Positions 1-53,617 of a stretch of 53,617 nt of DNA are shown here, piece by piece. Below the pieces are notes generated by a model, which saw only the letters and a list, made by a program, of their open reading frames with translations, searched no databases and was not told the origin of the DNA. The first letter of the stretch is position 1. Every line of letters starts with the position of its first letter. A program made the translations under genes and the position numbers. Source of the stretch: a virus; the IMG/VR virus record IMGVR_UViG_3300046007_010355, positions 1-53,617 of that record. One strand, 5' to 3'.

Positions 1-474
1 ATTGTTACGATCCATTAACTTATGCAGACTGTGTGACCAAACTCCTGGATTTGTTGCCTTAAAGTCTTTATCGTCAATTTTAACCATTGTATTATAATTC
101 CATAAACCGATATATGGGATAGGAACACGGATCTGTGGAATAAAGTTATTGTATTCGCAGTATCCGCTTTCGTGAAATTCTTCAACTTGATTAATCGGAA
201 TATCAAGGCTGCACAGATAGTCTGCCTTAAGAAAGTGACTGATCATATCGTCCCAATTTTGATGCTCGGAAAAATCTTTTGGATTGTAACTATGGTTAGC
301 ACCAAAAAAGATATGTTCAATATTATGAGTATCGGCCCAGTCTTTTATAAGACTAATAGGTTGGATCCCAACAACAAACAATGTTTTCATACCGTAAGCA
401 GGGGTATGCTCAACTTCATTTCCTAAGAAAAATTGAGCATCATTTGATTCGCCAGTTGAATAATTACGATTCAT
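1..474 (-). CDS. Hypothetical phage protein, C-terminus cut by left edge
   Basis: An open minus-strand frame starts with ATG at 474 and runs 158 codons off the left edge without a stop. The protein begins MNRNYSTGES and soon reads GNEVEHTPAYGMKTLFVVG. The start overlaps the stop of the next upstream gene by 11 nt, as is usual in this operon. I recognise no catalytic domain. A run of hydrophobic residues followed by charged and aromatic segments suggests a soluble alpha/beta protein. Its place just downstream of the DpdA-like gene may mean a link to DNA modification, but that is inference only. Confidence 0.75.
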   Translation of the reverse strand, partial: MNRNYSTGESNDAQFFLGNEVEHTPAYGMKTLFVVGIQPISLIKDWADTHNIEHIFFGANHSYNPKDFSEHQNWDDMISHFLKADYLCSLDIPINQVEEFHESGYCEYNNFIPQIRVPIPYIGLWNYNTMVKIDDKDFKATNPGVWSHSLHKLMDRNN

Positions 475-691
475 CTTTCTTTTTACGTTTTGTCTTAGTA
501 GTAGCTACTTTAACAGAGTTTTCATATTCTGTCAATGTTTCTGTAATATCTTTTTGAAGAGCTTTCCAATCATGCTCAAAAGTTACTGTTCCGTCCTCGT
601 ATTCTGTTCTTATACTATGACTACCTTTTTGAATTTTTGGCCATTCTTGTTTTTTCGAATTCGTAGTACTAGTGTTGTTTTTACGTGCCAT
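464..691 (-). CDS. Small basic hypothetical protein
   Basis: This 75-residue protein has a low-complexity start (MARKNNTSTTNSKKQ), a central segment rich in E, H and D, and a strongly basic tail (KTKRKKKDES). It lies 1 nt downstream of the DpdA-like gene and overlaps the next gene by 11 nt, so it is probably co-translated with both. The basic ends suggest nucleic-acid contact, but no family is recognised. Confidence 0.7.
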   Translation of the reverse strand: MARKNNTSTTNSKKQEWPKIQKGSHSIRTEYEDGTVTFEHDWKALQKDITETLTEYENSVKVATTKTKRKKKDES

Positions 692-692
692 A

Positions 693-2246
693 TTATTTTC
701 CTTGTACAGTTTCTTCCAATGATCTTAATTTTTCATCATCTGGATTTGCTAAATCTATCTCTTCTTGTTTTGTAACTTCTTCAACTTCGAAATGAGTATT
801 AAATAGTGTCTGTTCTGGGCCTCCTCTTAGTCGTGCTCCTTCTAAGTTTCGTAGGAATGTACCGGCCTGTTCAATCATATCAAATGCTTCTGACTTTGTT
901 TTGGTATTAAACAAATCTTCTACGAAATTATTAAAGTACAGAATATTTCGAGGAACCCAATCTGAATATTCGTCGCTCATATCTGCTGATTTGACTTTTT
1001 TCCAATGTCGCCAATTAATCTTTCCTTGGGTCTTGGCAATTTCGATATCCATCAATTGTTGTGCACGTTGTACAGCTACAATATGACAATAAACGTTATG
1101 CCCCATCATCAGTGCGTATGAAAAACTATCCCAGGAAGTTCGACCTTCTTTTCCAATTTTATTAAGCATACCGGGTGCATAATGACAAATATCTCCTAAG
1201 GTTAATCTACGGCCTATTTCGGATTCGAAGGGGAACGGAATGTCTGATTTTGCAAGTGCTTTGTTATCTGGTGCTTTGTCCATAATAACACTCCACCTTT
1301 TGGCAGTGTGTTGTGCGTTGGTATAGACGAGACCGTGTGCTGTTGCAATAAATGGTGAGGCGCAATCAAAAGATATGGTAACTTCTTCATTAATGTGTTT
1401 CCTTATTTGTCTTTGAATACTAGTTAAGTAACAACTCCAATCGAGTTGAGCGGTACCGAGAAAGTGAATCCAATTCTTTCCCGCCAACATATTATCATCT
1501 CTCATAGTCATTAAACGTTTGAGAGTGATATCCATTTTACACATATTAGCTCCTCCGAAAGCCCAACCTTCGGCAGCTTTATCTTTCCAAATATTAGTAT
1601 CACTAAATTCTTTTACTCCATTATACCATTCTTCGGCAGTATCCCAATCTGAACCTTGAAGAACATTTAGCCATTTAGTATAACCTAGTCGATTTTTTAA
1701 GAAATATTCATTATTAAATTTTGTCTTATCTAAACAGTCTTGAAAAGTTTTCAATCCTGTTTTATGGCTATGATTGTGATCACATGCCCAGGTAGGTACA
1801 TCTAACATCATTGACCAATCGGCGGTGGTCTCCAACCATTCGAGAATTTGTTGACGAACTTTGTTAGCCTCTGGTCCTTCAAAATTTAACCAATCAAATT
1901 TAAGAACACCTTTACCAATTTGGTATCCTCCTGAGTCACCTAGAATCATAGTATTATTACGATCTCGTTGTTGAATCATTGATTCTTGTACAAGACTTTT
2001 TTGTAAATCCAATTGTGCGTGACCTGCTGAATACAGTGCATATTTGTATGTAAAATATCCTTCTTCTGGATTTAAGAAATTCATTCCTTCGATACCTCGA
2101 TCGAATTCTTTAGGAATGCGGTCATTTGGAACAAATTCTTCTAACCTTTGCTTTGCCACATAGGTTGAATAAAATGAGGAAATAGCTGGCAAATAGCAAG
2201 CGTAATCTTTGTTTAAAGAGCTTAAATCTACTGGTGGTTTTTTCAT
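693..2246 (-). CDS. dpdA: DpdA-like DNA 7-deazaguanine transglycosylase (TGT superfamily)
   Basis: This 517-residue protein looks like the tRNA-guanine transglycosylase superfamily, and its phage branch DpdA swaps guanine in DNA for a 7-deazaguanine such as preQ0. Visible motifs are ILGDSGGYQ, with D104 at the place of the TGT general acid/base, and SFDCASP, with D294 at the place of the nucleophilic aspartate (TGT has FDCxxPTR). The usual TGT zinc motif CxCxxC is not evident, which argues against a normal tRNA enzyme. It sits immediately downstream of the sliding clamp and polymerase genes, which suits an enzyme acting on replicating DNA. QueD-like and YhhQ-like genes at 46-47 kb could supply the base. 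The superfamily is fairly certain. DNA rather than tRNA as substrate is inferred from the phage setting. Confidence 0.72.
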   Translation of the reverse strand: MKKPPVDLSSLNKDYACYLPAISSFYSTYVAKQRLEEFVPNDRIPKEFDRGIEGMNFLNPEEGYFTYKYALYSAGHAQLDLQKSLVQESMIQQRDRNNTMILGDSGGYQIGKGVLKFDWLNFEGPEANKVRQQILEWLETTADWSMMLDVPTWACDHNHSHKTGLKTFQDCLDKTKFNNEYFLKNRLGYTKWLNVLQGSDWDTAEEWYNGVKEFSDTNIWKDKAAEGWAFGGANMCKMDITLKRLMTMRDDNMLAGKNWIHFLGTAQLDWSCYLTSIQRQIRKHINEEVTISFDCASPFIATAHGLVYTNAQHTAKRWSVIMDKAPDNKALAKSDIPFPFESEIGRRLTLGDICHYAPGMLNKIGKEGRTSWDSFSYALMMGHNVYCHIVAVQRAQQLMDIEIAKTQGKINWRHWKKVKSADMSDEYSDWVPRNILYFNNFVEDLFNTKTKSEAFDMIEQAGTFLRNLEGARLRGGPEQTLFNTHFEVEEVTKQEEIDLANPDDEKLRSLEETVQGK

Positions 2247-2317
2247 ATTATACCCAATGATATTTTAAATTTTTGTTTTGAGTAATGCTGTTTTCCTGCA
2301 TATTGTAAATTATCATA

Positions 2318-3052
2318 TTAAGTTTTAGCAGGAATGATATATTTGTAAATTGCTAATCCACTGTCGAGGGTAATTTGCATTGCTCCTTCGTCACTAAAAC
2401 TAATAACTGTGTTATTAACATCAGAGGCCTTAAGGATTGACAATGTAGAAGTGACTGGCCAGGTCCAAGATTTTGTCAGTTTACCTGTAATTCCTTGTGT
2501 AAAAACAAACTCTCCTCCATGAGAATTTGCATCGCCGAACGTAAAAATTAATTTATCATTATCTGTTTTTGCCAAAAAAGTTTCATGTTCGGGATTAGCA
2601 CCTGCTTGAAATTGAAATCGTTGAATAGAACTTAATGTAGGAGATACCTCTACATGCCATTTAACACCTTTAAATTTTACAGTTTTAATTTTTTCATTAA
2701 TAATTTCTTGATTCATAAATCTGTAATCATTTTTAAAATCGCCATCTTTGTTTTCGAAATGAAGACCAACAGGAATGTCCTCTCCATTTCGATTTCCGAT
2801 CATTAATTCGATTTTAGCATCTTCTTGGTATTCTTTTCCTTCTACTAGATAACGAAGTTTTTCAAGTTGAGGCATACCGAATACACCTGACAATTGATCA
2901 TATGGAACAGAAGTTTCACCGTACATGATAACGGTTTTATTATCATTCATGGTATCAATTAATGTTTTGTCTTTTGTACCAGTGATTTTGACTGTATCAA
3001 ACAGTCCTAGTTTGTTTGTGTGAGATACAATATCTAAGAGAATATCTTTCAT
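2318..3052 (-). CDS. 45: DNA polymerase sliding clamp, gp45-like
   Basis: The 244-residue length is close to that of T4 gp45, and the gene lies directly downstream of the DNA polymerase gene. The protein has the alternating beta-strand character of processivity clamps and ends in a hydrophobic strand, YKYIIPAKT. The trimeric gp45 ring tethers the polymerase to DNA and in T4 also couples late transcription to replication. An SD of AAAGGA precedes the ATG. A well-spaced sigma70-type promoter lies upstream (3071..3099). I base the call on size, fold character and position more than on a diagnostic motif. Confidence 0.72.
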   Translation of the reverse strand: MKDILLDIVSHTNKLGLFDTVKITGTKDKTLIDTMNDNKTVIMYGETSVPYDQLSGVFGMPQLEKLRYLVEGKEYQEDAKIELMIGNRNGEDIPVGLHFENKDGDFKNDYRFMNQEIINEKIKTVKFKGVKWHVEVSPTLSSIQRFQFQAGANPEHETFLAKTDNDKLIFTFGDANSHGGEFVFTQGITGKLTKSWTWPVTSTLSILKASDVNNTVISFSDEGAMQITLDSGLAIYKYIIPAKT

Positions 3053-3070
3053 ATTAAATTCCTTTATGTT

Positions 3071-3099
3071 ATTTTATTTAGATTTTTGAAGTTAGTCAA
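3071..3099 (-). promoter_or_regulatory. Sigma70-type promoter before the sliding clamp gene
   Basis: On the minus strand, TTGACT (3094-3099) is followed after exactly 17 nt by TAAAAT (3071-3076). This is a near-consensus host promoter in the short gap between the polymerase and clamp genes. It would allow early or extra expression of the clamp and the downstream DpdA-like gene. It is called by eye only. Confidence 0.5.
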
Positions 3100-3106
3100 A
3101 GAAAAT

Positions 3107-5776
3107 TTATTCAAACGTAAATAGATTGTTAAAGGTGGTTTTTTCATCTGTTGAATCTAAATCCCATTCTAGTACACCTATTAAATTATCTACTTTATTA
3201 TTAATAATTGTAGTTTCCATTTCTTCATGATCAAAAGGCAGTTCTTGAAACCATTTAGGTAAACGAAGTTCGTCAGTGGGGTATGCTACTGAAGTAAATC
3301 CCAATGGATTGGATTTTAATTTACAGATAATAACTTTCATGCCATCTACAATTTGCATTGAATATTTGTCGTCATTCATTCGTCTTAAAGTGTTCCAATT
3401 AATACTAGCACGAACATGTCCTGGCATATTAGCCTTACCTTGTTTTTTTTCTTTAGCTTCGTATTCTGTAATATTGTTTGCACGTTTAGGACTGCCTTTC
3501 TCCCAACCTGGACGAGCTTTAAAATTAACTCTAAATGCTGAAATCATGTCTAAAATTTCTTTTTCTTCAGAACCGTTTAGAACTTTGGTCAATATATCTG
3601 ATAAAAAATTTTGCATAAATTCTGGAGTATCTGATCTTTTTAGATCTAATCCCATAGCTTTTATTTTACCTGATTTACCGTCAATGTCAGTTCTTTTGCC
3701 TTCTTTGTCATAATAAAGTACAGCGTATCGTTTTTTAGTAATGAATAATCCTTTGACAGCAACGATTTCTCTGCCCGCCTTTATTACTTCGCCTCTACTT
3801 TTTGGACAATGAAATTTATCTAGCATAAGATCTGAAAAAGTAGAATTAACTTCACTGGCGATTGTGTCATACAATTTGATCACAGTATCTTTATCCCAAT
3901 TAATTTCGCCTTTATCGATTTCTTTTTTTAAAGTTGAATAAGCACTGAAATATGCCGAATCAGTATCACCATAAATGATTGATTTACCTAAATGGTTGTA
4001 TTCTCCGGTAACGACCTCATTTATTTTAGCAGCCATGTGCCTGGCAATACACCTTCCTGTAAGAGTGGTACTTTGACCAATACGGTTATCAAAAAACCTA
4101 CACCCAGCATTAAGAATAGCACCGTACAAACTATTAAGATTAATTTTTTTGACCAGTTGTCGTTTATCCCAGTATTCTTCTTCAATTTTATTCTCCGCTT
4201 TAATTGCATCTTTTAATTTAGCTTGTAATTCTTTACGTTCTGCATACCAACGTTTTAATAAACCGGGTATAATACCTTCGAATTCGTAGGTAAAAATAGT
4301 ACCATTAGCCGATAGCATCCAGGGTTTATTATTGTTAAAAATTAGATCATAGATTTGAGCTCCTGTCATGATTTCACATGTACCATTTTCCCAATCTACG
4401 TATATTTCATTAGCTTTATCTTGTGACATTACTAGTTCGTATTCGTTAGTACCGAATTTTCCCTCCCAACTAGCTGCGAAACTATTACCAGATGATATTT
4501 TTTCCTGTAGTTCGGCTTGTGTATAGTCCATTCTCAATTGACCAATAATTGTTTCGGGTCCCATGTTTAAAGCACGAATTACTGATGGATATAGACTATT
4601 AATATCCATTGATCCTATCCAATCATGAAGGCCTTTCTTAGGATATGCTACGTATGCTCCTGCTGCTTGACTATTATCACGATCATCCATTTTGGTTCGG
4701 CTAGGAACTATCATACCTCGATGATGAGCTTCGTTGATGATTGCTTGCTCTGTTACTGCAACCGCACCCATTGTAGTCTGTAACAATACTGTATTTTCAT
4801 GAGCAATGCTATTAGCTAGATCTATAAATTTTAATTTTTTATCTAATTTATCTAGTAGAGCACAGTCTTGTCTATTATATTCAATAAACTTTTTAAAATC
4901 ATTATTATATAATTGGTCGAGTGTTCCTTCGTAAACGGTTTTCGTTTCTCCTATTTCCATTTCTCCGATAGCGTCGAGCCTGTAGCTGTGTCGTTCTTCG
5001 TAAGTATATTTTCTGTACAGCTCAAGACTGTCCAAATGAACGCGACCGACAAGATCATAAGTGACAGCTTCTTTTCCGTATTTTTCATATTCTCTCTTTT
5101 TTGGTAATTGATCCCATAGACAAAATCTTCTTGTGTCTTCTTTAGATAAGACTTTAGTAACTCTATTGACAATATATGGAATATCGAAACCTTCTGAATT
5201 CCAACCGCTTAATACATCTGCATCTTCTATCAAATTCAAAAAAGTTTCCAGCATATCGGATTCATGATCGAAAAGATATGTATTTGGAAATTCTTTAATT
5301 AGTTCCTGAGCTTTTTCTTTAGTTAGAGTTTTCGGTGGAACAGCTAGACAGATTAGAGTATCTAACCATTGTAAATGCAATGCAATAGCAGTAATAGGCA
5401 TGAATGCATCATCTGGACTTGCATATCCTCTCTCAGGATCAAATGCAACTTCAATATCAAAAAATGCAACATTAAGTTTAGGGGGTTCTTTCCCTAGATA
5501 ATTGTCTTCTAAAATTCTAAATACAGGATTGATATCACTTTCGTATAACTTGTGTCCACTGTGAATTTTTTGTTCCTTAACATATTCCTTCCAGTTTTTA
5601 CATAGTACACGATTTAAATTTTCACCAAATATAGATTTGTATTTTCCTTTTTGATCTGGATAATAAAATATATATCTGGCAGGATATTCTTGATATAATC
5701 TACCTTTTTTAGGATCACGTTCTATAACCTGTACAATATCTTTTTCTCGATCCCATCTGGCATCAACATAACTCAT
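3107..5776 (-). CDS. 43: Family B DNA polymerase, gp43-like
   Basis: This 889-residue replicative polymerase has proofreading motifs: Exo I FFDIEVA, Exo II SGWNSEGFDIPY, and Exo III YNRQD. The polymerase motifs follow in order: motif A SMDINSLYPSVIR, motif B KKINLNSLYG, and motif C IIYGDTDSAYF. All catalytic acidic residues of these motifs are present, so it should have both synthesis and 3'-5' exonuclease activity. Its length is close to that of T4 gp43 (about 900). The clamp gene follows directly downstream. The leader contains two similar hairpins with 8-nt loops (5790..5835), which recalls the self-repressing operator of T4 gene 43. The ATG is preceded by an SD of AAGGGG. Confidence 0.97.
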   Translation of the reverse strand: MSYVDARWDREKDIVQVIERDPKKGRLYQEYPARYIFYYPDQKGKYKSIFGENLNRVLCKNWKEYVKEQKIHSGHKLYESDINPVFRILEDNYLGKEPPKLNVAFFDIEVAFDPERGYASPDDAFMPITAIALHLQWLDTLICLAVPPKTLTKEKAQELIKEFPNTYLFDHESDMLETFLNLIEDADVLSGWNSEGFDIPYIVNRVTKVLSKEDTRRFCLWDQLPKKREYEKYGKEAVTYDLVGRVHLDSLELYRKYTYEERHSYRLDAIGEMEIGETKTVYEGTLDQLYNNDFKKFIEYNRQDCALLDKLDKKLKFIDLANSIAHENTVLLQTTMGAVAVTEQAIINEAHHRGMIVPSRTKMDDRDNSQAAGAYVAYPKKGLHDWIGSMDINSLYPSVIRALNMGPETIIGQLRMDYTQAELQEKISSGNSFAASWEGKFGTNEYELVMSQDKANEIYVDWENGTCEIMTGAQIYDLIFNNNKPWMLSANGTIFTYEFEGIIPGLLKRWYAERKELQAKLKDAIKAENKIEEEYWDKRQLVKKINLNSLYGAILNAGCRFFDNRIGQSTTLTGRCIARHMAAKINEVVTGEYNHLGKSIIYGDTDSAYFSAYSTLKKEIDKGEINWDKDTVIKLYDTIASEVNSTFSDLMLDKFHCPKSRGEVIKAGREIVAVKGLFITKKRYAVLYYDKEGKRTDIDGKSGKIKAMGLDLKRSDTPEFMQNFLSDILTKVLNGSEEKEILDMISAFRVNFKARPGWEKGSPKRANNITEYEAKEKKQGKANMPGHVRASINWNTLRRMNDDKYSMQIVDGMKVIICKLKSNPLGFTSVAYPTDELRLPKWFQELPFDHEEMETTIINNKVDNLIGVLEWDLDSTDEKTTFNNLFTFE

Positions 5777-5789
5777 TACATTTCCCCTT

Positions 5790-5835
5790 GTGATTTATGG
5801 CTCACTAACCTTCATAAATGCGATTTTTGGCTCGC
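5790..5835 (-). promoter_or_regulatory. Tandem leader hairpins, candidate DNA polymerase operator
   Basis: The minus-strand leader of the polymerase gene contains two copies of a unit of about 30 nt. Copy 1 (5835 to 5820) folds as GCGA / loop GCCAAAAA / TCGC. Copy 2 (5805 to 5790) folds as GTGA / loop GCCATAAA / TCAC. The two stems differ by a paired change (C-G to T-A), and both loops are 8 nt. The second hairpin ends next to the SD (AAGGGG), 13-14 nt before the ATG. T4 gp43 is known to bind a hairpin with an 8-nt loop at its own ribosome-binding site. A late-type octamer AATAAATA lies upstream at 5853-5860. Confidence 0.5.
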
Positions 5836-5867
5836 TTGACCTTCATCTAAATTATTTATTAACTTGC

Positions 5868-6137
5868 TTATTCGTCTTTACGATTTGCATGGCCACTGAT
5901 GTCCACAATGGTTTCGAGATCATCAAATTCTCTAAACACTTGATCCCATTGGTCTTTAAGTGCAATTCTAATGGCTTTGCGAATAACACTGGGTTTAACT
6001 TCTAGTTCTTCTGCCACTGCTTTAATAGTTTCGTTAAGTCCTTCTGTAAGATCTTGAATTTCTTGCATTACCGTTACGCCCTCTGCCACTATTTGTTTAA
6101 TTTTAGATTTTTCTGGGTCACCAAATACTTTACTCAT
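5868..6137 (-). CDS. dsbA: DsbA-like late transcription regulator
   Basis: The ATG at 6137 is chosen because AGGAG lies just upstream. This gives 89 residues, the same as T4 DsbA, a double-stranded DNA-binding protein that helps late transcription. The middle (LNETIKAVAEELEV and the following helix with KDQWDQVFREFDDL) resembles the T4 pattern of a helical pair around an ELGV-type turn, ending in an acidic helix. The gene lies just upstream of the polymerase gene and has its own sigma70-like promoter. The similarity is modest, so a generic small helical DNA-binding protein remains possible. Confidence 0.55.
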   Translation of the reverse strand: MSKVFGDPEKSKIKQIVAEGVTVMQEIQDLTEGLNETIKAVAEELEVKPSVIRKAIRIALKDQWDQVFREFDDLETIVDISGHANRKDE

Positions 6138-6158
6138 ATAAACTCCTGTAAACAATTA

Positions 6159-6187
6159 ATTATAAAGGAACGATTGAGATAAATCAA
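6159..6187 (-). promoter_or_regulatory. Sigma70-type promoter before dsbA-like and polymerase genes
   Basis: Minus-strand TTGATT (6182-6187), a 17-nt spacer and a perfect TATAAT (6159-6164) form a convincing host-type promoter. It lies about 22 nt before the chosen start of the DsbA-like gene and could drive the DsbA-like protein, polymerase, clamp and DpdA as an early unit. Confidence 0.6.
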
Positions 6188-6192
6188 ATTTA

Positions 6193-6801
6193 TTAATACC
6201 AAGGTCGTTCTAAACCGAAATATTTTGCCTTCCAATGTGATTGAGCATACCATCCTGTTAGATTTTGCCATTGGTCTCTAAGAGCCCATATTCGATGTGC
6301 AGCATCTACCCAATCTGTATTTAAAATAAGTTTTTCGGCTTGTTCTTTATGATATTGTATTAATTCTAAATTTGGAGCATCCCATTCTAAGTGTATAACT
6401 TCTAATGCAAAATTTTCATCGCAATAATCTATATCGACATCTATTCCGTATTTTTGTGCGCAGGTTAAAAGCCATCCTAGTCGTAAATTTTTAGATTTAT
6501 AATTTTCTATTTGGTCTCTTGCTTGACCTGTGAAGTTGCATCGGTACATGGCACAGCTATGATCGATAGTTAAATATTCATGTTGTACACTGATCCATGG
6601 TTGGAAAAATCCAGGATGTCCTGCTGTATAATTGGTAATAGGGTATCCTTGGCAAATGTAATATTGTTGTTCTAGTGCAGTAAGCTCATAACCGTCTTTA
6701 TCAAAAAACGCAATGAAGTTGGGATCTTCGAGATATTTTGAATTTACCTGTACGTCAATAGTGGGATTTTCTAAAAATTCAATATTTGCTATCGTGAACA
6801 T
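6193..6801 (-). CDS. Hypothetical phage protein (202 aa)
   Basis: No family is recognised. The protein is rich in aromatic residues, with many W and Y in the last third (WALRDQWQNLTGWYAQSHW), and has a cysteine cluster near the middle (CAMYRCNF and later CAQKYG). It starts 2 nt after the pterin dehydratase-like gene and is probably co-transcribed with it. It lacks the short (L/I)xE leader seen in its upstream neighbours. Confidence 0.7.
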   Translation of the reverse strand: MFTIANIEFLENPTIDVQVNSKYLEDPNFIAFFDKDGYELTALEQQYYICQGYPITNYTAGHPGFFQPWISVQHEYLTIDHSCAMYRCNFTGQARDQIENYKSKNLRLGWLLTCAQKYGIDVDIDYCDENFALEVIHLEWDAPNLELIQYHKEQAEKLILNTDWVDAAHRIWALRDQWQNLTGWYAQSHWKAKYFGLERPWY

Positions 6802-6803
6802 TC

Positions 6804-7196
6804 TTACATATCTGAATCGAAATTACCTTGCATACGGATTTGTTCTATATCATTCTTTTCTGCGTAGTCGTCGATATACATGGCTAATTTAAAATCTAGT
6901 ATTGTCAGCCCTTCGACATCGGAAGTCGAAGTCTTAATTGTGACCTCGGCAACATCTTGTGTAACCTCGGCGAAGTGATCTAGTTTTTCACTTATACTAT
7001 TAACATATTCTACAAATTCTACAGCATGGCGATGATCTTTAGCCATGTATGTGGCTGTTAGGATTCTATGGTCAAGCATTTCCCAATCTGGTAAGAATCG
7101 ACTTTTTGCATCATCAAGATCGGCATCGGCTGGCACAAATTCTTCGATATCTTTTGATCTATATTTTCCTTCTGCAATATCGATCCAATTTCTCAT
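6804..7196 (-). CDS. Pterin-4a-carbinolamine dehydratase-like protein
   Basis: Residues about 40-115 match the layout of PCD/DCoH (PhhB): W..L..R.L, then F..YVNSISEKLDHF, a beta strand VTIKTSTSDVEGLTILDFKLA, and a final helix. In the enzyme family this dehydratase recycles hydroxylated tetrahydrobiopterin. The usual active-site H-H-P is replaced by LDHF, so activity may be changed or lost. The first residues, MRNWIDIAE followed by GKYRS, look like a T4 capsid-targeting leader with an (I)xE cleavage site, which suggests packaging in the head. The ATG overlaps the stop of the GIY-YIG gene (ATGA). Confidence 0.62.
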   Translation of the reverse strand: MRNWIDIAEGKYRSKDIEEFVPADADLDDAKSRFLPDWEMLDHRILTATYMAKDHRHAVEFVEYVNSISEKLDHFAEVTQDVAEVTIKTSTSDVEGLTILDFKLAMYIDDYAEKNDIEQIRMQGNFDSDM

Positions 7197-7864
7197 TGTG
7201 TGCGATCCTTGTTATCAATAGCACGTTCTATCTTTGCGATATTATATTTACGAGATCCGCATTTATCTCTTAACATATAACTTATAGCCATCTTTGTTAA
7301 ACCCAAATCTAATCTAGTTCCTACTTTTTCTGTTCCGTCTTTGTATGTTACTTGATATTTTGCTCTGGCATATTGATTTGCCATTCCAGTATTCCAGGTT
7401 TTGATACCCCTTAGTGTTTCACTTCTGCGACGGTCTGCATCTGCTTTACGAGCAGCCTTTTCCTCTTCAGTTAAAACTTTTTTAGGTTTTGCTGTTCCTT
7501 TGTTCCAGGGATCTTTACCTTTTCTCTGTTCGCTCCATTTAGCACGAGTTTCCTCCGAAGGAACCCAGCCCGTTTGCCCTTCTCCACCTTCGCTCATATT
7601 GTAACCTTTAGGACCAAATGATTCGTATAGTGCGATATAAAATCTTTCTTTATCATTTAATAGGGTTTTATCTTCTATACTATCCTCGATGATTTCCCAA
7701 ACGAAGTTTTCTTCGCCGTACTTTCGTAATGCTCTATGGAAGGCGAATTTGCATCCTCTTCTGGTATCACTTAAATGATTATTTTTTCTAATGTTGAAAG
7801 GAAGTTCAGTCTTGCCTACATAAGACTTTTGATTAATTTGATTAGTAACTTTATATATTAACAT
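7193..7864 (-). CDS. GIY-YIG homing endonuclease
   Basis: Starting at MLIYKVTNQ, the protein shows the GIY-YIG nuclease core: IYKVTN, then KSYVGKT, an arginine helix (FNIRKNNHL), and the acidic end of the domain near KERFYIALYESFG. A basic linker with an ATEWS-type segment (SEETRAKWSEQRKGKDPWNKG) and a C-terminal DNA-binding part follow. This is typical of free-standing phage homing endonucleases. I place the start at ATG 7864 next to the domain. In-frame alternatives are ATG 7921 and GTG 7930. A late-type octamer GATAAATA lies 6 nt upstream (7870-7877). The last nine codons (AIDNKDRTQ) nearly copy the end of the preceding gene (AIDDKDRTQ). Confidence 0.85.
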   Translation of the reverse strand: MLIYKVTNQINQKSYVGKTELPFNIRKNNHLSDTRRGCKFAFHRALRKYGEENFVWEIIEDSIEDKTLLNDKERFYIALYESFGPKGYNMSEGGEGQTGWVPSEETRAKWSEQRKGKDPWNKGTAKPKKVLTEEEKAARKADADRRRSETLRGIKTWNTGMANQYARAKYQVTYKDGTEKVGTRLDLGLTKMAISYMLRDKCGSRKYNIAKIERAIDNKDRTQ

Positions 7865-7898
7865 AAAGTTATTTATCATTTCACTTGTAAAGCCAGGG

Positions 7899-8318
7899 TT
7901 ATTGAGTTCTGTCTTTGTCATCAATAGCACCGCCTGTTATGAAAGCAGTACAACTTCTGCTGCCCGCACATTTAAAATGAAGAAAGTTACAGTATCCTAG
8001 ATCTGCTTTGTGTATTGTGGCCATAGTATCTGCATTTGGTTCATCGCCTTTAGCACCTTCTTCGATACATTTCCACATTTTATCACTTACATCAAATGCA
8101 GCACAGTTACCGCACTTCATTGTTCGAGCAGTCTTTTCTGTAATATTCCAACGTTTAGCAGCCTGTTTCCAGTAGTCTTCGGGTTCTTCTGGATTAGCAG
8201 GACCATAATGATATTGATCTATTGCTTTTTGACGATTTTTGAGATTAACATCGATATCGTAAGTAGCAACAGGACATCCTTTATTGGCTGCTTCTATAAG
8301 TTTTATATAGTTTCTCAT
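7899..8318 (-). CDS. Cysteine-rich phage protein with capsid-targeting-like leader
   Basis: This 139-residue protein begins MRNYIKLIE followed by AANKG, a close match in shape to the T4 capsid-targeting leader MKTYQEFIAE, which the head protease removes after (L/I)xE. The second half has about seven cysteines, including CGNC and CIEE, CNF, KC and SC, and could bind a metal or Fe-S cluster. The ATG overlaps the end of the -1 frame of the upstream gene (ATGA). The gene is followed by the GIY-YIG insertion, which carries a near copy of its last nine codons. Function is unknown. Confidence 0.75.
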   Translation of the reverse strand: MRNYIKLIEAANKGCPVATYDIDVNLKNRQKAIDQYHYGPANPEEPEDYWKQAAKRWNITEKTARTMKCGNCAAFDVSDKMWKCIEEGAKGDEPNADTMATIHKADLGYCNFLHFKCAGSRSCTAFITGGAIDDKDRTQ

Positions 8319-8563
8319 TTCTTTTTACTAGGTTCAGCTGCTGCAAAACGAGCAGCTATGGCCATTCTATCTATGTGCGCAGGATCCTTTTTAGTTCCTG
8401 GCCTATTATTTAATCTAAATTGATGATATCGTTCAGGGTCGGCATTTCGAAATCTTGTTTGCCACACTTCTAAATCGTCAGAAGGTTTCAGTTTAGGTTG
8501 AATACCGACCGGTTTTATTTGAGCAGGTTCTTGGGTCGATTGTTGTGGATCCTGCTCACTTAC
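8315..8563 (-). CDS. Frame -1 extension of the 749-aa protein (82 aa)
   Basis: After the stop of the 749-residue gene, the -1 frame stays open for 82 codons (VSEQDPQQST to AEPSKKK) and ends in TGA overlapping the ATG of the next gene. It lacks an ATG or GTG start near its beginning. The first possible one is an internal GTG about 32 codons in. Composition is coding-like (VWQTRFRNADPERYHQF). With a -1 slip on A AAA AAG at 8563-8569 it would be joined to the upstream protein, giving 831 residues. Alternatives are a one-base sequence error in the A6 run or loss of a start codon. Confidence 0.6.
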   Translation of the reverse strand, partial: VSEQDPQQSTQEPAQIKPVGIQPKLKPSDDLEVWQTRFRNADPERYHQFRLNNRPGTKKDPAHIDRMAIAARFAAAEPSKKK

Positions 8564-8569
8564 TTTTTT
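8504..8569 (-). promoter_or_regulatory. Candidate -1 ribosomal frameshift signal with pseudoknot
   Basis: The zero frame reads GCA AAA AAG TAA, which contains the efficient bacterial slippery heptamer A AAA AAG (8569-8563) just before the stop. After a 4-nt spacer comes an 8-bp stem TGAGCAGG (8558-8551) with CCTGCTCA (8527-8520). Part of its loop, ATCGACC (8540-8534), can pair with GGTCGGT (8510-8504) downstream, with one G-U pair. Together they form an H-type pseudoknot. Confidence 0.62.
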
Positions 8570-10809
8570 GCTTTGTTATCGGCCCTCTTTTTAGCTTTCC
8601 ATGTTGCACCAAATGCACGTTGAGCTATTTCTTTTTTATCTAAACCACTACCTTTATAACCAGCTTTGATATGTTTAGCCATACGTTTAAATTTAGCCTC
8701 TGGTGGTGCCTCTTCGTTAATCTCACTCTCTAACATTTGTTTAAGTTGTTCAAAGTATGGATCTATATTTTCTAATTCTTCTGCCACACCTCTTCCGTGA
8801 TTACCATTAGCATACGTATTATAAGATTCTTGACCATAACCATTGTTGAAATTAGAATGATCTTCTTTAGAGAAAACTTCATCACCTTGTAGATTATTTA
8901 GAACAGCATTTAGATAATCTGCTGCTTTAGTAATTTTACTTTGTTGCCAAGCTTCTAAGCCCTCCATTTCACTGTATTGTCTAATGATCTTTAGCAATCT
9001 CATAGCATCTTCGATGATACTTGTAAGTTCATTGCTGGCCATAGATATTTCGTGATCGACTGTTTCTTTCATATTTGAATCGGGTTGATCATCTTCTGGT
9101 TTTCTGACTAAAAATATTTTATCTTCTAATTCAGGTTTATTTTTAATAATAGCGAGAGCATAATTATTAGCACCGCGTTTCCAATCAAATACTTTTAGTT
9201 CGCCTTTGCTTCTTAAAATTTTACCATTAATTTTTAAATACCAAGGACCACGATCTCTATCTATTAACTGTCTTTGAAAATTAGGATCGTCTTCATGACC
9301 TAATTCTTGACCAAGCTCGGCTTGTTTAAATCTACGTTTTTCAGCATCCATTTGACGTTGTTGATCTCGTTCATATCCTCTGTAATAACCTGCTTCGTCG
9401 ACAGAGTTATGAACCTTACTTACTTTTAATGCATCTACAGTTTCTATATCTCTCGCAATAGTTAATGTATCTTGTGCTGGATCCTTATCTAAAACTGTCC
9501 ATATACCTTGATGATATTCGACTTTGTCACCTTTTTCAAAACTATCGGCTACTATATCAGCAAAGCCTTCCGTTAAACTTTGTCTTGGCTCAACAAAATG
9601 TCGACCGTCGCCGTCTCGATGAATTATTTCATTGATGAAGTTCTGGGGAGTAGTCATTACTTCATCTATCATGTCTTGACCTATTGCGTCTACTATTCTG
9701 GGCCAGCCTCCTGGCTCTTTGGCAGGGATAAGTCGCCAATCTGTAACAAAACGATATTGTATATCTTGATTAGTAGTGTCATACCACTTGTGATCTAACC
9801 AATCCTCATAGCCTCGACCCTGGGGTCCGTAAACTCTTTCGTATTCCGCTTCTCGATCCTCTCGGTCTTTGGGATCTAAATAAAATATTGCTTCTATTTT
9901 TGGTCCTCCCCACTTGATCTTGACCTTGCCGGTAAACCGTTCTCCTCGAGGAAAGGGAGTTGCAGTATCCCCCATGGAATATTTTTTATTTTTTGGCCAA
10001 ACTAGTACATTCGTTCCCTTAAAATTTAAGGGAAGTTCAAGTGAGTCACCGCCATCGTCACCGCCGCGATTCGGGGCAAATTCATTTAATCGTTCTTCCG
10101 CCACACCTTGCTGCATATTGATGTAACTCGGGGGATTCTTTGGATCAAATTCTGTGCCCGCAGGTAAATTTTTACTATGTGCTACATGACCGTATATCCC
10201 TACATCGCCGTCAATAATGCTGTATTCTACACCTCTTTTGGGTTCTAAATTATACATAAAGGTTTCTGCGTCTTTATAGTTTGCAAATGGACCAAAAGCC
10301 ATTTGATCAGGATCTGCATTGATGTCATTTATATAATAGTCTGCCTGTCCTGGGTTGGTTTGATAGCCTTCCGCCACACTATCTTCTTTGTATGCCTTAC
10401 TATATTTGTCTCTCAATCTACCTAATTCTGCCTGACTGGCACCTCTACGACCTGCTGCCGCAGCCATCTTCATATACTTCTCGCCATGTTTTTTTACACC
10501 TGTGTGATACTGTAGACCGCTTTCTTCTACATCATTTTCGGCGAATGGTTTACGATGTTTTTCCTGACCGCTCTTTTGTTCTTTTTTCTTATCACGGTGT
10601 TTACCACCGCCAGTTTGTGGACGTAGATGACCCTGTCTTGGTTTTTGAGGAACTGTTGGAGTGGCTTCACTAGCTGATCTACGTTGTGTTTGACCTAAAT
10701 TATGTGAAACAGTGGAACCTCCTGCTGTGCTAGATGCACCGCCGGTAGCAGTTTCTAAAATATATCTAGTTTCTTTATCTTTTTGGATTTTTTTGAATTC
10801 GTTTGTCAT
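8560..10809 (-). CDS. Large probable head-internal protein (749 aa, 831 with frameshift)
   Basis: No enzymatic domain is recognised. The N-terminal 130 residues are low-complexity and rich in G, S, Q, K and R (SASEATPTVPQKPRQGH). Residues 17-19 (ILE before TATGG) could be a head-protease site. The motif VAEG/VAEE occurs three times (near residues 143, 236 and 672) and SLTEG once, spaced between compact charged segments, which suggests cutting into pieces during head maturation. The C-terminus (PEAKFKRMAKHIKAGYKG) is a basic helical tail. The gene ends on a slippery A AAA AAG TAA, and the -1 frame adds 82 residues. It lies inside the 6-17 kb operon and overlaps the genes on both sides. Confidence 0.75.
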   Translation of the reverse strand: MTNEFKKIQKDKETRYILETATGGASSTAGGSTVSHNLGQTQRRSASEATPTVPQKPRQGHLRPQTGGGKHRDKKKEQKSGQEKHRKPFAENDVEESGLQYHTGVKKHGEKYMKMAAAAGRRGASQAELGRLRDKYSKAYKEDSVAEGYQTNPGQADYYINDINADPDQMAFGPFANYKDAETFMYNLEPKRGVEYSIIDGDVGIYGHVAHSKNLPAGTEFDPKNPPSYINMQQGVAEERLNEFAPNRGGDDGGDSLELPLNFKGTNVLVWPKNKKYSMGDTATPFPRGERFTGKVKIKWGGPKIEAIFYLDPKDREDREAEYERVYGPQGRGYEDWLDHKWYDTTNQDIQYRFVTDWRLIPAKEPGGWPRIVDAIGQDMIDEVMTTPQNFINEIIHRDGDGRHFVEPRQSLTEGFADIVADSFEKGDKVEYHQGIWTVLDKDPAQDTLTIARDIETVDALKVSKVHNSVDEAGYYRGYERDQQRQMDAEKRRFKQAELGQELGHEDDPNFQRQLIDRDRGPWYLKINGKILRSKGELKVFDWKRGANNYALAIIKNKPELEDKIFLVRKPEDDQPDSNMKETVDHEISMASNELTSIIEDAMRLLKIIRQYSEMEGLEAWQQSKITKAADYLNAVLNNLQGDEVFSKEDHSNFNNGYGQESYNTYANGNHGRGVAEELENIDPYFEQLKQMLESEINEEAPPEAKFKRMAKHIKAGYKGSGLDKKEIAQRAFGATWKAKKRADNKAKK

Positions 10810-11171
10810 TTTTTATTCCAATTACTAATTGGGCTCACGGTATATGTGTCAGGTAGTTCTGAACTTTCCATGTCTCCATGATTTAAGTCGTGCACCTTCA
10901 CTCCCGCTACCTTAGCTGATAATTTAATCATTTCTTGTTCTGCTTTACTATATGGATGAAGTGTTTTCCATCTACCTACCCAACTTTCTTCAGGCATATC
11001 GGGTAAATTTACTCCATCACATTTTGCCAAAGCCATTCCTAATCTATAAAGTTTATAATCGCTACTCCATCTATCATCGTCTGTGAATTTGTTTAAGCCT
11101 CTTGTGGCAAAGCGTTGCCTTTTAGAAGGTTCGGGATTCAATTGTTCAAAAATAAATTCACGTGCTCTCAT
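10806..11171 (-). CDS. Hypothetical protein with capsid-targeting-like leader
   Basis: The start is ATG 11171, which overlaps the stop of the Dps gene (ATGA), giving 121 residues. An upstream in-frame start at 11195 would add eight residues but loses this coupling. The protein begins MRAREFIFE followed by QLNPE, again a short leader ending in (I)xE. The rest is a small helical protein with conserved-looking DMPEESWVGRW and KAEQEMIKLSAK segments. No family is recognised. Confidence 0.72.
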   Translation of the reverse strand: MRAREFIFEQLNPEPSKRQRFATRGLNKFTDDDRWSSDYKLYRLGMALAKCDGVNLPDMPEESWVGRWKTLHPYSKAEQEMIKLSAKVAGVKVHDLNHGDMESSELPDTYTVSPISNWNKK

Positions 11172-11602
11172 TTTAAAGTTGCTCTTAACATCCATCCGTG
11201 CTTATCATGTGCATCTATTCTTGATGCTACAAAATCACTAAATCCATGCTCTCCTAAATTTTCTGATTCTTCAAAAAGTTTTTTGAAAATGATTTTCATT
11301 TTTTCATTATCCATTAACAGTTCTTGAACCATTTGCTTACTATCTAAAATTTCAGTTTCATCTTCTACTTTGGAAAGCATACTTAGCCTAGTATAGCTAC
11401 CGGGCATATATGTGCCTAAACTACGTATCTTTTCGGCAAAATCATCTATACTACCATATACTTCTTCGTAGATTTTGCCGAATAAACTATGTAAAGATTC
11501 AAAGAACATGCCTTCGACATTCCAATGAAATTGATGTGCCTTTAAATAAAAACTGAATTCGCTGGCAAAAGCGATTTTAGCAAGTTTATGTAGATTTTCC
11601 AT
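11168..11602 (-). CDS. dps: Dps/ferritin-like DNA-protection protein
   Basis: The 144-residue four-helix protein matches Dps. It has KAHQFHWNVEG early and LHSLF with IDDFAEKIRSLG next, and ends in ARIDAHDKHGWMLRATLK-type helix residues (read here as SRIDAHDKHGWML). The Dps ferroxidase spacing is kept at H26, H38, D53 and E57, but the position of the usual aspartate four residues after the second histidine is G42. Dps family proteins oxidise iron with peroxide and shield DNA. The gene is embedded among probable head proteins and overlaps the next gene, so it may protect phage DNA or act in the infected cell. It has no capsid-targeting-like leader. Confidence 0.85.
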   Translation of the reverse strand: MENLHKLAKIAFASEFSFYLKAHQFHWNVEGMFFESLHSLFGKIYEEVYGSIDDFAEKIRSLGTYMPGSYTRLSMLSKVEDETEILDSKQMVQELLMDNEKMKIIFKKLFEESENLGEHGFSDFVASRIDAHDKHGWMLRATLK

Positions 11603-11608
11603 AATATA

Positions 11609-11914
11609 TTATTTACCTATCGGCTTCTCTCCGGTCATGTATGGCAAACTAAACCATAACTTAAACCATTCTGGTGTTCCTGGTTTAATATTGTTATCTC
11701 GCATTAATTTTGCCTTTTCGTTCGCTGTTTTACTAATGTTACTACCTTCATTGGTTTTTAAACTCAATTTATATTCGTGCAGTCTATTTGCAGAATTTAA
11801 ACCAGCGAGATATTGAACAATTTTTAATTCATTTATTGGATCTTCTGGAGAAATATATGCATCATCCTCACTATCTTTTAAAATATTTTCGCTGGTAATT
11901 TTGTATTGTTTCAT
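11609..11914 (-). CDS. Hypothetical phage protein (101 aa)
   Basis: The protein is small and hydrophilic, begins MKQYKITSEN and ends in a tryptophan-containing segment GTPEWFKLWFSLPYM. It overlaps the end of the 1310-residue gene by 4 nt (ATGA) and is followed by dps. It is probably co-translated with these. No family is recognised. Confidence 0.7.
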   Translation of the reverse strand: MKQYKITSENILKDSEDDAYISPEDPINELKIVQYLAGLNSANRLHEYKLSLKTNEGSNISKTANEKAKLMRDNNIKPGTPEWFKLWFSLPYMTGEKPIGK

Positions 11915-14900
11915 TTTTTTAATATTTTTTCAATTAGTGCGGACTTTATATTGTCAATACTTTCTGCTAAACTTTCGTTACTCTTATTACCCCAATTACC
12001 TTTAGCTTTACGGCATTTAACTAAAGCACCACTGGCATATGCACTTGGCCAAACTTTATACCTGCTTTTGACTTTGTAATAACAAGAATCTTTCTTTTCA
12101 TTCATAAATGTTTCGGAAAACATGGGTCCACCACAATGTGGGCATTTTTCACTTTGCTCGTTATGAGTTTTCTTTTTACAACTACCCGGGGCACCAGCTG
12201 GAACACCTTGAACTCTTGTGTAGCCTGACCAGCACTTTAATTCATCAATTTTTTCTTCTGCTGAATCTTGCTGATAAAGGTCATTGTTAGTAAAGTCATA
12301 TATCTCCCCATCCTTATCTATTTTTACTTTTATAAGCCTAGGACTTGGTATTCTAACAATTACACCTGGTTCTGTTCCATACAAACCAAATCTACCATAG
12401 CCTGAAACATTGGCTATGACACGCTGCCCTACTGTAGGTACCATGACTTTTCTAAGATTAGGATTATCGCCTTCAGGTACATTCTCATTCGATTTCTTTT
12501 TTGTAGCAACATTAATTGCTTTACCTGAACGCTCTGGATTAGGATCTTCTCTACGCTTTCTTGCTGCTGCACTAGCACGACCTTTTTTGCCTAAGGCTTG
12601 TGCTTTACTTTGTGGTAAACATTTAGGTTTACCTTCGCTATCGTCTCCACGAGCACAGTCACCACGTATTTTTCCATCAGGACCGAATCTTACCCATTTT
12701 TCTTTGAACCATTTTCTTAAGTTTTCATCTACTTTATCACTGTCGATATCTGTTTCGCCTACTAACTGACCACGTTTCACCGGACCTTTCTGTTTACCTT
12801 TAGCTTGAGCAGCTGGGCCTAATTTATGATATGTAGGAGAACCTGTTCCTGCAAATGCAGATTTTGGTAACATACCTTCTGTGGCTATTAGAGGATTTAT
12901 TAATGCTCTAAATAATCTTATTTCTGAAATTGGCAATTGTGTTTTCGGAGACATAGAAGAATTCTTCCCTAGTGTAATATTCATTAGATTTCTAATCCAA
13001 TTTTGATCTTTGATACTAAAACTTGAAAACCAAACTTTATCTTGCATTTGCTGATCTGTGAGATTTGCATACTCAGGATGATCTTTTCTGTAACCATCTG
13101 GATTTCTTAATACATTTCTAAGACCTGTAAAACTGATTCCAGTTCCTCCTGTTTTTTCCGAACGTTCTGTAATATATGGAATTACTTTAACATGTTCATA
13201 TCCTGCAAATTTGTTAACAGCCTTCATTAAAGCCGATGCCATCTGTTTGGCCATACTTTCTCTATCTTTACCTACAGCGATAACAATCGTATCATACTTT
13301 GGTAATTTTCCTGGCAGTGGATTAATTAGTTCATGCTTAACTTTTTGTATCAGTGACCCGCCTTGCATAACTGTGCTGATGTTTTGTGCATGTTCAGGAT
13401 CTAATTTATGCCATGTTTTTACTTTGATAGCAGGCGGGATAGGGTCATCCTTGCCTTCTGCATTACCAATAAACAGATAAGGATCGCCTCCTAACTCTGT
13501 TGCTTTTTCTTTTGTTAAGTTCCAAAGTTGTTCGTGCCCTTTATGTCCAACAAAACTGCCAATAGCAACTACCGCAGTTTTATTAGTATTTTCTCTGCCG
13601 TGATCTGTACGAGCAGCAGCTTTGGCAGCATTTTTTTGTGCTATAATGTCTTTCTGCCTCTGACTGGTTACTTTGATTGGACCTAATCGACTATTAATTA
13701 CTATACCTTCATAGTCCTGTCCTAACATATCCTTGCCAATAATATTAGGATCTTCATCGATAGCTTTTTCTAATGCAATCTGTATAGGTTTTAATTGTGC
13801 TTCAACTTGTCTACGTAGATCTAAACTGGCGCGATCTCGCTTACCTGCTGTATCACTTACAATTCGTTTGAGCTCTTCTAGGTTTTCTAAAGGAGGTATA
13901 ATTGCTGTAACATCTAGTCCTTGTTTTTGTATGAGTCGATTGCTCATGAACATCACTTTGCCTTGATTGCCTAGACCTGTTATAGCTTTAAGCTCGTCTT
14001 CAGTTTCTGGAATATCTTCGCCTGTAGTAGCATCTACTATACGATAGGGGACCAGAACTAGTTCAACTCCGGTAGGTAATTTATCATATTCTATGCCAAC
14101 AAACAATAATTTGCCTTCTGGTGTTTCTGTAGCAAAAGGAGCAAATAGTACTTCACAAGTAACCTGTTTGTTTAGAAGAAATTCTGGACCTAAATTTGCA
14201 TCTACCATTTTAATGGCATACATTATTTGGTTAAACAAATCATCAAACAGTCCTGCTCTACGTAGAATATCTGGATCAGTTGTTCCTTTTTGTTGATGAT
14301 AGTCTAGAAATCCTGCCTTGTAACGAGGTTCAGTTCTACTCGTTCCCATAAAAGGTTGACCATCGGCATTCTTACCAAATCTGCCACCAAATCCGTCTAC
14401 CTTTACATTTAACGGTATGTCTTGTAGTTTAAAATTACCGTTGCCGTCATGTATTTCGTCTAACAAGTCTAAAAAATCCGCAGGCTTAAGATCTCGTAGA
14501 TGAGGCATATTTTTTCTTAATTGTGCCTTTACTTCTGCTTCTGTCAAAGAAGCCTGTTGTCGAGCTTTTAATTTTTTAAGTTCGGCTCGGGGTTGTTTAA
14601 TATCTGGATTGGCTTTTTTAAATGCTTCTAATTCTTCATAATCGGCTGTATATGCCGTAGCCATATCGATTGCTTCCTGTCTTAATCCGGTAGGATTAGG
14701 TAATTTAAGTGGTTTAATATTTTCTTCCTTATTACCTAATATCATTGCATCTACGGCTGCGAATTTAATATCTCTATCTCTAATCGGATCACCTTTAGTG
14801 ATCATTTGTTCTCCAGGGTCAAACAAAATTTTTAAAAATTGACGAGCAATTCCTTCGTTGACTTCGGGAGTAAACTCTTGATTCATTAATTGAATTGTAC

Positions 14901-15843
14901 CTAAAAAACTATTTTGTAAAGCAACATCTTGTTTAGTTCTTTTTCTACCAAATAAAGATAAAAATTGCTTATCTAAATTTTGAACATATTCTCTATCTTC
15001 TGAATCGACTTCTACTTTTACAGGAATATTGTTAATAAACATAGGTTCACCGGTATTAGGATCAATATAATCTTTATATCTATCGGATAAACCTCCTCCC
15101 TGACTACTTTTGACAGCAAAACTCTTATCTGCTGATACTACAGGTTCTGGTGAAATTTCTGTAGGTTTTCTTTTATAAACTTTGGCAATATATTTTTCAG
15201 TGGCTTGTGATATGGGTATACTTCTATATAGGTATTTGTGAAAGACTCCTTTTATTCCTTGTGCCATATCATTATAATCAGCACTGTGACTAAATTTAAA
15301 CCATTCAGTAGGTTTGCCTGTTTCGGGTTCATAAGGTCCTAATTCATAATCAACCTGCACTTTTATTGGAGGATCGTCTAATAACCAAAGACCCGATAAA
15401 CTGGCATTAAATCCAATAAATGTAGCATTACCGATTTTTTTACCTATAATGCTTTTAAGCCAAGCATTAATTTCATCTGCAATTTCTCGATCTACCTGTG
15501 TATCTATGTCACCGACTTTGGTTTTCTTTAATTTGTTGAGAAAATCTTGTGTATTAACACCTTTTACATCCATAAAATACAAACTACTGCCACTGAACAT
15601 ATCATTGCCGTCTAATAACTTTGGATCCCAAATTGGACGACCGTATGCAGCTTCAAATGATTGATTTTGTGCTTTCAACAATTCTCGCATTTTTTCAACC
15701 ATAAAATCACGATTATGAAGTTTTAAATCTATTTCTTCTGCTTTATGTTCTCCGGGAACGCCTTGCCAACCCGGGCTATCTGAACCAACATTACCGCCTT
15801 CAGTTATTAAATTTTGTTTTCTAAATAATTGATTAAGAAACAT
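11911..15843 (-). CDS. Giant protein with ligase-like and HxGH nucleotidyltransferase-like regions
   Basis: This is a 1310-residue multidomain protein. The leader MFLNQLFRKQNLITE followed by GGN may be a head-protease site. Residues 1-450 are unknown. Residues about 475-730 resemble covalent nucleotidyltransferases: VKVDG with K481 and a following GGR (motif I KxDG), CEVLFAP in the middle, then YEGIVI at 712 and PIKVTS (motifs IV and V of ATP-dependent ligases). Residues about 755-920 look like a cytidylyl/adenylyltransferase with GSFVGHKGHEQL (H767, H770). A basic linker (KGRASAAARKRR) and a C-terminal cysteine part (CPHCGGP, SCYYKVKSRYKVWPSAYAS, VKCRK) follow. Activity is unproven. It could act on RNA ends or nucleotides after delivery into the host. 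Confidence 0.7.
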   Translation of the reverse strand: MFLNQLFRKQNLITEGGNVGSDSPGWQGVPGEHKAEEIDLKLHNRDFMVEKMRELLKAQNQSFEAAYGRPIWDPKLLDGNDMFSGSSLYFMDVKGVNTQDFLNKLKKTKVGDIDTQVDREIADEINAWLKSIIGKKIGNATFIGFNASLSGLWLLDDPPIKVQVDYELGPYEPETGKPTEWFKFSHSADYNDMAQGIKGVFHKYLYRSIPISQATEKYIAKVYKRKPTEISPEPVVSADKSFAVKSSQGGGLSDRYKDYIDPNTGEPMFINNIPVKVEVDSEDREYVQNLDKQFLSLFGRKRTKQDVALQNSFLGTIQLMNQEFTPEVNEGIARQFLKILFDPGEQMITKGDPIRDRDIKFAAVDAMILGNKEENIKPLKLPNPTGLRQEAIDMATAYTADYEELEAFKKANPDIKQPRAELKKLKARQQASLTEAEVKAQLRKNMPHLRDLKPADFLDLLDEIHDGNGNFKLQDIPLNVKVDGFGGRFGKNADGQPFMGTSRTEPRYKAGFLDYHQQKGTTDPDILRRAGLFDDLFNQIMYAIKMVDANLGPEFLLNKQVTCEVLFAPFATETPEGKLLFVGIEYDKLPTGVELVLVPYRIVDATTGEDIPETEDELKAITGLGNQGKVMFMSNRLIQKQGLDVTAIIPPLENLEELKRIVSDTAGKRDRASLDLRRQVEAQLKPIQIALEKAIDEDPNIIGKDMLGQDYEGIVINSRLGPIKVTSQRQKDIIAQKNAAKAAARTDHGRENTNKTAVVAIGSFVGHKGHEQLWNLTKEKATELGGDPYLFIGNAEGKDDPIPPAIKVKTWHKLDPEHAQNISTVMQGGSLIQKVKHELINPLPGKLPKYDTIVIAVGKDRESMAKQMASALMKAVNKFAGYEHVKVIPYITERSEKTGGTGISFTGLRNVLRNPDGYRKDHPEYANLTDQQMQDKVWFSSFSIKDQNWIRNLMNITLGKNSSMSPKTQLPISEIRLFRALINPLIATEGMLPKSAFAGTGSPTYHKLGPAAQAKGKQKGPVKRGQLVGETDIDSDKVDENLRKWFKEKWVRFGPDGKIRGDCARGDDSEGKPKCLPQSKAQALGKKGRASAAARKRREDPNPERSGKAINVATKKKSNENVPEGDNPNLRKVMVPTVGQRVIANVSGYGRFGLYGTEPGVIVRIPSPRLIKVKIDKDGEIYDFTNNDLYQQDSAEEKIDELKCWSGYTRVQGVPAGAPGSCKKKTHNEQSEKCPHCGGPMFSETFMNEKKDSCYYKVKSRYKVWPSAYASGALVKCRKAKGNWGNKSNESLAESIDNIKSALIEKILKK

Positions 15844-15844
15844 T

Positions 15845-16222
15845 TTAAATACCTAATGAATAATTGTCTTTTAGAATATCTTCATAATAATGACTATAAA
15901 GTTTTTCACATAATGATTGTCTCATTGTTTTAGAAAACAGTTTTTCAGGTTTACCATTCATTTTTTCTCTATGATAATATTCCATACAGCCCTTGTTGAC
16001 CATAGGCATAAATGCTTTGACAAATTGTTCTTTATCAAATGAATTATTTTTATGTTTCTGTTTCATTTTTCTAGCTAATGGCATAAAATAATCTTTGTGT
16101 AACTTGTCATGATTTATTATAAACCAAAATAGATCGTCATTAGGATTTTCGTTATCTGTTTCCGAATTAGTTCGATTTTTATCTATATCAATTGCTTTAC
16201 CGAAGAATTCTTTTAGTAGCAT
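15845..16222 (-). CDS. Hypothetical phage protein (125 aa)
   Basis: The protein begins MLLKEFFGKAID and continues as a charged, helical protein with many K, H and Y residues (HDKLHKDYFMPLARKMKQKH, CEKLYSHYYED). It ends 1 nt before the 1310-residue gene and is probably co-transcribed with it. The amphipathic start is like its neighbours but has no clear (L/I)xE site. No family is recognised. Confidence 0.7.
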   Translation of the reverse strand: MLLKEFFGKAIDIDKNRTNSETDNENPNDDLFWFIINHDKLHKDYFMPLARKMKQKHKNNSFDKEQFVKAFMPMVNKGCMEYYHREKMNGKPEKLFSKTMRQSLCEKLYSHYYEDILKDNYSLGI

Positions 16223-16249
16223 GATTTCGCCTTATATATAAACATGTAA

Positions 16250-16666
16250 TTACCAAGCTCTACATGACCAGTATCTTGCTTTCCAGCGTGGGCCGGGATT
16301 ATCGCAATTATGTCTTGCTCTAAACGACTTTCTTCTTCCTGGGATATGTTTTTTAATACTTAATTTTTTATCGCCAAAATTTACTTTAACAATATTTCCA
16401 TTAGGTTTTTTAACATATACCTTTGATTTTTTAACGTCTCCAGCCATAGGTTTACCTAAAGGAACTTTTCTACCTTGATATTCAGCTTCGTCTAATCTAA
16501 GAAATGAACAAGCAGTATCGTCAATATGAATAACAATACCTTCAGGAACTATATCTGCTATAGTAGTTTCGATTAGGAGATCGTCTAATTCTAGGTAAAA
16601 GATATCTCCTTCTTGTAAATGCTCTTCAGTTGATGATAAAGAGTTTAAAAGGTCGCGGATCTGCAT
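16250..16666 (-). CDS. Conserved phage structural protein with basic cysteine tail
   Basis: The 138-residue protein opens with MQIRDLLNSLSSTEEHLQE followed by GDI, a leader-like segment ending in LQE. A beta-rich middle (YLELDDLLIETTIADIV) follows, then KVYVKKPNGNIVKVNFGD, and the basic tail RKSFRARHNCDNPG with RYWSCRAW at the end. I recall this C-terminal pattern from T4-like marine phage virion proteins, but I cannot assign a function. A late-type promoter AATAAATA lies at 16687-16694, with SD AAGGAG before the ATG. Together these support a late structural role. Confidence 0.72.
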   Translation of the reverse strand: MQIRDLLNSLSSTEEHLQEGDIFYLELDDLLIETTIADIVPEGIVIHIDDTACSFLRLDEAEYQGRKVPLGKPMAGDVKKSKVYVKKPNGNIVKVNFGDKKLSIKKHIPGRRKSFRARHNCDNPGPRWKARYWSCRAW

Positions 16667-16686
16667 ACTATACTCCTTGTATAGTG

Positions 16687-16694
16687 TATTTATT
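16687..16694 (-). promoter_or_regulatory. T4-like late promoter octamer (AATAAATA)
   Basis: Minus-strand AATAAATA lies 21 nt upstream of the ATG at 16666 in a 49-nt gap. It fits the NATAAATA form of T4-type late promoters. It would start the head-protein operon that runs leftward to about 6 kb. Confidence 0.5.
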
Positions 16695-16715
16695 ATAAAC
16701 TAATTAATTGGAAAT

Positions 16716-17120
16716 TTAGTTATTGTATTGAACCATGAATACTGAACCTGCTGATATAGCAACAGATCCACGTACCCAAACAAAATTGCCGGTAAAATTA
16801 TAACAATCGACCGTGCTAGTTGTTCTAATGTTCAACGCAGAATAGGTAGATGATGTACCATTTACTGTAAACCAATCTGTAACAGTGGGTTCTGTGGCCA
16901 GAGTAGCCTGCATGGTAATTGTGCCAACAAAGTTTTGACTCGACGCATACATTACTGTATGTAATCCGTCACTACCGCCAAAATAGCCATCTCCTTTTAC
17001 CTTACTACTGATATAATTAAGTGTAACCGAAGAAGTATTGGGGTAAACAACCTGCACTGTAGCAGTGCTACCTAGAGAATTAGCAGGCGTAAATAACAAA
17101 CTTTGGCTTAAAGCTGGCAT
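16716..17120 (-). CDS. Small virion structural protein
   Basis: A 134-residue, beta-rich, Thr/Ser/Val-rich protein with few charges. Segments FGGSDGLHTVMYASSQ, FVGTITMQATLATEPTVTDW and FTGNFVWVRG are typical of small virion proteins in T4-like marine phages. A late octamer CATAAATA lies 21 nt upstream. Its exact place in the particle (head decoration, neck or tail) cannot be told. Confidence 0.72.
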   Translation of the reverse strand: MPALSQSLLFTPANSLGSTATVQVVYPNTSSVTLNYISSKVKGDGYFGGSDGLHTVMYASSQNFVGTITMQATLATEPTVTDWFTVNGTSSTYSALNIRTTSTVDCYNFTGNFVWVRGSVAISAGSVFMVQYNN

Positions 17121-17135
17121 TATAGGGTCCTATTT

Positions 17136-17783
17136 TCAAGTATTTATGCTAGACCTTAATACAAATTTTTCTATGTGTCCTATATATTGGTTATAAGTTA
17201 ATAGCATCATAGTAATCATTTTAGGGTCTGAAACATATACAAATGGACTTTGTATCCATTGACGTTTACCCTTTAAGTACTCTGCGGTCGATTTACTTAT
17301 TTTAAAAATTTCTTTGTGTTGATTTAACCAATTATAGATTTCTAATTTGGCATATGTTGGAATATTCTTAAAAAATACTTTATGTGTATAACATTCATAG
17401 GGATAACTATCTACTATAGTTAATTTACTATTTTCTGTAAGCAATTTTTTTTCAGTATCACTATGAGGTTCCCAAACCTTAACAATATGCTGTGATAAAT
17501 CTTGTGTTAAAGATTCGAATAAAGCTTTATCCTCTAAAAATATATTAAGATATGACCCTTCTAATCTTGTTTTGATTAATTTTTGTTCAATCAGTGGTGA
17601 TAATAAAAGTAAAAGGTGCTGTAAATTTTTTCCGCTTGATGTATGGTTAAGATTCAGCAAATTAATTACACCCAATATACCATAATATTTGACTTTGTTA
17701 ATTCCTAAAACAAAGCAAGATATTTTGTAGGGGAATTTGTTATAAAATAGTTTACTGGTTTTCTGTTTGTGTAAATTTTTCAT
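17136..17783 (-). CDS. Hypothetical protein, possible DNA-binding or endonuclease-like (215 aa)
   Basis: The frame encodes 215 residues, basic at the start (MKNLHKQKTSKLFYNKF) and rich in I, L, K, H and Y. The middle reads LLLLLSPLIEQKLIKTRLEGSY, and a later YLKGKRQWIQSPF may bind nucleic acid. The layout weakly recalls LAGLIDADG-type proteins, but no catalytic motif can be pointed to. It overlaps the end of clpA by 32 nt with no clear SD, so the start may lie further in. Confidence 0.6.
   Translation of the reverse strand: MKNLHKQKTSKLFYNKFPYKISCFVLGINKVKYYGILGVINLLNLNHTSSGKNLQHLLLLLSPLIEQKLIKTRLEGSYLNIFLEDKALFESLTQDLSQHIVKVWEPHSDTEKKLLTENSKLTIVDSYPYECYTHKVFFKNIPTYAKLEIYNWLNQHKEIFKISKSTAEYLKGKRQWIQSPFVYVSDPKMITMMLLTYNQYIGHIEKFVLRSSINT
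17141..17148 (-). promoter_or_regulatory. T4-like late promoter octamer (CATAAATA)
   Basis: Minus-strand CATAAATA lies 21 nt before the ATG of the structural gene at 17120 and inside the last codons of the upstream gene. Its distance to the start matches the octamer at 16687-16694. Confidence 0.5.
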
Positions 17784-20022
17784 TTTTAATTTTTACAGGT
17801 AACGGATCGATATATTCAAAGTGTAATTGTTGTTTTAGGACTGAAATTTCAACAATACCACCATTTGTCAATTTGCCAAATAAAATTTCTTTGCTTAACG
17901 GCTTCTTAATCATTTCTTCGATTGTTCTAAAAAGAGGTCTAGCACCCATCTTTTTATCGAATCCTTTATCTACTAAAAATTCGTAGGCATCGGAATTTAA
18001 TTTAACATGAATGTTTTTGTCTTTGACTAATAAATTCAATTCGTCTACAAATTTCTTAACAATCTTAATCATTGTGGTTTTATCTAGTTTACCGAACTGT
18101 ATAATAGCATCTATTCTATTTCTAAATTCCGGACTAAAGAATTGATTAATAGTGTTGTTGGGATCTTGTTCTTTTTCTAAATTACCAAAACCAATTGAAT
18201 TTTTTTCGGCATCTGCTGCACCTATATTACTGGTCATAATTAAGATAAGATTACGAGCATCTGCCTTTTTACCATTACTACCGGTAACAAATCCATTATC
18301 CATAAGCTGTAGCATAATTGTAATTACATCGGGATGAGCTTTTTCAATTTCATCTAACAGCAGTACACAGTTTGGATTTTCTTGGATTTGAGTAATTAAT
18401 TGTCCAGCATTATCTTCGAATCCAACGTATCCGGGTGGACTACCGATGAATTTTGCAACACTATGTTTTTCTTGATATTCACTCATGTCGAATCGAACTA
18501 ATTTTACATGCAAATTAGATGCTAATTGTTTAGCAACTTCAGTTTTTCCTACACCGGTGGGTCCAACAAAAAGAAAGTTTCCTACTGGTTTGTTAATGCT
18601 TTTTAATCCTGATTGCGCAATATATACTTTGTCTAATAGATTTTTAATTGCTTTTTCTTGACCAAACACAGCATTAAATAAGTTTTTTTCTAAATTAGCT
18701 AAATTAACACTTTCTTTACTGTTCAGTTGCTCTACAGGTAAGTTTGACAATTTAGCAATTTCGAACAAAATTTCTGAACGATCTACTACTCCGTTTTCTT
18801 CATCTTTAATTTTAAATCTTGCTGATGCACAATCAATTATATCAATTGCTTTATCTGGCAATTTTTTATCACTGATATATTTCACACTATATTTTACTGC
18901 GTCAATAACGGCTTGATTTGTAATTTTTACTTTATGATGTTTCTCAAAATATTTTTTTAATCCTTTTAGGATTTTAATTGCAGTATCTTCATCTGGTTCT
19001 TCAACCGTAACTTTTTGGAATCTGCGCATTAACGCACGATCTTTTTCAAAATGTTTTCTATATTCTTCCCAAGTTGTACTAGCAATAACTTTAATATTTC
19101 CTTTACCTAACGCATTTTTTAACATATTGGCCATATCATTGCTGCCACCGTTGCTGGTGCCTGCACCGTTCATCATATGTGCTTCGTCGATAAAAAGGAT
19201 ACATTTACCCCTGCGTTCAACTGCATTTATAACTGCTTTAAGCCGTTCTTCAAAATCTCCTCGATATTTACTACCTGCCAATAAACTACTGATCTCTAAA
19301 CTATAAACTGTGTGATCTTTAATAAATTCTGGAACATTTCCTTCAATTATCTTTCTAGCAATACCTTCTGCTATAGCTGTTTTACCCACACCCGGGTCTC
19401 CGATAAGAATAGCATTTGCTTTATTTCTTCTAGCCAGAATTAGTTGAACCTCTTCGATTTCTTTCTCTCGTCCAATTACAGGGTCTATTTTTTTGTTCTT
19501 TGCTTTTGCTGTTAAATTAACGCAGAATTGTGTAATGATTTTTTCAAGTTGATGTAGTGCTTGATTGCTCAATGTACCATCTTTATTTTGTTTTTCTTCT
19601 TTTTTAATAAAATTCAAAAATGGTTCTTTTTCAATATTTGCTTGACGAACAAAATGATTTGCATGGCTTTTCTTTTCGTTTAACAAACTAATAAAGCAGT
19701 CTAGTGGTTCGATAATTTGTCTACCACTGAATAACACTTCATGAAATGCTCTATTTAGAACTCTGTCTACTGTTGCAGTCTTTTTAGGTTTTTCTATAGA
19801 CGGATTAACAATATCGTTTAATTCATTAGAAATAAAATTTTCTAGATTTTCTTGCAGTTGATCTACATCAGCACCAAAGTTTTTTAATAGTTGATTCAAT
19901 GATTGATTAGAAATCATACTGTACAGGAAATGTTCTAAGGTCACATATTCATGATTTTTTGAAATGGCAAGTTGTACAGCATTATCGAAAATATTTTCTA
20001 GATCTTTATTTGGTTCTAACAT
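17752..20022 (-). CDS. clpA: ClpA-like AAA+ unfoldase
   Basis: ATG 20022 follows SD AAGGAA and gives 756 residues, almost the length of E. coli ClpA (758). The protein has an N-domain (HEYVTLEHFLYSMI), a first ATPase module with GDPGVGKT near 207 and CILFIDEAH, and a second with GPTGVGKT near 486 and VLLLDEIEKAH. It ends in the D2 small domain (GARPLFRTIEEMIKKPLS). The loop reading IGFG near 608 matches the place of the ClpA loop that docks on ClpP (IGL in E. coli), so it may recruit host ClpP to degrade chosen proteins. It lies with def and dnaJ in one operon. Confidence 0.95.
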   Translation of the reverse strand: MLEPNKDLENIFDNAVQLAISKNHEYVTLEHFLYSMISNQSLNQLLKNFGADVDQLQENLENFISNELNDIVNPSIEKPKKTATVDRVLNRAFHEVLFSGRQIIEPLDCFISLLNEKKSHANHFVRQANIEKEPFLNFIKKEEKQNKDGTLSNQALHQLEKIITQFCVNLTAKAKNKKIDPVIGREKEIEEVQLILARRNKANAILIGDPGVGKTAIAEGIARKIIEGNVPEFIKDHTVYSLEISSLLAGSKYRGDFEERLKAVINAVERRGKCILFIDEAHMMNGAGTSNGGSNDMANMLKNALGKGNIKVIASTTWEEYRKHFEKDRALMRRFQKVTVEEPDEDTAIKILKGLKKYFEKHHKVKITNQAVIDAVKYSVKYISDKKLPDKAIDIIDCASARFKIKDEENGVVDRSEILFEIAKLSNLPVEQLNSKESVNLANLEKNLFNAVFGQEKAIKNLLDKVYIAQSGLKSINKPVGNFLFVGPTGVGKTEVAKQLASNLHVKLVRFDMSEYQEKHSVAKFIGSPPGYVGFEDNAGQLITQIQENPNCVLLLDEIEKAHPDVITIMLQLMDNGFVTGSNGKKADARNLILIMTSNIGAADAEKNSIGFGNLEKEQDPNNTINQFFSPEFRNRIDAIIQFGKLDKTTMIKIVKKFVDELNLLVKDKNIHVKLNSDAYEFLVDKGFDKKMGARPLFRTIEEMIKKPLSKEILFGKLTNGGIVEISVLKQQLHFEYIDPLPVKIKNEKFTQTENQ

Positions 20023-20023
20023 A

Positions 20024-20515
20024 TTATTTTTTCCTTTTACTCTTTTTAACCGCAAGTGCCCATTTGATATTTGATATTCTATCTTTAAATGTGATTCCTT
20101 CTAAGTGATCTAATTCGTGTAGAAAACATTTACAATTATATCCGTCGAATATATCTTCTTGCCATTCTCCTTTTGAATTTTGCCATCTAGCTTTAATTTT
20201 TTTAGGACGTTTAATATTAACATAAATTCCCGGGAAGCTCAAACAGCCTTCTTCTAGATTTTCTACATCATCTAAATGTGCAACAACCATGGGATTAAAG
20301 AAAGCTTGTGCATTATCTGGGTAATCTTTATGTCCCATTACGAATACTCTTGCACTTATTCCTATTTGATTAGCTGCTAATCCTATTCCATTTTCTTTAA
20401 ACATAATATCTATCATATCTTTTTCTAATTGGATAGGATCATATTTTGGATTAGAAAAATCAAAGTTTTCTATCCTTTGAAATAATATTGGATTTGGATA
20501 TTTTACAATTTGCAT
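20024..20515 (-). CDS. def: Peptide deformylase
   Basis: All three family motifs are present in 163 residues: GIGLAANQIG (motif 1), EEGCLSFPG (motif 2, metal-binding Cys) and CFLHELDHLEG (motif 3, HExDH). The enzyme removes the formyl group from new proteins in the cytoplasm. Phage deformylases are known from marine T4-like phages and are usually smaller than host ones because they lack the C-terminal extension. Here a short basic tail (KKSKRKK) remains. The gene sits 1 nt before clpA and 8 nt after dnaJ. Confidence 0.97.
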   Translation of the reverse strand: MQIVKYPNPILFQRIENFDFSNPKYDPIQLEKDMIDIMFKENGIGLAANQIGISARVFVMGHKDYPDNAQAFFNPMVVAHLDDVENLEEGCLSFPGIYVNIKRPKKIKARWQNSKGEWQEDIFDGYNCKCFLHELDHLEGITFKDRISNIKWALAVKKSKRKK

Positions 20516-20523
20516 AATTTTAT

Positions 20524-21342
20524 TTAATTATAAATTTCTCGTAGTTTAGAAAGTTGTAGTTCATTTAAATTTTGTGGAATTTTTATCAGTATTTTTATTA
20601 ATAATCTACCCACAAATCTATTGTCATTAATGTTTGGAACACCATAACCGGGGATTGAAAGAATCGTATCTGGTTGTGTACCCGGCTGTATACGTACTTC
20701 TAAAAGTTTTTTATCTATTGTTTCAATTTGATAAACTTTGCCTAATATAGCATCTATTGCATTTACTTCTAAAGGATAAATTAAATCATCGCCCTGTCTT
20801 GCAAAATTAGAATGAGGATTTATATGTACAGTAAGATGTATATCTCCGCGAGGTAAATTGGGCATAGAATCGTCGCCCATACTGGCCAATCTTATAGTTA
20901 CTCCGTCTTGGATACCTTTTGGTATTTTTACTTCGCATAATTGTTCTCTACCGCTTGGCAATTTTACATTAAATGTAAGTGTTTTACCAAAAATTGAATC
21001 TTCTAAATTAATATGAGTGGTAAAACTTAGATTTCTGTTCCTTTGTGGTCTTGCTCTATTAAACATATCACCAAACGGACCCATTCCTCCAAAAGCACCG
21101 AAAATTTCTTCAAACCCTGGAGGCATAGCTCCGAAATTTTGGAATTGAGGTCTAGGATTATCATATTGAGAACGTTTGTCCGGATCACTTAGAGTTTCGT
21201 ATGCAGCTTGAATTTCCTGGAACTTTTTAGTATCACCACCCTTATCTGGATGATGTTGGCTAGCTAATTTGCGGAATGCTTTTTTAATTTCATCTGCAGA
21301 TGCGGTTTTGGGTACGCCTAAAATTGAATAATAATCGCTCAT
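20524..21342 (-). CDS. dnaJ: DnaJ/CbpA-like J-domain co-chaperone
   Basis: Residues 1-70 form a J domain ([20 protein letters not shown] and HPDKGG, with the HPD that stimulates DnaK). A short G/F-rich linker ([14 protein letters not shown]) and the substrate-binding C-terminal domains ([26 protein letters not shown]) follow. There is no cysteine-rich zinc finger, so it is closer to CbpA (type II) than to DnaJ. The length of 272 is short. It probably recruits host DnaK during particle assembly. A 12-bp hairpin lies just before the ATG. Confidence 0.95.
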
Positions 21343-21344
21343 AA

Positions 21345-21378
21345 TAGAAAAAGGTATAGTAGATTTTACTATACCTTT
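21345..21378 (-). terminator. Hairpin between exported-protein gene and dnaJ
   Basis: On the minus strand a perfect 12-bp stem AAAGGTATAGTA / TACTATACCTTT with a 5-nt loop (21350-21378) is followed by TTC and U-rich sequence and, 8 nt after the stem, the ATG of dnaJ. It may be a leaky terminator between the lysis region and the chaperone operon. Confidence 0.5.
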
Positions 21379-21397
21379 GAAAATAAGTCAAGAAAGA

Positions 21398-21622
21398 TTA
21401 TTTTTTTGGTGGAATTTCGGTCCCCTCTAATTTCTTTCTTACTTTTACATCTTTACATTCTTGTAGTGGTTTACCATCTTTACCATTTATAACTTTGCCA
21501 TTCTTATCTGTTTTATCATGACAGACTTTTTTAATTTCACCTTTACCCGGGCCATCATCTGCTGCATAAGTTGGATATGCAAAAGTAAGAGCCATTGCTG
21601 CTACAAACAATATATTTTTCAT
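21398..21622 (-). CDS. Small exported protein
   Basis: The 74-residue protein has a clear signal peptide (MKNILFVAAMALTFAYPTYA, with A-x-A before the likely cut) and a lysine-rich mature part with two cysteines (KKVCHDKTDK, LQECKDVKV). A disulfide in the periplasm is plausible. It closes the membrane and lysis gene group. Function is unknown. Roles in lysis timing or exclusion of other phages are possible. Confidence 0.75.
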   Translation of the reverse strand: MKNILFVAAMALTFAYPTYAADDGPGKGEIKKVCHDKTDKNGKVINGKDGKPLQECKDVKVRKKLEGTEIPPKK

Positions 21623-21632
21623 AATTTGCTCC

Positions 21633-21980
21633 TTATCTTATTGGTTGTTCTTCTGGAATAGGAGCTGGTCTACCTCCAAATCCAATTCTTACCTGTGGTT
21701 GCACAATATTAGAAGACACTCCTGCAATTTTTTCTTGTCCTCTACTCCATGCTGTTACACCTAAAATTGCGCCCATTGCTACATGAAATAATCCTGCGCC
21801 TTGCAGTGTTAACGGATTCCATTGATTTGATACATGACCTTGATTATATGCCTGCATTATACTCCATAATACTGGAAAGATAATAAAATCTGTAATACAA
21901 GTTATCATATAACACCACCCCATCATAGGGCGCCATTTAGTGTTCATCCAGTTTTCTTGTTTAATATCAATAGAGTTCAT
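21633..21980 (-). CDS. Holin-like membrane protein
   Basis: The 115-residue protein has an N-terminal WMNTKWRPMMGWCYMI, two or three hydrophobic stretches (ITDFIIFPVLW, LFHVAMGAILGVTAW) and a polar tail. This resembles the 3TM holin type (W-R-P-M at the start, GA.LG..A at the end). Holins form the membrane pores that release endolysin. Its C-terminal QPQVRIGFGGRPAP is repeated in the next upstream gene product. Confidence 0.62.
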   Translation of the reverse strand: MNSIDIKQENWMNTKWRPMMGWCYMITCITDFIIFPVLWSIMQAYNQGHVSNQWNPLTLQGAGLFHVAMGAILGVTAWSRGQEKIAGVSSNIVQPQVRIGFGGRPAPIPEEQPIR

Positions 21981-21993
21981 AGTCTATTCAAAA

Positions 21994-22539
21994 TTAAATT
22001 TCTGGTTGAGGAGCCGGTGCAGGAGCAGGTCTACCACCAAATCCTGTAAGTACCTGTGGTTGTGATGGAGTCATACTCATAGGTTGTAAACCTAAACCTG
22101 GTTCTTGTCTAAATGTTGATACACCAGAACCAAACCCAGTAGAACCACCGAAGCTATTTGAAGACCCGAAACTATTACCAGCAAATGAATTATTTGGTCC
22201 GAATGATGTAGTGGATGGAGTCGGTGGGGTAGGTGATTGTGGTGGTTTATCCCATCCTTTATTTGCTGCATCTAATGCTTTTTGTTTGGCTTCTTTATCG
22301 CCACCTGCTAACATTATTCCAGATAGTGTGCCTGTTAAAAATGTAGCAATAGGTACAATTAATTCAAAAAACTTTTGATCTATTGGTGATATGGCATTTA
22401 GAGGTTGTGTTACAAAAATTAAACTATACAAAACTACAAAAACAATTCCGGTCAGTGTTAATGCAAGACAGACTCCTATGAAAAATCTCAGTCTTGCCAT
22501 CAATTGATCTTCAGTATATACGAATTGATTATTTTCCAC
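21994..22539 (-). CDS. Membrane protein with Gly/Ser/Pro-rich tail
   Basis: I choose the GTG start at 22539, because AAGGAG lies 8 nt upstream and the start overlaps the preceding stop. This gives 181 residues. Two membrane segments (FIGVCLALTLTGIVFVVLY and FFELIVPIATFLTGTLSGIM) are followed by a long disordered tail rich in S, F, G, N and P. The tail ends in QPQVLTGFGGRPAPAPAP, shared with the neighbouring holin-like protein. It may be a second holin or an anti-holin, but this is unproven. Confidence 0.65.
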   Translation of the reverse strand: MENNQFVYTEDQLMARLRFFIGVCLALTLTGIVFVVLYSLIFVTQPLNAISPIDQKFFELIVPIATFLTGTLSGIMLAGGDKEAKQKALDAANKGWDKPPQSPTPPTPSTTSFGPNNSFAGNSFGSSNSFGGSTGFGSGVSTFRQEPGLGLQPMSMTPSQPQVLTGFGGRPAPAPAPQPEI

Positions 22540-22825
22540 ATTTGGCTCCTTGTGTTGGTGTAGGACACTGTAAAGTCTGTTGTGTAGGTTGAATAGGCGC
22601 ATTGTTAGGCTCCGATGGAGGTCCTAGTCTAGGATCTCGTTGTCCTTTAAAGACATGTTCTGGACATGTTCTGGTTACATCACATAATGGTTTTTGACAA
22701 ATTTCTTTATCCCAATTTTTTGGATCTTGACAGGGATATCGAAATCTATCACCACCAAAGATAGCTATAGTTATAGGGAGAATAATTAATAGTAATAGCC
22801 ATCTAAATAATTTTTTATCAGCCAT
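22529..22825 (-). CDS. Single-pass membrane protein with cysteine-rich periplasmic part
   Basis: The 98-residue protein has one N-terminal membrane anchor (FRWLLLLIILPITIAIFGG), followed by a likely outer part with six or more cysteines (YPCQDPKNW, ICQKPLCDVTRTC) and a proline-rich end. SD AGGAG precedes the ATG. It lies between the endolysin and the membrane protein gene, so a lysis-related role is likely. The precise function is not known. Confidence 0.7.
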   Translation of the reverse strand: MADKKLFRWLLLLIILPITIAIFGGDRFRYPCQDPKNWDKEICQKPLCDVTRTCPEHVFKGQRDPRLGPPSEPNNAPIQPTQQTLQCPTPTQGAKCGK

Positions 22826-22829
22826 TAGC

Positions 22830-23453
22830 TTATTCTCCTAAAATATGTAGGGCGTGTTCATAATGTTTTTGTCTATCTGCTAATCCAATGGTGCCTCCGT
22901 TTATACGTTTAGTCATAGTTAAGATATCACCTGTGTCGGCAAACTGATTTAAATTGTTTGTTTCCCAAAACCAACATGCAGATTGTACAGCACCTTCAAA
23001 TGTTTCTAGGTAAGGAGGAACTTCTTCCACTTTTATTTCTATACTGTCGGCAAATCTTTGATAGTTAGATTTTCCGGTAAGTTGAATTAAACCTCTACCA
23101 CAATATCTCCAACCGTCCCCCGAAGCTTCGTCCCCGTTGCCCATTCTATTAGAATATGCTTTATTAGCAATCATTTCTGGTTTGTTTGCATATTGGTTGG
23201 CCATTTCTTGTGTAGGGAAATGTCTAGGCCATACTTTCATAAGACTAGCGGCTCGATAATTTAAGTTTTCTTTTAGAAATTTATAATTACCGCTTTCGTG
23301 GCAAGTCTGAGCCATAAATGCTGCTACTCTTTTAGCTGTATTAATATCATAATCCGGTAAACATCTCTCCAATGCACTATACCAATAATCTAGGTAGGGA
23401 TTGTTTGTTAGCAATTGAGCAAGCTGATCTTTTGACATTATAAAAGTAGACAT
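22830..23453 (-). CDS. GH19 chitinase-like endolysin
   Basis: ATG 23453 is preceded by AAGGGA and gives 207 residues. The GH19/lysozyme-like fold is shown by CHESGNYKF (E53, probable acid), KENLNYRAASL (E62), GDGWRYCGRGLIQLTGKSNY in the centre, and CWFWETNNLNQFAD with TKRINGG near the end. Phage members of this family cut peptidoglycan. There is no signal peptide, so it depends on a holin. The holin-like and spanin-like genes lie on both sides. Confidence 0.93.
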   Translation of the reverse strand: MSTFIMSKDQLAQLLTNNPYLDYWYSALERCLPDYDINTAKRVAAFMAQTCHESGNYKFLKENLNYRAASLMKVWPRHFPTQEMANQYANKPEMIANKAYSNRMGNGDEASGDGWRYCGRGLIQLTGKSNYQRFADSIEIKVEEVPPYLETFEGAVQSACWFWETNNLNQFADTGDILTMTKRINGGTIGLADRQKHYEHALHILGE

Positions 23454-23463
23454 ATTTTTTCCC

Positions 23464-23718
23464 TTAAACCATTTTGGCAATGTTTATTAAACCATTTATA
23501 GCAGTATTTAATCTCTGAAGATTTTCTAGTTCTACCATTGATGCTCTAATATTCATTTGTCTCTGTATATCTTCTATGAGTTCTACAAATTCTTCTTTAC
23601 TGACCTCACCTCGTTTGCACATTTCTGTATATTGAAATACTAATTTTGCAGCTTCGTTACAATCTGAATTGTGAGAATTAATTTCTGTTAATAATTGTTG
23701 GTTTTGTTCAATGCTCAT
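23464..23718 (-). CDS. Small helical protein in the lysis cassette
   Basis: An 84-residue helical protein with no signal or membrane segment. It is rich in E, Q, N and L (MSIEQNQQLLTEINSHN, EFVELIEDIQRQMNIRAS) and looks like a short coiled coil. Its start overlaps the lipoprotein gene by 4 nt and it precedes the endolysin gene. No family is recognised. Confidence 0.68.
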   Translation of the reverse strand: MSIEQNQQLLTEINSHNSDCNEAAKLVFQYTEMCKRGEVSKEEFVELIEDIQRQMNIRASMVELENLQRLNTAINGLINIAKMV

Positions 23719-24128
23719 CTTGGTTTATCTCCTATAGTCTTTTGCATAAGTTCTGCATTTTTAGATACTGTATCTAATTTTAATTTGCAAAATGTAGCAC
23801 TGACTTTGTCGTTCTTTTTATACTGATCATTAAGCCCTTGAATGATTTTATCTAGTTCATCTGCTGATTTTTTAACCACATTGTTTCTTGGAAGATATTC
23901 TGTATGATTAACAAAATGTCTACTTTGATATGCAAGCACATTGGAATTAAGTTTTGCTTTGTCTTGAGTATCACAATCCTGTTTAAAAATTTGTGCATTT
24001 GTTCTAATTTCAGTTATAAGCCTGTATTCATTACTGTCATATTTCATAAAATAAGCATCTAAGACTTTATCAACAGTTGCACACCCTGATAACACTAAAG
24101 TCAATACAACTATAAACATTTTTTTCAT
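23715..24128 (-). CDS. Lipoprotein
   Basis: The signal sequence MKKMFIVVLTLVLSGCAT contains a lipobox LSGC, so the mature protein should start with a lipid-modified cysteine. The 120-residue remainder is helical and charged with two further cysteines (KQDCDTQ, TFCKLK). The gene overlaps both neighbours (ATGA) in the lysis cassette. It is longer than a typical outer spanin. Confidence 0.75.
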   Translation of the reverse strand: MKKMFIVVLTLVLSGCATVDKVLDAYFMKYDSNEYRLITEIRTNAQIFKQDCDTQDKAKLNSNVLAYQSRHFVNHTEYLPRNNVVKKSADELDKIIQGLNDQYKKNDKVSATFCKLKLDTVSKNAELMQKTIGDKPR

Positions 24129-24403
24129 TTTGCCATCCTTTCAAAATTACTTTTTTGTTCATTATACCATTTGATCCATTCGTCTACTTTTACTTTGCAT
24201 TCATGATAAGATGTATAATTTTCTGTTATAATTTTTGTAAGTTGGCTTAGCAATACTTTATCTGTATCTATAGTTTTAAGTTCTGGACAGTTTTGCATCA
24301 ATATCGATGCTGCTGGAGGAAATTTAGGTATTTGGGGAGGAGCAACAGGGGTTGCCAAACATCCGGTTAATAAAGGCAAAAACAGTAGACTTAATTTTTT
24401 CAT
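24125..24403 (-). CDS. Small lipoprotein, probable outer spanin subunit
   Basis: The 92-residue protein has a lipobox (LLFLPLLTGCLA) followed by a proline-rich stretch (PVAPPQIPKFPP), as in Rz1-type outer spanins, then a helix with CPEL and YTSYHEC. The gene starts within 4 nt of the end of the inner-spanin-like gene. Spanins fuse inner and outer membranes in the last step of lysis of Gram-negative hosts. Confidence 0.65.
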   Translation of the reverse strand: MKKLSLLFLPLLTGCLATPVAPPQIPKFPPAASILMQNCPELKTIDTDKVLLSQLTKIITENYTSYHECKVKVDEWIKWYNEQKSNFERMAK

Positions 24404-24858
24404 TTTTTATCTTCTACCAATTTATTTTGAGCAGCGGCATTATGAGCCTTTATAACTTCATTGGGTATATCACATTTATTATCGTATTTTACAATTTCTC
24501 TATCGACATATTTTACAATTTCATTTCCGGGAATTCTTACTATTTCTAATTTTTTAACTACTCTTTCCTGCACCACTGTGGTAATTTTTTCGCCTCTATT
24601 TTCTAGTTCTGTAACTTTTTCTGTAAGTTCTTTAACTTTAGCTTCCCAAAGTTTTTGTGTAATTCTACTACCTGTAAAGTATATACCTGATGCAATAATC
24701 AGAAGTGAAAGAATTTGTATAGGAATAATATATAGTCTTAAAGGAGGTAGCAATTTTAATATGTAAGATACAATGAATAATGCTAAACCTATTCCTATTG
24801 TAATATAAAATACATAGTCTGGTAAAAAATTTATCCAAAATAGTATTTTATCAAACAT
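24400..24858 (-). CDS. Membrane-anchored coiled-coil protein, probable inner spanin
   Basis: ATG 24858 follows AGGTGG and gives 152 residues. Two membrane helices (YITIGIGLALFIVSYIL and IIPIQILSLLIIASGIYF) precede a coiled coil (EAKVKELTEKVTELENRGEK). The outer end has VKYVDREIVKYDNKC and VIKAHNAAA, a pattern I know from Rz-like proteins of T4-like phages. Two membrane segments instead of one is unusual for an inner spanin. Confidence 0.62.
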   Translation of the reverse strand: MFDKILFWINFLPDYVFYITIGIGLALFIVSYILKLLPPLRLYIIPIQILSLLIIASGIYFTGSRITQKLWEAKVKELTEKVTELENRGEKITTVVQERVVKKLEIVRIPGNEIVKYVDREIVKYDNKCDIPNEVIKAHNAAAQNKLVEDKK

Positions 24859-24860
24859 AA

Positions 24861-25625
24861 TTACCACCTATTCTTTTCTGCGATAATTGCATAATTGCCA
24901 TTTTTAATTAGAAATTTATCTTGTATTTTGTTAATTTCATAATTACCTAAATATTTTTGTAGGAAATAAATCTGACTTTGACTATTTTCATCTAAACTTA
25001 ATGCCCCGGGTAATTGATTTTTTATATCATCATATTTGCCCATGCTGATCAATTTCATATGTAAATCACCGAAGTATGGCTTTTTAAAGGTCAAACTACC
25101 ATCTTCGTCTAGAGTTACGTTATCCAATGAACCTTGATTAAAGAAAGTACCTACCTGTTTATTTTTAATTTCTAGTATTTTTTTATCATATGCTTGTGCA
25201 TTCATAGGTACATGTTCTATAATTTTATCTTTAGAGAATGGAATCAACCCATGAGATTTTTGGTATCTAAATTTCCAGTCATAGTTATCTGTTAATTGTG
25301 TAACTCCATGTAATAAAGATTGTAATTGTAGTGGTAAGTCTTGAGTTCTCTCCATTTCAACGAATACCTTGTATTGACCATCATTTTCTTCGCCTGTGCT
25401 AATATCTGCGTCCAGTACAAATTGATAAGCTTTTTCAATAAACTCCATTAGGTCAATTGCAGGTAATTTTTCCTTAACAGTGAAAGCTAGAACTACAATA
25501 TCTTTATCTTCGCCCATTTTACTTTTAAATCTGTCGATCGTGAATATGTCAGATACAAGATATTTTAAATCTTGATATTGTAAACCTTCAAACAGTTTAG
25601 GACGGTGTTGTTGGGGGTTGTTCAT
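24861..25625 (-). CDS. Conserved phage protein, unknown function (254 aa)
   Basis: The protein is a soluble alpha/beta type with no clear motif. Residues LKYLVSDIFTIDRFKSKMG and VVLAFTVKEKLPAIDLMEF open it. A middle part reads VFVEMERTQDLPLQLQ, and the end (FLQKYLGNYEINKIQDKFLI) may be a separate small domain. It overlaps the next upstream gene by 29 nt and shares its late promoter at 26146. I infer a virion or assembly role from that promoter only. Confidence 0.7.
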   Translation of the reverse strand: MNNPQQHRPKLFEGLQYQDLKYLVSDIFTIDRFKSKMGEDKDIVVLAFTVKEKLPAIDLMEFIEKAYQFVLDADISTGEENDGQYKVFVEMERTQDLPLQLQSLLHGVTQLTDNYDWKFRYQKSHGLIPFSKDKIIEHVPMNAQAYDKKILEIKNKQVGTFFNQGSLDNVTLDEDGSLTFKKPYFGDLHMKLISMGKYDDIKNQLPGALSLDENSQSQIYFLQKYLGNYEINKIQDKFLIKNGNYAIIAEKNRW

Positions 25626-26124
25626 TAGGGGCCTCCTGAGCTGCGTTTCCTGCGTCTATAGTTTTTAAGTCATATCGCATAAGTTCAGCCATTTTTGCAT
25701 TTTCTTTATTTTCTTTGCCTATACTTACATCTTGCATTAGTTTTTTTGGCATTTTAATTTCGACTGTCCATATAGGATGTGCATCGATTTTACCCTTCTT
25801 AGTTCCGGGACGATAATCATCGGGATCTTTAATTTTACGTGGGATTAATATTGTTTCTTTGCGGTAAGCAACTTCACAACCATAATCTGCTAATATTTTG
25901 GCACCTTTTGGATCTGGCATTTCTTTCTGTTCCCACATAAATTTGCAGGTAACATGATATCTAGAAACTTTTGGACCAATAATAATTTCACCTTCGTCCC
26001 AATTTTTATATACATATACATCTAATTCGTCAATAACTCGTTCGAAGTCTTTTAAAACTTCAAAAGCGCCTGTGCTTTCGCTTATAGTTTGTAAATTTTT
26101 AATTACATCTAAAATATCATGCAT
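25597..26124 (-). CDS. Conserved phage protein, unknown function (175 aa)
   Basis: The protein begins with a short helix (MHDILDVIKNLQTISES), followed by a beta-rich domain (ELDVYVYKNWDEGEIIIGPKV, VTCKFMWEQKEMPDPKGAK) and a disordered P/T/Q tail. MHDILDVIKNL is amphipathic like the starts of the 6-17 kb proteins but lacks an (L/I)xE site. A perfect T4 late octamer lies 22 nt upstream, so late expression is likely. Confidence 0.72.
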   Translation of the reverse strand: MHDILDVIKNLQTISESTGAFEVLKDFERVIDELDVYVYKNWDEGEIIIGPKVSRYHVTCKFMWEQKEMPDPKGAKILADYGCEVAYRKETILIPRKIKDPDDYRPGTKKGKIDAHPIWTVEIKMPKKLMQDVSIGKENKENAKMAELMRYDLKTIDAGNAAQEAPNEQPPTTPS

Positions 26125-26145
26125 AATTGTTCTCTGATGTGCAAT

Positions 26146-26153
26146 TATTTATA
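26146..26153 (-). promoter_or_regulatory. Consensus T4 late promoter (TATAAATA)
   Basis: The exact T4 late octamer TATAAATA is read on the minus strand 22 nt before the ATG at 26124. It lies in the divergent gap (26125-26263) between the leftward structural/lysis operon and rightward phoH. It is the best late promoter match in the window. Confidence 0.65.
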
Positions 26154-26263
26154 TAGATTTTGTGTGATAAGTTATGGTTTAAAAAAGTAATATTATAATT
26201 GGTTTTTTTAAAATATGGTGTAAATATCAATGCAGGTCGTTTGTCTTAAACGGAGAAATAAAA

Positions 26264-27016
26264 TTGCCTAGAAGTAAACGACGTATAAGCGACAACATGA
26301 CTAGTCGAGATCCTCGATTCGCTACAGAAAAAACCAACTTAATTCAAATAAAGTCTTACTTAAAAAGAAAACAACAAGTCAACATTATTCCAAGAAATTT
26401 AGCTCAGGAAACGTATGTTGAGCTTTTAAAAAATCCAAAAAAATTTATTGTTTTTGCTATCGGTCCAGCCGGTACAGGTAAGACTATGCTTGCAGTTCAA
26501 ATGGCCATCAAATTACTTAAAGAGGAGGTGATTGATAAAATTATCGTTACTAGGCCAGCTGTAAGTGTTGATGAAGAACATGGGTTCTTACCGGGTAACT
26601 TAAATCAAAAAATGGAACCTTGGACAAGACCTATATTCGATGTATTTTCGGAATATTATCATCCTAAAGAAATTCAAGCAATGTTAGAAGATGGGGTTAT
26701 AGAAATATCGCCATTAGCCTACATGCGTGGTCGTACTTTTAAAAATGCATTTGTAGTAGCCGACGAAATGCAAAATGCAACACCATCACAGATGAAGATG
26801 TTATTAACCCGATTAGGAGAAAATTCTAGGATGGTAGTAACAGGAGATTTAAATCAAGCCGACAGACCTACTGAAAATGGTCTTTTAGAATTTGTAAATT
26901 TATATTCTCAAGGAGGTGATTATCGTTTAATAGCAATGGCAAAATTTGAAGCTAAGGACGTTGAAAGACATCCAGTAGTCAAAGAAGTTTTATCAATTTA
27001 CAAGGAGGTTGAATAG
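26264..27016 (+). CDS. phoH: PhoH-like ATPase
   Basis: The 250-residue P-loop ATPase has Walker A GPAGTGKT (67-74), VTRPAVSVDEEHGFLPG, a Walker B VVADEMQNATPSQMKMLLTRLG and the sensor MVVTGDLNQ, all typical of PhoH. PhoH is common in marine phages. It is an RNA-related ATPase in bacteria, but its phage role is unclear. The start is TTG at 26264, with SD GGAGA 8 nt upstream. It is one of only two plus-strand genes and has its own strong terminator, so it is a separate transcription unit. AATATTATAAT upstream contains a -10-like TATAAT, but no good -35 is seen. Confidence 0.96.
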   Translation: MPRSKRRISDNMTSRDPRFATEKTNLIQIKSYLKRKQQVNIIPRNLAQETYVELLKNPKKFIVFAIGPAGTGKTMLAVQMAIKLLKEEVIDKIIVTRPAVSVDEEHGFLPGNLNQKMEPWTRPIFDVFSEYYHPKEIQAMLEDGVIEISPLAYMRGRTFKNAFVVADEMQNATPSQMKMLLTRLGENSRMVVTGDLNQADRPTENGLLEFVNLYSQGGDYRLIAMAKFEAKDVERHPVVKEVLSIYKEVE

Positions 27017-27036
27017 CTACTTAAATTAAAACTGTA

Positions 27037-27089
27037 AAAACCGCGTAACTAACCGACCTGCACAATCAGTTACGCGGTTTTATTTTTTT
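27037..27089 (+). terminator. Factor-independent terminator after phoH
   Basis: A perfect 14-bp stem AAAACCGCGTAACT / AGTTACGCGGTTTT with a 17-nt loop is followed by A and seven T residues. It lies 20 nt after the phoH stop. The stem has an A-tract on its other side, so it may also stop transcription in the reverse direction. The rest of the gap up to 27161 shows no gene. Confidence 0.88.
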
Positions 27090-27161
27090 GGAAAAACCTT
27101 GGTAGTAAAAAATTAGGATTGCATTCTACTTTTGTCTTATTGATAATTTAGTAAAATTTTA

Positions 27162-28094
27162 TCATTGTTCATAAATTCTAGCAAGTTTGATTAAAGTAGC
27201 TGACAGATTAATTTCCGGATCTGCAATAATCGTATGATCGATCAATCCTTGTTTTATAACTAATAATGAAGAATCTTGTTTTTCTTCTGTATCACCAAAT
27301 AAATTAATATTCTGATACATCCATGTATATACTTCACTGATTTCTTCAGGACGAATTCTCCCGCACAATAACGTTCTTGCTTCTCGAATTTTTCCCTTTT
27401 TAAATAATTCGACCATTTCAAATTTAAAATCACCGTTAATTTCAGTGTTATGACGAGGGATGTTTAGATTTTTATCTTCATCGACATTTTGTTGAACTGT
27501 ATTGATACATTTTCTTAAATCTGGATAGGTTGTTTTAACATATGTATCTAGCGTATCTAAATTGAAATTAACATTTTCACTTACTAAAATTGTGGCGATT
27601 CTGGCTGTAAATTCAGTCTGATCAGTTTTTTCGAAATGAAATCCCTGACACCTGCTATGTATAGCAGGGATAATTCTATACATATAATTACATGTAAGAA
27701 TAAATCGGCTAGTATTTGAATATTGTTCCATTACGCCCCTTAAAATTGCTTGGGCATTTGGAGTTAAATAATCTGCTTCATCTAATAAAACAACCTTAAA
27801 ATCTCCAAATGGAATCATTTGAACAAAATTAATAATCTTATCTCGTACTGTTTCGACGTTATTTTCTCGGCTTGCATTTATTTCTAAGACATCTAAATCT
27901 TCAATTCCTATTTCATTAATTAAGATTTTAGCCAGGGTAGTCTTACCAATACCTGCTGCACCACTGAATAATAGATGTGGGAAAGATTTGTCTTTAATCC
28001 ATCTGGTTACCTGTTGTTTCTGTTCGTTGTCTTTAAAAACATATTCAGTAATTGTTTTAGGTCTATATTTTTCTACCCATAGGTTATTTTTCAT
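27162..28094 (-). CDS. 44: Clamp loader large subunit, gp44-like
   Basis: A 310-residue AAA+ protein of the RFC/gp44 type: WVEKYRPKT at the start, Walker A GAAGIGKT (45-52), Walker B VVLLDEADYLT (DEAD), the sensor FILTCNY and the arginine-finger SRC motif in IHSRCQGF. It opens the sliding clamp with ATP and loads it at primer ends. The length is close to T4 gp44 (319). In T4 the small subunit gene 62 follows, but the downstream neighbour here is phoH on the other strand, and no gp62 is recognised in the window. Confidence 0.95.
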   Translation of the reverse strand: MKNNLWVEKYRPKTITEYVFKDNEQKQQVTRWIKDKSFPHLLFSGAAGIGKTTLAKILINEIGIEDLDVLEINASRENNVETVRDKIINFVQMIPFGDFKVVLLDEADYLTPNAQAILRGVMEQYSNTSRFILTCNYMYRIIPAIHSRCQGFHFEKTDQTEFTARIATILVSENVNFNLDTLDTYVKTTYPDLRKCINTVQQNVDEDKNLNIPRHNTEINGDFKFEMVELFKKGKIREARTLLCGRIRPEEISEVYTWMYQNINLFGDTEEKQDSSLLVIKQGLIDHTIIADPEINLSATLIKLARIYEQ

Positions 28095-28378
28095 CTTAAT
28101 GATTCCATTGTAATTATTTTGCCTAACTCATTACCAATATCTGCATCTCCTGTAATTATGTACATTTGATGATGAACCCGATCTTTTACTCGATCGACTT
28201 TGGTTGTTTCAATTACATATCCGCCATTTGCTCGATGTAACACGAATCTCATACCATCGCTTTGTAATTGGTCTCCCGGTGAAGTTAATGATTGAGGAAT
28301 ATCTTTTATCATGAGCGAACCCTCATCGACTTTATTAAGCCAATTTCTAACCCAATTTCTGAATCTATATTTTTTCAT
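28091..28378 (-). CDS. Hypothetical protein upstream of clamp loader gene
   Basis: A 95-residue basic protein (MKKYRFRNWVRNWLNKVD at the start), then a beta-rich part (MRFVLHRANGGYVIETTKV). It overlaps the clamp loader gene by 4 nt. This position raises the question of a replication accessory role, but it does not look like gp62 or RegA. Confidence 0.68.
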   Translation of the reverse strand: MKKYRFRNWVRNWLNKVDEGSLMIKDIPQSLTSPGDQLQSDGMRFVLHRANGGYVIETTKVDRVKDRVHHQMYIITGDADIGNELGKIITMESLR

Positions 28379-28408
28379 TTGTTTTACAATTAATTTTAGG
28401 AGTTTAAT

Positions 28409-28873
28409 TTACCAGTTTTCTTTTTGACGTTCTGTTTCTGCAACTCGTTTACGCAGACTACTTGAACTAAAACTATGATCTCTGCCATTATAGATAATTT
28501 TTATGTTTCGGTTTTCACAAATTTCTTTACCTGTGAATTCTTTGTCTGCATATTCTATACCTAAAATTCTAACATGAATAGGCAGTGTTAGCAATATATC
28601 TTCTAGATCTTTTTCGGTTTGGTAAACAACTATTTCGTCCACATAGCGTACTGCCTGCAATTGTAATTGTCTTTCTACTATAGTCTGTACTGGTTTATTT
28701 TTTGTGTCAGGTCTGTCAATAGTGGGATCAGTTTGTAAACCGGCAATTAGATAATCACAATGCAATTTTGCTTCTGCTAACATAGCCACATGACCTGCAT
28801 GTAATAAATCAAATGCAGAAAATACAATACCTACTGTTTTTTGTTCTAGTTCTTTAATCTTGTTGAATATCAT
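28409..28873 (-). CDS. Cytidylyltransferase-like protein (TagD/HxGH family)
   Basis: The 154-residue protein has the nucleotidyltransferase signature FDLLHAGHVAMLAEAK (HxGH) near residue 21, DYLIAGLQTDPTI, and the second signature SFSSSSLRKRV near the end (ISSTxxR-like). Such enzymes join CTP or ATP to glycerol-3-phosphate, ethanolamine phosphate or heptose phosphates. The substrate here is unknown. It may help modify capsid, DNA or host surface sugars. The GroES gene and small genes lie upstream. Confidence 0.88.
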   Translation of the reverse strand: MIFNKIKELEQKTVGIVFSAFDLLHAGHVAMLAEAKLHCDYLIAGLQTDPTIDRPDTKNKPVQTIVERQLQLQAVRYVDEIVVYQTEKDLEDILLTLPIHVRILGIEYADKEFTGKEICENRNIKIIYNGRDHSFSSSSLRKRVAETERQKENW

Positions 28874-29021
28874 TTTTTTTCTTCACTAAAATGTTAATCA
28901 TTCTTGTTTTCCAAAGTTTAGCATCTTCTTCAAAATCAAATCTAGGGCTTAATTCGATCTCATGATTTTTATCTTCAACCCATACCCAACATTCATCATA
29001 ATCGACATGTAGCAATGTCAT
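28854..29021 (-). CDS. Small acidic hypothetical protein (55 aa)
   Basis: An open frame of 55 codons starts at ATG 29021, overlapping the upstream stop (ATGA), and ends within the first codons of the cytidylyltransferase gene. It begins MTLLHVDYDECWVWVEDKN and contains LSPRFDFEEDAKLWKTRM. The tight coupling on both sides and coding-like composition support a real gene. Confidence 0.65.
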   Translation of the reverse strand: MTLLHVDYDECWVWVEDKNHEIELSPRFDFEEDAKLWKTRMINILVKKKNDIQQD

Positions 29022-29269
29022 TTTTTAATCTCCGTTTTCAAAATATCAATTATTCTCTGTTTTTCTTGTTCTTTTAACCAATCAGTTTCGGTTATCCCAA
29101 ACTCTGGACATCTTTTTATAGCATCATCTAGAATCCATTTTAATCGATAAAGATCTTGTTTTGCACCCCAAGAAATATAACCGTCGTTATATCTATTTGA
29201 GGCGTCATAAGAAGCCGCATTGATTTCTCTTGCAGCGATAGCAATATTATAAGAATATTTAAAACCCAT
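29018..29269 (-). CDS. Hypothetical protein (83 aa)
   Basis: A small helical protein (NIAIAAREINAASYDASNRY, ISWGAKQDLYRLKWILDDAI) with a charged C-terminus. It lies 5 nt after the GroES gene and overlaps the next small gene. No family is recognised. Confidence 0.7.
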   Translation of the reverse strand: MGFKYSYNIAIAAREINAASYDASNRYNDGYISWGAKQDLYRLKWILDDAIKRCPEFGITETDWLKEQEKQRIIDILKTEIKK

Positions 29270-29274
29270 TTAAT

Positions 29275-29637
29275 TTAAACTGTTAAATTAAAGTGTCCTT
29301 GTACAACTCTATGTACAGAATTTGAAGGTTGTTCATCTGAAGTAACTAGAATAGCGTCATTATCAATCATTCTAATTTCCATAATAGATCCATCAATATT
29401 TTCGTATTCAACAGTTCTAGTCCATCTACCATGTTGAATCAATATCCAATCGCCTACTTTAACATCTTTTTGGTCGTCACCTATAGCCCATACTTTAGCC
29501 CAACGGGGATGAATTCCGCTGCCTTTTGCATTGTCACTTGGAACAATTAACCCCGCGGCAGTTTTTTGTTCGCCGAAGTCCATATCTGAAACAAATACTT
29601 TATCTCTTAATGGTTTAATTTTTCCTTTAACTTTCAT
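29275..29637 (-). CDS. groES: GroES-like co-chaperonin
   Basis: A 120-residue protein with the GroES start (IKPLRDKVFVSDMDFGEQKT), the mobile loop region (TAAGLIVPSDN), and the domed beta barrel (WAKVWAIGDDQKDVKVGDWIL). T4 gp31 plays this role, with GroEL folding the major capsid protein. This gene keeps the loop segment GLIVP, close to that of bacterial GroES, so it should bind host GroEL. It is followed by small genes and the cytidylyltransferase gene. Confidence 0.9.
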   Translation of the reverse strand: MKVKGKIKPLRDKVFVSDMDFGEQKTAAGLIVPSDNAKGSGIHPRWAKVWAIGDDQKDVKVGDWILIQHGRWTRTVEYENIDGSIMEIRMIDNDAILVTSDEQPSNSVHRVVQGHFNLTV

Positions 29638-29639
29638 TT

Positions 29640-29903
29640 TTATCCTTTATTTTTTGTTGATTGATTATTTGAAGTAAAATTTGTAGGTTGTGGTACATCT
29701 ACTCTGGGAGTAGGTTTGGATTCGGGATGTCCTTCATAATAATCTTTCATAATATCTTCACGTTTACGAACAATACGTCCTCCCTGTCCTAGTTCATCTC
29801 CTCTAGCATTAACTTTTTGATTACCTACGGCAGGTGTAAGTTCTTGCTGACGCATTAATTTTTCCATATCTATAGTTTTTCCCTGCATTGTTCTGTATAC
29901 CAT
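29640..29903 (-). CDS. Conserved small phage protein (87 aa)
   Basis: The sequence MQGKTIDMEKLMRQQELTP, NQKVNARGDELGQGGRIV and REDIMKDYYEG is a pattern I recall from T4-like marine phages without a known role. It is largely unstructured, with a proline- and asparagine-rich tail. It lies 2 nt upstream of groES. Confidence 0.75.
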   Translation of the reverse strand: MVYRTMQGKTIDMEKLMRQQELTPAVGNQKVNARGDELGQGGRIVRKREDIMKDYYEGHPESKPTPRVDVPQPTNFTSNNQSTKNKG

Positions 29904-29904
29904 T

Positions 29905-30429
29905 TTAATTCTCCTTTAGAAATTCTGTTATGTCTAAATTATATTTAATACTATCTATTCTATGCACACCTAGTAAAAAGAGAACATAACTTGCTACACT
30001 AGATCCTCGACCTACTCCGAATACTAAATTTTCTTGCTGCATAAAGTCTACAAGGTATTTTAAAAATTTTAACACATCTAACATATTATATTTTTTATAA
30101 AGTTCTAATTCTGAATTTACTCTCAGTATTTCTAGTTCGGTTTTACATTTTTCATGTATATGAGAAATTATATCTAAATTTTTAAAGTTTTGCGGAATAA
30201 ACCAATTTGATCTGTTATATTCATCAAATTTTTCTATTGATAGTTGATGGTCCGATTGTGGTTCAGACAGTTTTTGAATTTTATCACCATTCAAATCTAT
30301 TGATGAATTGAATTGATCAGGATCAAAATCTATTAGAACATTTTCTAGACTTTGAAGTTGACCGGAATATAATGCATCAAATATCTCTTGTTCGTTTAGT
30401 AGAATTTGACTGAATTTATCTATTTTCAC
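29905..30429 (-). CDS. Protein resembling a DNA polymerase III alpha (DnaE) segment
   Basis: In residues about 110-172 the protein reads YLVDFMQQENLVFGVGRGSSVASYVLFLLGVHRIDSIKYNLD and TEFL. This closely follows the DnaE stretch with PGRGS, S, Y, LLGI, DPLKYNL and F. It lacks the catalytic aspartates and all other DnaE domains, so it cannot be a polymerase. The N-terminal 100 residues have no match I know. It may have been reused as a DNA- or nucleotide-binding module. It overlaps the next gene by 14 nt. Confidence 0.6.
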   Translation of the reverse strand: MKIDKFSQILLNEQEIFDALYSGQLQSLENVLIDFDPDQFNSSIDLNGDKIQKLSEPQSDHQLSIEKFDEYNRSNWFIPQNFKNLDIISHIHEKCKTELEILRVNSELELYKKYNMLDVLKFLKYLVDFMQQENLVFGVGRGSSVASYVLFLLGVHRIDSIKYNLDITEFLKEN

Positions 30430-30976
30430 TCAGACCACCTTTAATAATTGTGGGTTTAAATTTTGATTCATTAGTAAGATTAAGTTCGTTCCAAGTTGTT
30501 TTTGTGTTTGATCCAGTGTACACATTATCTTGATTCCACCAATAATCGCCTTGCAGTTGTAGATTCGAATCATATGGGCTTACAATATTATATTGTACAT
30601 TATCTCCTATCATACTTGCAATAGTCAAATATTGTATATCGAAGTAGTTGGATGTAATTGTTTGAAATTTTACCATTAATACAGCACCGATAAAAAAATC
30701 ATATGTTTCTGCAGGAAACAAAATTAAATTATTACCGAATTCTCTTAAGTTTGAAAGATGTTCATATTCTTCCCACACAAAAATTGAATTTTGCAAGTAA
30801 TTGTGTGTTAAATATTTTATTCTTTGTAATCCTAATCCGATGTTTTCTCCAGATACTTCTAATGGATCTATTCCTACTTTGATAGTATATAAATTTGGGT
30901 AAACAACTTTATCGTTTATTATCGAACAACTGAAATCTAACGATACTACAAAGACACTTAACACATCAGTTAACAT
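30416..30976 (-). CDS. Conserved phage protein, unknown function (186 aa)
   Basis: A beta-rich 186-residue protein rich in aromatic residues and asparagine: NLYTIKVGIDPLEVSGENIG, QRIKYLTHNYLQNSIFVWEE, LILFPAETYDFFIGAVLM. It overlaps genes on both sides and lies next to the tail fibre genes, so a role in tail or fibre assembly is plausible but unproven. Confidence 0.68.
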   Translation of the reverse strand: MLTDVLSVFVVSLDFSCSIINDKVVYPNLYTIKVGIDPLEVSGENIGLGLQRIKYLTHNYLQNSIFVWEEYEHLSNLREFGNNLILFPAETYDFFIGAVLMVKFQTITSNYFDIQYLTIASMIGDNVQYNIVSPYDSNLQLQGDYWWNQDNVYTGSNTKTTWNELNLTNESKFKPTIIKGGLSENR

Positions 30977-31208
30977 TTATTAATTCATCTAAATCTTTAT
31001 CTTGTTTTTTTATCAGTTTTTGTGTAGCTTCAAAATGTCTTTTTTGTTGCTCAAATTTAAATGTTTCTAAAGCTGCAAGTATTTGTTCACAAATAGCTCC
31101 GTGTCCATTTCGTGCAGCTATAAAATATTTTTTATTTAAATCTAATATTTTTGATTCTAACTCTTGATCTTTTAATTTACTAACATCGGGTAACAAAGGA
31201 TTATACAT
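30966..31208 (-). CDS. Small helical phage protein (80 aa)
   Basis: The protein is mostly alpha-helical and charged: MYNPLLPDVSKLKDQELE, then AARNGHGAICEQILAALETF and a coiled-coil end (ATQKLIKKQDKDLDELINV). It lies 2 nt after a structural gene. I recognise it only as a type of small protein seen near T4-like tail genes. Confidence 0.68.
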   Translation of the reverse strand: MYNPLLPDVSKLKDQELESKILDLNKKYFIAARNGHGAICEQILAALETFKFEQQKRHFEATQKLIKKQDKDLDELINVN

Positions 31209-31210
31209 AT

Positions 31211-31759
31211 CTATCCTCTTTTTGTAACGAACAGACTGGTTCCTCCGTTATCTGTCCATAAATCAAAAAATGTTATACTAGTAGCTGTCACACTGGTTGG
31301 TAAAGTTAGTGAACCAATTGCAGTAACAGAACCACCAAATGTGACCAGAGTAGTCGAAGTTGTGGTCGGTGTTATACTTAAGGTTACGTTTGCATATCCT
31401 TGACTGGGCCAATTATCTACTGTAAAAGTTGTAGTACCTGGGGTAAGACTAAATTTTTGATAATTACTTTCTAAGAAATTAATACTTACATTACCAGAAG
31501 TGGGAGAAGTGGTATAGTCAACAGTTTTAACCCCATAACTTTGTAGAATTGGTTTTTTTAAATTATTATATCCAAAATCATTATTACCCCCTAGTGTAAC
31601 AGCATTTAACTGAAGACTTTCTAAATCGGCGTTGGTTGCACTAAAGGCATTAAAAATATTTCTAAAATTATCTCTAAAACCTTGACTGTCATTGTCTTTT
31701 CCCGCTTGTGGGAAATCTGTCCTAATTTTATTAAAATATATACTAGCAGTTGTGGTCAC
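31211..31759 (-). CDS. Fibre-associated structural protein
   Basis: This 182-residue protein starts TASIYFNKIRTDFPQAGKDN and SQGFRDNFRNIFNAFSATNA, a pattern I recall from T4-like virion proteins that lie beside fibres. A Thr/Ser/Val-rich beta part with FTVDNWPSQGYANVTLS and a C-terminal LWTDNGGTSLFVTKRG follow. The end is like the tip of the 197-residue fibre protein at 38 kb (both resemble a receptor-side fold). It is probably part of the adsorption apparatus. Confidence 0.7.
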   Translation of the reverse strand: MTTTASIYFNKIRTDFPQAGKDNDSQGFRDNFRNIFNAFSATNADLESLQLNAVTLGGNNDFGYNNLKKPILQSYGVKTVDYTTSPTSGNVSINFLESNYQKFSLTPGTTTFTVDNWPSQGYANVTLSITPTTTSTTLVTFGGSVTAIGSLTLPTSVTATSITFFDLWTDNGGTSLFVTKRG

Positions 31760-31796
31760 TATGTCACTCCATTTCTAATATTTAATGAGATATTTT

Positions 31797-34700
31797 TTAT
31801 TGTATTTTTTTCTTTAAATCATCTATTTCTTTTGACAATTCTTGAATAGCTTTTACTATAATAGGTATCAATCTATCAGTAGATACTGTATATCTTTCTG
31901 GATCACCTATACCTACAATATTGGTCCATTCCGCATTGTGTTTTTTAATAATAGTCTGTAATTGTTGTGCAAGAAATCCGGTTTGAGTCATACCTTTTTT
32001 ACCATCCAAAGGAGCATTCCTCATATTCCATTCAAACTTAACCGGTTCTATTTCGTTAACAAATTTTAATCCCAATGGCAGTGGTTGTATATTAGTTTTA
32101 TCCCTACAATCAGAATAGGCTGTAAAGGCAACTGCTACCCTTGAACAGGTTATACTTGCATTTCCAATTGTGACAGAATTACAAGCTGTATCGTTGTAAG
32201 ATGTAGCTTGACAGCCTATTATGATGTTATTACATCCGGCTATCATGTTATACGCAGCACAAGTTCCTAAATATGTATTGTTATCACCTTCGCCACTGGT
32301 TGCGTTATATCCGATTACAACGTTATTACAACCGGTTTTATTGCTATACATCGCACAACATCCGATGGCAATATTTCCATTACGGCCACCGTTATATAAT
32401 GCAGCACTTCCAATTGCAATGTTGTCATATCCGGCATCATTTTTTTGGCTCATACTAAGCAAGCCTACAGCAATGTTATAACATCCTGTAGAGGTGCAAC
32501 ACAATGCACAATGGCCTATGGCTATGTTCAGCTGGGCATCATTATTTTTTAATGCATCTGTGCCTATTGCAATATTGCATCCACCGCATGTATTAAGCAA
32601 CAGAGAATTCCTGCCTATTGCAATATTTTCACATCCAGTTTTATTTACAGTTAGTGCACAATTACCTATAGCAATATTACACATTCCTAATGTTTGTTGC
32701 TGTAAACTTTGTCTTCCTATTGCTATGTTGCTAGATCCACCTGTATTTCCGCACATTGAGTACTCACCTATAGCAATATTATGATTTCCAGTACGATTAA
32801 ATCGTAATGGAAAATACCCAATGGCAACATTATTAGATCCGCTATCACTACAATATGCAGCTAATGCTCCTATTGCTATATTAAAGTCAGCTACGCATGC
32901 CGATAATAATGCGCTATCTCCAATTGCAACATTTTGACTTCCGCGAACAAAACGCAGGGTTTGATCACCTATCGCTATATTAGCATTTCCTCCCATTTGC
33001 TCACCAGCAAGATTACCTATGGCAATTGCCTCTGATGTTCCGGTATTGACAGAAGTCATTGCATTATGACCTATGGCGATCAACCCAGTTTGACCATTTA
33101 AATTAAGTAACGCTGATGATCCGACAGCAACATTACAACGGCCTGTTGTATTGCATTTTAAAGCTTGATATCCTACTGCTATATTATTACAACCATTAGT
33201 GATACATTTACTAGACTCAAAACCTAGTGCAACGTTAGCCTCGCCAAATGATAGTCCTAGAAATACACAGCCTCCTATTCCAACATTTGAATGACCGGTT
33301 GAATTTGATTTACCTGCATCCCTTCCTAGAAACACATCATGACCTACTGCTCCTAGTGCGGAGTTGTTGGTATGACCGTATACTGTTCCTAAAGTGGTAG
33401 GGGTCGCAGCACTTACTGTACTAGATGAACCACTAAATCCGCTTATACCTGAATAACCACTATCTCCAGAATACCCACTAGCTCCTGAATACCCACTAGC
33501 TCCTGAATACCCACTCGGTCCTGAATATCCACTCGGTCCTGAATATCCACTCGGTCCTGAATACCCACTCGGTCCTGAATATCCACTCGGTCCTGAATAT
33601 CCACTCGGTCCTGAATAACCACTAAATCCACTCCAACCACTAATGCCAGAAAATCCACTTAGTCCTGAATAACCTGATGCTCCACTCCAGCCACTCGGTC
33701 CTGAATAACCACTAAATCCACTTATACCTGAATACCCTGAGATACCTGAATACCCTGAGATACCTGAATAGCCACTTACGGTTTCTCCACTAAATCCACT
33801 TATACCTGAATAGCCTGAGATACCTGAATAACCGCTACTGCTTGAATATCCTGAGATACCAGAATAACCGCTAATACCTGAATAGCCTGAGATACCTGAG
33901 TAACCGCTAATACCTGAATAGCCTGAGATACCTGAGTAACCGCTCAATCCTAACCCACTATATCCGCTAATACCTGAATAGCCTGAGATACCCGAATAGC
34001 CTGAGATACCCGAATAGCCTGAGATACCTGAATAGCCTGAGATACCTGAGTAACCGCTACTACTTGAATAGCCTGAGATACCTGAATATCCTGAGATACC
34101 TGAGTAACCGCTACTGCTTGAATAGCCTGAGATACCTGAATAGCCTGAGATACCAGAATAGCCTGAGATACCAGAATAGCCTGAGATACCTGAATAGCCA
34201 CTCAGTCCTACCCCACTATATCCGCTAATACCTGAATAACCGCTAATACCTGAATATCCTGAGATACCTGAATATCCTGAGATACCTGAGTAACCGCTAC
34301 TGCTTGAATATCCTGAGATACCTGAGTAACCGCTAATACCTGAATAACCACTGTATCCACTTTCGGCGGTTCCTGAATACCCTGAGATTCCTGAATAACC
34401 TGAGTAACCGCTACTGCTTGAATAGCCTGAAATACCTGAGTAACCGCTAATACCTGAATAGCCTGAATACCCGCTATGACCGCTATAACCGCTAGTACCT
34501 GATCCTGAATAGCCTGAGATACCTGAATATCCTGAGATACCTGAATATCCTGAGATACCTGAATAGCCTGAGATACCTGAATAGCCTGAGATACCTGAAT
34601 ACCCTGAGTGCCCGCTATATCCACTCGAAGCTATTCCCGAATAGCCAGAGATACCCGAATAGCCTGAGATACCTGAATAGCCTGAGATACCTGAATAGCC

Positions 34701-35408
34701 TGAGTAACCGCTAATACCTGAATATCCACTGTAACCTTGATCTCCCTTGTCACCTGTTCTAGCAAATGTAATTACTATGTCTTCGTTATTAACAAAAGAT
34801 GAAACAGACCCCGAAACGTATGCACAATCTACCGTAAAGTATCCTGTATTTTCAGTAAGAGAACTAATAGTATATAAAACAAAACTATTGAAATCGCTTT
34901 TCTTTGTAACCTTAAAATGTCCTTTAATAGTGCTAGTGCTGTCGTCTATTGTACGTAAAAACAGTTGAATATCAAAAGGACCATCCTGTTCGTCATCTAT
35001 ATATAATTGTGTTGCTAAAGTTAAATCACCACTGTTAAATTTAAGTTTTCCACTTGTAGGATCAGTGTTTGTCGTAATTGTACTAAAGGTATAATCAAAT
35101 GCTGCACCACCAAATCCGCCTATTTGACCGCTATAACCGCTAAATCCGCTCCACCCACTAATACCAGAATAACCGCTAATACCAGAATAACCGCTAATAC
35201 CAGAATAACCGCTAATACCAGAATAACCAGAGTGACCACTAAATCCCCTTGGACCGGTAGGACCTTTAGCGCCCGACGTTGCCAACCATGATTGGGCAGC
35301 AGGTAGCGTTAGCGACTGATTGACGCCCTGGTCTTGAACTATAATTAAAGTTTGATTAGTAGGACTTGTTAGTTCTGGAAGATTGACTAAATCTGGTCTT
35401 GTTGTCAT
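31797..35408 (-). CDS. Collagen-like tail fibre with beta-roll repeats and S74 chaperone end
   Basis: The 1203-residue fibre has these parts in order. Residues 1-45 form an N-terminal anchor shared with two neighbours (LVNLPELTSPTNQTLIIV). A short collagen-like block follows, then a non-repeat insert (about 95-220). A long tract of GYSGIS hexapeptides (G-x-y triplets) runs to about 660. Next come about 18 repeats of about 22 residues with NIAIG/NVAIG and many cysteines, like the parallel beta-roll heads of trimeric adhesins. The end (YSDCRDKTNIQPL to the final helices) is an S74-type intramolecular chaperone that trims itself after trimer folding, likely at the S-D pair. It binds the host surface. 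Confidence 0.9.
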   Translation of the reverse strand: MTTRPDLVNLPELTSPTNQTLIIVQDQGVNQSLTLPAAQSWLATSGAKGPTGPRGFSGHSGYSGISGYSGISGYSGISGYSGISGWSGFSGYSGQIGGFGGAAFDYTFSTITTNTDPTSGKLKFNSGDLTLATQLYIDDEQDGPFDIQLFLRTIDDSTSTIKGHFKVTKKSDFNSFVLYTISSLTENTGYFTVDCAYVSGSVSSFVNNEDIVITFARTGDKGDQGYSGYSGISGYSGYSGISGYSGISGYSGISGYSGIASSGYSGHSGYSGISGYSGISGYSGISGYSGISGYSGISGYSGSGTSGYSGHSGYSGYSGISGYSGISGYSSSSGYSGYSGISGYSGTAESGYSGYSGISGYSGISGYSSSSGYSGISGYSGISGYSGISGYSGISGYSGVGLSGYSGISGYSGISGYSGISGYSGISGYSSSSGYSGISGYSGISGYSSSSGYSGISGYSGISGYSGISGYSGISGYSGISGYSGLGLSGYSGISGYSGISGYSGISGYSGISGYSGISGYSSSSGYSGISGYSGISGFSGETVSGYSGISGYSGISGYSGISGFSGYSGPSGWSGASGYSGLSGFSGISGWSGFSGYSGPSGYSGPSGYSGPSGYSGPSGYSGPSGYSGPSGYSGASGYSGASGYSGDSGYSGISGFSGSSSTVSAATPTTLGTVYGHTNNSALGAVGHDVFLGRDAGKSNSTGHSNVGIGGCVFLGLSFGEANVALGFESSKCITNGCNNIAVGYQALKCNTTGRCNVAVGSSALLNLNGQTGLIAIGHNAMTSVNTGTSEAIAIGNLAGEQMGGNANIAIGDQTLRFVRGSQNVAIGDSALLSACVADFNIAIGALAAYCSDSGSNNVAIGYFPLRFNRTGNHNIAIGEYSMCGNTGGSSNIAIGRQSLQQQTLGMCNIAIGNCALTVNKTGCENIAIGRNSLLLNTCGGCNIAIGTDALKNNDAQLNIAIGHCALCCTSTGCYNIAVGLLSMSQKNDAGYDNIAIGSAALYNGGRNGNIAIGCCAMYSNKTGCNNVVIGYNATSGEGDNNTYLGTCAAYNMIAGCNNIIIGCQATSYNDTACNSVTIGNASITCSRVAVAFTAYSDCRDKTNIQPLPLGLKFVNEIEPVKFEWNMRNAPLDGKKGMTQTGFLAQQLQTIIKKHNAEWTNIVGIGDPERYTVSTDRLIPIIVKAIQELSKEIDDLKKKIQ
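33425..34735 (-). repeat. 18-bp repeats coding for GYSGIS collagen-like tract
   Basis: The DNA is built from near-identical 18-nt units (GGTATCTCAGGCTATTCA on the coding strand) encoding G-I-S-G-Y-S, with variants carrying P, A, L, SSS or V. Stretches without silent differences suggest recent copy-number change by slippage. The other frames stay open because the unit is a multiple of 3. Confidence 0.9.
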
Positions 35409-35417
35409 GTTTTACTC

Positions 35418-37934
35418 TTATCTATTATTAAATTTTGTAATTTCAAATTCTAACACCTTAATTTTGTTGGAAAGTTCTTTAATCGACTCTACTAACAATC
35501 CCACTAGATTGCCATAGGCAATCGAATATTGTGTATCTTCGGAACCTGTTACTGCTTCTGGTAAAACTTTTAATACGTCTTGAGCAATCAAACCTGTATG
35601 CTTTAAATTATCATTATGATCTTTTCTTGTAAAAGTTACTCCAGTTAGTTGAGATACTTTATTCAAAGCATTAGAAATTGGTTCGATATTGTCTTTTATT
35701 CTTCTATCTGAAAATGCAACAAGATCTCCTGTAGCTGTTAAAGTACCAGAGACCATGTTAAAGGTAAAAGGAGCAATTACGGCTGCGCTGTTATCATCTG
35801 CTGTTGAAGCAAGGAAATATAAATTATCATCATTAGTTATACCTATTCCTTTAGCTCGTGATGTTAAACCTTTTGGCCAAAATAGTGCTGCTCCTTGAGG
35901 GAAAGATACAGCTTTACGCCATTCTGCGAGTGTCCAAAGATTGTATGAATCTGTAGCTGTACCTATATTAACTCCGAGACTAGCTCTAACTTGTCCAGTA
36001 ACATCTAGCGTTATAGAAGGTGTAGCATTATTGATACCTACCTTGTCTCCTCTCAGTGAGATAGCATCTGTCCAAACAGAATTGACTCTATTATAGAAAT
36101 GTACATCTCCTTCAATATTTTGGCTAGTATTAAGAGCAAAACTAGCTGTAGTTTTTCCTATTACTAATTGAGTATCTGATGTGCTCTGAATTATTAAACC
36201 ATTGGACATAACTACGCCGGGAGCAAAGGTAGTCAGTGTTGTTGCTGTTCCTATATATAATATATTTTCTGATGCCACCCATCTTAGTCTCGGGCTTCCT
36301 GTAGCAACACCAGGTATTCCGCCTGCAGGATTTCCGCCTACATTATATATAACCTGTGTGTCAGACCCTCCAATGGCACTTCCCGCTGTTCCCGAATAAC
36401 CACTCGGCCCGCTAAATCCACTATAACCACTTGGACCACTATAGCCACTTGGACCACTATAGCCACTTGGGCCACTATAGCCACTTATTCCACTATAGCC
36501 ACTTATTCCACTATAGCCACTCGGACCACTATAACCACTAAATCCACTCCAACCACTTATTCCACTATAGCCACTTGGACCACTATAACCACTTATTCCA
36601 CTATAGCCACTTGGCCCCGAATAACCGCTAAATCCACTTATTCCACTGTATCCGCTATCACCTTTAGCGACTGCTGATCCAGGTGTTCCTGAATATCCAC
36701 TAAATCCGCTATCGCCTTTAGCTACCGCTGATCCTGGAATTCCGGAATATCCACTAAATCCGCTTTGACCTGAAAATCCAGAACCTATCTGTCCAGAATA
36801 TCCACTAGTACCGCTGTATCCACTAATACCGCTGTATCCACTAAGACCACTAAAACCACTAGTGCTAGAATAGCCACTAATACCGGAATAACCACTAATA
36901 CCAGAAAAACCACTAGAACCTGAATAGCCACTTAGACCCAATCCGGAATATCCTGAAATTCCTACTCCTGAATACCCACTAATTCCTGAATATCCTGAAT
37001 ACCCACTAATTCCTGAATATCCTGAGATACCTGAATACCCACTTGTTGAAGAATAACCTGAGTATCCACTAGGACCTGAGTATCCACTAGGACCTGAGTA
37101 TCCACTTGTTGACGAGTATCCGCTATAACCGCTAATTCCGCTATAACCACTTTCTCCAGAAAATCCACTTCCGATACTGCCACTATATCCACTTGTACCG
37201 CTATACCCACTGAATCCACTTTCACCTGAGTATCCACTGTTTGCGCTGTATCCACTAAATCCTGAATATCCACTATTTGAACTATAACCGCTAATTCCCG
37301 AATATCCACTAATTCCTGAATATCCACTAATTCCTGAATATCCACTTCCGTTAATACCGCTGTAACCACTTATTCCGCTAAAGCCACTTGTTCCACTGAA
37401 GCCGCTGTATCCGCTAATACCACTAAAACCCGAATATCCACTATGGCCGCTAAATCCGCTTGCTCCGGAACCAGAAAATCCGCTAATTCCCGAATATCCA
37501 CTAATTCCCGAATATCCACTTTGGCTACTATATCCACTGAATCCACTTAATCCGCTAAAACCACTTGATCCGCTGTACCCACTAAAGCCCGAATATCCGC
37601 TTGTTCCTGATCCCGAATATCCGCTACGTCCACTATAACCTGAAATTCCACTATATCCACTGTATCCGCTGAAACTCGAATATCCACTATATCCACTAAT
37701 ACCGGAATATCCGCTGACACCGGAGTAGCCACTGATACCAGAATGTCCACTATATCCACTAGGACCAGTCGGTCCTCTAGGGCCACTAGGACCAGTCGGG
37801 CCTTGAGTATTCAATAATGCTCTTGTTTTAGCAACTGATAAAGTTTGTTCTACAGAATCATAAACTACAAATTTAGTACCACCTTCTGTAGGATTTTGTA
37901 ATTCAGGAAGGGAATTTATGTCTTGTCTGGTCAT
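35418..37934 (-). CDS. Collagen-like tail fibre with S74 chaperone end
   Basis: The 838-residue protein is a paralogue of the next fibre. It has an N-terminal anchor INSLPELQNPTEGGTKFVV, a G-x-y tract dominated by GYSG triplets (about 48-520) with two short VAKGDSG interruptions, then a unique beta part (QVIYNVGGNPAGGIPG to about 740) and the S74-type end FSDRRIKDNIEPISNAL with GLIAQDVLKVLPEAV. The family self-cleaves at the serine before the aspartate after trimerising. A late octamer lies 32 nt before the ATG. Confidence 0.9.
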   Translation of the reverse strand: MTRQDINSLPELQNPTEGGTKFVVYDSVEQTLSVAKTRALLNTQGPTGPSGPRGPTGPSGYSGHSGISGYSGVSGYSGISGYSGYSSFSGYSGYSGISGYSGRSGYSGSGTSGYSGFSGYSGSSGFSGLSGFSGYSSQSGYSGISGYSGISGFSGSGASGFSGHSGYSGFSGISGYSGFSGTSGFSGISGYSGINGSGYSGISGYSGISGYSGISGYSSNSGYSGFSGYSANSGYSGESGFSGYSGTSGYSGSIGSGFSGESGYSGISGYSGYSSTSGYSGPSGYSGPSGYSGYSSTSGYSGISGYSGISGYSGYSGISGYSGVGISGYSGLGLSGYSGSSGFSGISGYSGISGYSSTSGFSGLSGYSGISGYSGTSGYSGQIGSGFSGQSGFSGYSGIPGSAVAKGDSGFSGYSGTPGSAVAKGDSGYSGISGFSGYSGPSGYSGISGYSGPSGYSGISGWSGFSGYSGPSGYSGISGYSGISGYSGPSGYSGPSGYSGPSGYSGFSGPSGYSGTAGSAIGGSDTQVIYNVGGNPAGGIPGVATGSPRLRWVASENILYIGTATTLTTFAPGVVMSNGLIIQSTSDTQLVIGKTTASFALNTSQNIEGDVHFYNRVNSVWTDAISLRGDKVGINNATPSITLDVTGQVRASLGVNIGTATDSYNLWTLAEWRKAVSFPQGAALFWPKGLTSRAKGIGITNDDNLYFLASTADDNSAAVIAPFTFNMVSGTLTATGDLVAFSDRRIKDNIEPISNALNKVSQLTGVTFTRKDHNDNLKHTGLIAQDVLKVLPEAVTGSEDTQYSIAYGNLVGLLVESIKELSNKIKVLEFEITKFNNR
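36390..37790 (-). repeat. GYSG-coding collagen-like repeat tract of the second fibre
   Basis: Nine- and 18-nt units coding for G-Y-S, G-x-S and G-P-S triplets cover most of this stretch. The units are less uniform than in the neighbouring fibre gene, with many third-base changes, so this tract looks older. Confidence 0.88.
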
Positions 37935-37965
37935 TTTTAAAGTTTTTCAAAATCCTTTTATAGTT

Positions 37966-37973
37966 TATTTATT
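37966..37973 (-). promoter_or_regulatory. T4-like late promoter octamer (AATAAATA)
   Basis: Minus-strand AATAAATA lies 32 nt before the ATG of the 838-residue fibre gene, in the 51-nt gap after the short fibre gene. It fits late expression of fibres. Confidence 0.5.
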
Positions 37974-37985
37974 TTAAGAATTAGT

Positions 37986-38579
37986 TTACACTACAAACCA
38001 ATGATAACCATCGCAAGCAATTTGTATAGCACTATTTGTAGCAATGGTACCTAAGTTACCCAGTCCTCCCCAAACTGTAAATGTTTGGGTTGAACTTCTA
38101 TTTCTAACAATAAGAATAATGCCACCTAAATTACTAGAAGCAATAGGCAAATACAAATTTCTTCCTGCTACAGTGGGATTTCCTGATAAAATAGGTGCAT
38201 TAATTTCACTAGCTGTTAAACTTATGTTCCCTGTAGAAAATTCTGTTAAATCTCTTACTGATTTTTTAAAAGCAGTAACCTGTACAGTGCCATCTCCAAA
38301 TGTTATTCCGGTTGCAGTATTTGTAATTAATATTGATGAAAAAGTCACAGTACTAACTGTGTTTAAAGTTTGATTAGCACCGGGACCTGAAGGACCTATC
38401 GGACCACTGGGTCCTACTGCTCCTTGAATACCTTCAGGCCCTTGTGGTCCAGCACTTAATGCCACTAATTGACCTAATGATATTTTTTTAGTTTTATTAT
38501 TGTCTGATTGATCACTAACAACAAATACAAGTTGATTTGTAAGAGTATTTAAAGATGGTAAGTTAATTATTTGGGTCAT
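37986..38579 (-). CDS. Short collagen-like fibre protein
   Basis: The 197-residue protein shares the N-terminal anchor pattern of the two long fibres (INLPSLNTLTNQLVFVVSD). It has a short G-P-x collagen block (AGPQGPEGIQGAVGPSGPIG), a beta-strand shaft (FSSILITNTATGITFGDGTV) and a compact tip ending in IQIACDGYHWFVV. There is no S74 chaperone. It may be a short fibre or an adaptor. Confidence 0.85.
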   Translation of the reverse strand: MTQIINLPSLNTLTNQLVFVVSDQSDNNKTKKISLGQLVALSAGPQGPEGIQGAVGPSGPIGPSGPGANQTLNTVSTVTFSSILITNTATGITFGDGTVQVTAFKKSVRDLTEFSTGNISLTASEINAPILSGNPTVAGRNLYLPIASSNLGGIILIVRNRSSTQTFTVWGGLGNLGTIATNSAIQIACDGYHWFVV

Positions 38580-38582
38580 TGT

Positions 38583-40793
38583 TTATTCTCTTGTTATGGC
38601 TTCATTTGTATCAGTTTCAAGTGGCGTTTCGTCAAACACATACAGAATACTATCTGATTGAATTGAATCTGTAATATTTTTCCTCGGGAACAACAAATAT
38701 TTAGCGGTTGTATTATCTAAACTTTTATCAATTATTATTCTATCAATTTCAAGATCAAATTGATTAAAATTAAAATTGGATAATTTTATTCTTTTAAGTA
38801 TTTTATCTCCCTCTCCTGGTAAAACATAACACAAGGGTAAAACATGCATGTATCCAGGAGGTTCATATTGATCTAGTTGAGGAGATCTCATAAATCTTGG
38901 CATCATAAATTCGTCTATGTTTATAAAATCATTATCATTCAAAGTTAATTGACTTAATTGTCTACGCATATTATGAATACTACTTGGATAATAACTTTGA
39001 TCATTAGCATAAATCACATTATTCACACTTTGTAGCACATTATTATCATTTAATCTTTCCAGATTATCTACTATATCTACGTATACTACTTCATATACAA
39101 TAGTGCCTGTAGTTGTTTTTGCCAAAGCTACTTTCACATCTCCAAATGTAAATCTTCTTTTATAAAAATTTTCTCTCAGTGCCGGGATATAATCTGCTAA
39201 ATTTTGCTGTTGAATTCCAAACTCTAAAATCATTTTTATTTCTGTTTGAACTCCAAAATTAGGATCAAAAAATCTATATATTGAGGATTGGGGAAAGGTA
39301 AATGTATCTAACATGAAATCTCTAAATATTGTTCTTTTATCCAGAGATAAGAAGGGTCTAGTCCATATTTTAGTGTAGCTGTTATTATCATAGGTACCAA
39401 CTTCTAAAGTGAATTCTTTTTGAATTGCACTTAATTCGTAGACATCTTGGGCCTTAATTGTAAAACTGTATGTACCTGTAGTACCATAATCTATACTACC
39501 ACTCAACGATCCGTCTCTTTCTAAAGTTAATCCTGAAGGTATAGTGCCATCAACTAAAGAATATTTGATAGAAAAATCTGAATTTAATTGTTTTGCTTCT
39601 ACTGATAACTCACTAGTTTGTCCTGGATATAATGATTCTAATGTAGAAGAACTTACCCATTCCATTGAACTTTCAACTAGACCTTTTATGGCTAAAGTAA
39701 AAGTGTTTACTGCTATTGTGCCTGTTCCTTGATACCATTTTTCTGCATTAATTGTAAGGCTATAATTTGTTGTATATGCAGGTTGATAAGGTATGTATCC
39801 ATATAAAATACCTGTATTGGGTTCTAATTGTAAATTATTAGGTAAACGAGTTAATAATGTTGATCCTGTATTTAGAGTATAAATTACAGAACCTAATAAT
39901 GGATAACCATCATACGCACTGATATCAAAAGTTTCGTTATTTTCAGCACGTGCTATTCCTAAGTCTGAGCCTTTTATAAATTGCGGTGAAGGTATATAAT
40001 TAGAATTAGTGCTGATTAACCCAGGTTCTAAAGACATCTGTATTCTTTCAGGAGTTCTAATCATTTCTGGATTAACTACCAATATTTTAAAAAATCTATC
40101 AGTAGACCTAACATTGTCTGAAGCGGTCACTTTAAAAGTATAAATTTTAGGAACACCGATACTATCTACTTCTACCTGACCGTAATCATAAGCATAAGCA
40201 TCATATTTTTCTTCGTCGTATCCTCCTAAATCCTCATCTAATCCGTCAAATGTTAAAGTATCATTCATAAATCCTGATAGTATACCGTCTTTAGTTAAGG
40301 TTAGTCCGGGCGGCAAATTTCCGCCATTTTCTGGTATATAAAATTTTAAACTTGTATCTGATGGAGCAGAAGTCGGTTCAGCTTGAAACTGATAATATAC
40401 ATATTGTTTATTAAGAGTAAAACTTTCTCCTTTAGGTCCTAGTTTCAAATAGGCTGTGCTAGTATTGTAATCTATTATACTCGAATAGCCTGTAGAAGTA
40501 TTCCAAGTTGGTGGTTGAGAATCTTTAACAACGAAGTTAAATGTTCTGTCTGCAAATCCTTCTGTAGATGTAGCTCGCACTACAAAGTTATAAGTTGTCG
40601 GTTGAAGAACAGCAGATGGAATCCCTGATATGGTTCCGGTAGAAGACACAATTATACCCGAGGGCACTGTGCCACTAATAAATCTATAAGACACATTAGT
40701 GCCGCTTGCAATTACTTGTGTACTAGTGCTAATTAATTCTGTTAGAGTAGATAAAAAACCAGCAGCAGTAATCCAAATTGGTCCAGTAGTCAT
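38583..40793 (-). CDS. Large virion protein with putative Ig-like (He_PIG) domains
   Basis: The 736-residue protein has at least three cadherin- or Ig-like repeats of the putative Ig type: SGTVPSGIIVSSTGTISGIP, LPPGLTLTKDGILSGFM, and DGTIPSGLTLERDGSLSGSI. Each has the LPxGLxLxxxGxLxG pattern. The last 270 residues (IKMILEFGIQQQNLADYIPA, ENFYKRRFTFGDVKVALAKT) form a separate domain, perhaps for joining the baseplate or fibres. It lies just upstream of the fibre genes. Its ATG directly follows a hairpin holding its likely SD. Confidence 0.82.
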   Translation of the reverse strand: MTTGPIWITAAGFLSTLTELISTSTQVIASGTNVSYRFISGTVPSGIIVSSTGTISGIPSAVLQPTTYNFVVRATSTEGFADRTFNFVVKDSQPPTWNTSTGYSSIIDYNTSTAYLKLGPKGESFTLNKQYVYYQFQAEPTSAPSDTSLKFYIPENGGNLPPGLTLTKDGILSGFMNDTLTFDGLDEDLGGYDEEKYDAYAYDYGQVEVDSIGVPKIYTFKVTASDNVRSTDRFFKILVVNPEMIRTPERIQMSLEPGLISTNSNYIPSPQFIKGSDLGIARAENNETFDISAYDGYPLLGSVIYTLNTGSTLLTRLPNNLQLEPNTGILYGYIPYQPAYTTNYSLTINAEKWYQGTGTIAVNTFTLAIKGLVESSMEWVSSSTLESLYPGQTSELSVEAKQLNSDFSIKYSLVDGTIPSGLTLERDGSLSGSIDYGTTGTYSFTIKAQDVYELSAIQKEFTLEVGTYDNNSYTKIWTRPFLSLDKRTIFRDFMLDTFTFPQSSIYRFFDPNFGVQTEIKMILEFGIQQQNLADYIPALRENFYKRRFTFGDVKVALAKTTTGTIVYEVVYVDIVDNLERLNDNNVLQSVNNVIYANDQSYYPSSIHNMRRQLSQLTLNDNDFINIDEFMMPRFMRSPQLDQYEPPGYMHVLPLCYVLPGEGDKILKRIKLSNFNFNQFDLEIDRIIIDKSLDNTTAKYLLFPRKNITDSIQSDSILYVFDETPLETDTNEAITRE

Positions 40794-40831
40794 AAAAAAA
40801 TACCTCTATAACGAGTGCTATAGAGGTATTT
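40794..40831 (-). terminator. Terminator hairpin abutting the Ig-like gene start
   Basis: On the minus strand a perfect 13-bp stem (AAATACCTCTATA / TATAGAGGTATTT, 8-nt loop) is followed by four more T residues, and the ATG at 40793 follows at once. The run of seven T residues makes it a factor-independent terminator for the upstream gene. The only SD-like sequence (GAGG) is in the 3' arm, so the hairpin may also block translation. Confidence 0.78.
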
Positions 40832-40851
40832 AATTGATTTAAAGAGATTAT

Positions 40852-41076
40852 TTAGTGCAAGGTTCTTCCTTCTAACTGATGTATATCATTTATTCCAAAT
40901 ATTTTTAAAATTAATTGCACTTCGCTTGGAGGGTCATCCATTAAATGTCCGGGTATCATAATGCTTTTGAGCTCTCCGTCTGATCCTATGATAAAACTAA
41001 AATCATCCGCATCATAATCGTCATCTTCTTCTAATTCTTCCTCAACAATAATATTTGTTGCTGGGTCTTGAGGCAT
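40852..41076 (-). CDS. Small acidic conserved phage protein
   Basis: A 74-residue, strongly acidic protein (VEEELEEDDDYDADDFSF) with a compact second half (GELKSIMIPGHLMDDPPSEV, ILKIFGINDIHQLEGRTLH). I recall this pattern from T4-like phages but no role. SD GGAG precedes the ATG, and a near-late octamer TATAAATT is at 41142-41149 upstream. The 132-nt gap up to 41208 holds no gene. Confidence 0.75.
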   Translation of the reverse strand: MPQDPATNIIVEEELEEDDDYDADDFSFIIGSDGELKSIMIPGHLMDDPPSEVQLILKIFGINDIHQLEGRTLH

Positions 41077-41208
41077 AATATTGCTCCACTACTTAATAAA
41101 AGGTACTAAAGTTAGTTATAATAAATTTAAAAGTCCTCCATAATTTATATAAAGATATTTAGTTGATGTTAAATAAACACATATATTTCTAATTAAAAGG
41201 AATTTAAA

Positions 41209-41571
41209 ATGGAAATTATTATCTTAATTTTAATTATTGCTGCATTTGTATGGTGGTGGTCTAGTCATTTAAAGAATAACTCTTCTACAAAATCATCATC
41301 TGTACCAGCAGAAAACAAAGTAGAAGAAAAACCCTCTACAGAACCTTTACCAGTAACGGAAGCAGCCCCGGTTGGTTTAGTAGCTTTAGCAACTCATGTT
41401 TCACAACCTGTAATTCAAAATCCGGTGGTTGAAAACGCTGTAGTTAAAACACGTAAACCACGTAAACCACGTGCTGTTAAAGTTGAAAAACCTGCTAGTA
41501 AAAGCAAAACAAAATCAGTACAGACCAAGAAAACTACAGTGGCTAGAAAACCTAGATCAAACAAACCCTAA
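41209..41571 (+). CDS. Membrane-anchored basic protein
   Basis: This 120-residue plus-strand gene encodes one N-terminal membrane helix (IIILILIIAAFVWWWS), a P/V/E linker and a lysine/arginine-rich tail with repeats (TRKPRKPRAVKVEKPASK, KTTVARKPRSNK). The tail resembles histone-like AKP repeats and could bind DNA or RNA at the membrane. SD AAAAGGA precedes the ATG. Its 3' end overlaps the uvsE 3' end by 15 nt, and its terminator lies within uvsE. Confidence 0.8.
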   Translation: MEIIILILIIAAFVWWWSSHLKNNSSTKSSSVPAENKVEEKPSTEPLPVTEAAPVGLVALATHVSQPVIQNPVVENAVVKTRKPRKPRAVKVEKPASKSKTKSVQTKKTTVARKPRSNKP

Positions 41572-42585
41572 TCTTTTAGCCTGTTTGGCAAGTTCAAAAC
41601 TTGCCAAATTTTTAGCTTTGGATTCACACATAATATCGTGGGTTTCTAAAAAGCTCAAAGCCCATTCATTCACTGCGGTGTTCCAGTAGAAATCACTATG
41701 GGCTCGCAGTTTCTGTTTTTTATGTCCTGACTCGATTAAGGTCTTAAAATCGGGAATCCGATCTCGGGGATGATCCACCAGGATATCCTCTCTAGAAATA
41801 CTATAATGCAAAGTAGGACGAACCCCGCGCCAACTATCCACCACTCTTTTAACACTGTCACTAGTTGGTTCAATGTATACCCCTTCACGGCACCAATTAT
41901 GATGTATGTCAAGCACAGTAGGTATAATATCAGCAAGGCTAAGACAATCATCCAATCCATAACTTATTTCCTCGTTTTCGACGGTAATGGTATTACGGGC
42001 TTCTGGACTGAGTCGCGAATAGGCTTGTCGGATACCGGCTGGACCGGCTCTACCCGCGATGTGGACGTTGATTTTAAAGTCTTGAAACGATTTGCCATAA
42101 TCCATCCAACGGGCCATATCTGCATGGTATTCAAACTCCTCTATACTACGTTCAACAATTTCAGGACTATCACTAGCAAGCACAGTGAACTGGCCAGGAT
42201 GAAAGCTAAGCCGAACACTACGATCCCGAGCCAGCCTTCCGACCTTGGCAAACGCTGATTCCGCATATCTCTGTACATCAGGAAGCTGCCAAAAGTAGCG
42301 CCAGCTAGGCTCAGTATAAACAGGAAGAATGTCGCTTGAAAGACGAACCATCCGAAGTCCATTATCCAAATCTCCTACTCGTTGAACCAACAGTCTTGTT
42401 GATTCGATATTTTGTTTCATTAAATCCCATAATTTTTGTTCTGCAACCTCTCGTGTTTGTCTGTTCAGCCAAGCAACAGTAGTTGAACCTGTATTGTATT
42501 TTTTACAGTCGTCTTTAGGTTTGATACCATCTACCTGATCTGGATGATCAATCCATTTACAAGCAAATCCAATTCTTTTACTCAT
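41557..42585 (-). CDS. uvsE: UV damage endonuclease (UvsE/UvdE family)
   Basis: ATG 42585 (MSKRIGFACKW) is the family-typical start and gives 342 residues. A longer frame to 42648 is unlikely. The TIM-barrel motifs are RLSSDILPVYTEP, VRLSFHPGQF, the metal ligands in INVHIAG, TVENEE, VLDIHHNWC, LHYSISRED and LRAHSDFYWN. The enzyme nicks DNA 5' to UV photoproducts and some other lesions. Parts of the gene are much richer in G+C than the surroundings (60% in 42001-42060), which suggests acquisition from another source. Confidence 0.95.
   Translation of the reverse strand: MSKRIGFACKWIDHPDQVDGIKPKDDCKKYNTGSTTVAWLNRQTREVAEQKLWDLMKQNIESTRLLVQRVGDLDNGLRMVRLSSDILPVYTEPSWRYFWQLPDVQRYAESAFAKVGRLARDRSVRLSFHPGQFTVLASDSPEIVERSIEEFEYHADMARWMDYGKSFQDFKINVHIAGRAGPAGIRQAYSRLSPEARNTITVENEEISYGLDDCLSLADIIPTVLDIHHNWCREGVYIEPTSDSVKRVVDSWRGVRPTLHYSISREDILVDHPRDRIPDFKTLIESGHKKQKLRAHSDFYWNTAVNEWALSFLETHDIMCESKAKNLASFELAKQAKRLGFV
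41584..41613 (+). terminator. Terminator of the plus-strand gene embedded in uvsE
   Basis: A perfect 10-bp stem TTTGGCAAGT / ACTTGCCAAA with a 5-nt loop is followed by TTTTT, 12 nt after the plus-strand stop. It lies inside the last codons of the convergent uvsE gene, so the same bases code for protein and end the opposing transcript. Confidence 0.82.
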
Positions 42586-43048
42586 GTTGTTCTTTTGATA
42601 ATTTAGCAAGTAGAATAAAGTGATCGTATGCTTTTTTAACTGTCTCATTAGATAATAACAGGTCTGCTTCTTTTTGTAAAGCTTTCATAGCTTCCTCTGC
42701 AACTTCTCTAGCACTCGGCCATTCTAATTGTTTAGCATCATCGCCGAATTCCTTTATAAGATTATTCCAAGCAGCTAGTTGACCTTCTGTAAGTTGTTTT
42801 CCTCTATCTGACCTTGGCATACGCAGTTCTCCTTCTTTTACCAAAGCTGTTGCTAGTGCATCTTCGGCCACATGACTGGCAGCAATTAAGGCTACATAAT
42901 TTGGATCAACATTGAATTTTCGACTAGTTAACCCTGGCCGGCATATTACAACGTGTGTTCCTTTGGGATATGCGTCTATGAATTCGCTATCATACTCTTT
43001 AACCGGAACGTATCGTTTCCCACGTTTTTCATAAAAAGTTTTTTTCAT
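42578..43048 (-). CDS. Conserved phage protein, unknown function (156 aa)
   Basis: The protein is soluble and mostly helical. It has YVPVKEYDSEFIDAYPKGTH and VVICRPGLTSRKFNVDPNYV near the start, and helices LRMPRSDRGKQLTEGQLAAW and LLLSNETVKKAYDHFILLAK later. It overlaps both neighbours. I recall similar proteins in other large phages, without a role. Confidence 0.72.
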   Translation of the reverse strand: MKKTFYEKRGKRYVPVKEYDSEFIDAYPKGTHVVICRPGLTSRKFNVDPNYVALIAASHVAEDALATALVKEGELRMPRSDRGKQLTEGQLAAWNNLIKEFGDDAKQLEWPSAREVAEEAMKALQKEADLLLSNETVKKAYDHFILLAKLSKEQHE

Positions 43049-43287
43049 AATTTATCGCTTAACAGAATTTTGCACATTAGAGCATCTTCTTCATTAGTAA
43101 AATTAAAGATCATATAATCAAAACAAGGTTTATACATGTATCTACAACCGGGTAATCCAAAAACTTCTAGCACATCTGCACAACACTCGTTCCACCAAAT
43201 TGTGCCTTGTTCATCGGTCCAGTTTATTCTGACTGAGAAGGGATAACTTTGCTCAATGTCCAACTGCCATCTCCGTTGTCCTTCCAT
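43045..43287 (-). CDS. Small hypothetical protein (up to 80 aa)
   Basis: The frame encodes a cysteine- and aromatic-rich small protein (WWNECCADVLEVFGLPGCRY). The listed ATG start overlaps the upstream gene by 64 nt. A TTG at about 43263 (LDIEQSYPFSVRINW) behind GGAGAT is a plausible shorter start. The 3' end overlaps the next gene by 4 nt. No family is recognised. Confidence 0.6.
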   Translation of the reverse strand: MEGQRRWQLDIEQSYPFSVRINWTDEQGTIWWNECCADVLEVFGLPGCRYMYKPCFDYMIFNFTNEEDALMCKILLSDKL

Positions 43288-43406
43288 TCTAAAGTATCTC
43301 CTTCAAACCATCCCTGCATTGCAAGCATTTCTGCAGGAAGTGGAAGAATTAATTCTCCGCTTTCTGGATCTTCTTCTACAGTGATAGTCCAACTAAGTTT
43401 TTCCAT
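43224..43406 (-). CDS. Small AbrB/MazE-like fold protein
   Basis: ATG 43406 with SD AAAGGA gives 60 residues: WTITVEEDPESGELILPLPA, MLAMQGWFEGDTLEWKDNGD and a final strand. The pattern of strand, LP at the strand end, GW-EGD-LEW and strand matches the SpoVT-AbrB swapped-hairpin fold seen in antitoxins and in small T4-like phage proteins. It may bind DNA. No toxin gene is evident nearby. Confidence 0.65.
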   Translation of the reverse strand: MEKLSWTITVEEDPESGELILPLPAEMLAMQGWFEGDTLEWKDNGDGSWTLSKVIPSQSE

Positions 43407-43408
43407 TT

Positions 43409-43645
43409 TTAATCCTTTATTAGTTCTGTCCAAATTAACCATTGTCTAAAAGCTTTGTAAACTGATCTAGCTTCTTCGTCGTCTATATCTAACTTTTTAC
43501 CTCTGACATAAAAGCCGTCCTCGGCCACTCGTAACATTTCACTTTGATTGGTATACAAAGTAATATTCGAGGATTCTTCTCCCCTTGGCTCAAATGTTAA
43601 AATAGGTTGAGGAGAACTTTCTTTTACAACAAATTCTTGTGTCAT
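43409..43645 (-). CDS. Small conserved phage protein (78 aa)
   Basis: This protein has ILTFEPRGEESSNITLYTNQ, SEMLRVAEDGFYVRGKKLDI and EARSVYKAFRQWLIW. The 'MLRVAEDGFYVRGKKL' type of segment occurs in small proteins of T4-like phages that echo fibre sequences. No function is known. It lies 2 nt before the AbrB-like gene and 3 nt after the epimerase gene. Confidence 0.7.
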   Translation of the reverse strand: MTQEFVVKESSPQPILTFEPRGEESSNITLYTNQSEMLRVAEDGFYVRGKKLDIDDEEARSVYKAFRQWLIWTELIKD

Positions 43646-43648
43646 ATT

Positions 43649-44587
43649 TTACACTTCTCTTTGAAAATAAGCAATAGTTTTACGAAGTCCGTCCTCTAAT
43701 GAAATAGAAGGTTCCCAGTTTAATATCTGTTTTGCTAAACTGATATCTGGTCTACGCTGTTTTGGATCATCTTTAGGTAATGGACTTTTAATTATTTGAC
43801 TAGAACTTTTAGTTAACTCGAGTACTTTTGTTGCTAATTCGTTCATAGTAAATTCACCAGGATTGCCTAAATTGATAGGTCCGGGAATTGTTTGCTCTGT
43901 GTTCAACTCCATATATTTCAACATAGCATCGATAAGATCATCTACATAACAAAAACTTCTAGTCTGTTCTCCGTCTCCGTAAATGGTTAAATCGATTCCT
44001 TTAAGAGCCTGTACAATCAAGTTACTGACCACTCGTCCGTCATTCTTAGCCATTCTAGGACCGTAAGTATTGAAAATTCTAATGATTCTTACATCTACAT
44101 TATGTACACGCCAATAATCCATAAAAAGAGTTTCAGCCGCACGTTTGCCTTCGTCATAGCAACTTCTAATACCAATCGGATTTACATTGCCCCAATAGTC
44201 TTCTTTTTGAGGATGAATTTTAGGATCGCCGTATACTTCCGAAGTACTGGCTTGGAGAATCTTAGCACCAGTTCTTTTAGCTAAACCTAATAGATTATAG
44301 GATCCTAAAATGCTAGTTTTCATAGTTTGAATCGGATCCCATTGATAGTAGAATGGACTAGCAGGACAGGCTAAATTGTATATTTCATCAACTTCCACAT
44401 ATAATGGAAAGCATACATCTTGTCTTAATACTTCGAAATTTTTGTAATCTAATAAATTTTCTATATTCTTTTTTGATCCTGTAAAGTAATTATCGACACA
44501 TAGTACATGATGACCGGAGTTTACTAAACGATCGCAAAGATGGCTACCTAAAAATCCAGCACCACCTGTAACTAAAATCTTTTTCAT
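43649..44587 (-). CDS. UDP-glucuronate decarboxylase-like NAD-dependent epimerase
   Basis: The 312-residue SDR protein has the NAD site [36 protein letters not shown] with the catalytic Tyr and Lys (YxxxK), [10 protein letters not shown], and IFNTYGPRM. The segment with YWGNVNPIG and CYDEGKR is typical of UDP-xylose synthase (UXS/ArnA type), which turns UDP-glucuronate into UDP-xylose or its 4-keto form. It could serve sugar modification of phage parts or the host surface. Confidence 0.88.
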
Positions 44588-44588
44588 A

Positions 44589-44732
44589 TTATTCCTTATC
44601 TGAAATTCCTTTTGGGGGAATTATACCATATTGTTTATATAACCAATATATAAAATCTTCGATATTTTTGTTCTTTTCTGAATATACATTATAAGCATTA
44701 AAAACTTTTTCTAACCATAACTTATCTAACAT
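44589..44732 (-). CDS. Small hypothetical protein (47 aa)
   Basis: A 47-codon frame fills the gap between the DadA-like gene and the epimerase gene. It starts at ATG 44732 behind GGAG, overlaps the dadA stop by 7 nt, and ends just before the epimerase ATG. It contains [20 protein letters not shown] and [17 protein letters not shown]. Spacing and SD make it likely real. No function is known. Confidence 0.62.
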
Positions 44733-45919
44733 TTTTCTATCAACTCCGTTAACAATACAGAAGTAGCAGGACTAAAAGTCCATCCTAAATGTCCGTGACC
44801 CGTATGATAAAACACTTTTTTATTTTTATTACTTTGTTTTATAATGGGTAGCATATTAGGAGTCATAGGCCTTAAACAGGCCCAACTAGTATAATTACTT
44901 GTATTAATTTTTGGAAAGTTTATATTAACCCATTTTAGGATTGGTTCTATTCTTGATCTTTTAATGTCATAATTTTCACCTGAAAGTTCGGCAGTGCCGG
45001 CTACTCTAAATCTATTGCCTAAAGTACTGGTTACAATTTTTGCTTGATCATCTAAAAGACTTATTTTAGGTACATACTGCATATCTTCTGGACTAACGGT
45101 AATTGTGATACTATATCCTTTTACTGGATACATAGAAAGATTATCTCCTAGTAATTTAGATATTGCAATAGAACCTATACCTGCAGATACTACAATGAAA
45201 TCAAAATTATTTTTTAAGATTTCTAAATCATTTATTGATTTAATTTGATTATTGAACTTAAATTCTACTTTATATTTTTTTTCTAAAATATCTACTAGTT
45301 GGTGACAAAATTTATGTATATCTCCAGTCCAGTCTTCTGAAGTCCATGCACCACCTTTTATATTTTCTATATATTTTAGTGCAGGATCCTTTGAAAGTGT
45401 CTGGATAGGATTTAGAATTTGCCATTCGCATCCGTTTGCTGTATATAGTTCTTCACATATCTGTGCATTTTTAAAATATTCTATATCTTTATAAAAATGT
45501 AAAATACCACAAAATGATTGATCGAATGCTATATCTTCTTCATCTAGTATATTTTTATATAAAATTCTAGATTTTAATCCTAATTCTATAGTCTTAGCAG
45601 TATTAATCGCGTATTCATTTTTTGCTGTATAGTATACAAACTTTAGTAGCCAGTTAATTTTTGCCCATGACAACCTATGTCCTATAAGGAGAGGAGCATC
45701 TTTTTTAAATATCCAACTGATACCTTTTTGGATATTACTCCATGTATTCCATACTTCACTATTACTAACAGATACTTGTCCGCCGTTTGCAAAGCTAGTC
45801 CTCATAGCAGGATAGCGTTCTTGTTCTAAGACAGTTACTTTGTATCCTGCCTTAGTTAAAAAGTATGCAGACAAAACTCCTGTAATGCCTGCACCTATTA
45901 CTGCAATATTTTTATTCAT
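44726..45919 (-). CDS. DadA-like FAD-dependent amino acid oxidase/dehydrogenase
   Basis: A 397-residue flavoprotein with the FAD-binding GAGITGVLSAYFLTKAG (from residue 9), RTSFANGGQVSVSN, which is typical of the D-amino acid dehydrogenase small subunit, and the C-terminal YTSWACLRPMTPNMLPII and TGHGHLGWTFSPATS. DadA oxidises D-alanine and other D-amino acids to keto acids and feeds electrons into the membrane. In a phage it may use D-amino acids freed from peptidoglycan, or serve another amine. The substrate is not known. It lies in an operon with yhhQ and queD. Confidence 0.85.
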   Translation of the reverse strand: MNKNIAVIGAGITGVLSAYFLTKAGYKVTVLEQERYPAMRTSFANGGQVSVSNSEVWNTWSNIQKGISWIFKKDAPLLIGHRLSWAKINWLLKFVYYTAKNEYAINTAKTIELGLKSRILYKNILDEEDIAFDQSFCGILHFYKDIEYFKNAQICEELYTANGCEWQILNPIQTLSKDPALKYIENIKGGAWTSEDWTGDIHKFCHQLVDILEKKYKVEFKFNNQIKSINDLEILKNNFDFIVVSAGIGSIAISKLLGDNLSMYPVKGYSITITVSPEDMQYVPKISLLDDQAKIVTSTLGNRFRVAGTAELSGENYDIKRSRIEPILKWVNINFPKINTSNYTSWACLRPMTPNMLPIIKQSNKNKKVFYHTGHGHLGWTFSPATSVLLTELIEKC

Positions 45920-46159
45920 TTACATAAAGCTCTTAATTAATGGGGGTAGGTATATTAATGTTATAACAGTTTGTACAGTTAGTAAACTATATTTTTTCCA
46001 TATAATTGCCTGAATAGCCCATCCTAAATTACTTACAAATAAAAACCATATGTTCAATGGATAAATGTTGAATGAAGTAAGTACCGCACCTATAATTAGA
46101 ATTGCGGTGATACTCCATTCAAACCAAAACGTCCAAGGTTGTTTCAGTGAACTAATCAC
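45920..46159 (-). CDS. Small membrane protein next to YhhQ-like transporter
   Basis: The 79-residue protein has three hydrophobic stretches (SITAILIIGAVLTSF, IWFLFVSNLGWAIQAII, VQTVITLIYLPPLI). The W-rich layout (NLGWAIQAIIWKKYSLL) recalls a half-length PnuC-type transporter, but this is weak. Its start overlaps the yhhQ stop by 4 nt, so it may be a partner of the transporter. Confidence 0.68.
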   Translation of the reverse strand: MISSLKQPWTFWFEWSITAILIIGAVLTSFNIYPLNIWFLFVSNLGWAIQAIIWKKYSLLTVQTVITLIYLPPLIKSFM

Positions 46160-46854
46160 TTCATACCTTTAGCTTCTTCTCTCCAAGGTGCAAGACTGAC
46201 CAACGGAGTAAGAGCTAAAATCACTGCTAATTTGAATAATGTAGATCCTGAAACAATTCGTGCAATTGCATTATTAATTTCCATGGCATTACCACCTAGC
46301 AATGGAGGAATAAACACAAAGGCAAATAATACAAACAGAACTGCATCTACTGGCAAGCTTACCAAATTAGAAACAAATGTTCTTGACCAACTACCCCAAT
46401 CTTTATCCCAAAGATATTGATAAACGAATGTATTAACCCATTGCGACACTACAGTAGCAATTTCGGATCCGATTACAATACCTAAGCTTAATTTCCAAAC
46501 TGCATCAAAATTTACACTGGGTCTAAATGCAGGTGCTGGAATAAATGTCATCAAATACATAAACCCGGCAATTAGTAGATTTAAAACTACGCCTATCAAA
46601 ATAACTCGTTGAGTAATAGCAGCACCTGCTAATTTGTGTAACATATCACGAACTACAAATACTATTGCAAACAGTAATGCACCTGCGGGTGTTACAACCC
46701 AACCAAAATCTAGAAATTTTGCAGCAGCAAAATCTGCCACAGTCATTGACATAATTAGGGTGGCACTTAGACCAATAATCCAATAAAGAGTTTTATGATC
46801 AATACTCATCAATGGATTTTCGTGAAATTTATCATGTAAAATAGTTGTACTCAT
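46156..46854 (-). CDS. yhhQ: YhhQ/VUT-family queuosine precursor transporter
   Basis: The 232-residue membrane protein has about six helices. Family features are GWVVTPAGALLFAIVFVVRD with DMLHK, the R-V-I-L helix, WVNTFVYQYLWDKD and SNLVSLPVDAVLFVLFAFV. YhhQ imports preQ0/preQ1 or queuine. It lies 19 nt downstream of the QueD-like gene and is probably controlled with it. Imported base would feed the DpdA-like DNA enzyme at 0.7-2.2 kb. Confidence 0.85.
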   Translation of the reverse strand: MSTTILHDKFHENPLMSIDHKTLYWIIGLSATLIMSMTVADFAAAKFLDFGWVVTPAGALLFAIVFVVRDMLHKLAGAAITQRVILIGVVLNLLIAGFMYLMTFIPAPAFRPSVNFDAVWKLSLGIVIGSEIATVVSQWVNTFVYQYLWDKDWGSWSRTFVSNLVSLPVDAVLFVLFAFVFIPPLLGGNAMEINNAIARIVSGSTLFKLAVILALTPLVSLAPWREEAKGMK

Positions 46855-46873
46855 TTTTTTCCTTTTTTAAAAT

Positions 46874-47428
46874 TTATGCGAACAAATCTTCATTCCATTC
46901 GCGGTGACCTTCTCTAAAAGCCATATTGTTTTGAGTTTCTCTTACTTCTACGCGAAAGCACCAGAGTCGTTCAGCTTCTCCAGGTCCCCACATATCAGGA
47001 ATATACACTCCATTAACAAATTTGTAAAGCATATCGGCTAAACCTTCACATCCTAGTTTCGGTAGAATGGTTAGTTTAGCCATTTTCTTTTCTTGTAATA
47101 ATTTGAATGTTTCCAATTCTGGATCATCTTGTGCTACAAGTAAAGTATGATCAAATTGGTCTTCTAATATTTTTTTAAGTTCTTTTAGACCACCATAATC
47201 AGCAGCCCAATTTCGAATATCGAGATCATTAGTCCCGAAATAAAACTTCATTGAAAAACTATAACCGTGGATTAAATTACAGTGACTATCGGCACGCCAT
47301 TGACGATATGCACAGGGAAATGTGTCGTGATATTCTTTAGTACTGGTGAATTTATATGTAATTGGGCCACGATATGGAAAGTTTTGTTCCATATGACGTA
47401 TTAACTCTTGTGTGGATGTTTTTGCCAT
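46874..47428 (-). CDS. queD: QueD-like 6-carboxytetrahydropterin synthase family protein
   Basis: A 184-residue T-fold protein with the PTPS/QueD elements: HCNLIHGYSFSMKFYF, where C50 and H54 fit the catalytic Cys and a zinc ligand, FDHTLLVAQDDPE, and LGCEGLADMLYKFV. QueD makes 6-carboxytetrahydropterin on the way to 7-deazaguanine. The usual C-x3-H-G-H has Tyr56 in place of the last histidine, so the zinc site is altered or uses another residue. SD AAGGAGG is strong. A structured leader (47444..47497) precedes it. yhhQ is the next gene in the operon. Confidence 0.82.
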   Translation of the reverse strand: MAKTSTQELIRHMEQNFPYRGPITYKFTSTKEYHDTFPCAYRQWRADSHCNLIHGYSFSMKFYFGTNDLDIRNWAADYGGLKELKKILEDQFDHTLLVAQDDPELETFKLLQEKKMAKLTILPKLGCEGLADMLYKFVNGVYIPDMWGPGEAERLWCFRVEVRETQNNMAFREGHREWNEDLFA

Positions 47429-47443
47429 CTCTTGCCTCCTTGA

Positions 47444-47497
47444 GTAAGTTTGATGACAGCAGAATTTATAAAGCGGGGTGATGCCAAGACCGCTGTT
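47444..47497 (-). promoter_or_regulatory. Candidate preQ1-type riboswitch in the queD leader
   Basis: The 83-nt leader of queD can form P1 AGCGG (47494-47490) with CCGCU (47476-47472) around a 13-nt loop UCUUGGCAUCACC. The loop GGCA can pair with UGCU (47461-47458) after a spacer UUAUAAAUUC, giving a small pseudoknot. Another pairing, ACAGC (47496-47492) with GCUGU (47460-47456), competes with P1. The GG-UC...ACCCC-A/U-rich tail order is like class-I preQ1 aptamers, but the tail is less A-rich than usual. The position before queD and yhhQ fits. The call is by eye only. Confidence 0.38.
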
Positions 47498-47511
47498 AAA
47501 ATTATATTTAA

Positions 47512-47700
47512 TTATTTTTTTATGTCAACAGTTATTTTAGAAATATCTGATTTAAGTAATTCAAAATCAGATTTAATTTTTTGTATAATTTGAATTTCTC
47601 TTTTTCTTGTAATTATGATTTGAATAGCGGTATACAGAAATAATAACCAACCTAAAACAGCGCCTATAAAAATGATTGTTAACTCTAATTTAGTTGCCAT
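47512..47700 (-). CDS. Small membrane-anchored coiled-coil protein
   Basis: A 62-residue protein with one membrane helix (LTIIFIGAVLGWLLFLYTAI) and a charged helical tail (IQIIQKIKSDFELLKSDISK). The topology recalls small phage proteins of unknown function and inner-membrane lysis regulators. Its SD (GGGAG) lies in the 3' arm of a hairpin (47705..47745). Confidence 0.7.
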   Translation of the reverse strand: MATKLELTIIFIGAVLGWLLFLYTAIQIIITRKREIQIIQKIKSDFELLKSDISKITVDIKK

Positions 47701-47704
47701 AATG

Positions 47705-47745
47705 TTCTCCCATAAGTGTATTATTTACTTTATCTTAAGGGAGAA
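47705..47745 (-). promoter_or_regulatory. Hairpin enclosing the SD of the 62-aa membrane protein
   Basis: On the minus strand TTCTCCCTTAAG (47745-47734) pairs with CTTATGGGAGAA (47716-47705), 11 of 12 positions, across a 17-nt A/T-rich loop. The 3' arm carries GGGAGAA, the only SD before the ATG at 47700. The fold would hide it. No T-run follows, so it is not a terminator. Confidence 0.62.
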
Positions 47746-47756
47746 AATATTTAACT

Positions 47757-48260
47757 TTAATCAGTAATATTCAAAAATTTTCTAAGCATTTTCTCCACAT
47801 AGTTATTCAATGACATATCTGCTTCGTGAGCTAATTTAAAAAGCACTAACAACTCTGAATCTGACAATTCGATTGGAAAAGAGACTCTGGTGTCGTAAGT
47901 TTCGCCGAGCCTAATTGATTTAGATTTGCTAATCCAATCCTCTACAAGTTCTAAATCAACCCATTTGACGTCTTCCCATGCGGTATCATCTACTTTATTA
48001 TTTAGAACTTCTGTATTATACAGATTTTTGTATTTGGGATTGATAATACGGTATGCATTATTATTTTTATAATCGCATGCCTCGATAACATAAACTTCTT
48101 GAGTATCGGTGTCGAACACAACATTAAAGCTATATCCGTCGTGGTCTCCATTCCAACTAGATAAAGAATAAGCTTTATCACCGAAACAGTTCCATTGGTA
48201 TTGTGTTCCTTCTGTGATTCTATAATCTACAGTTTCAAACCATGTTTTAAGATCAATCAT
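47757..48260 (-). CDS. Hypothetical protein with helix-rich C-terminal end (167 aa)
   Basis: ATG 48260 follows GAGGAAATT, so I prefer it over the upstream start at 48281. The beta-rich N-terminal domain (YQWNCFGDKAYSLSSWNGDH, DGYSFNVVFDTDTQEVYVIE) is followed by VSFPIELSDSELLVLFKLAH and MSLNNYVEKMLRKFL, which looks like a ribbon-helix-helix type DNA-binding segment. A regulatory protein is possible. No family is recognised. Confidence 0.7.
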   Translation of the reverse strand: MIDLKTWFETVDYRITEGTQYQWNCFGDKAYSLSSWNGDHDGYSFNVVFDTDTQEVYVIEACDYKNNNAYRIINPKYKNLYNTEVLNNKVDDTAWEDVKWVDLELVEDWISKSKSIRLGETYDTRVSFPIELSDSELLVLFKLAHEADMSLNNYVEKMLRKFLNITD

Positions 48261-48270
48261 AATTTCCTCT

Positions 48271-48423
48271 TTAATCTTCAAAAGTTAGAATTTTGTTTTT
48301 GTGTTTAGGTTTACGCTTGATTTTAATTTTCTTTAACCTATCGAAATCGGAAAATAAAATGTCAGTGCGTTTGTATGTATTACGGACTTTATAAATTTTT
48401 TGAATTGATGCAGTTTTTTCCAT
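48271..48423 (-). CDS. Small basic hypothetical protein (50 aa)
   Basis: The start ATG 48423 (MEKTASIQKIYKVRNTYKRT) lies after the stop of the upstream gene. A longer frame to 48495 would overlap that gene deeply. The protein is very basic (RLKKIKIKRKPKHKNK) and may bind nucleic acid. It is likely real because the operon spacing is tight, but no family is recognised. Confidence 0.55.
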   Translation of the reverse strand: MEKTASIQKIYKVRNTYKRTDILFSDFDRLKKIKIKRKPKHKNKILTFED

Positions 48424-48430
48424 AATCTTA

Positions 48431-48622
48431 TTAATGTTCAAATTGAGCAATAACAATGTCGATAGCTTTAATAACTTCTTTATTTTTTTCGACATCTTCT
48501 GGATGTAACCATTGACCTTTTTTGTAATTACTAAGTTCTTTTTTCAAGTAAGTTCTATATTCTTTTAAATTAGCGCAGGTAATTCTTGATGCTGTTTCCC
48601 AATCTAAAGTAATAGCTTTCAT
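48431..48622 (-). CDS. Small helical phage protein (63 aa)
   Basis: A 63-residue helical protein (MKAITLDWETASRITCANL, KEYRTYLKKELSNYKKGQWL, VIKAIDIVIAQFEH). SD AAGGAAG precedes the ATG. It has a pattern of small proteins found in T4-like phages without known function. Confidence 0.7.
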   Translation of the reverse strand: MKAITLDWETASRITCANLKEYRTYLKKELSNYKKGQWLHPEDVEKNKEVIKAIDIVIAQFEH

Positions 48623-48639
48623 TAAAAATCTTCCTTGAT

Positions 48640-49053
48640 TTATTTTTGATCAGTCAATCCGGCAATAATTTGAAAATTTTCCCAAGCTTTTTTAACAGCA
48701 GGATGGCTTTCCATATCTTCCTGTGAAGGTCCTACTTCTAGCCAATAATAGGGCAAACGACCAGGACGAGCACCAAATTGTCTAGGTTGATGTAATTTTC
48801 CCTGATTCCATAAATCAATACTGACCGAACGAACCCTCTCTTCATCCTGTGTAGAAAAATTGCTCCATTCTGGCATTGACCATGGACTTCCTGCGGTATA
48901 ACCGCCACCATAACCTTGCCAAATACCATCCCATTGTTTTTGATCTCTGGGATCAAAATCTGTTCGAGCAATTATGACAAGTACATCTTTGATATCTACT
49001 TTGCCTTCTACAATATCTCGAACACATCTGCTGAACGAAAGGCCTATTTTCAT
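48640..49053 (-). CDS. Conserved phage protein (137 aa)
   Basis: ATG 49053 overlaps the stop of the upstream gene (ATGA) and gives MKIGLSFSRCVRDIVEGKVD, a start I recall from other T4-like phage proteins. The frame up to 49071 is less likely. Other segments are VLVIIARTDFDPRDQKQWDG, IWQGYGGGYTAGSPWSMPEW and LPYYWLEVGPSQEDME. The function is unknown. Confidence 0.75.
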   Translation of the reverse strand: MKIGLSFSRCVRDIVEGKVDIKDVLVIIARTDFDPRDQKQWDGIWQGYGGGYTAGSPWSMPEWSNFSTQDEERVRSVSIDLWNQGKLHQPRQFGARPGRLPYYWLEVGPSQEDMESHPAVKKAWENFQIIAGLTDQK

Positions 49054-49472
49054 GATTGTTCCTGTAACCATTCAATTCTAAAATCTTCGGGATCATCTAC
49101 TAACATATGTTCTTTTACTTCAGTCCACTTTCCATCTATTTTAATTTCTATTTTAACTTTTGTCAATTCTTCCTGAACCTTACGGTCAATTTCATCTAGT
49201 ATTCCGCAACGTTTCATAGCTTCAATTTTGCTCCATTTTTGGAATTTATCAGTTGAAGCCATTTTTACAAAAGCATCTCTTTTGTTGTCATGTTGACTAC
49301 GACTACTTTCACTGTATCCATGAGCACCACTTGCACGATGACTACAGTGTACAGCAGAACTAGTTTTGTTACGTTTTTGACCACCGGCACCTGTGCCTTT
49401 GGTGTAACTCCAATCACAGTCTTTGGCAGTGACCGAAAACAAAATATTATTAGTCATTTTTGTCTTGCTCAT
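49050..49472 (-). CDS. RF-1 domain protein, release-factor-like with GGQ
   Basis: This 140-residue protein is a stand-alone peptidyl-tRNA hydrolysis domain: KGTGAGGQKRNKTSSAVHCS (GGQ at 30-32), then HRASGAHGYSESSRSQHDNK and RDAFVKMAS, as in RF2/ArfB/PrfH. It has no codon-reading domains and lacks the long basic tail by which ArfB senses empty mRNA channels. Its tail is acidic (LVDDPEDFRIEWLQ). It may release peptides from stalled ribosomes in infected cells. The start could be ATG 49457 instead of 49472. Confidence 0.88.
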   Translation of the reverse strand: MSKTKMTNNILFSVTAKDCDWSYTKGTGAGGQKRNKTSSAVHCSHRASGAHGYSESSRSQHDNKRDAFVKMASTDKFQKWSKIEAMKRCGILDEIDRKVQEELTKVKIEIKIDGKWTEVKEHMLVDDPEDFRIEWLQEQS

Positions 49473-49698
49473 ATTTTTTAATCATACGATATAGTGGTTC
49501 GAGATCTTTTGCAAAATGTTCCGGAATTTTCTCTGTTATTAACTCCAGGTGATAATCATCTGGCCAATGACGCAGTAATGATCTTGCTTGTTGTCTGATC
49601 GTTTTTGGCACTCTTGGGGTCATCATAGGACTTTGCAATCCTATAAGAAACTTTTTAGTTTGAATTAGACTACGATATCTTTCGTCTGCTAAGGTCAT
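49450..49698 (-). CDS. BPSL0761-like small protein
   Basis: An 82-residue protein with DERYRSLIQTKKFLIGLQSP, VPKTIRQQARSLLRHWPDDY and HLELITEKIPEHF, resembling the small BPSL0761 family found in bacteria and phages. Its role is unknown. It overlaps the release-factor-like gene by 23 nt and lies 7 nt after the 395-residue gene. Confidence 0.72.
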   Translation of the reverse strand: MTLADERYRSLIQTKKFLIGLQSPMMTPRVPKTIRQQARSLLRHWPDDYHLELITEKIPEHFAKDLEPLYRMIKKYEQDKND

Positions 49699-49705
49699 AA
49701 TACTA

Positions 49706-50893
49706 TTACCTGTAAATTTTTAAGATAACTACATCTTCGTTTATACGTCCAGAATGAGCAGTTTCGGTAGTTTTAACTGATTTACCAAACCAAGTTTCGA
49801 ATCTTTTTTGAGTATTTTGTTCTTTAAATTCTTTAAGTTGAACAGCTGGATTCCTTAAAGTTCTTTGAACACTTTTTTCACTAAAATTCAAAAGTGATGT
49901 ACCTTTTACACTTAGACCATTTGAATTTTTACTGATAATATAGGCCAACTTTCTAGTTTTTGTATTATACAAAACCAAACTGTTTGAACCAATAATACCT
50001 GCCGGGGGGACACTAACTAACCCTAGTTTATCATCTCTAATACAAAATTTAAGTTTTTTGATTAAATCTTCCGCTGGCTTTACTTTCTTAGCACGTGGTT
50101 TTTTAAGAACTTTTTGTTCAGCCGCAATTTGATCACATGCTGTCATAATCATTTCATAAAATTCAATAAGTTTTTTAACATTACGACGACTGTTATGTCT
50201 GTATGCCTCTCGAAGTTGCTCATCGGCTTCTCCACTTGACAATTCTAATAGTTCATTATAACTGTTTTGGAAATATGATTTAATATATCTGCTTTGAGCA
50301 CCCTTAACATGTTTCCCACGCAACAGATTAATAACCTTAAATGATTTTGGATCAAAATTTTCTGGATCATTAATCCAAGAATCGATTGCAGCATCTAGTT
50401 CTTCGCTAGCAACACCTGCTTGATCTTTAATTCTGTCCTGTATAGAAATAATTAATTCTGGGGGTTTAACTAGAATTTTACTTGTTTCGGTCTCGTCTGG
50501 ATCTTCTTGTCCTTCATTTATAATTGTTAGAATTTCCTTTTTCAGCCATTCGGCACTATTACGTCCTTTGTTGAACGCTGGATGAACAGAAGGCATACCA
50601 TTATTCAAGTTGGCAGCAATAGCGCCCATAGTAAAATGACTACGAGAATCTTTTGTTTTCTTAAAAGCATCGATTAGATCTTTATCAAAACTATTTCTAC
50701 CCATCCAATTGATTACTTGTGGTTTTAGTTCTTTGGCACTTTTTTCTAAGCGATACCAATCCATAGAATCTCTAAAATGTTTATGGAATTGTTCACCAGA
50801 CCAAGTTTCTGCACCATCCCATTTTGGACTTCTATCTTTTTTAGAATTTTGTAGAACAGCATGAGCTTTTTGACGTTTCAATGCAGTAGCCAT
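49706..50893 (-). CDS. Conserved phage protein, unknown (395 aa)
   Basis: The 395-residue protein has a basic, helical start (MATALKRQKAHAVLQNSKKD), KWDGAETWSGEQFHKHFRDS, a middle with many helices (YRHNSRRNVKKLIEFYEMIM, KPRAKKVKPAEDLIKKLKF) and a C-terminal beta part (VLYNTKTRKLAYIISKNSNG). The basic stretches suggest nucleic-acid binding. A precise sigma70 promoter lies upstream and SD AGGAG precedes the ATG, so this is likely an early gene. No domain is assigned. Confidence 0.78.
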   Translation of the reverse strand: MATALKRQKAHAVLQNSKKDRSPKWDGAETWSGEQFHKHFRDSMDWYRLEKSAKELKPQVINWMGRNSFDKDLIDAFKKTKDSRSHFTMGAIAANLNNGMPSVHPAFNKGRNSAEWLKKEILTIINEGQEDPDETETSKILVKPPELIISIQDRIKDQAGVASEELDAAIDSWINDPENFDPKSFKVINLLRGKHVKGAQSRYIKSYFQNSYNELLELSSGEADEQLREAYRHNSRRNVKKLIEFYEMIMTACDQIAAEQKVLKKPRAKKVKPAEDLIKKLKFCIRDDKLGLVSVPPAGIIGSNSLVLYNTKTRKLAYIISKNSNGLSVKGTSLLNFSEKSVQRTLRNPAVQLKEFKEQNTQKRFETWFGKSVKTTETAHSGRINEDVVILKIYR

Positions 50894-50924
50894 CTGTGCT
50901 CCTAAAAGTTAGTATATAGTAGTA

Positions 50925-50953
50925 ATTATATATTCAATTTATGACAAAGTCAA
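50925..50953 (-). promoter_or_regulatory. Near-consensus sigma70 promoter before the 395-aa gene
   Basis: Minus-strand TTGACT (50948-50953), exactly 17 nt, TATAAT (50925-50930). It lies 32 nt before the ATG at 50893 and is the strongest host-type promoter in the window. It would drive early expression of the leftward block of small genes and perhaps queD/yhhQ. Confidence 0.68.
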
Positions 50954-50958
50954 TCAAA

Positions 50959-51306
50959 TTAAACAATAACCGGTACTATTGTGTTTCTGTTTGAGAATAA
51001 TTTATGACCACGTTGTCTAATTAGGTCAGCGGTCTCTTGTGGATATTCTTCCCATTGATTGCGCCAAAACTTTTCATCAAGTGTAGAATCACAATCGATA
51101 GCATAAATTTCATAATGACGTTGACTATTGAATTGTGCTCTTAGAATTAGATTTCTAATGATATGATCTAGTGGATTTTTTTCAGTTCGCTCTTCTTTTA
51201 GGATTCTAATTAAATTTTGTTTATCCCAATGCTCATATTGAGTGATGGGGATAATACCTTCAATACCATGATGGTCCCAAGAAAAAATAAATGCATTAGT
51301 GGTCAT
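50959..51306 (-). CDS. Hypothetical phage protein (115 aa)
   Basis: A 115-residue soluble protein with FIFSWDHHGIEGIIPITQYE, HIIRNLILRAQFNSQRHYE, and YAIDCDSTLDEKFWRNQWEE. The second half (EYPQETADLIRQRGHKLF) is helical. No known family is recognised. It overlaps the next gene by 11 nt. Confidence 0.7.
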   Translation of the reverse strand: MTTNAFIFSWDHHGIEGIIPITQYEHWDKQNLIRILKEERTEKNPLDHIIRNLILRAQFNSQRHYEIYAIDCDSTLDEKFWRNQWEEYPQETADLIRQRGHKLFSNRNTIVPVIV

Positions 51307-51559
51307 TTAGAAATTCTCCGTATTTTAACAAGAACATCGTGCGTTTTGGTTCATTGTAAAAATCCAAACAGATCTTTTTTTCAAAATTCCTGCGTGATGT
51401 ACCTATATCCAAGATCCATTCTTCATGCCATCTAACTGTAAACCCTAGAACAACTTTCATTTTTTCTCGAATGAGAATTACACTACTAGGATGGTCTTTC
51501 GCCAATTGTCTATGTAGTAGTCCCCATTTTGCTTCAGTAAGTATAATAGGTTTATTCAA
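51296..51559 (-). CDS. Hypothetical phage protein (87 aa)
   Basis: The frame has no upstream ATG. I choose TTG 51559, which overlaps the stop of the preceding gene and follows GGGAAC (fMet-NKPIILTEAKWGLLHR). A longer TTG start at 51589 would overlap more. Segments HPSSVILIREKMKVVLGFTV and WHEEWILDIGTSRRNF suggest an alpha/beta protein. No family is recognised. Confidence 0.62.
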   Translation of the reverse strand: MNKPIILTEAKWGLLHRQLAKDHPSSVILIREKMKVVLGFTVRWHEEWILDIGTSRRNFEKKICLDFYNEPKRTMFLLKYGEFLNDH

Positions 51560-52124
51560 AATGTTCCCAATCTCCGCCTTTGGCGGCAACCCAACCTAGA
51601 GTTTTTAGGTCTTGTTTGATTTCTTCAGTGATCATGCCTTCTGGAACATATTTAGAAAAGACAGTTTCCCACAATTGCTTTTGTTCATCGGTCCAATTTT
51701 CTTCTTCACCTGAAGATGGATGACGATCTCTAATACCCGAACAGTACCAATCGATATAATCGCCCTCTTGTCGCATATCTGCTACAATACCACCGGCATA
51801 GCGCCAAGAGCAACTCCATTCTTGTTCTGTTAAAATAGGAATTACATCAAGTTTGGTAAAACTATTATTACAGAATGCAGCATACAGATTTTGGGCATAG
51901 TATTCACTACTTCTAGTTTTTTCTAAAATCCAATCTGTAGTCAATAAATCGTATTCTAGATTATTTTTTCGTGATTCTGGATTGTCAAATCTAGTGTCAT
52001 ACTGTTCTAATGATTTATCGAAAAAATCAAGATATTCGGGACTGGGATCCTCGCCGTTTTCTTTTTGACGCTTGATGTACTTTTCTTTTTGAAAAGTCAT
52101 TCTACCGGGGCTTTTGCTAACCAT
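51552..52124 (-). CDS. Hypothetical phage protein (190 aa)
   Basis: ATG 52124 lies 2 nt after the upstream stop, so I prefer it to the TTG at 52136. The protein is acidic and W/Y-rich, with MVSKSPGRMTFQKEKYIKRQ at the start, YYAQNLYAAFCNNSFTKLDV in the middle, SCSWRYAGGIVADMRQEGDY, and IDWYCSGIRDRH, then an acidic helical end. I recognise no family. Confidence 0.72.
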   Translation of the reverse strand: MVSKSPGRMTFQKEKYIKRQKENGEDPSPEYLDFFDKSLEQYDTRFDNPESRKNNLEYDLLTTDWILEKTRSSEYYAQNLYAAFCNNSFTKLDVIPILTEQEWSCSWRYAGGIVADMRQEGDYIDWYCSGIRDRHPSSGEEENWTDEQKQLWETVFSKYVPEGMITEEIKQDLKTLGWVAAKGGDWEHFE

Positions 52125-52126
52125 TT

Positions 52127-52975
52127 TTAAGTCCAAAGAGATTTGCGAATTTTAATTAAACGGATCAACATTTCTTCATCCTCTTTTTCGTAGGCTTCTT
52201 CTATTTCTTGACTTTTATTCAATGCTGTATGTCCAAACTCTTTAAGTTCTGGAGAAATTTTATCATCACAAAACCAATCCAAATCTTTATCACCGTTAAT
52301 TTCACGCTTACGAGCACAGTATTCTGTCCAACCACTAGCATCATGAGGATCTGGACGATTTGGATATACTTCGGTCCACCATTTGTATAGTGCTAGAACT
52401 TCTTTTGCTCGTTCGGCCTGATAGGTAGGTTTTCCGATAAGTTCGGGATCAGTAACCTCTTCTTCTTTCCAAACCAATTCACTTTGCCATTTAAGGTTAT
52501 CTAGACCAGCCTGTGGACATCGCCATAGACGCATATTCCACCAGCCGAATCTCCACCACGGAGCATTATATTTTTTACGCTCTTCCTTATCTTCCCAAGC
52601 AAGATGCCACCAAGCCAATTCAACTTCAACATAGTTGACCAATTCGTTAAAAAGACAAGGTAAAAAGCGATATCCAATATCTTGCCATTGTCCGGGCTTG
52701 ATATCTCGAGGATGTGCAGTAAGACTATGAGTTCGACTGACCCAACGATTATTAATATAATATTTTACATCGTATAATCGATCAATAGGCCAGTAAAGGA
52801 AGGATTGGATATGATCCAACCCCTCCTCGGCCAACCAGTAACGATAGGGATACTTTGATTTAGCATCCTTTCTCCAGTCACGCCAACCTTCTGCGGTTAG
52901 TGCACCTTGTTTAGGAGTTCCTCTAAGCCAATCGGCAAATTTAGTACAACTCCAATAACGAACACGTTGAGCCAT
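52127..52975 (-). CDS. Tryptophan-rich hypothetical phage protein (282 aa)
   Basis: The 282-residue protein is unusually rich in tryptophan (about 8%), for example FADWLRGTPKQGALTAEGW, LAWWHLAWEDKEERKKYN and APWWRFGWWNMRLWRC. Similar proteins occur in T4-like marine phages, with no assigned function to my knowledge. A basic charged linker and a helical E-rich C-terminus (EIEEAYEKEDEEMLIRLIKI) follow. It overlaps the Bax-inhibitor-like gene by 1 nt. Confidence 0.75.
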   Translation of the reverse strand: MAQRVRYWSCTKFADWLRGTPKQGALTAEGWRDWRKDAKSKYPYRYWLAEEGLDHIQSFLYWPIDRLYDVKYYINNRWVSRTHSLTAHPRDIKPGQWQDIGYRFLPCLFNELVNYVEVELAWWHLAWEDKEERKKYNAPWWRFGWWNMRLWRCPQAGLDNLKWQSELVWKEEEVTDPELIGKPTYQAERAKEVLALYKWWTEVYPNRPDPHDASGWTEYCARKREINGDKDLDWFCDDKISPELKEFGHTALNKSQEIEEAYEKEDEEMLIRLIKIRKSLWT

Positions 52976-53617
52976 TAATCTTCCTTAGTACCAAATAGTT
53001 GAAGTAAACTAGTGAAAATGTTAATAAAATTGATATATAGACTCAATGCCCCTAAAATTTCAGCACGATGATCTTCACCTACAACACTAACTTGTTCACG
53101 AATTTGTTGAGTATCGTATGCAGTTAATGCCATAAAAAGAATAACTGCCACGGCTGAAATGATAGTTTGCATTAGGCTACTACCAATGAACACATTAATT
53201 ATACTACAAATAATGATTGCAATCAAGCCTACAATCAAATATTTGCCCCAATTATCCAAACTTTGTTTAGTAAAATAACCATAAAGGCTCATTGTTCCAA
53301 ATAATACAGCCGCGCCCATAAACGCAGTAACAATGCTATATCCAGTGAACATAGCAATTAAACCGCTTAAGCTTAGACCCATGACACCTGCAAATGCCAA
53401 AAGTAGGGCAAGGGCTCCTTCTTTTGGAATACCGGCATTAATAGCAAGTGGAACCAAAAATACAAAAAGCAATGGAGCGAAAATAGTAATCCATTTTGTA
53501 ATAGGTCCAAAAAAGATTGCCATCGCGGCTGGACTTGATGCTACGGCCAAACTCACAATCATACTTACAGCTACAGATAGAGCCATGTAATTATAAACTC
53601 TACCCATTGCTGAATTA
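52975..53617 (-). CDS. Bax inhibitor-1 (YbhL/YccA)-like membrane protein, 5' end possibly cut
   Basis: The protein has about seven membrane helices and the family end: LFMALTAYDTQQIREQVSVV, LGALSLYINFINIFTSLLQ. These proteins affect membrane calcium or proton leak, and E. coli YccA inhibits FtsH. An internal ATG at 53607 gives 210 residues, starting MGRVYNYMALSVAVSMI. However, the frame stays open to the right edge (N-S-A before that Met), and the family normally has a longer N-terminus, so the true start may lie outside the window. Confidence 0.88.
   Translation of the reverse strand, partial: NSAMGRVYNYMALSVAVSMIVSLAVASSPAAMAIFFGPITKWITIFAPLLFVFLVPLAINAGIPKEGALALLLAFAGVMGLSLSGLIAMFTGYSIVTAFMGAAVLFGTMSLYGYFTKQSLDNWGKYLIVGLIAIIICSIINVFIGSSLMQTIISAVAVILFMALTAYDTQQIREQVSVVGEDHRAEILGALSLYINFINIFTSLLQLFGTKED

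What the first reader, a model, noticed from the sequence alone, without database searches (positions are those of the whole stretch)
5790..5835. Two covarying hairpins with 8-nt loops before the DNA polymerase gene
Two repeats in the polymerase leader form GCGA-GCCAAAAA-TCGC and GTGA-GCCATAAA-TCAC. The stems differ by a compensating base pair and both loops are 8 nt. T4 gp43 is known to bind an operator hairpin with an 8-nt loop at its own start site to shut off its translation. A doubled operator, with the proximal one touching the SD, would be a variation on that theme.
Basis: partly seen in the sequence, partly recalled or inferred. Interest (0 to 1): 0.68.

Follow-up and report, generated by a model that had tools for sequence, protein, structure and literature searches.

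The report
Twin pseudoknot switch before phage polymerase
The two small RNA hairpins before this virus's DNA-copying enzyme gene are real and are conserved in hundreds of related uncultured phages, and each appears to be a compact knot at or just before the ribosome's landing site, probably letting the enzyme shut off its own production when there is too much of it.

Summary
On the minus strand before the gp43-like DNA polymerase gene (3107-5776) lie two hairpins, GCGA-GCCAAAAA-TCGC (5820-5835) and GTGA-GCCATAAA-TCAC (5790-5805). In IMG/VR, 103 of 105 distinct leaders of close relatives carry two such units; shuffled leaders never carry two. Inner stem pairs change about 20-29 times on the polymerase tree and stay paired. 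The loop is nearly always 8 nt (GCCRYAAR).

Every unit has a GGY triplet 5-9 nt before the loop that can pair with the loop's RCC. GGY:RCC becomes AGY:RCU in at least five independent lineages, with no discordant real unit. The units are therefore tandem H-type pseudoknots. The second abuts or overlaps the Shine-Dalgarno; a promoter-like TAAATA sits 11-12 nt before the first.

In contigs of close relatives the element occurs only at the polymerase gene. Where an ORF has slipped between leader and polymerase, the element precedes that ORF. RegA was not found.

Best explanation: an autogenous translational operator for gp43, like T4's single hairpin in idea but doubled and pseudoknotted. Structure is well supported; binding by gp43 is inferred. 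No Rfam match, no published description found.

The parts
3107..5776 (-). gp43-like family B DNA polymerase gene (889 aa), the gene downstream of the element
   Evidence: PHROG 262 E=3e-196; Pfam DNA_pol_B and exo1; best solved relative is RB69 gp43, 1clq, E=2e-60
5853..5858 (-). TAAATA, putative T4-type late-promoter box; predicted transcript start a few nt before pseudoknot 1
   Evidence: Present in 89 of 102 clade-A leaders, at 11-12 nt before GGT in 81 (9% of shuffles have it anywhere); ATAAATA depleted in the window, 6 against 38 expected, all on the minus strand
5839..5841 (-). GGU, 5' strand of S1 of pseudoknot 1; pairs with loop GCC at 5829-5831
   Evidence: Direct reading; S1 99.5% paired with G-C to A-U double changes in the clade-A alignment
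5820..5835 (-). Hairpin 1 (S2 of pseudoknot 1): GCGA-GCCAAAAA-TCGC
   Evidence: Direct reading; inner pairs covary; CM hit 28.7 bits
5808..5810 (-). GGU, 5' strand of S1 of pseudoknot 2; pairs with loop GCC at 5799-5801
   Evidence: Direct reading; GGY:RCC / AGY:RCU exchange across clades
5790..5805 (-). Hairpin 2 (S2 of pseudoknot 2): GTGA-GCCATAAA-TCAC, ends directly at the Shine-Dalgarno
   Evidence: Direct reading; CM hit 25.4 bits; pairs covary
5784..5789 (-). Shine-Dalgarno AAGGGG of the polymerase gene, adjacent to S2 of pseudoknot 2
   Evidence: Direct reading; SD starts -3 to +2 nt from the S2 end in 94 of 97 clade-A leaders

Best explanation
The leader mRNA of this gp43-like polymerase carries two tandem H-type pseudoknots. 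In each, a 3-bp S1 (GGY with loop RCC) stacks on a 4-7 bp S2, with a first loop of about 1-3 nt and a 5-nt A-rich third loop (NYAAR). Pseudoknot 2 abuts or overlaps the Shine-Dalgarno. The mechanism judged most likely is autogenous translational repression. Free gp43 binds the pseudoknots, probably reading the A-rich loop, and its presence on pseudoknot 2, helped by pseudoknot 1, keeps the 30S subunit off the Shine-Dalgarno. When gp43 is engaged on DNA, the leader is free and translation resumes. Shown here: the structure, its conservation, its position, its restriction to the polymerase unit. Inferred: binding by gp43, repression, cooperation of the two units.
For: At least two units in 103 of 105 distinct clade-A leaders. 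S2 inner pairs always paired through about 20-29 pair changes on the polymerase tree. S1 double changes GGY:RCC to AGY:RCU, three independent in unit 1 and two in unit 2, none against. Sliding or shuffling controls lose the signal. SD contact or overlap in all three clades. Only polymerase leaders carry it in 11 close-relative contigs, 1.79 Mb. In nine relatives a 20-341 aa ORF sits between element and polymerase; the element then precedes that ORF, which ends at or overlaps the polymerase start, so it stays at the head of the polymerase translation unit. T4 and RB69 gp43 repress their own translation through an 8-nt-loop hairpin with UAAC (RB49 UAAA) (PMC3014915); loop length and the YAA sequence recur here. 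RegA not found in 12 contigs while found in T4, an RB49-like phage and S-PM2.
Against: No binding or expression data. Folding energy of the leader is ordinary. The T4 loop sequence and the position of UAAC within it differ, and T4 has no such pseudoknot. 52 of 269 related polymerases (58% identity or more) lack the element within 1.5 kb upstream, so it is not universal. Contigs may be incomplete, so other target genes could have been missed.
Confidence: 0.62

Rival explanations
1. The tandem pseudoknots are bound by another phage protein, for example the gp32-like ssDNA-binding protein, which represses T4 gene 32 through a pseudoknot, and so couple polymerase synthesis to ssDNA level.
For: T4 gp32 is a known pseudoknot binder (PMC3014915). 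gp32-like genes exist in some of these phages.
Against: The gp32 leaders of two of these phages do not carry this element (no CM hit there), although gp32's best-known target is its own message.
Confidence: 0.12
2. Protein-independent cis structure: the two pseudoknots set translation rate, protect the 5' end of the mRNA from decay, or melt with temperature, with no trans-acting factor.
For: They sit at the predicted 5' end of the transcript and touch the SD.
Against: Loop letters RCC-NYAAR stay nearly fixed while stems vary freely, which suggests a recognised surface; an exact copy number of two is not needed for simple masking.
Confidence: 0.15
3. Small-molecule riboswitch pair, for example preQ1-I-like compact pseudoknots sensing a nucleotide or deazapurine.
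For: Compact H-type pseudoknots with A-rich third loops next to an SD are the layout of preQ1-I (own knowledge).
Against: No Rfam match at gathering score in the window or 12 relatives. Almost no unpaired sequence is left for a pocket: L1 is about 1-3 nt and no nucleotides lie between the helices. It occurs at one gene only.
Confidence: 0.06
4. Only hairpins form; the GGY triplets are conserved for another reason, such as direct protein contact.
For: S1 is only 3 bp and mostly invariant; one clade-A unit (L016, loop UCC) lacks the third pair.
Against: Co-change of GGY and RCC in at least five lineages with no exception among real units; S1 can extend to 4 bp in clade B, including GAGC:GCTC and TAGC:GCTA.
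Confidence: 0.05

Closest known systems
T4 / RB69 gene 43 translational operator (gp43 autoregulation)
   Same: Same target gene; structured element at the SD; 4-5 bp stem with an 8-nt loop; A-rich loop letters (UAAC in T4, UAAA in RB49, YAAR here) (PMC3014915)
   Different: Here there are two units, each a pseudoknot with an upstream GGY strand; loop 5' half is RCC; A-rich letters are at loop positions 5-8, not 3-6; protein binding untested
T4/T2/RB69 gene 32 leader pseudoknot (gp32 autoregulation)
   Same: Phage replication protein leader with an H-type pseudoknot used in translational autocontrol
   Different: Single pseudoknot about 67 nt upstream followed by an A+U-rich stretch for cooperative gp32 binding (PMC3014915); different gene; here two units packed directly onto the SD
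preQ1-I riboswitch (compact H-type pseudoknot at an SD)
   Same: Short H-type pseudoknot with A-rich third loop next to the SD (own knowledge)
   Different: No Rfam match, no room for a ligand pocket, present at one gene only
E. coli rpsO (S15) pseudoknot operator
   Same: Autogenous translational control through a pseudoknot at the start site (PMC3014915)
   Different: Cellular ribosomal protein, single pseudoknot; no sequence relation tested

Membership tests
T4-type gene 43 translational operator | Lies in the leader of a gp43-type family B DNA polymerase and reaches the ribosome binding site | tested here: met
   PHROG 262 and RB69 gp43 matches; SD adjacent to or overlapping S2
T4-type gene 43 translational operator | Hairpin with an 8-nt loop | tested here: met
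   8-nt loops in nearly all units; T4 and RB69-like leaders compared
T4-type gene 43 translational operator | Loop with UAAC/UAAA/CAAC letters in the middle of the loop | tested here: inconclusive
   YAAR present, but at loop positions 5-8 rather than 3-6
T4-type gene 43 translational operator | Single hairpin, no evidence of a pseudoknot | tested here: not met
   Two units, each with S1 pairing supported by covariation
T4-type gene 43 translational operator | gp43 binds the RNA and represses translation | not testable with these tools
   Needs binding and reporter assays
T4-type gene 32 pseudoknot operator | H-type pseudoknot in the leader of a replication protein | tested here: met
T4-type gene 32 pseudoknot operator | Located before gene 32 | tested here: not met
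   Located before gp43; gp32-like leaders of two phages lack it
preQ1-I riboswitch or another Rfam family | Reaches the gathering score of an Rfam model | tested here: not met
   Zero matches in the window and 12 relatives
RegA operator | Phage encodes RegA (PF01818) | tested here: not met
   0 of 12 contigs, while found in T4, an RB49-like phage and S-PM2; contigs may be incomplete

The most novel reading that the evidence does not exclude
A previously undescribed RNA family: a tandem pseudoknot operator recognised by a replicative DNA polymerase, with both pseudoknots needed for a cooperative or graded shut-off, spread across a large group of uncultured phages and kept at the head of the polymerase translation unit even when another ORF is inserted.
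Probability: 0.5. Interest if true: 0.8.

Novelty: new variant of a known kind. Interest (0 to 1): 0.7.

Why it matters
[quoted passage not shown] Here a polymerase leader with two pseudoknots is conserved in about 100 distinct leaders of close relatives, and one such unit in about 200 in all, with natural variants in S1 sequence, S2 length and the nature of unit 1. That gives a ready panel of sequences to test how a DNA polymerase can read RNA, how operators evolve, and what a second copy adds. The 52 related polymerases without the element, many overlapping the upstream gene, offer a natural comparison of two ways to set polymerase dose.

Tried and rejected
Thermodynamic folding of the window leader alone gave no signal (z = 0.40). 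Rfam gave nothing. Cultured large phages with related polymerases (Phosso, Atu_ph07, SCTP-2, RaK2, Vibrio 2.275.O, PA5oct, XbC2, XacN1) were checked and their leaders lack the element. A regulon was considered: CM and pattern searches of 11 large contigs found no other convincing site; the weak CM hits elsewhere (E 0.06-0.84) mostly have wrong loop lengths or broken pairs. The element was first thought absent from some clade B and C polymerases; a search further upstream found it before an inserted ORF in nine of them. A scan of GTDB genomes found no relative, so the host is unknown. Two apparent S1 exceptions (L084, L283) are leaders without the element. Model R1 does not recognise the clade B and C variants, so its silence there is not evidence of absence.

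Full report
What is there. The window is a 53.6-kb virus record, possibly a fragment. On the minus strand, gene 3107-5776 encodes an 889-aa family B DNA polymerase whose best matches are the T4-type gp43 group (PHROG 262, E=3e-196; RB69 gp43 structure 1clq, E=2e-60). Its leader reads, 5' to 3': AATAAATA (5853-5860) ... GAAGGT CAA GCGA GCCAAAAA TCGC ATTTAT GAAGGT TA GTGA GCCATAAA TCAC AAGGGG AAATGTA ATG. The second ends directly at the AAGGGG Shine-Dalgarno.

Is it more than chance? The single sequence cannot decide: its folding energy is that of shuffled sequence (z = 0.40). Relatives do. A scan of IMG/VR with the polymerase gave 80 loci at 78-100% identity, with two hairpins before the start in essentially all. 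Further scans with distant queries brought the set to about 280 distinct leaders. Among 105 distinct leaders of close relatives (75% identity or more, called clade A here), 103 hold at least two complete units; of 5,250 shuffled versions none holds two and 52 hold one. Leader hairpins with 8-nt loops are in excess, 198 against 77 expected.

Stems. The three pairs next to the loop are always standard pairs, partly because hairpins were chosen with at least 3 bp; but 99 of 105 clade-A leaders pass that choice twice. In clade A, pairs 2 to 4 of unit 1 and pairs 1 to 3 of unit 2 change about 20 to 29 times on the polymerase tree, with about equal numbers of changes on the two sides, and stay paired. 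On a gap-free alignment of 64 distinct unit-1 sequences, 97.3% of cells pair, with 108 double changes; shuffles give 80% and 38, and sliding the partner by 1-3 columns gives at most 51%. Recombination of leaders could inflate the number of changes on the tree but not the pairing itself.

The missed part: pseudoknots. Units in clade A have a [A/G]G[C/T] triplet 5-9 nt before the loop that can pair with loop letters 1-3. Where spacing was fixed at 7 without looking at the triplet, clade-A unit 1 gave GGT:GCC 70, GGC:GCC 10, AGT:GCT 4, GGT:ACC 2 and one GGT:TCC, the rest being units with another spacing or a misplaced anchor. In distant clades the pairs are GGC/GGT:GCC in 59 and AGT/AGC:GCT in 43, with AGT:ACT in one. 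Over all units, upstream G goes with loop C and upstream A with loop U in every real case (unit 1: 90 and 4; unit 2: 156 and 44); the two exceptions are leaders with no element. On the tree these are three independent co-changes in unit 1 and two in unit 2 on well-supported branches, none the other way; the counts are too few for the sign test offered, but the concordance is complete. A mixed clade A and B alignment of unit 2 gives S1 100% paired with 14 double changes among 31 sequences. In clade B, S1 can grow to four pairs: GAGT:GCTC, GAGC:GCTC, GAGT:ACTC and TAGC:GCTA. The geometry fits an H-type pseudoknot: a first loop of about 1-3 nt over an S2 of 4-7 bp, no nucleotides between the helices, and a 5-nt A-rich third loop over a 3-bp S1.

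Position. The Shine-Dalgarno starts within -3 to +2 nt of the end of S2 in 94 of 97 clade-A leaders and overlaps S2 by about 3 nt in most of clade C. A TAAATA box lies 11 or 12 nt before the first GGT in 81 of 102 clade-A leaders; the window has exactly 11. ATAAATA is rare in the window (6 against 38 expected) and all six copies are on the main coding strand, as might be expected of a T4-type late promoter. If so, the transcript begins a few nt before pseudoknot 1 and the leader is little more than the two pseudoknots. That start site is inferred.

Distribution. Of 269 polymerases at 58% identity or more, about 208 have the element directly before the start, nine have it before an ORF of 20-341 aa that ends at or overlaps the polymerase start, and 52 lack it within 1.5 kb (the script's tenth coupled case, L032, is a direct one with a mismatched pair). 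Many of the 52 start within or next to the stop codon of the upstream gene. In clades B and C (about 61-66% identity) unit 2 is conserved while unit 1 is replaced by another hairpin (GAGTC...), which in part of clade B also looks like a pseudoknot (AGTC:GACT, GGTC:GACC) (by eye). Cultured relatives lack the element. In 11 large contigs of close relatives, 1.79 Mb, the covariance model finds convincing sites only at the polymerase gene, and a sequence pattern is little commoner than its reversed control elsewhere.

How it probably works. The element sits at the head of the polymerase translation unit, touches the SD, keeps its loop letters while stems drift, and is not shared by other genes. 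The simplest reading is autogenous control: gp43 itself is the ligand. T4 and RB69 gp43 do this with a single 8-nt-loop hairpin carrying UAAC, and RB49 has UAAA (PMC3014915; T4 and RB69-like leaders read). The present loops also have 8 nt and end in YAAR. RegA, the other T4 repressor of this region, was not found in 12 contigs including several above 320 kb, while the same search found it in T4, an RB49-like phage and S-PM2. gp32-like genes exist but two of their leaders lack the element. Binding, repression and cooperation of the two units are inferred, not shown.

What it is not. It is not in Rfam 15. It fails one defining feature of the T4 gene 43 operator (single hairpin, no pseudoknot) and one of the gene 32 operator (before gene 32), so it is filed as working like a gp43 operator, not as a member of either. 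Literature searches of the open-access library found no description; subscription journals are mostly not held.

Noticed in passing
window 7193-7930 (-): GIY-YIG homing endonuclease with a weak NUMOD3 match, a few genes upstream of the polymerase.
   Followed up: no
window, six ATAAATA sites starting at 5853, 7870, 16687, 17141, 26146, 37966 (-): ATAAATA is about six-fold rarer than expected and all copies lie on the main coding strand, suggesting T4-type late promoters in this phage.
   Followed up: partly
L253 1352, L254 1331, L257 1268, L258 1352, L270 1352, and L391 just before 1501: Small ORFs of 20-57 aa, cysteine-rich in the longer forms, between the pseudoknot leader and the polymerase, overlapping the polymerase start by ATGA.
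   Followed up: partly
L167 and L169 (341 aa ORF), L335 (265 aa ORF from 707): Larger ORFs between the pseudoknot leader and the polymerase; the ORF now uses the leader's ribosome binding site. Identity of the ORFs not determined.
   Followed up: no
L461 about 2134-2277 (-) and L462 about 1252-1383: gp32-like gene leaders of two of these phages share a conserved block TTTTTTAGTCAGT.GGCTTTAAAAGAATGGCACATAAAA that may be their own regulatory site.
   Followed up: no
Leaders of L250, L255, L256, L266, L298: In clade B unit 1 is a different hairpin that may also be a pseudoknot, with AGTC:GACT and GGTC:GACC variants.
   Followed up: no
window 5868-6155 (-): 95-aa gene just upstream matches PHROG 12534 and weakly PHROG 639 (transcriptional regulator); a gene of similar size precedes the polymerase in several cultured large phages.
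   Followed up: no
window 8560-10809 (-): 749-aa ORF without a Pfam or PHROG match.
   Followed up: no
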